Positions 1-16,784 of a stretch of DNA of 16,784 bases are shown here, piece by piece. Below the pieces are notes generated by a model that did not search any database, was not told where the DNA came from, and saw only the letters and a program-made list of their open reading frames with translations. The position numbers were made by a program, and so were the translations under genes. The stretch covers positions 1 through 16,784 of the forward strand of contig JAKASN010000003.1 in assembly GCA_021819025.1 (NCBI GenBank), read 5' to 3'. Within the stretch, counting starts at the first letter, position 1. The number at the start of each line of letters is the position of its first letter. The stretch comes from Actinomycetes bacterium. GTDB lineage: Bacteria > Actinomycetota > Acidimicrobiia > Acidimicrobiales > Acidimicrobiaceae.

Positions 1-125
1 GTAGCGAGCGCGAGTGCCTCGTAAAACACCACTGCACCGATCCCGGCGACTGTTCCAACGAGGACCGCGATAGTAAGTTGCTTTGCCAAGGTGGGCAAGG
101 AGTTGAAACGCTCAGAAAACTTCAA
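1..125 (-). CDS. ClC-type chloride channel/antiporter, N-terminal fragment (runs off window)
   Basis: Only the first 41 codons are visible; the gene continues past the left edge. The peptide begins with a short polar stretch (MKFSERFNS) and then a hydrophobic helix containing VGTVAGIGAVVFYEALALA. This resembles helix B of ClC-family chloride channels and H+/Cl- antiporters, where a glycine-rich VxAGxGAxxFxxAL pattern is usual. I chose a TTG start at 125-123 because a strong Shine-Dalgarno sequence (GGAGGA, complement of 138-143) lies about 12 bases upstream and an in-frame stop closes the frame further upstream. It lies 224 bases downstream of the marR-like gene on the same strand, so the two may be co-transcribed. 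The family call rests on one helix and could be wrong. Confidence 0.5.
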   Translation of the reverse strand, partial: MKFSERFNSLPTLAKQLTIAVLVGTVAGIGAVVFYEALALA

Positions 126-349
126 TCTATCTCCGGTCTCCTCCGTAATTATCCAAGATGAGGCTTGTCAATTCTCCACTGCCAGCAACACGGTCGACCA
201 AGAGTGCCACTTCAAGTGCCCCGAACTCGAGAAATGCTCGCGTTTCAAAGCGACCCTCGTAACCCGGATCATCCCAAGTAACAAATACGGATTCCGTACC
301 ACGCCACGATGGGAGCTTGGGTGCCAAGAGCGGCCCCGCGCAATTGCGG

Positions 350-835
350 TCAGATCGGCCATTGGGAGCTCCAGTCTCGATCAGGAATCTCTCCCGCAGC
401 TTCGGAAAAAGAGACCAGTGTTGAAATCAAGGCGTCTAGGACCTCATTCGGAAGCTTCGCGGCGATTGCGGCGATCTCGGCGCGTCGAACTTGGGACACC
501 TGCGCCAGCAAAGCAGTACCCGACACAGTCAAGGTAATCTCCACTTGGCGGCGATCTCCAGAATGGCTTTTTCTTTCAATAAAGCCTTTTCTCAACAGGC
601 GATCGCACATCCGTGTTGCCGTAGCTGGATGGACCCCGAGGGCGGCGGCTAGGTCCGCGAGCTTCGTCGGTCCGCGAGACGCTAGGAGAACCAGAGTTCG
701 GTACTGGGGCAGCGTGATATCTTGGCCGACCTCGCCAAGTGACCGAGCGGCAATCGCCACCAGCGCACGAGACGCAGTGAGAATCGCCTCCACTAAGAGT
801 GACTCCTCGCGGCTAGCGTCATTTAACTCTTGCAT
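350..835 (-). CDS. MarR-family transcriptional regulator
   Basis: This is a 161-residue winged helix-turn-helix repressor, the usual MarR length. The DNA-binding core runs from about residue 42 to 105: LPQYRTLVLLAS opens the fold, HPATATRMCDRLLRKG (69-84) is the recognition helix, and the wing carries the hallmark DRR (94-96) followed by VEITLT. The flanking helices 10-35 and 106-150 would form the dimer interface. MarR proteins usually repress their own gene and neighbours and release DNA on binding small phenolic or lipophilic ligands or on oxidation; the ligand here is unknown. The ATG sits inside a 29-bp palindrome (830-858), strong evidence for autoregulation. The nearest same-strand genes are hemB upstream and a ClC-like gene downstream. 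Confidence 0.9.
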   Translation of the reverse strand: MQELNDASREESLLVEAILTASRALVAIAARSLGEVGQDITLPQYRTLVLLASRGPTKLADLAAALGVHPATATRMCDRLLRKGFIERKSHSGDRRQVEITLTVSGTALLAQVSQVRRAEIAAIAAKLPNEVLDALISTLVSFSEAAGEIPDRDWSSQWPI

Positions 836-858
836 ACGACAACTATTGTAGTATGCAA
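830..858. promoter_or_regulatory. Palindromic MarR operator overlapping the regulator's start codon
   Basis: The arms TTGCATAC (830-837) and GTATGCAA (851-858) are perfect inverted copies. A nested inner pair, ACAA (839-842) and TTGT (846-849), is centred on the same base (844). Only one position (838/850) breaks the 29-bp symmetry. The right-hand arm on the minus strand contains the ATG of the MarR gene, and TACAAT (complement of 845-850) inside the palindrome can serve as a -10 element. A bound dimer would cover both promoter and start. Confidence 0.75.
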
Positions 859-1040
859 CTAAACGAAACTACGCCATGGCGTCGCCAAAGGAGAGCAAAT
901 CACCATCACCACACAAGACTTATGTCGAGGAAAGATCGGAGCAACGAGGAAGCATCGTCTACCATGGTCGCCTGTCGTCTCACTTTTATCGCTGCTGCGC
1001 AACCAAAATTAGCGCACAGTGCCACGACGAATTAGTGGTA
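836..1040. other. Spacer between hemB and the MarR gene
   Basis: About 200 bases separate the hemB stop from the MarR start. Apart from the operator at its left edge I see no hairpin with a U-run and no convincing gene. Short open frames on the plus strand (from 853 and 876) are rich in arginine and serine, lack ribosome-binding sites and resemble nothing I recognise. Confidence 0.4.
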
Positions 1041-2018
1041 CTAGATAGTTCCCGCGAGTTCGTGGCTAAAATAGCTGAGAATTAAATCTGCTCCAGCGCG
1101 CTTAATCGCAGTCAGTTGCTCAATCGCAATCGCCCGACCATCCACGTAACCGGCGGCATCGGCTGCCTTTACCATGGCGTATTCTCCGGAAACTTGGTAT
1201 GCCGCGAGCGGGATGGTAAGGCGCGGCTTTACTGCAGCGATAATATCCAAATAGCTCGAAGCTGGCTTTACCATGACCATATCGGCACCTTCGGCCACGT
1301 CAAGGTCGACTTCAAGCAACGCTTCGCGAGCGTTTCGAAAGTCCTGCTGATAGCCCTTCCTGTCCCCACCACCCACAATTTGCACACCAACCGCGTCGCG
1401 AAAGGGGCCATAGAATGCCGAAGCATATTTGGCCGAGTAGGCAAGAATCCCCACGTCAATAAAGCCTTGGCCGTCAAGGGCATCACGTATTGCTCCGACC
1501 TGGCCATCCATCATTCCCGAGGGTGCCACGAAATCGACTCCAGCATTTGCTTGGGCAATTGCCATCTCACAATAGAGCTCGACGGTGGCATCGTTGTCGA
1601 CGCGGCCCCTCGAGTTGAGCACCCCACAGTGTCCATGGTCGGTGAACTCGTCGAGGCAGAGGTCGGCCATTACCACCGCCGATTCGCCCAACGAAGCTTT
1701 AAGGGCGGCAATCGCTTGCTGTGTGATGCCATCGGGGGCGTAACCCTGGCTGCCAAAGGGGTCCTTCTCGTTCGGCACCCCAAAAATCATGAATCCACGG
1801 ATGCCAAGGGCGCTGAGACGCTCTGCCTCTTTGCAGAACGAATCGATAGAGTGCTGAAAGATTCCCGGCAGCGACACGATGGGGATTGGGCCGTCGGCAT
1901 CCTGTTTGACAAACAACGGCGCGATGAGATCCGACGTGGCCAGGTGAGTCTCTGCGACGAGATCTCTTATGGCAGCATTGGCTCGCAGCCTCCTGGGTCT
2001 TCGCTGCTGAGGGGACAT
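1041..2018 (-). CDS. hemB: Porphobilinogen synthase (delta-aminolevulinic acid dehydratase)
   Basis: HemB condenses two molecules of 5-aminolevulinate into porphobilinogen in the cytosol, an early step of heme, siroheme and cobalamin synthesis. The 325-residue length is normal. The two active-site lysines are visible: K197 in AYSAKYAS and K251 in VMVKPASS, the second forming the Schiff base. The metal loop reads DLCLDEFTDHGHCG (119-132). It keeps C121 and C131 of the three-cysteine zinc site but has D123 at the middle position, as in magnesium-type enzymes; I recall this mixed form from other actinobacterial HemB proteins. GGGDRKGYQ and YQVSGEY are also family signatures. There is no Shine-Dalgarno sequence, and TAAATT ends 6 bases before the ATG, so the transcript is probably leaderless and hemB has its own promoter, separate from the operon upstream. 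Confidence 0.97.
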   Translation of the reverse strand: MSPQQRRPRRLRANAAIRDLVAETHLATSDLIAPLFVKQDADGPIPIVSLPGIFQHSIDSFCKEAERLSALGIRGFMIFGVPNEKDPFGSQGYAPDGITQQAIAALKASLGESAVVMADLCLDEFTDHGHCGVLNSRGRVDNDATVELYCEMAIAQANAGVDFVAPSGMMDGQVGAIRDALDGQGFIDVGILAYSAKYASAFYGPFRDAVGVQIVGGGDRKGYQQDFRNAREALLEVDLDVAEGADMVMVKPASSYLDIIAAVKPRLTIPLAAYQVSGEYAMVKAADAAGYVDGRAIAIEQLTAIKRAGADLILSYFSHELAGTI

Positions 2019-2024
2019 AGGGCT

Positions 2025-2052
2025 AATTTAGTCGACTAGAGCGCATATGCAA
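2025..2052 (-). promoter_or_regulatory. Probable hemB promoter (leaderless type) with a MarR-like half-site
   Basis: On the minus strand, TAAATT (2030-2025) fits the actinobacterial TANNNT -10 consensus and ends 6 bases before the hemB ATG, placing the transcription start at or next to the A of ATG. At 2052-2045, in the -35 area (16-base spacing), lies TTGCATAT, whose first seven bases equal the arm of the MarR operator at 830-858. The core GCATATGC is self-complementary. Confidence 0.45.
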
Positions 2053-2212
2053 CATCGTCGTCGCCCCGTAGCGATTGACTGTTATCGCATTGATATCGCA
2101 CTTCTCCTAATACGGCTCACCTAATACCCGGCGTCAGTTCTGCCATCACGGCACGAACAAAACTCCAGCTCTTCTTAGACGCCCTGAGCAAGCGGCTGGC
2201 CTGAACGCGAGA

Positions 2213-2240
2213 AGCCTCAAGGCAACGAAGCCTTTGAGGA
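2213..2240 (-). terminator. Hairpin at the 3' end of cobA-hemD
   Basis: CCTCAAGGC (2215-2223) and GCCTTTGAGG (2230-2239) form a nine-pair stem with one bulged base and a six-base loop. The stem covers the last codons and the TGA of the fusion gene. No U-run follows on the minus strand, so it may be a weak or Rho-assisted terminator, or an RNA-stabilising structure. Confidence 0.35.
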
Positions 2241-3713
2241 TGTCATGCTCCGCAGCACGACCTCGAGAAGTCCCTCGATATTATGTACCTCGGCGGTAGC
2301 GGTAACTCCAATATCCATCTCTCTGGCGGTTTCAGTAGTTACCGGTCCAATCGAGAACACTCTCGACGGGAGACGATCTCGCCCATAGATCTCGACGAAA
2401 TTGCGCACCGTGGACGACGACGTGAAACATATCGCGTCCGCCGAGGTGACCTCCTGCAGTTCCCTCTCCGACGGTTGATATGGGATGGTCTGGTACGCTT
2501 GGACAACGTGAGGAGCGTAGCCTTTCAGGCGCAAGCCCTCGACGAGGACATCCCGTGCGACTCTTGCCTGCGGAACGAGTACCCCTCCGCTTCCGGAGGG
2601 AAACACCTCTAACAGTCCTTCGGCCACGAAGCGATCTCCGACGAGATCTACTCCGACGTGACGCTGCCTTAGCGCCTCCATGGTAGCTGAACCGACCACC
2701 GCGATCTTGATCCCGGCAAGCTTACGATAATCGTCGCAGCGGTCCAAAAATGCCTCGACTCCATTCGCAGACGTGAACACCAGGTAGCGAAAGTCCGATA
2801 TTTTGGAGATTGCATCATCCATAGCCTGAAATCCATCACTGGGCGCGACGATGGAAATCGCCGGAGCAGATATCACCCGGGCTCCCAAGTCAGAGAGGGC
2901 GCGCGCCAGCACTCCGGCCTGGTTAAGCGCCCTTGTGACGATGATTCTCTTGCCGAAGAGAGGACGGCTTTCAAAAAAATTAAAGTTGAAGCGAGCCACC
3001 TCGCCAATAATGATCGTCGCCGGTGAGCGAACCTTCATCACGGCAAGGTTTTCGAGCTCTCCTCGGTAACTCTCCTGTTCGGGACGGGTGCCCCACTGTA
3101 CCGCCGCTACTGGTGTTTTCGGGCTAAGTCCCGCGGCGATGAGCCTCGCGGCAATCTCTCCTCTATGGCCAACACCCATGAGAACCACGATGGTACCACC
3201 GAGGCGCGCTAAAGCGGCGTAATCAGTGTCGTCGGCGGCATCCCCCTGGCGATGCCCGGTGATCACGGTGAGTGAGGTGGAGACACCCCTATGGGTGACT
3301 GGAATACCTCCATAGGCCGGGACTGCGATCGCCGAGGGAACTCCGGGCACCACCTCGAATTTGATACCAGCACTTTGCAAGGCCTCGAGCTCTTCGCCAC
3401 CGCGTCCAAACAGCATCGGGTCGCCCCCCTTGAGGCGCACAACGGTACCATAGCGACGCGCGGCGTCGACGAGAATCGCATTGATCTCTTCCTGGGCCAT
3501 GGGACGATTGGGACGTTTGCCCACGTCAACCAGTTCGGCCGCCGGCGAGGCGAAGGAAAGCAGTGAAGCATCCGCCAAGTAATCATAAACCACGATGTCC
3601 GCGTCGCCAAGGAGTTCGTGACCCCGCAGCGTCAAGAGCCTGGGATCTCCCGGACCCGCGCCGACAAGATACACCGTCCCAAATTCCACTTTCGATGGCT
3701 TCACTTCGGCCAA
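2217..3713 (-). CDS. cobA-hemD: Bifunctional uroporphyrinogen-III C-methyltransferase / uroporphyrinogen-III synthase
   Basis: This 498-residue two-domain protein is a fusion common in actinobacteria. Residues about 11-245 are the SAM-dependent methyltransferase (SUMT/CobA) that turns uroporphyrinogen III into precorrin-2: VYLVGAGPGDPRLLTLRG (14-31), VVYDYL, RLKGGDPMLFGRGGEE (93-108) and VVPGVPSAIAVPAYGGIPVTHRG (121-143). Residues about 254-490 are HemD, which cyclises hydroxymethylbilane into uroporphyrinogen III: GKRIIVTRA, LVFTSANGVEAF (311-322), ICFTSSSTVRNF (428-439) and SIGPVTTETARE (454-465). One polypeptide thus makes the ring and commits part of it to the siroheme/B12 branch. The most upstream start is TTG at 3713; its ribosome site (GGGAG, complement of 3731-3735) is 17 bases away. 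A GTG four codons in (3704) is an equally possible start. It lies 29 bases behind hemC. Confidence 0.95.
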   Translation of the reverse strand: MAEVKPSKVEFGTVYLVGAGPGDPRLLTLRGHELLGDADIVVYDYLADASLLSFASPAAELVDVGKRPNRPMAQEEINAILVDAARRYGTVVRLKGGDPMLFGRGGEELEALQSAGIKFEVVPGVPSAIAVPAYGGIPVTHRGVSTSLTVITGHRQGDAADDTDYAALARLGGTIVVLMGVGHRGEIAARLIAAGLSPKTPVAAVQWGTRPEQESYRGELENLAVMKVRSPATIIIGEVARFNFNFFESRPLFGKRIIVTRALNQAGVLARALSDLGARVISAPAISIVAPSDGFQAMDDAISKISDFRYLVFTSANGVEAFLDRCDDYRKLAGIKIAVVGSATMEALRQRHVGVDLVGDRFVAEGLLEVFPSGSGGVLVPQARVARDVLVEGLRLKGYAPHVVQAYQTIPYQPSERELQEVTSADAICFTSSSTVRNFVEIYGRDRLPSRVFSIGPVTTETAREMDIGVTATAEVHNIEGLLEVVLRSMTSSKASLP

Positions 3714-3742
3714 CCTAGTCGCTCAAAGATCTCCCGGTGAAT

Positions 3743-4639
3743 TCAACTTTGCGACGCGGCCGACGCCAAAAGGCGCTCTCCGCCTGCGGAAAGCAGGTAG
3801 GCGCCCATCTCCGCGCCGAGGCGTAGCGCATCCGAGCCGCTCATCGACGCCGAGACCACCTCTTTGCCATCCAATGAGGCAATCATGCCGAAGAGTCCGT
3901 TTCCACTCTCCAGAGAAGTGGAATAAGCTCCGACCGGAAGGGTGCAGCCAGATCCCAGCGTCTTGAGCATGGATCTCTCCGCACTGACATGTGCACGGGT
4001 AAGAGCGTCATCAAGATGGCTCGCGGCCCCGATGGCACGGGAATCATCAGCTCTGGTTTCGATCGCGATCGCCCCTTGGGCGACTTGTGGGCAGAACACT
4101 TCAGGATCGAGAACTTCTGCGGCCATCGTCGCCAAGCCGAGTCGAAGCAAGGCAGCGTATGCAATCACCACGGCATCCGCCTCGCCAACGCGGGCCAGGC
4201 GCGTCCTGATATTGCCACGCAGCGCGACGACATTTAAATCGGGCCGATGCCAAAGTAAAATGGCTTTCCTGCGTGCAGACCCTGTCGCCACGGTAGCGCC
4301 ATGTGCCAAATCCTTCAAAGGAGAACCGACCATCGCATCCCGAACGTCTCCCCGTGGCAAGAAAGCCGCAATTATCAAGTCTTGGTGGGTAGTGGCCGGT
4401 AAATCTTTTGCTGAATGCACCGCAAGGTCAGCTTCCTTGCGCAAGAGTGCCATCTGGACCTCTTTTACAAAGACACCTTGGCCACCAATTTCGCTGAGAG
4501 GACTCGAGACATCGATGTCTCCATGGGTCTCCACAGGAAGTAGTTCATAGGGCTCGCCCAGCGCGCGACCGACCTCATTGGCCTGCCATTGCGCCAGTTC
4601 ACTCTTGCGCGTGGCTATCCGCAGCGCAGATTTGGTCAC
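3743..4639 (-). CDS. hemC: Porphobilinogen deaminase (hydroxymethylbilane synthase)
   Basis: HemC polymerises four porphobilinogens into hydroxymethylbilane, which the HemD domain encoded just downstream uses. The 298-residue length is typical. Diagnostic segments are LRIATRKSELAQWQA at the N terminus, AVHSAKDLPA (74-82) with catalytic D79, ATGSARRKAILLW, VVALRGNIRTRL (137-148), QVAQGAIAIETR, and TLGSGCTLPVGAYS (228-240), where C232 would hold the dipyrromethane cofactor. The start is GTG, and its last two bases plus the next A form the TGA of hemA (GTGA overlap, 4636-4639), so translation is coupled to hemA. The usual HSLKD motif reads HSAKD here, a mild deviation. I have no doubt about the assignment. 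Confidence 0.97.
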   Translation of the reverse strand: MTKSALRIATRKSELAQWQANEVGRALGEPYELLPVETHGDIDVSSPLSEIGGQGVFVKEVQMALLRKEADLAVHSAKDLPATTHQDLIIAAFLPRGDVRDAMVGSPLKDLAHGATVATGSARRKAILLWHRPDLNVVALRGNIRTRLARVGEADAVVIAYAALLRLGLATMAAEVLDPEVFCPQVAQGAIAIETRADDSRAIGAASHLDDALTRAHVSAERSMLKTLGSGCTLPVGAYSTSLESGNGLFGMIASLDGKEVVSASMSGSDALRLGAEMGAYLLSAGGERLLASAASQS

Positions 4640-5889
4640 AAGTCGAATAGGAAGCTAAGAGCTTCAGCGAGCTTCTCGGCACGCTCCACATTGGTCTCTT
4701 TGAGGCGCGTCACCGGTTGATGGAGTACCTTGGCCACGATTCCACCTGCGAGGGCTTCAACAGCTCTCAGCTGGCCCGGATCGAGACCTTCAAACTTGGA
4801 GCGGAATCGCGCCAGTTCGGCGAGCTTGATATTTTCCGCCATTTGATAAAAAGCTGAGATGGTGGGAGTGAGACTTGCGGCATGCGCAGCACGAGAGCTG
4901 AACTCCGCAACCTCGGCCTCGATAATCTCTTCGGCCACCGCGACTTGGGAGCGTCGCAAGTCCATCTGCTCATCAAGAAATGAGTAGACGGCATCCAGGT
5001 CGAGAAGAGAAACGCTACCCAGCTCAGAGAGTTGCGGGTCAATATTTCGCGGCATTCCGAGATCCACTAGAACTAACTCTCGACCGACAATTTCTCGAGC
5101 AACGAGGCCCACCACGGCTTCTTTCTCCACGAGATAACTCGTCGAGCCGGTGGCGAAGAGCGCTGCGTCGTAGTCGCCGAGATTCGCCAGGGCAAATTCA
5201 AATGGAACACTAATGGCACCAAGCTCTCCCGCGACGCGTTCGCCTCGCATCTCAGTTCGATTGGCAAGGTGCACTTCTACGCCTCTGTCCACCAGTGCTT
5301 GCGTTACTTTTGCGCCGATCTCACCCGCGCCAACCACAAGTGCACGCGATAGCGCCGGGCGTACCTTAACCAGCAGTTCGGTTGCCGCGTACGCCGAAGA
5401 GGTGACCCCGCGTGAAATGGTAGTTTCAGAGCGCACCCGCTTACCCACTTCGAGAGCGCGCTGAAAAAGCTTCTCCAGCGCCGGCCCAGTCGCACCCAAC
5501 TCGTGAGCTTTGACAAAGGCCCGCTTAACTTGACCGATGATCTCGGACTCTCCGAGGATCTGCGACTCCAGCCCTCCAGCGAGGCGAAATAAGTGATGGG
5601 TGGCGCCAGCATCGTAGTAGACGTGCGCGACCTCAGCTATCTTGGATCGTGGCGACCCTAACGCCGAAGCCATCGTGGCGATGATCTCGTCGATTCCAGC
5701 ATGGAAAGAGGTGACTGCGGCAAAGATCTCGGTGCGGGCACACGTCGAGAGGATTACCGACTCCTCGACAAGCTCCGAAGCCTGCAACGATTTCAGGCAT
5801 GGCATGACTTGCGCATCCGCCAAGGCAAAATCGGAAAAATCCCGAGGGCCCAATTCGCGTTGCGAAATTCCTACCGCTACAACAGGCAT
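4636..5889 (-). CDS. hemA: Glutamyl-tRNA reductase
   Basis: HemA reduces glutamyl-tRNA(Glu) with NADPH to glutamate-1-semialdehyde, the first committed and often rate-limiting step of the C5 tetrapyrrole pathway. The 417-residue protein has the standard three parts. The catalytic domain (1-160) carries nucleophile C50 in LSTCARTEIF and the signature FRLAGGLESQILGESEIIGQVKRAF. The NADPH-binding domain has ALVVGAGEIGAKV near 190 and HLANRT. A long helical dimerisation domain ends the protein. The normally invariant Asn after the catalytic Cys (STCNR) is Ala here. The start ATG lies inside the end of the precorrin-2 dehydrogenase-like gene (13-base overlap) with AGGTGA about 9 bases upstream, so the two are translationally coupled. 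A gsa/hemL gene for the next step is not in the window. Confidence 0.97.
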   Translation of the reverse strand: MPVVAVGISQRELGPRDFSDFALADAQVMPCLKSLQASELVEESVILSTCARTEIFAAVTSFHAGIDEIIATMASALGSPRSKIAEVAHVYYDAGATHHLFRLAGGLESQILGESEIIGQVKRAFVKAHELGATGPALEKLFQRALEVGKRVRSETTISRGVTSSAYAATELLVKVRPALSRALVVGAGEIGAKVTQALVDRGVEVHLANRTEMRGERVAGELGAISVPFEFALANLGDYDAALFATGSTSYLVEKEAVVGLVAREIVGRELVLVDLGMPRNIDPQLSELGSVSLLDLDAVYSFLDEQMDLRRSQVAVAEEIIEAEVAEFSSRAAHAASLTPTISAFYQMAENIKLAELARFRSKFEGLDPGQLRAVEALAGGIVAKVLHQPVTRLKETNVERAEKLAEALSFLFDL

Positions 5890-6590
5890 TGTCTTATTTC
5901 ACCTATAGCCAATTCTTCATCGCCATTCTCAAGAAGCGCGAGCGCATCTGAACCAAGTACACTATCCCACGCGCCCGGCCTGGCGGCTATACCGTTCCGC
6001 CTTGCTTCGTCTCGCACTTCGGCACAAAGGCCCACAAATCTGTCGAGGGCCGGACTCACTTGTTCAGCGAGCTTGCCACAAATCCACCTAGTCACCGCAG
6101 GGGCTGTGCCCAATGAGGCCACCCCAACTTCGAGGTGTGCAAACCTCGCGTTTGCGACACTTCGAAGATTACCACTGCTAGCACTGCTGGCGTCGTTCAC
6201 TAATAGCCCTTTGCTGATCTGTCGACGAGCGATTTCGCCATTTAGCAAAACGTCGTCACTCGCGGCAAAGACCACTGAAAACCCATGCAGATCCGCCTCC
6301 TGAAACTTCCGCACCGAGATCTCGAGCTTCTTGCCTTCCAGATCAAAGACGATATCTTGCACTTCGTTTGAAAATTCTATCCAGTTATGCTGAGAAATGG
6401 CCTCCGAAGCTGCAAGGTCGCACCCGGCGACCAGAGAGGCGAGGCTGGCAATGAAGTCTGGGGAGAACTGCGGAGACACGACTTTGAGATGCGCCGGCAA
6501 GGTAACCATCGAGACGAGTTTCCTTGTCGCCACGGTGCCTGCGCCTACTATGAGCACTGGCAAAGTTCCGAAGTCCAGTTCCGCCAACAT
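5877..6590 (-). CDS. Precorrin-2 dehydrogenase / sirohydrochlorin ferrochelatase-like protein (Met8/CysG-N type)
   Basis: This is a 237-residue NAD-binding protein at the head of the tetrapyrrole operon. The N terminus reads FGTLPVLIVGAGTVATRKL, the GxGxxA Rossmann fold of the CysG-N/Met8/SirC family (usually VVGGGxVAxRK). The middle has VVFAASDDVLLNGEIARR and GLLVNDASSASSGNLRSV (family: VNVxDDPxxCxF), and the end has GVASLGTAPAVTRWICGKL (family: STxGxSPxLARxL). It would oxidise precorrin-2, made by the CobA domain encoded in the same operon, to sirohydrochlorin. Sequence between the motifs is divergent, with an unusually long stretch around residues 60-90. I chose ATG 6590 because GAGG sits 10 bases upstream and the fold begins right after it; the frame stays open to 6884, and an ATG at 6662 is a less likely start. 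It resembles the NAD-binding N-terminal protein often found before hemA in actinobacteria. Confidence 0.8.
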   Translation of the reverse strand: MLAELDFGTLPVLIVGAGTVATRKLVSMVTLPAHLKVVSPQFSPDFIASLASLVAGCDLAASEAISQHNWIEFSNEVQDIVFDLEGKKLEISVRKFQEADLHGFSVVFAASDDVLLNGEIARRQISKGLLVNDASSASSGNLRSVANARFAHLEVGVASLGTAPAVTRWICGKLAEQVSPALDRFVGLCAEVRDEARRNGIAARPGAWDSVLGSDALALLENGDEELAIGEIRQCLL

Positions 6591-6655
6591 CGTGGATCCA
6601 CCTCTAGCTTGAATACCCCTTGCCAGCGAATCTAGACTGCGGCTGCGAAGTGTCC

Positions 6656-6686
6656 TTGACATCGGGGGTCCAAGAAGGTCTAGTTT
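6656..6686 (+). promoter_or_regulatory. Promoter for the seven-helix protein gene
   Basis: A perfect TTGACA (6656-6661) is followed by TCTAGT at 17-base spacing (6679-6684) and TAGTTT at 19-base spacing (6681-6686). Either would start transcription within a few bases of the ATG at 6694, so this transcript is probably leaderless. The opposite-facing tetrapyrrole operon begins about 100 bases away and shares this control region. Confidence 0.5.
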
Positions 6687-6693
6687 GTTGGAC

Positions 6694-7395
6694 ATGGTAG
6701 AGGTTGTCACCGCAGCAATCGCGACACTGGTGGGCTTAGCATTTGCGCTATCCACGTACGAACGCTGGCTTGCAAAAAGACGTAACCACGAGCTGGCCTG
6801 GGCAACATCGCTCTCGATGTTCGCGATTGCCGCTTTCGCGCTTGCCCTCGGTGCCCAAATGGGCTGGAACCCATTGCTTTTCAAAGTCTTTTACCTTTTC
6901 GGCGCGATTTTGAACGTGCCTTTCCTCGCACTAGGAACTGTATACCTGCATTGGGGTAAGTCAATAGGGAACAAAGTCGCTGCTGCGATAATCCTTTTAT
7001 CCTTTTTTGCCGCGGGAGTGCTCATCGCGGCTCCAATTACCCACGCCCTTCCCATCCACCAACTCGCCCAAGGCTCCAAAGTCTTCGGAGCCTTGCCGCG
7101 CGTCTTTGCCGGGGTTGGATCCGGAGCCGGGGCACTAGTGGTCTTCGGAGGAGCCATCTACTCTTTTGTCCGAACCCAAACCGCGAGGTTTCGCGTCTCG
7201 AACGCTCTTATCGCCATTGGCACGGCGATCACTGGCGCGAGTGGCATCTTGAACTCGGTGTTCAACGCTATGACGGCATTCTCTGTCACGCTCGTAATTG
7301 GAATTACCGTAATCTACTTCGGCTTTGTGGTTGCCACCGGGGGAGCACCAAAAAGCCAACCCCAGGTTTCTGCGACACCCCTTGAGGCGCCTTGA
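6694..7395 (+). CDS. Uncharacterised seven-helix membrane protein
   Basis: The 233-residue protein has about seven hydrophobic segments, near residues 3-20, 35-54, 63-86, 94-113, 136-159, 168-190 and 193-215, and a short polar tail rich in Pro, Gln and Ser. Helix 3 carries LFKVFYLFGAILNVPFLALGTVYL, which matches my memory of an unnamed actinobacterial 7-TM family with WxxAxxxFALGA and FKxFYLxGAxLxVPxLAxG patterns. No catalytic motif or heme-ligand histidine pair is evident. It diverges from the tetrapyrrole operon and shares its control region, which hints at, but does not prove, a role in heme or cytochrome biology. ATG 6694 was chosen because the -10 element lies just before it; TTG codons at 6685 and 6688 behind AAGAAGG are alternative starts. 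The function is unknown. Confidence 0.75.
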   Translation: MVEVVTAAIATLVGLAFALSTYERWLAKRRNHELAWATSLSMFAIAAFALALGAQMGWNPLLFKVFYLFGAILNVPFLALGTVYLHWGKSIGNKVAAAIILLSFFAAGVLIAAPITHALPIHQLAQGSKVFGALPRVFAGVGSGAGALVVFGGAIYSFVRTQTARFRVSNALIAIGTAITGASGILNSVFNAMTAFSVTLVIGITVIYFGFVVATGGAPKSQPQVSATPLEAP

Positions 7396-7403
7396 GAGCC
7401 GAC

Positions 7404-7418
7404 GCAGAGGGTCCTCTT
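7404..7418. terminator. Short hairpin between convergent genes
   Basis: AGAGG (7406-7410) and CCTCT (7413-7417) pair across a two-base gap in the 21-base space between the seven-helix gene and proC. The stem is short, the loop is too tight for all five pairs to form, and no clear U-run follows on either side. It could serve both genes, but support is weak. Confidence 0.2.
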
Positions 7419-8205
7419 ATGATCCCAGCGCACGACTCTTCTCGTAGCAAGCTCGAATCCCTGCGATTATCCCTCCACTGACCCCAAGTTCTTGGAACTT
7501 ATTGGTGGCGGCAATGGTGGTGCCCCCTGGTGAGGAGACCTCCAAACGCAAAGTTCTCGTGTCAGCGGAACGCCGGCGCAGAAGCTCAGCAGAGCCCGCA
7601 ATAGTGGCCACAGCAAGCTTGGCCGCCATCTCGGCGCTAAGGCCAAACTCCACGCCAGCGTCGATCATCGCTTCGGCAAAATAATAGACATAGGCCGGCC
7701 CGGAGCCTGAAATGGCGGTAACAGCATCGAGCTGGGATTCAGAAATTCTCACTACTTCGCCAAGGGTCGCCAACAATTCTTCGGCGCGATCCATCTCGGC
7801 GGGTCCTGCGGCACTTCCTGCCGCAATGGCAGAAATTCCCATGCCTATCTGCCCCGGAGTATTGGGCATAGCCCGAACTATCGGAGTATCTCTGCCGAGA
7901 ATTGCCTCCATGCTCGCCAAAGTTACCCCCGCAGCAATAGATATCAACAAGTCGAGTTCCACTTGGCGAAGTGACGTCAGTACCGAAGCTACCTCGCTGG
8001 GCTTGGTCGCCACGATGCAAACCTTGGCGCTGAGAGGCTCTTCAACCAACTTCACCGCCGGATGCGAGGTCGCAATCGAAGCCCGAAGACTCGCATTGGG
8101 CTCAATCACGGCGATCTCCTCAGAAGGGGGGATGCCCTTGCCCGTGATGCCCTCCAAGAGGGCTCGACCCATCTTTCCACACCCCACAAGCAATATCTCC
8201 ACCAT
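7417..8205 (-). CDS. proC: Pyrroline-5-carboxylate reductase
   Basis: ProC makes L-proline from 1-pyrroline-5-carboxylate with NAD(P)H, the last step of proline synthesis, in the cytosol. The 262-residue length is normal. The Rossmann motif is VGCGKMGRALLEG (7-19). VRAMPNTPGQIGMG binds the cofactor ring region. AISGSGPAYVYYFAEAMIDAG and the C-terminal signature LEVSSPGGTTIAA (substrate pocket) complete the family pattern. No Shine-Dalgarno sequence precedes the ATG; TATTGT (complement of 8213-8218) ends 7 bases upstream, suggesting a leaderless transcript. It stands alone, facing the seven-helix gene tail to tail. Confidence 0.96.
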   Translation of the reverse strand: MVEILLVGCGKMGRALLEGITGKGIPPSEEIAVIEPNASLRASIATSHPAVKLVEEPLSAKVCIVATKPSEVASVLTSLRQVELDLLISIAAGVTLASMEAILGRDTPIVRAMPNTPGQIGMGISAIAAGSAAGPAEMDRAEELLATLGEVVRISESQLDAVTAISGSGPAYVYYFAEAMIDAGVEFGLSAEMAAKLAVATIAGSAELLRRRSADTRTLRLEVSSPGGTTIAATNKFQELGVSGGIIAGIRACYEKSRALGS

Positions 8206-8458
8206 GAACTAGACAATAACGCCCCAATTCCCGCCGCTTGACGTCAAATGCGGAGCTCTTCGTCCCATTAGTAGCGACAGCGTGTGCGAAAGCCATTGCT
8301 CATCGCGATGGGAAAGTAACTATCCGAGTACTGCCCGGCCGCATCATGTTAGCGTCGAAGGGTTTCGGGAGTCACCGAATGGTGTCGCCGGAGGCTCTCA
8401 GCTAGACGATATCTTCAGCGCCAACTAAGAATCCATAAGGACGACTTCGAACATTGCA
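8206..8458. promoter_or_regulatory. Divergent intergenic region with a small palindrome
   Basis: This stretch lies between proC (minus) and the 89-residue gene (plus). It has a perfect 10-bp palindrome, TTGACGTCAA (8238-8247), and a second one, CATCGCGATG (8302-8311 area). The first lies about 20 bases behind the proC -10 element and could be an operator. I see no RNA gene. Confidence 0.3.
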
Positions 8459-8728
8459 ATGCAGGAGATAATCCAACGTCTTGCCAAGGTCATCCTCGGA
8501 ATGGGGCGCGAAGTAGCTCCCGAAGCTAGTGGTTTGCTCACCAACCACTACTGCCACCATTACAAACTTCTGCTAAGGAGTCCCAAGGCTATCTTCAATG
8601 CCCGAAGAGCCGACATTGATATCGAAGGATACCCATTGTCCTTGAGCGCTGGAAAGCTCAAAGAGAAGTTCAACGACGTGGCGATAGATCTCGTTTTGGC
8701 TCTACAAGGACGCCCATGGAGCGTCTAA
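8459..8728 (+). CDS. Small protein of unknown function (89 residues)
   Basis: I do not recognise this protein. It is soluble-looking, with a helical N terminus (MQEIIQRLAKVILGMGREV), a central CHHY tract (NHYCHHYKLLL, about 29-39) and an amphipathic C-terminal half ending GRPWSV. There is no signal peptide or membrane segment. Its TAA interlocks with the TAG of the convergent mshA gene (8725-8728), tight packing that argues for a real gene. AAGGA near 8437 is rather far (about 17 bases) from the ATG, so the ribosome site is poor. The Cys-His-His cluster could bind a metal, but nothing proves it. Confidence 0.5.
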   Translation: MQEIIQRLAKVILGMGREVAPEASGLLTNHYCHHYKLLLRSPKAIFNARRADIDIEGYPLSLSAGKLKEKFNDVAIDLVLALQGRPWSV

Positions 8729-9969
8729 ATACACTCGGTCAATTCCCGAGAAGCGAGGGCTTCGACAATGTCGAGAACCTCGACTCCCGCCTTGCGCCAC
8801 GAGTAGCCCCGCGCGAAATCCACCGCAGCGCCCGACAACTTGCGCGGGGTCGGCTTGCCGTCAAAGACCATCCCGATCGCCTCAGCAAATGCCCAGGGAC
8901 TTCTCTCGTCAACGAGGTGGCCGGTCACTCCCGGTATTACCAGCGAGTTGAGACCGCCGACCTTGGACGCCACCACGGCGGTTCCACATGCCATCGCTTC
9001 GAGGGCTACCAATCCGAAGGACTCGCTTCGAGACGGAACCACGGCAACGTCTGCGCCGCGGTAGTAACTGGCCAAGCGAAGGTGAGGTTCGGGATCACGC
9101 AAGATCACCCGCTCAGCAAAGCCATTTTCGGACGCCAGCGCTAGGCACTTGGCAAGCTCCACTTCGCCGAGATGTCCCGACGGTCCGCCGACAATGACAA
9201 AATAGGCGTCAGGATGATCCCACAAGAGCGCCTCGAAGGCCTGCATGGCGAGCAAGAGGCCCTTGAGCGGCTGGATTCTCCCGACGTATAGAACAATCTT
9301 GCCGTCTTTTGGTAATTCCACCGCCCGGCGTGCCATTGCCTTGTCACCCGGCGCGAACAATGCGTGCTCGACACCAAGTCCGACCACCCGAAGCCTCTCG
9401 GGGGAGACGTTAAGATGGCGCTCGAAGTCGTGAGCCTCATGCTCGCACGACGCGAGCACAACGTCTGAACACGCCGCCACTTGATCTTCGGTCTCGATCC
9501 GGAATTTCTCTGCAACTCTGTCATCGGGCCGCAAACGGCTCTCAGCCTTGACTCTTTCGAGGGTATGAAAAGTTGTCAGCATCGGGATGCCATAGTGGTG
9601 CTTCAACTTGTGCGCCGCAATTCCCGAGAGCCAGTAGTTGCCATGGACGACATCAGGCATCTCTGCTGAATTGAGAGATATCCGCTGTATGACGTTGTCA
9701 GTGAACTCGTCGACGAGGTCGCTTAGGGCCTCTTTGGGCAGTGGCCCCAAGTCTCCCGCTGGCACGTTATGGACTACTAATCCAGGCTCCACCTGCTGGC
9801 TGGCAGGTTGGTGGGGGGACACCGCCCTTGTATAGACACTCACGTGGGATCCAAGGCGGGCTATTGCCGAACTCAGCTGACGTACATATACGTTCATGCC
9901 GCCACCGTCACCGACTCCGGGTTGCTCCAAAGGTGAACTGTGCAGCGAAATCACCGCAAAATTAGGCAT
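8725..9969 (-). CDS. mshA: GT4-family glycosyltransferase, D-inositol-3-phosphate glycosyltransferase-like
   Basis: MshA transfers N-acetylglucosamine from UDP-GlcNAc to 1L-myo-inositol-1-phosphate, the first step of mycothiol synthesis. From ATG 9969 the protein has 414 residues with two Rossmann-like domains. N-terminal: VISLHSSPLEQPGVGDGGGMNVYVRQL, the MshA and sucrose-phosphate-type acceptor and phosphate loop, then HGNYWLSG and TTFHTLERVKAE. C-terminal: VLYVGRIQPLKG, VIVGGPSG, and the EX7E donor site in SRSESFGLVALEAMACGTAVVASKVGG. A TTG at 10002 would add 11 residues (NKSLGKQIKK), but the fold begins only after the ATG. The match to mycobacterial MshA is close at every motif, although related GT4 enzymes share them. 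mshB, mshC and mshD are not adjacent, which is usual. It runs tail to tail with the 89-residue gene. Confidence 0.85.
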   Translation of the reverse strand: MPNFAVISLHSSPLEQPGVGDGGGMNVYVRQLSSAIARLGSHVSVYTRAVSPHQPASQQVEPGLVVHNVPAGDLGPLPKEALSDLVDEFTDNVIQRISLNSAEMPDVVHGNYWLSGIAAHKLKHHYGIPMLTTFHTLERVKAESRLRPDDRVAEKFRIETEDQVAACSDVVLASCEHEAHDFERHLNVSPERLRVVGLGVEHALFAPGDKAMARRAVELPKDGKIVLYVGRIQPLKGLLLAMQAFEALLWDHPDAYFVIVGGPSGHLGEVELAKCLALASENGFAERVILRDPEPHLRLASYYRGADVAVVPSRSESFGLVALEAMACGTAVVASKVGGLNSLVIPGVTGHLVDERSPWAFAEAIGMVFDGKPTPRKLSGAAVDFARGYSWRKAGVEVLDIVEALASRELTECI

Positions 9970-10121
9970 CTTCTTGATCTGTTTACCCAAACTCTTGTTC
10001 AATGTAAGTTAACCAAAGTCTTCCAACACTGAAATACGTCCGGTTGTTTCGTACCTCGGCAGGAAACTTTGCGCATCCACTCCGCAAGCTCTCGTCTAGC
10101 GAGCTCGGCAAGACCATAATG

Positions 10122-10661
10122 CTACTTATCGTCCTGCAACACTTTGGCGATTAGGTCATCGACCATTGACGCGTCTCCACGATAACGCACGACCAGCTCG
10201 GCCCGAATGGCGTCGATGGCAAGAAAAAGAACTCTCCGCCAGTCAGAAAGCATCTGCTCCACCTTGAGCATCGCCTCGGCGTCGCCGCCATCTTCTTGTT
10301 CGGTAAAGCGAGCCATCAAAGCGGATATCTCTTCCTCGACTTCATCTATCTGGCGGTCGCTTATAGAAGTGTCTACAAAGCGCCCAAATCCACTCTGAGG
10401 CGTGGTACCCGAGCCGATGGCCGAGCTAAGCCGGGAGATTGCTTCGGAATCTGGCTCACCCTGGACACTTTGGAGCTGATTAGGGTCAAAGCCAAGTGTG
10501 TCAAGGCGTCCCTGGGTGATGCGACGCGCATACGATACCATCTCCTCAACCCTCTCGGCCTCCTCCTTGCGCTGGCGAATCACTTCGATATCCAGGTGGG
10601 CAAGGTCAGCATAAAAAGTTTCGTTCGTTACGCGAGCGACTTCTGACTCAAGTCTTTGCAT
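10122..10661 (-). CDS. RsiG-like c-di-GMP-binding anti-sigma factor
   Basis: This 179-residue, largely helical coiled-coil protein carries the c-di-GMP signature of RsiG, E(X)3S(X)2R(X)3Q(X)3D. The first copy is exact (E39, S43, R46, Q50, D54 in EEMVSYARRITQGRLD). A second copy at E135, S139, R142, D150 has Phe146 in place of Gln. In Streptomyces, RsiG holds sporulation sigma factor WhiG when loaded with c-di-GMP through two such helices; Rubrobacter RsiG has one copy and dimerises. A charged, disordered-looking linker (about 57-105) separates the helices here. The C-terminal helix ends IRAELVVRYRGDASMVDDLI, a pattern I associate with this family. TAAGCT ends 6 bases before the ATG and there is no Shine-Dalgarno sequence, so the transcript is probably leaderless. 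No sigma factor gene is nearby. Confidence 0.8.
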   Translation of the reverse strand: MQRLESEVARVTNETFYADLAHLDIEVIRQRKEEAERVEEMVSYARRITQGRLDTLGFDPNQLQSVQGEPDSEAISRLSSAIGSGTTPQSGFGRFVDTSISDRQIDEVEEEISALMARFTEQEDGGDAEAMLKVEQMLSDWRRVLFLAIDAIRAELVVRYRGDASMVDDLIAKVLQDDK

Positions 10662-10667
10662 AGGATC

Positions 10668-10673
10668 AGCTTA
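10668..10673 (-). promoter_or_regulatory. -10 element of the RsiG-like gene
   Basis: TAAGCT on the minus strand fits TANNNT and ends 6 bases before the ATG at 10661, with no purine-rich ribosome site between. No clear -35 is visible. Confidence 0.35.
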
Positions 10674-10740
10674 GACGAGACCGCGCCTCTTGCCTTGGTA
10701 AGCAAGGAGTTTACCCAACCAGCCTTTTCGCACGGGCAGT

Positions 10741-11070
10741 TCAAGCGCCCAAGCCCAGCCAACGCAGCTTGGGCCAGTACGCCAGAATTGCTCGGCCCTC
10801 ATAGAGATTCGGGGCGAGAGGCCCAAAGCGTCGGGAGTCTGTCGAGGCAGCGGAATTGTCTCCGAGCACCTCGAAATATCCCTTCGCGTTGACGCTTGAG
10901 ACGCGTTTGATGATCAGTCTCTCGCCCGGGAACGGACCTCGGGCCACCACAATCGCACCGGGAATACACATCTTCCGCCGCAAGAAGCCCACGCAGAGGA
11001 TCCTTTCCCCGGGCTCAAGACTAGGAACCATGCTCACGCCGGATACCCGGATACGAAAAACAAGACGCAC
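10741..11070 (-). CDS. sodX: Nickel-type superoxide dismutase maturation protease (S26 family)
   Basis: This is a compact 109-residue S26 serine protease with the nucleophile in GVSMVPSL (S13), the general base in RLIIKRVS (K55) and the S26 box GDNSAASTDSRRFGPL (70-85). It lacks the N-terminal membrane anchor of LepB, as expected for the cytosolic SodX that trims the NiSOD pro-peptide so that His1 can bind nickel. The gene lies head to head with sodN, 166 bases away, the classic pairing. The start is GTG at 11070. TAGCAT (complement of 11078-11083) ends 7 bases upstream and there is no Shine-Dalgarno sequence, which suggests a leaderless transcript. Confidence 0.92.
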   Translation of the reverse strand: MRLVFRIRVSGVSMVPSLEPGERILCVGFLRRKMCIPGAIVVARGPFPGERLIIKRVSSVNAKGYFEVLGDNSAASTDSRRFGPLAPNLYEGRAILAYWPKLRWLGLGA

Positions 11071-11090
11071 GGCAAAAATGCTATCTTGAC

Positions 11091-11234
11091 ATGGACAAAA
11101 GACGCCGTCGTCGAAAAAAGCAATGTAAAGGGCGTAAACTTGGCGACAGGCCAGATAAACCTAAAAGTAACAATTCGCCTATCTCGAGCTCGCCCGATGT
11201 CGTGGCGAGAGCGGGCGGGTCAAGGAGAGGATAA
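11091..11234 (+). CDS. Possible 47-residue basic leader ORF upstream of sodN (doubtful)
   Basis: An ATG at 11091 opens a frame that begins MDKRRRRRKKQCKGRKLGD, continues with a Ser/Pro-rich stretch and stops at TAA 11232-11234, two bases before the sodN ATG and inside the sodN ribosome-site context. A perfect TTGACA (11086-11091) overlaps its start codon. The position would suit a translationally coupled leader, but the composition is odd, no ribosome site precedes it, and the frame may be chance. Confidence 0.2.
   Translation: MDKRRRRRKKQCKGRKLGDRPDKPKSNNSPISSSPDVVARAGGSRRG
11222..11230 (+). promoter_or_regulatory. Strong ribosome-binding site of sodN
   Basis: AAGGAGAGG lies 6 bases before the ATG at 11237 and is one of the strongest Shine-Dalgarno sites in the window. 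It fits an abundant antioxidant enzyme and decides the start. Confidence 0.8.
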
Positions 11235-11236
11235 CC

Positions 11237-11644
11237 ATGATGTCATTGAAGGGGTTCACTAACTTTCTATCGGCACGTACCGCTAGTGCACACTGCGACC
11301 TGCCCTGTGGCGTATACGACCCGGTGCAGGCGCGGATCGAAGCCGACGCCGTAAAGGCGTGCATGGAAAAGTTCAACGCCTCCAGCGATGAAGTGTTCAA
11401 GGAGCGCGCAGTTCGCATCAAGGAAGACTGTGCCGATAAGGTCAAGCGCCACCTTTGGATCCTCTGGACGGACTACTTTAAGCCGGCGCATCTTCAAGCG
11501 CACCCCACGCTACACGAGGTATTTTGGAGTGCCACCAAGACTGCCGGTGATGCAAAAAAGACCAACGACGTCGCCGTGGCAGATAAGCTTCTCGCTGAAA
11601 TCGCCGAGATCGACAGGATCTTCTGGGAGACCAAAAAAGGCTAG
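11237..11644 (+). CDS. sodN: Nickel-containing superoxide dismutase
   Basis: SodN dismutates superoxide to oxygen and hydrogen peroxide with a nickel ion bound in a hook at the N terminus of the mature protein. The hook HCDLPCGVYDP is present as H19-C20-D-L-P-C24-G. The first 18 residues (MMSLKGFTNFLSARTASA) are the pro-peptide cut by SodX before H19, leaving a mature chain of 117 residues, the size of the Streptomyces enzyme. The rest is the four-helix bundle with ILWTDYFKPAHL and LHEVFWSATKTAG, both family hallmarks. It is divergent from sodX and followed by a strong hairpin. In Streptomyces this gene responds to nickel through Nur; I could not identify a Nur box. Confidence 0.97.
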   Translation: MMSLKGFTNFLSARTASAHCDLPCGVYDPVQARIEADAVKACMEKFNASSDEVFKERAVRIKEDCADKVKRHLWILWTDYFKPAHLQAHPTLHEVFWSATKTAGDAKKTNDVAVADKLLAEIAEIDRIFWETKKG

Positions 11645-11694
11645 TCCAACTTGATCTCCGATAGCGAGAGCTTGGTCCTAGTTGGCCTCACACA

Positions 11695-11735
11695 GCAAAA
11701 GAACCATGGTGCCGATGGCCCCATGGTTCTTTTGC
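11695..11735 (+). terminator. 15-bp perfect hairpin behind sodN
   Basis: GCAAAAGAACCATGG (11695-11709) and its exact inverted copy CCATGGTTCTTTTGC (11721-11735) flank an 11-base loop. The hairpin starts about 50 bases past the sodN stop. The pyrimidine run TTCTTTT lies inside the right arm, not after it, so it is not a textbook intrinsic terminator. Termination or mRNA 3'-end protection for sodN is the likely role. Confidence 0.6.
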
Positions 11736-11892
11736 TTGGCATCGATTATTGCATCACCTGAGAAAAAGGACCCGCCGCAGATATCGCGCGGGCGAATACA
11801 GCCAGACCGACTTCATCGACTTGATGCGTGCCTCTGATCGAGGCGCCAAGTAATCCCACGGCTCTTTGCCGGCGTCACAACCCATTGACCTA
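11736..11892. other. Spacer with no recognised content
   Basis: Together with the decayed region to its right, this leaves over 700 bases between sodN and the cytochrome-like gene without an intact gene. I see no RNA gene, repeat or promoter of note here. Confidence 0.4.
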
Positions 11893-12356
11893 TCATTGCC
11901 AGCGAAGTGTCTCCACGGCGCTAGTCACCACGACGCTTCCAGGAGAAAACTTATCGATACGCTGATGCACCATCAGATTGTCCCCAAGTCCGGTCCAAAT
12001 TGCATAAGCGATTCCTACCAAACTAGAGACTGGGTCGATGGGATTATTGCCGAGTCGAACACTCCGAAACGATCCACAGCGTCGCCCAAATTAGCCGAAG
12101 CGAGGTGTGACGACTTCCTGAGTGCTTCAGGCGCGATTGCAAGAGTTTCCACCGCAAAAACCTTTTCAAGCTGTGTATCAAATACCAAAAAGGTCTCCGA
12201 ATGCATCTAGGCGCGTCCGCACCAGCCAAAAAGCATCGACGAAACGTTTTCCGCCACTGGCCACCTGAGTCGCTCAGTGGAACCGTTACCTTCCACGAAC
12301 AACAACCCATCGAGGTCGGTTCGCGGCGTGACGTGAGTAGTCGGGCTCAGCGGAGG
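11893..12356 (-). pseudogene. Decayed minus-strand coding region, family unknown
   Basis: Behind the cytochrome-like gene, and in the same frame, the minus strand reads TDLDGLLFVEGNGSTERLRWP... to a TAG near 12207, continues as SETFLVFDTQLEKVFAVETLAIAPE..., then shifts frame near 12050 into VRLGNNPIDPVSSLVGIAY, AIWTGLGDNLMVHQRIDKFS and SPGSVVVTSAVETLRW before a TGA at 11893-11895. Joined, these segments look like the strand-rich repeats of a beta-propeller or secreted protein (VFDTxxxKVFAVET, LGDNLMVHQ). At least one stop and one frameshift break the frame. I cannot name the family, and the coding quality is judged only by eye; it may be noncoding DNA. Confidence 0.3.
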
Positions 12357-13163
12357 TCAGTGACGAGCCAGGTGGAATCCTTGGGCGAGCACTTGGTGCC
12401 ATGGTCCTATATAACGATATCCAACTGCAACCACGACGACGCCTCCGAGCAAGAACGCCAGAGCCACCACAACGCGCAACCGGGACGCCCGCGGCCTAAC
12501 GCGAGAAAAGCGCAGCCTTCCCCAACTACGAAGGCCAAGTTCTCCACCACCTTGATAGAGCGCTTTCGGGAAGTAGACAGCGATATGAACCGCCGCTAAG
12601 GCAAACCAAGCTATGAAACTCGCTTGATGGATCCCTCGCCAAGTTTGAACTGAAGCAGAGTATGGTCCGACGACCATCAGCATTACGCCAGATACCATGA
12701 GCGCGACGGTAGCAAGGACCAAAAGAGGTGCCGCGATACGAAGCAGCGGATGGGGGGGACCGGCACGGTAATATCGCGGGTTACGCAGATAATACTGCGC
12801 AAAGCGATACGAAGTACTGCCCAGCTTGAGGATCAGCGGCGGGATCAACATATACCCGATAATTGCATGCAGGGTAAAAAGCTTGCCGATGGCAGGAACC
12901 GTGATACCAATAACGAATAGCTCGACAAAGACGATCAACCCCACGAGCGAGGTGAGCCGAGTATTTGCCAACACCGATCGCTTTGGCTCCGCATCATCTT
13001 TTTGAGGATGCGTCATCTCGTCGATAAGTGACTCAATGACCGGTGCAAGTGGAGTGGTATTGTATTCGACTCGGGTTGCAGGGCGGCTTGGCATCACTGG
13101 AGTTGCTCCACGCGGCGCCCAATGCGATCCTGCGCGTTTGTCCAAGTTTCGGTGCGCTTCCAT
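12357..13163 (-). CDS. Cytochrome b-like multi-pass membrane protein
   Basis: This 268-residue protein has a polar N-terminal 65 residues and about five membrane helices near 71-90, 96-115, 142-167, 178-198 and 229-249. Histidines placed for heme b sit inside helices: H99 (TLHAIIGY), H179 (GIHQASF) and H193 (AAVHIAVYF), a layout like the b561/DUF4405-type electron-transfer subunits that pair with molybdopterin or thiol oxidoreductases. No partner enzyme is adjacent; the decayed region downstream may be what remains of one. TATAAC (complement of 13172-13177) ends 8 bases before the ATG at 13163, a near-perfect -10, so the transcript may be leaderless. A second ATG at 13016 would remove most of the polar tail. 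Confidence 0.65.
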   Translation of the reverse strand: MEAHRNLDKRAGSHWAPRGATPVMPSRPATRVEYNTTPLAPVIESLIDEMTHPQKDDAEPKRSVLANTRLTSLVGLIVFVELFVIGITVPAIGKLFTLHAIIGYMLIPPLILKLGSTSYRFAQYYLRNPRYYRAGPPHPLLRIAAPLLVLATVALMVSGVMLMVVGPYSASVQTWRGIHQASFIAWFALAAVHIAVYFPKALYQGGGELGLRSWGRLRFSRVRPRASRLRVVVALAFLLGGVVVVAVGYRYIGPWHQVLAQGFHLARH

Positions 13164-13505
13164 TCCAAAGAGTTATACCCGCTGAACCTGAACCTTGCAT
13201 TAAGAGTCTCGACTCCCCAAAAGCTTTGCATGCCGAAGCTGTACTCAAAACGGGTTGGGACTGGCAGTCCAAGCAGCGTTAAGCTATCAAAGGCGAGATG
13301 AGTTCATCCTCTGCTACCGTGCTCGTGGGTGGAGGTGCCCGGCTGAAGCGACTTCGCCTTTGCGACCAGTTCGTTTGAGGCGTCGGGGAGCGGGCAGATC
13401 CGGTCGAATCTCTAGCTATATTTGGCTTGTGGAGTTTGCAATGCTCCAATTGGGCGATCGCCAAAGATCGCCAAAGAGGTACCGCAGCGCAGGCCGTATT
13501 TTCCT
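13164..13505. other. Intergenic region before tRNA-Lys
   Basis: This roughly 340-base stretch contains the promoter of the cytochrome-like gene at its left edge and a perfect 10-bp tandem repeat near the right. I found no gene that looks real and could not place a clear tRNA promoter. Confidence 0.4.
13456..13475. repeat. Tandem 10-bp direct repeat (GATCGCCAAA x 2)
   Basis: GATCGCCAAA occurs twice in direct succession at 13456-13465 and 13466-13475, 30 bases before the tRNA. It could be a replication-slippage product or a half of a protein-binding site. Confidence 0.6.
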
Positions 13506-13582
13506 GCCCTCCTGGCGCAATTGGTTAGCGCAACGGACTTTTAATCCGTGGGTTCTGGGTTCGAGTCCCAGGGGGGGCACCA
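13506..13582 (+). tRNA. tRNA-Lys (anticodon UUU), CCA encoded
   Basis: A full cloverleaf is visible. The acceptor arm is GCCCTCC with GGGGGGC (one U-G pair), the D arm GCGC/GCGC encloses the AATTGGTTA loop, the anticodon stem ACGGA/TCCGT has loop CTTTTAA (anticodon TTT), and the T arm CTGGG/CCCAG has loop TTCGAGT. The discriminator is A, and CCA follows in the DNA (13580-13582). The 77-base length with CCA is normal. The 3' half is a classic target for tyrosine integrases, and a degraded integrase starts 78 bases downstream in the same direction. Confidence 0.95.
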
Positions 13583-13660
13583 TATCGGGGGCTAGAACGG
13601 CGCTCCAAGGCGCGTGGTCGCCGATCGACTGAGCAAAATGACCACCGGCGAGAAACGGGG

Positions 13661-14384
13661 ATGGCTCGAAGAAAAGATGCCAAAGCCGTGCGACGTCGGG
13701 GTCAAGACGCCAAGAATTCCGCAAAAGGCGCGGTTCGGCGGAAGTGGCCCGTCGTAGGCGGGATTCAAGCGCAGGGTTCGCGTCAAGCACCCGAGCTCAT
13801 CGACATCACCCTTGAGCACCATCAGCGAGAGCGGGCACCGATCCATCCTCAAGGCCTGGTTCGAGACTGCGAAGGTGAGGATCTCGCCCAAGACCGTTGT
13901 CGGCTACGCCCGGCGGATCCACGATCACCTCGGGCCCAGATTCGGATGAATTCCAACCGACGAGATCAGCGCCGCCGAAATCGACACGCTCTATCGTCAC
14001 CTCTTCCTCAAAGGCGACTGCCCCCAAGCTAGACCCTTGCGCTCTCGCGCCGGGGCCTAAAAGCGAGCCATCAAGTGGGGTGGCTCGAAAACAACGTGGG
14101 GTGCCGCGCGCCGATCCGCCATAGAACACCCAGGCGCCGAGAGCCGCGCCCACAGTCGGAACATCTTCAAGAAATTCTCAACGAGGCGCGGGAACCTCTG
14201 CGTTCTGCGATAGACCGACGTCGAGGTCAGCGTCTTGAAGATCCGGCGCTCGATCGCCTACATTCTGGCCACTGGTCTCGGGAATGGCTCGACCAAACCA
14301 ACCGGATCCGCATGCACGACCCTCGATCCCTGTGCCGACACGATGGAAGGGGTCGTTGGGACCCGCTTCAAACTCGAGGCGTAG
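13661..14384 (+). pseudogene. Degraded tyrosine-recombinase (integrase) gene next to tRNA-Lys
   Basis: Pieces of an actinobacterial phage-type integrase survive in changing frames. The N-terminal SAM-like DNA-binding domain reads ILKAWFETAKVRISPKTVVG and GYARRIHDHLGPRFG, then a TGA at 13947-13949, then in the same frame IPTDEISAAEIDTLYRHLFL. A shifted frame gives VGWLENNVGCR (family: VRWGWLxxNP) and PRPQSEHLQEILNEAREP, the start of the catalytic domain. A further shift gives VSVLKIRRSIAYILATGLG and STKPTGSACTTLDP (family: RRSxxxxTKTxxxRxxxLD). The C-terminal HxxR and catalytic Tyr are missing, and the frame ends at TAG 14382-14384. The protein cannot work. Its placement directly behind tRNA-Lys marks an old integration event. 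Confidence 0.75.
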
Positions 14385-14572
14385 GAGTTACACGGCCATT
14401 GAGCTCGCTTTCCATCTGGCACCGCAAAGGCCGTACGCTTCGCTTGCGCAAATTGCCCCTACCAAGCTGAAGCTAGCTCCGAGGAGAAATACCGCCGCCA
14501 TCAACTAGGGAGCGGAAACGTCACATTGACTCTCACCGATATAAGCAACGTGGTAACAACTTTTGCCCCAGC

Positions 14573-15205
14573 TCAGTCTTCGTCGGGTTCTCCTTGCCAG
14601 GCTTCGTGAGCCTCCCTAAGTGCAAATCCGGCTATCACAAAACCAGCCACGGGATCCACCCACGCTTGGCCGGTAGTGCGATCGATAGTTATTGCGGCAA
14701 GGACGGCAAAGGCCATCCAGGCACACAACATCGACTCGGCAGCTTCGCTCAATAGGAGTGCACTCCCTATCGCTTTGGCAGTGCGTCGCTTGGCGACTGC
14801 CAAAGCGGGCATCACCACGAGAGCCGTGGCGCTCACCGCGATGCCCGCCCAAGAACTCTTGGGGTGGAGGTGGCCGGCGAGGTTGATGCTTCCGTCGATA
14901 AAAAGATAGACCGCAAGAGCTATGAAGGTAACCGCGATGCCCCGCAACGCAAGCTTCTCGCGGGCATCGTTCACCTCCCGAGATTTCATCGCGCGCCTCA
15001 AGCGTGTCAGAACCAGTCCCGCAGCGACAATTTCTATTCCCGAGTCCAACCCGAATCCGGTCATCGCCACAGAGCCTGTTGCAATGCCAACCACCGCCCC
15101 AACCAAAGCTTCGACGGCGTTCCATGCCACTGTGACGGCTTCTAAGCGCACTCCTCGGCGCACTAAAGGACTTCTCGCTAGAGCTCCTGGGTCGTTGCCG
15201 TTCAC
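14573..15205 (-). CDS. CDF-like cation transporter with atypical metal site
   Basis: The 210-residue protein has six predicted membrane helices in the order of the cation diffusion facilitator family. Helix 2 carries GFGLDSGIEIVAAG (D54 and E58), and helix 5 carries LLSEAAESMLCAW (E154, E157), where zinc-type CDFs have HxxxD. The His residues are replaced, so the transported ion may differ or the site may be altered. The cytosolic C-terminal domain is almost absent. I chose GTG 15205, with AAAGG 7 bases upstream; a GTG at 15229 would add 8 residues. The family is found as single genes in mycobacteria and relatives and resembles the TMEM163 type. The gene faces the integrase remnant, so it may be ordinary chromosome or leftover cargo. 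Confidence 0.75.
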   Translation of the reverse strand: MNGNDPGALARSPLVRRGVRLEAVTVAWNAVEALVGAVVGIATGSVAMTGFGLDSGIEIVAAGLVLTRLRRAMKSREVNDAREKLALRGIAVTFIALAVYLFIDGSINLAGHLHPKSSWAGIAVSATALVVMPALAVAKRRTAKAIGSALLLSEAAESMLCAWMAFAVLAAITIDRTTGQAWVDPVAGFVIAGFALREAHEAWQGEPDED

Positions 15206-15786
15206 GGTACCGCCTTTGCGCGCGGGCACCTCGAGGCACTGCCGCAGCTAGCGGTGGTCGCCTCAAGTAACCCGCAGACGTATTTCTCCATATCGCCATG
15301 GTAGGCCTATCGTCCCGCCCGCACTACTGCCACCAGCGATACTTGGACTCGAGGCGGACTTCGTCCGGTCCAACATCAGCTGGCGAGGCGAGCGCGCCAG
15401 GCAACTCATCATCGCGCTGTTCACCTAAAAGTGGTTTTTTGCCATGGAGATCGCCATGGAGCGGCACCAAGACCAGAGGTGGGACCGCTCAGCAGCAAAC
15501 CTTCCCGAAACAGATGGCAACCACCGTCGTCACCACACGAGACAAAGGCGTCGGCTGTCTTCGTCGGGACCAGGAGCACCCACACCGGGCAAAAAGAGAT
15601 CTGCGCCTTTATAGAGTCCCCGAACTCCTTGGCGGGATCAAGACCATTTTGATGCCTTCGACGTGACTCGATAATAGACCGAGGCTCAGCTTGCTCGGAT
15701 AATCGCTTTATCTTGCGAAACTGATGTCATGGGAATGCGTGAAGCGATTCAGGGGCTTAACCTAGCGGACAGAATTGAGGTCTCCC
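15206..15786. other. Long stretch without a clear gene
   Basis: Both strands have open frames of 70-120 codons around 15298-15666, but all are rich in Arg, Ser, Pro and His with no recognisable motif. One plus-strand frame reads VRSNISWRGERARQLIIALF to a stop and resumes after it (KWFFAMEIAMERHQDQRWD), which may be a second decayed gene of the same remnant. GCCATGGAGATC and GCCATGGAGCGG repeat GCCATGGAG at 12-base spacing (15441-15462). The right end holds the ribosome site of the next gene. Confidence 0.3.
15777..15780 (+). promoter_or_regulatory. Ribosome-binding site of the Grx-TrxR fusion gene
   Basis: GAGG lies 6 bases before the ATG at 15787 and sets the start. Confidence 0.5.
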
Positions 15787-16784
15787 ATGGCTAGTGAAGT
15801 AAGAATTCTGGGTACGAATTGGTGCCCCGATTGCAAGCGCGCAAAACAGTTCCTTTCTGATCAGCGAGTTCCTTACCGCTTCATCGACGTCGAAGAAGAC
15901 GCCACGGCACGGATGGAGGTTGAGGCCAAGAGCGGTGGAAAGCTCATCATACCTTTGGTAGAGTTCCCCGATGGCACCATCTTGATCGAACCGGACAACT
16001 CCGAGATCGCCGAAGTGCTCAGCCTAAACATCAATGCCAAGAAGACCTTCTATGACCTGATCATTATCGGCGCGGGACCCGCCGGGTTGACCGCAGGAAT
16101 CTATGCCGCACGCGAAGGTATCGATGTCCTCATTCTCGACAAGGGGGCCTTGGGGGGCCAGGCCGGAGCGACGGAAAGGGTCGACAACTACCCAGGATTC
16201 CCTGAAGGTGTCAGCGGAACGGGCCTTGCAGAACTCTATGTGAAACACGCCGAGCGATATGGCGTTGAAATGCTCTCTGGAGTCGCAGTTGATACCGTGG
16301 CCAAGGACGACGGAAACATCGCAGTGGGCACCGACAGAGGCGTGATCTACCGATGTCATGCCCTGGTGGTCGCGACAGGTTCGACCTATCGAAAGCTGGA
16401 GGTACCCGGCGAAGATGACCTGATCGGTGCAGGAATACACTTCTGTGCGACGTGTGACGGCCCCTTCTATAAAGGGGCGGAAAACTTAGTGGTAATTGGT
16501 GGGGGGAACTCTGCGCTTGAGGAGGGCCTCTTCCTCACCCAATTCGCCAAGCACATCACGATCCTCCAAGCCCTCGATGATCTCACCGCATCCAAAATTC
16601 TTCAAGAGCGCGTCCGCAACGACAGCCGGTTCGAGATAATCACCTCCGTGAAGGTGACAAAGTTCCTCGCCGGAGAGGGAGGAAAGCTCGAATCAGTCGC
16701 CATCGAGCGCGACGGAAAGAACGAGACAATTCGTGCCGACGGAGTCTTTGTATTCATAGGTCTCACTCCCAATAGCGGGTTCAT
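15787..16784 (+). CDS. Glutaredoxin-thioredoxin reductase fusion (3' end outside window)
   Basis: The frame is open for 332 codons to the right edge. Residues 1-80 are a glutaredoxin/mycoredoxin-like domain with the redox pair C13-P-D-C16 (TNWCPDCKRAK) and the cis-Pro segment KLIIPLVEFPDG. From about residue 88 a thioredoxin-reductase flavoprotein begins: FYDLIIIGAGPAGLTAG binds FAD, LGGQAGATERVDNYPGFP follows, the active-site disulfide is C220-A-T-C223 (HFCATCDGPFY), and VIGGGNSALEEGLFL (236-250) binds NADPH. VFVFIGLTPNSGF at the edge precedes the C-terminal FAD motif. The enzyme would pass electrons from NADPH through FAD to its own CxxC thiol and on to disulfide or mixed mycothiol substrates. 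The tie to mycothiol is inferred from the mshA-like gene in the window. Confidence 0.9.
   Translation, partial: MASEVRILGTNWCPDCKRAKQFLSDQRVPYRFIDVEEDATARMEVEAKSGGKLIIPLVEFPDGTILIEPDNSEIAEVLSLNINAKKTFYDLIIIGAGPAGLTAGIYAAREGIDVLILDKGALGGQAGATERVDNYPGFPEGVSGTGLAELYVKHAERYGVEMLSGVAVDTVAKDDGNIAVGTDRGVIYRCHALVVATGSTYRKLEVPGEDDLIGAGIHFCATCDGPFYKGAENLVVIGGGNSALEEGLFLTQFAKHITILQALDDLTASKILQERVRNDSRFEIITSVKVTKFLAGEGGKLESVAIERDGKNETIRADGVFVFIGLTPNSGF

Follow-up and report, generated by a model that had tools for sequence, protein, structure and literature searches.

The RsiG-WhiG switch is known, and solved structures describe two forms of its anti-sigma factor. RsiG of Streptomyces venezuelae (PDB 6pfj and 6pfv) is a twin-motif monomer with two motif copies on two long linked helices, and the RsiG of Rubrobacter and the Thermoleophilia (PDB 7lq2-7lq4) is a single-motif homodimer with the c-di-GMP signature in its first helix. 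One position of the motif stacks on guanine in the solved RsiGs; the variation described for twin-motif proteins in PMC8325347 affects this position in motif 1 only, where Gln or His is found, and His was judged able to stack. The word "phenylalanine" is absent from the main text of that paper.

Here we compare with these systems a 179-residue protein encoded by an Acidithrix-like actinobacterium. Acidithrix is a member of the order Acidimicrobiales. Twin-motif RsiGs were reported in three of the four Acidimicrobiales species counted in PMC8325347, and the present protein shares with them both the twin-motif layout and the order. As in S. venezuelae RsiG, two motif copies lie on two long linked helices, and that protein is the best PDB match both by sequence and by Foldseek; a WhiG is likewise encoded in the same genome. 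The two differ in the motif-2 stacking residue, which is Gln in S. venezuelae and Phe here, and are 26-28% identical in the Foldseek alignments. The c-di-GMP signature of the first helix is shared with Rubrobacter RsiG, in contrast to which both motif helices are here part of one chain. In the open-access literature we found no paper on an RsiG-WhiG switch in Acidithrix-like actinobacteria beyond PMC8325347, which counts RsiG in the Acidimicrobiales. While the switch itself is known, the conserved aromatic variant of its second half-site, as read from the aligned proteins, is new.

Identification of RsiG and its WhiG partner

The window, i.e., the whole 16,784-nt stretch of DNA analyzed, is a complete contig (C336) of a 2.74-Mb genome in 543 contigs that is 73.9% complete. 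Related proteins were found at eight named loci, seven in Actinomycetes MAGs and one in Acidithrix ferrooxidans PY-F3. The rsiG-like reading frame runs from 10661 to 10122 and begins with ATG. Its features are as follows.

10122..10661, minus strand: rsiG-like gene, 179 aa (PF22802 53.2 bits; phmmer and Foldseek matches)
10494..10589, minus strand: first motif helix, residues 25-56 (AlphaFold2 model, mean pLDDT 85.1)
10500..10547, minus strand: motif 1, E39 S43 R46 Q50 D54, exact (letters and 11-row alignment)
10176..10283, minus strand: second motif helix, residues 127-162 (AlphaFold2 model)
10212..10259, minus strand: motif 2, E135 S139 R142 F146 D150 (letters and 11-row alignment)
10224..10226, minus strand: F146 codon TTT; in solved RsiGs the residue here stacks on guanine (PMC8325347)

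The original prediction had named an RsiG-like anti-sigma factor from the letters of the gene and proposed a search with the RsiG family profile. That search supported the assignment: Pfam RsiG (PF22802) matched the protein in two stretches with 53.2 bits (E 2.4e-14), against a cut-off of 27. A phmmer search of all PDB chains returned five matches, led by S. venezuelae RsiG (6pfj_T, E 3.3e-5). The weaker ones were a designed protein (E 0.048) and the entries 7lq3, 7lq2 and 7lq4, which are named RsiG, have weak E-values of 0.041-0.1, and are taken by us to be the Rubrobacter structures. With the predicted model as the query, S. venezuelae RsiG held the top three Foldseek places at a probability of 1.00, and the VIA-align rows consisted chiefly of generic helical bundles. 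The NCBIfam profiles yielded nothing beyond a chance match to H-NS (E 0.084), and the plasmids searched for an RsiG-like protein gave no match. An unrelated coiled coil was rejected on the RsiG profile and PDB matches. By its sequence, the protein belongs to the RsiG anti-sigma factors, in an Acidithrix-like actinobacterium that also encodes a WhiG.

The linker between the motif helices had been described as long and acidic. Residues 57-131 are indeed acidic, with a net charge of -12 and more than half of the segment predicted to be helical in the AlphaFold2 model, but such a linker is ordinary for the family: across 121 proteins from the matches listed the median is 85 aa with a net charge of -9, and eight of the 121, including this one, are at least as acidic.

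A genome search for a WhiG/FliA-like sigma factor had also been suggested, and it yielded a WhiG-class protein at G000:C88:3256-3927 with 267.5 bits to TIGR02479 (FliA_WhiG; cut-off 189.6). Its best PDB match was S. venezuelae WhiG (6pfj_A, 291.3 bits), with the best FliA at 170.8 bits. The same search gave no match on the rsiG contig, and none of the ten profiled ORFs of the window is a sigma factor. The earlier remark that no sigma gene lies nearby thus holds for contig C336 but not for the genome. The gene adjoining whiG (locus L003) is rpsB-like by its motif; across the 30 WhiG loci, such a gene lies nearby in only 12.

We consider it likely that this RsiG carries two c-di-GMP half-sites, the second of them aromatic, and that it sequesters WhiG, which when freed would transcribe c-di-GMP-related and surface genes. 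By analogy with the solved complexes, the two long helices would pair in an antiparallel coiled coil and each motif would hold half of a c-di-GMP dimer. RsiG loaded in this way would sequester the WhiG encoded elsewhere in the genome, and a drop in c-di-GMP would release it, upon which WhiG would probably transcribe the genes named.

Candidate WhiG promoters

Exact TAAA-N14-16-GCCGATAA sequences occurred 29 times in 12 genus genomes, one of them within a tandem repeat of GCCGATAA, compared to ten for a reversed-pattern control. With spacers of N15-16, 46 exact sites were found against nine for the reversed control in 36 family genomes, nine of which also belong to the genus count. In the organism's own genome, allowing one mismatch at N15, there was no excess (ten sites versus nine in the control). 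Outside the genus, ten of the sites at the 25 loci inspected fell inside a called ORF.

Several forward-pointing sites precede genes with GGDEF matches. One candidate target is a protein of roughly 253 aa whose N-terminus is hydrophobic and which matches GGDEF at 36.5 bits; its 12 matches (L196-L207) are spread over 11 of 12 genus genomes, the own genome having none. An exact site ends 7-8 nt before its start codon in G008, G001, G007 and the A. ferrooxidans-like G002, a gap so short that a leaderless transcript would be expected. Elsewhere this promoter has one mismatch (G009), two (G003, G010, G004, G005 and both G011 copies) or three (G006), the last being a level also reached by shuffles (P 0.11). 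All 12 matches carry a degenerate GGDEF signature. In S. venezuelae, the RmdB GGDEF domain is called enzymatically inactive in PMC13232838, where it binds WhiG and prevents RsiG binding; purely as a hypothesis, the degenerate protein found here may act on WhiG as RmdB does.

In G002, an exact site lies 7 nt before the gene for a 463-aa protein that we read as pilin-like from its N-terminus, a Pfam search having returned no pilin. In G009, an exact site stands 137 nt before a PAS-GGDEF gene. Of the five PAS-GGDEF matches in the own genome, two lack a site and the other three show one at 116-144 nt with 2-3 mismatches; one of two such genes in G006 has a site with two mismatches. Further exact sites front unrelated genes, e.g., a rhodanese-like gene in G009. 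The eight pilB-pilT-pilC regions searched, taken from eight of the 12 genus genomes and limited to these three genes, with the own region ending at 5.1 kb, contained no promoter with one mismatch or fewer and no intergenic site with two or fewer upstream of an ORF.

The own genome encodes 14 GGDEF domains and is thus rich in c-di-GMP signaling. WhiG-type promoters before GGDEF genes suggest an output that feeds back into c-di-GMP signaling, and the possible pilus and c-di-GMP-enzyme targets resemble those reported for Rubrobacter (PMC8325347). Control by RsiG-WhiG of something other than sporulation appears plausible, and the promoter matches lend it slight weight. The Acidithrix-like actinobacteria are thereby added to the lineages with RsiG and WhiG, together with a candidate regulon that includes c-di-GMP proteins.

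The five PAS-GGDEF paralogues of the own genome (G000 contigs C487, C179, C127, C104 and C534, the last match having an internal stop) are 46-49% identical to the G009 protein. At E 1e-60, paralogues are present in the own genome and in G006 and absent from the other genus genomes. Judged by these matches, this is a lineage expansion of cyclase-like genes.

A second class of sites points away from the neighboring gene start. One example is located beside a MaoC-like gene.

G000:C282:2478-2505 (L187), plus strand: perfect match to a flagellar-type promoter, next to a MaoC-like gene

The MaoC-side site is exact in six genus genomes, the own genome included, and has 1-2 mismatches in three more; it has 0-1 mismatches in four g3 genomes and one in G013. 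Orthologous sites were found in G003, G004, G005, G010, G011, G019, G029 and G032. Across 43 scored MaoC flanks, sites with two mismatches or fewer occurred in 13, all of them g1 and g3, compared to 0.9% in shuffled sequence; the MaoC loci numbered 48, five being missed by the pattern, and of these five G013 was inspected by hand. Both boxes are retained from genus to genus although the spacer changes, which makes the site look constrained. G013 is well covered and has an RsiG and no WhiG-class match, and the one-mismatch site that it retains is neutral with regard to WhiG use.

The MaoC-side site is flanked by the MaoC-like gene and by a divergent gene whose product is Thr-rich or membrane-anchored. 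In G005, this divergent gene is followed by GGDEF-EAL and PilT-like genes (Pfam), an order also seen in G004, and the own contig C282 stops within the GGDEF gene. The site faces away from the GGDEF-EAL/PilT-like operon and towards the MaoC gene, into its final part. The same arrangement recurs in several genera, where TAAAG-N15/16-GCCGATAA is found about 40-150 bp upstream of divergent genes, many of them secreted-looking, and points away from them, with A/T tracts on its TAAAG side (loci L237, L238, L241, L243, L244, L245, L246, L247, L248, L191, L192 and L193).

Backward sites of this kind could be either WhiG promoters for RNAs or operators of an activator. That the TAAA-N15/16-GCCGATAA sequences pointing away from secreted-protein genes are activator sites and not WhiG promoters is, in our estimate, the less probable of the two, though it must be taken seriously. 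At many loci the sole nearby gene start is on the opposite strand, about 40-150 bp away, and at some the eye picks out a sigma-70-like promoter in between, both of which speak for activator binding. Against it, the sequences fit the published flagellar consensus, their -35 side has TAAAG and A/T tracts, and other matches are placed where a leaderless promoter would be expected.

The forward and backward sites could also belong to a single feedback switch, a scheme that we advance as speculation and regard as rather improbable. A membrane protein with a catalytically dead GGDEF domain, transcribed by freed WhiG from leaderless promoters, would pull WhiG off RsiG in the manner of the RmdB GGDEF domain. 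WhiG would also fire the recurrent promoters that point away from the surface-protein and GGDEF-EAL/PilT genes, which would yield antisense or small RNAs or block the promoter opposite, and the aromatic motif 2 would set the c-di-GMP threshold.

Conservation of the two motif copies and of Phe146

Both motif copies could be confirmed in the translation as predicted. Motif 1 (E39, S43, R46, Q50, D54) has the exact spacing E(X)3S(X)2R(X)3Q(X)3D and agrees with the published form E(X)3S(X)2R(X)3[Q/H](X)3D. Motif 2 has the four polar residues E135, S139, R142 and D150 in the spacing of motif 1, with Phe146 where Gln is expected. When the protein was aligned with its ten closest homologues, E, S, R and Q of motif 1 were invariant across the 11 rows, as were all five residues of motif 2, F146 included; D54 was found in ten of the 11, with E in P0011.

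The wider alignment comprised 168 rows drawn from the matches listed (121 proteins and 47 locus ORFs, with two fragments omitted and a few proteins present twice), the 121 proteins being 11 from the first round plus a further 110 drawn from the 120 that were listed out of 236 matches. This sample was seeded from Acidimicrobiales-type rows and is not representative of all RsiGs. In it, the motif-2 stacking position is H in 140 rows, F in 27 and L in one, and position 50 of motif 1 is Q in all rows but one (167 of 168), the exception having H; F occurs only in motif 2 and never in motif 1. The motif-2 residues E135, S139 and R142 are present in 168 of 168 rows and D150 in 158. The published twin-motif RsiGs vary in motif 1 (PMC8325347), whereas motif 1 is nearly fixed here and motif 2 carries H or F; Q followed by H or F is therefore the opposite, in place, of the printed pattern. 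One genome of the set, G024 (96% complete, contamination 3%), has two different twin-motif RsiG genes, on C110 (L064) and C138 (L065), in which K and E replace the motif-2 Asp.

For a quick tree, 163 rows were used and the F146 column was removed. The tree is unrooted, and in places its branches are long and their support is low; F requires seven changes on it, at least two of them forced by well-supported branches. In the Acidithrix-like clade, F is found in 19 of 19 rows, several of which are near-copies, and it is also present elsewhere, in clades among H-bearing rows. Since F is fixed in a twin-motif clade, the family mostly has H, and F recurs elsewhere on the tree, F146 would be a replacement among twin-motif RsiGs. 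It looks neither decayed nor like a step from single to twin motifs, but like a conserved lineage variant. A decayed half-site was rejected on the conservation of motif 2 across close and wide rows.

Phe146 is a planar, clade-conserved residue at the position (Gln in S. venezuelae) where stacking on guanine is predicted. Because Phe is an aromatic replacement where the family mostly has His, another side chain probably does the stacking here, with the polar contacts of E, S, R and D unchanged. If F146 does stack like Gln or His, then the motif-2 stacking position is free to change (Q, H or F) and the polar contacts are not, and point variants would offer a direct test of ligand tuning in a sigma switch.

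One form of the main reading, and not exclusive of it, is that motif 2 is weakened: F146 would lower the affinity for c-di-GMP, so that the sensor is set to a higher c-di-GMP level than Streptomyces RsiG or needs WhiG to complete the second half-site. We hold this to be possible, on balance somewhat unlikely. A change from Q or H to F loses a polar group, and with F confined to motif 2 in the 168 rows from the matches listed the two half-sites are unlike each other; in Rubrobacter, moreover, WhiG sigma4 contributes ligand contacts according to PMC8325347. However, F is invariant in the 11 close rows and the 19 clade rows and is present elsewhere on the tree, which does not favor a weakened site, and the readable WhiG rows show no matching change. 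The WhiG residues touching c-di-GMP are given in PMC8325347 as K57, G61 and R62. The own WhiG keeps K57 and R62 and has Ser for G61. Of 30 WhiG loci, own included, 26 were readable, with the triads KGR in 13, KSR in six, RSR in six and KTR in one, so that K-G/S-R is seen in 19 of 26. Among these readable rows, which include four of the six F rows, no WhiG column separated F from H genomes and the contact triad did not track the F/H state.

Co-occurrence of RsiG and WhiG

RsiG was detected in 47 of 60 related genomes, own included, with 46 over the cut-off. The TIGR02479 scores placed WhiG-class sigma factors, at 259.6 bits or more, in 44 genomes, the next score being 205.7; this division is our own, drawn at the score gap, and the curated cut-off would count 47 genomes. 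Both proteins were found in 43 genomes, RsiG only in four, WhiG only in one and neither in 12 (Fisher P 1.6e-8, uncorrected for relatedness). For the 40 genomes that are at least 90% complete, unfiltered for contamination, the corresponding numbers were 31, 1, 1 and 7 (P 3e-6, again uncorrected for relatedness). The RsiG-only genomes are G006 (65% complete), G013 (95%), G023 (71%) and G032 (76%).

The original prediction had considered that RsiG could control a different sigma factor. This is now very unlikely. It is true that whiG is on a different contig from rsiG and that G013 has an RsiG without a WhiG-class match. Nevertheless, a WhiG-class sigma factor is encoded in the same genome, RsiG co-occurs with that class in the 60 relatives, and, of the 12 genomes lacking both proteins, seven (G022, G034, G036, G037, G038, G045 and G051) have a sigma factor match in the FliA range (160-205 bits) and yet no RsiG. 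The own WhiG and the co-occurrence led us to reject the different-sigma reading.

The WhiG-only genome, G009, is 91% complete and has five exact TAAA-N14-16-GCCGATAA sites besides its WhiG-class sigma factor and no RsiG match, possibly through a natural loss of the anti-sigma factor or an assembly gap.

Relation to single-motif RsiGs

The suggestion that the protein is an evolutionary intermediate, a relic between single-motif and twin-motif RsiGs to which one exact and one altered motif might point, is scarcely credible, as all 168 rows from the matches listed align across both motifs and the F clades fall among H-bearing rows, and it was rejected from the placement of F on a tree that is unrooted and contains no single-motif RsiG.

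Gene neighborhood

Three neighbors of rsiG were examined.

8725..10002, minus strand: MshA-like GT4 glycosyltransferase (TIGR03449 360 bits, under the cut-off of 462.5)
10741..11070, minus strand: SodX-like Ni-SOD maturation protease gene (TIGR02754 69.6 bits, cut-off 63.25)
11237-11644, plus strand: Ni-superoxide dismutase-like gene (motif HCDLPCGVYDP), divergent from the maturation protease

The last gene is presumably sodN, as judged by this motif. The order sodN, sodX-like protease, rsiG and mshA-like gene recurs in most of the 15 loci inspected, with a different gene upstream of rsiG in L053 and L059. By signature patterns of our own, and with many of the loci spanning just 3 kb, the glycosyltransferase was detected in 54 of 58 RsiG loci and the Ni-SOD in 33 of 58; for the 45 distinct RsiG cores, these numbers were 41 and 22, respectively.

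The remainder of the window includes a tetrapyrrole cluster (1041-6884, minus strand) with hemB, a fused cobA-hemD, hemC, hemA and a gene for a protein with a CysG N-terminal-like domain, which has about 100 residues without a Pfam match ahead of that domain. A tRNA-Lys (TTT) gene is located at 13506-13582 on the plus strand.
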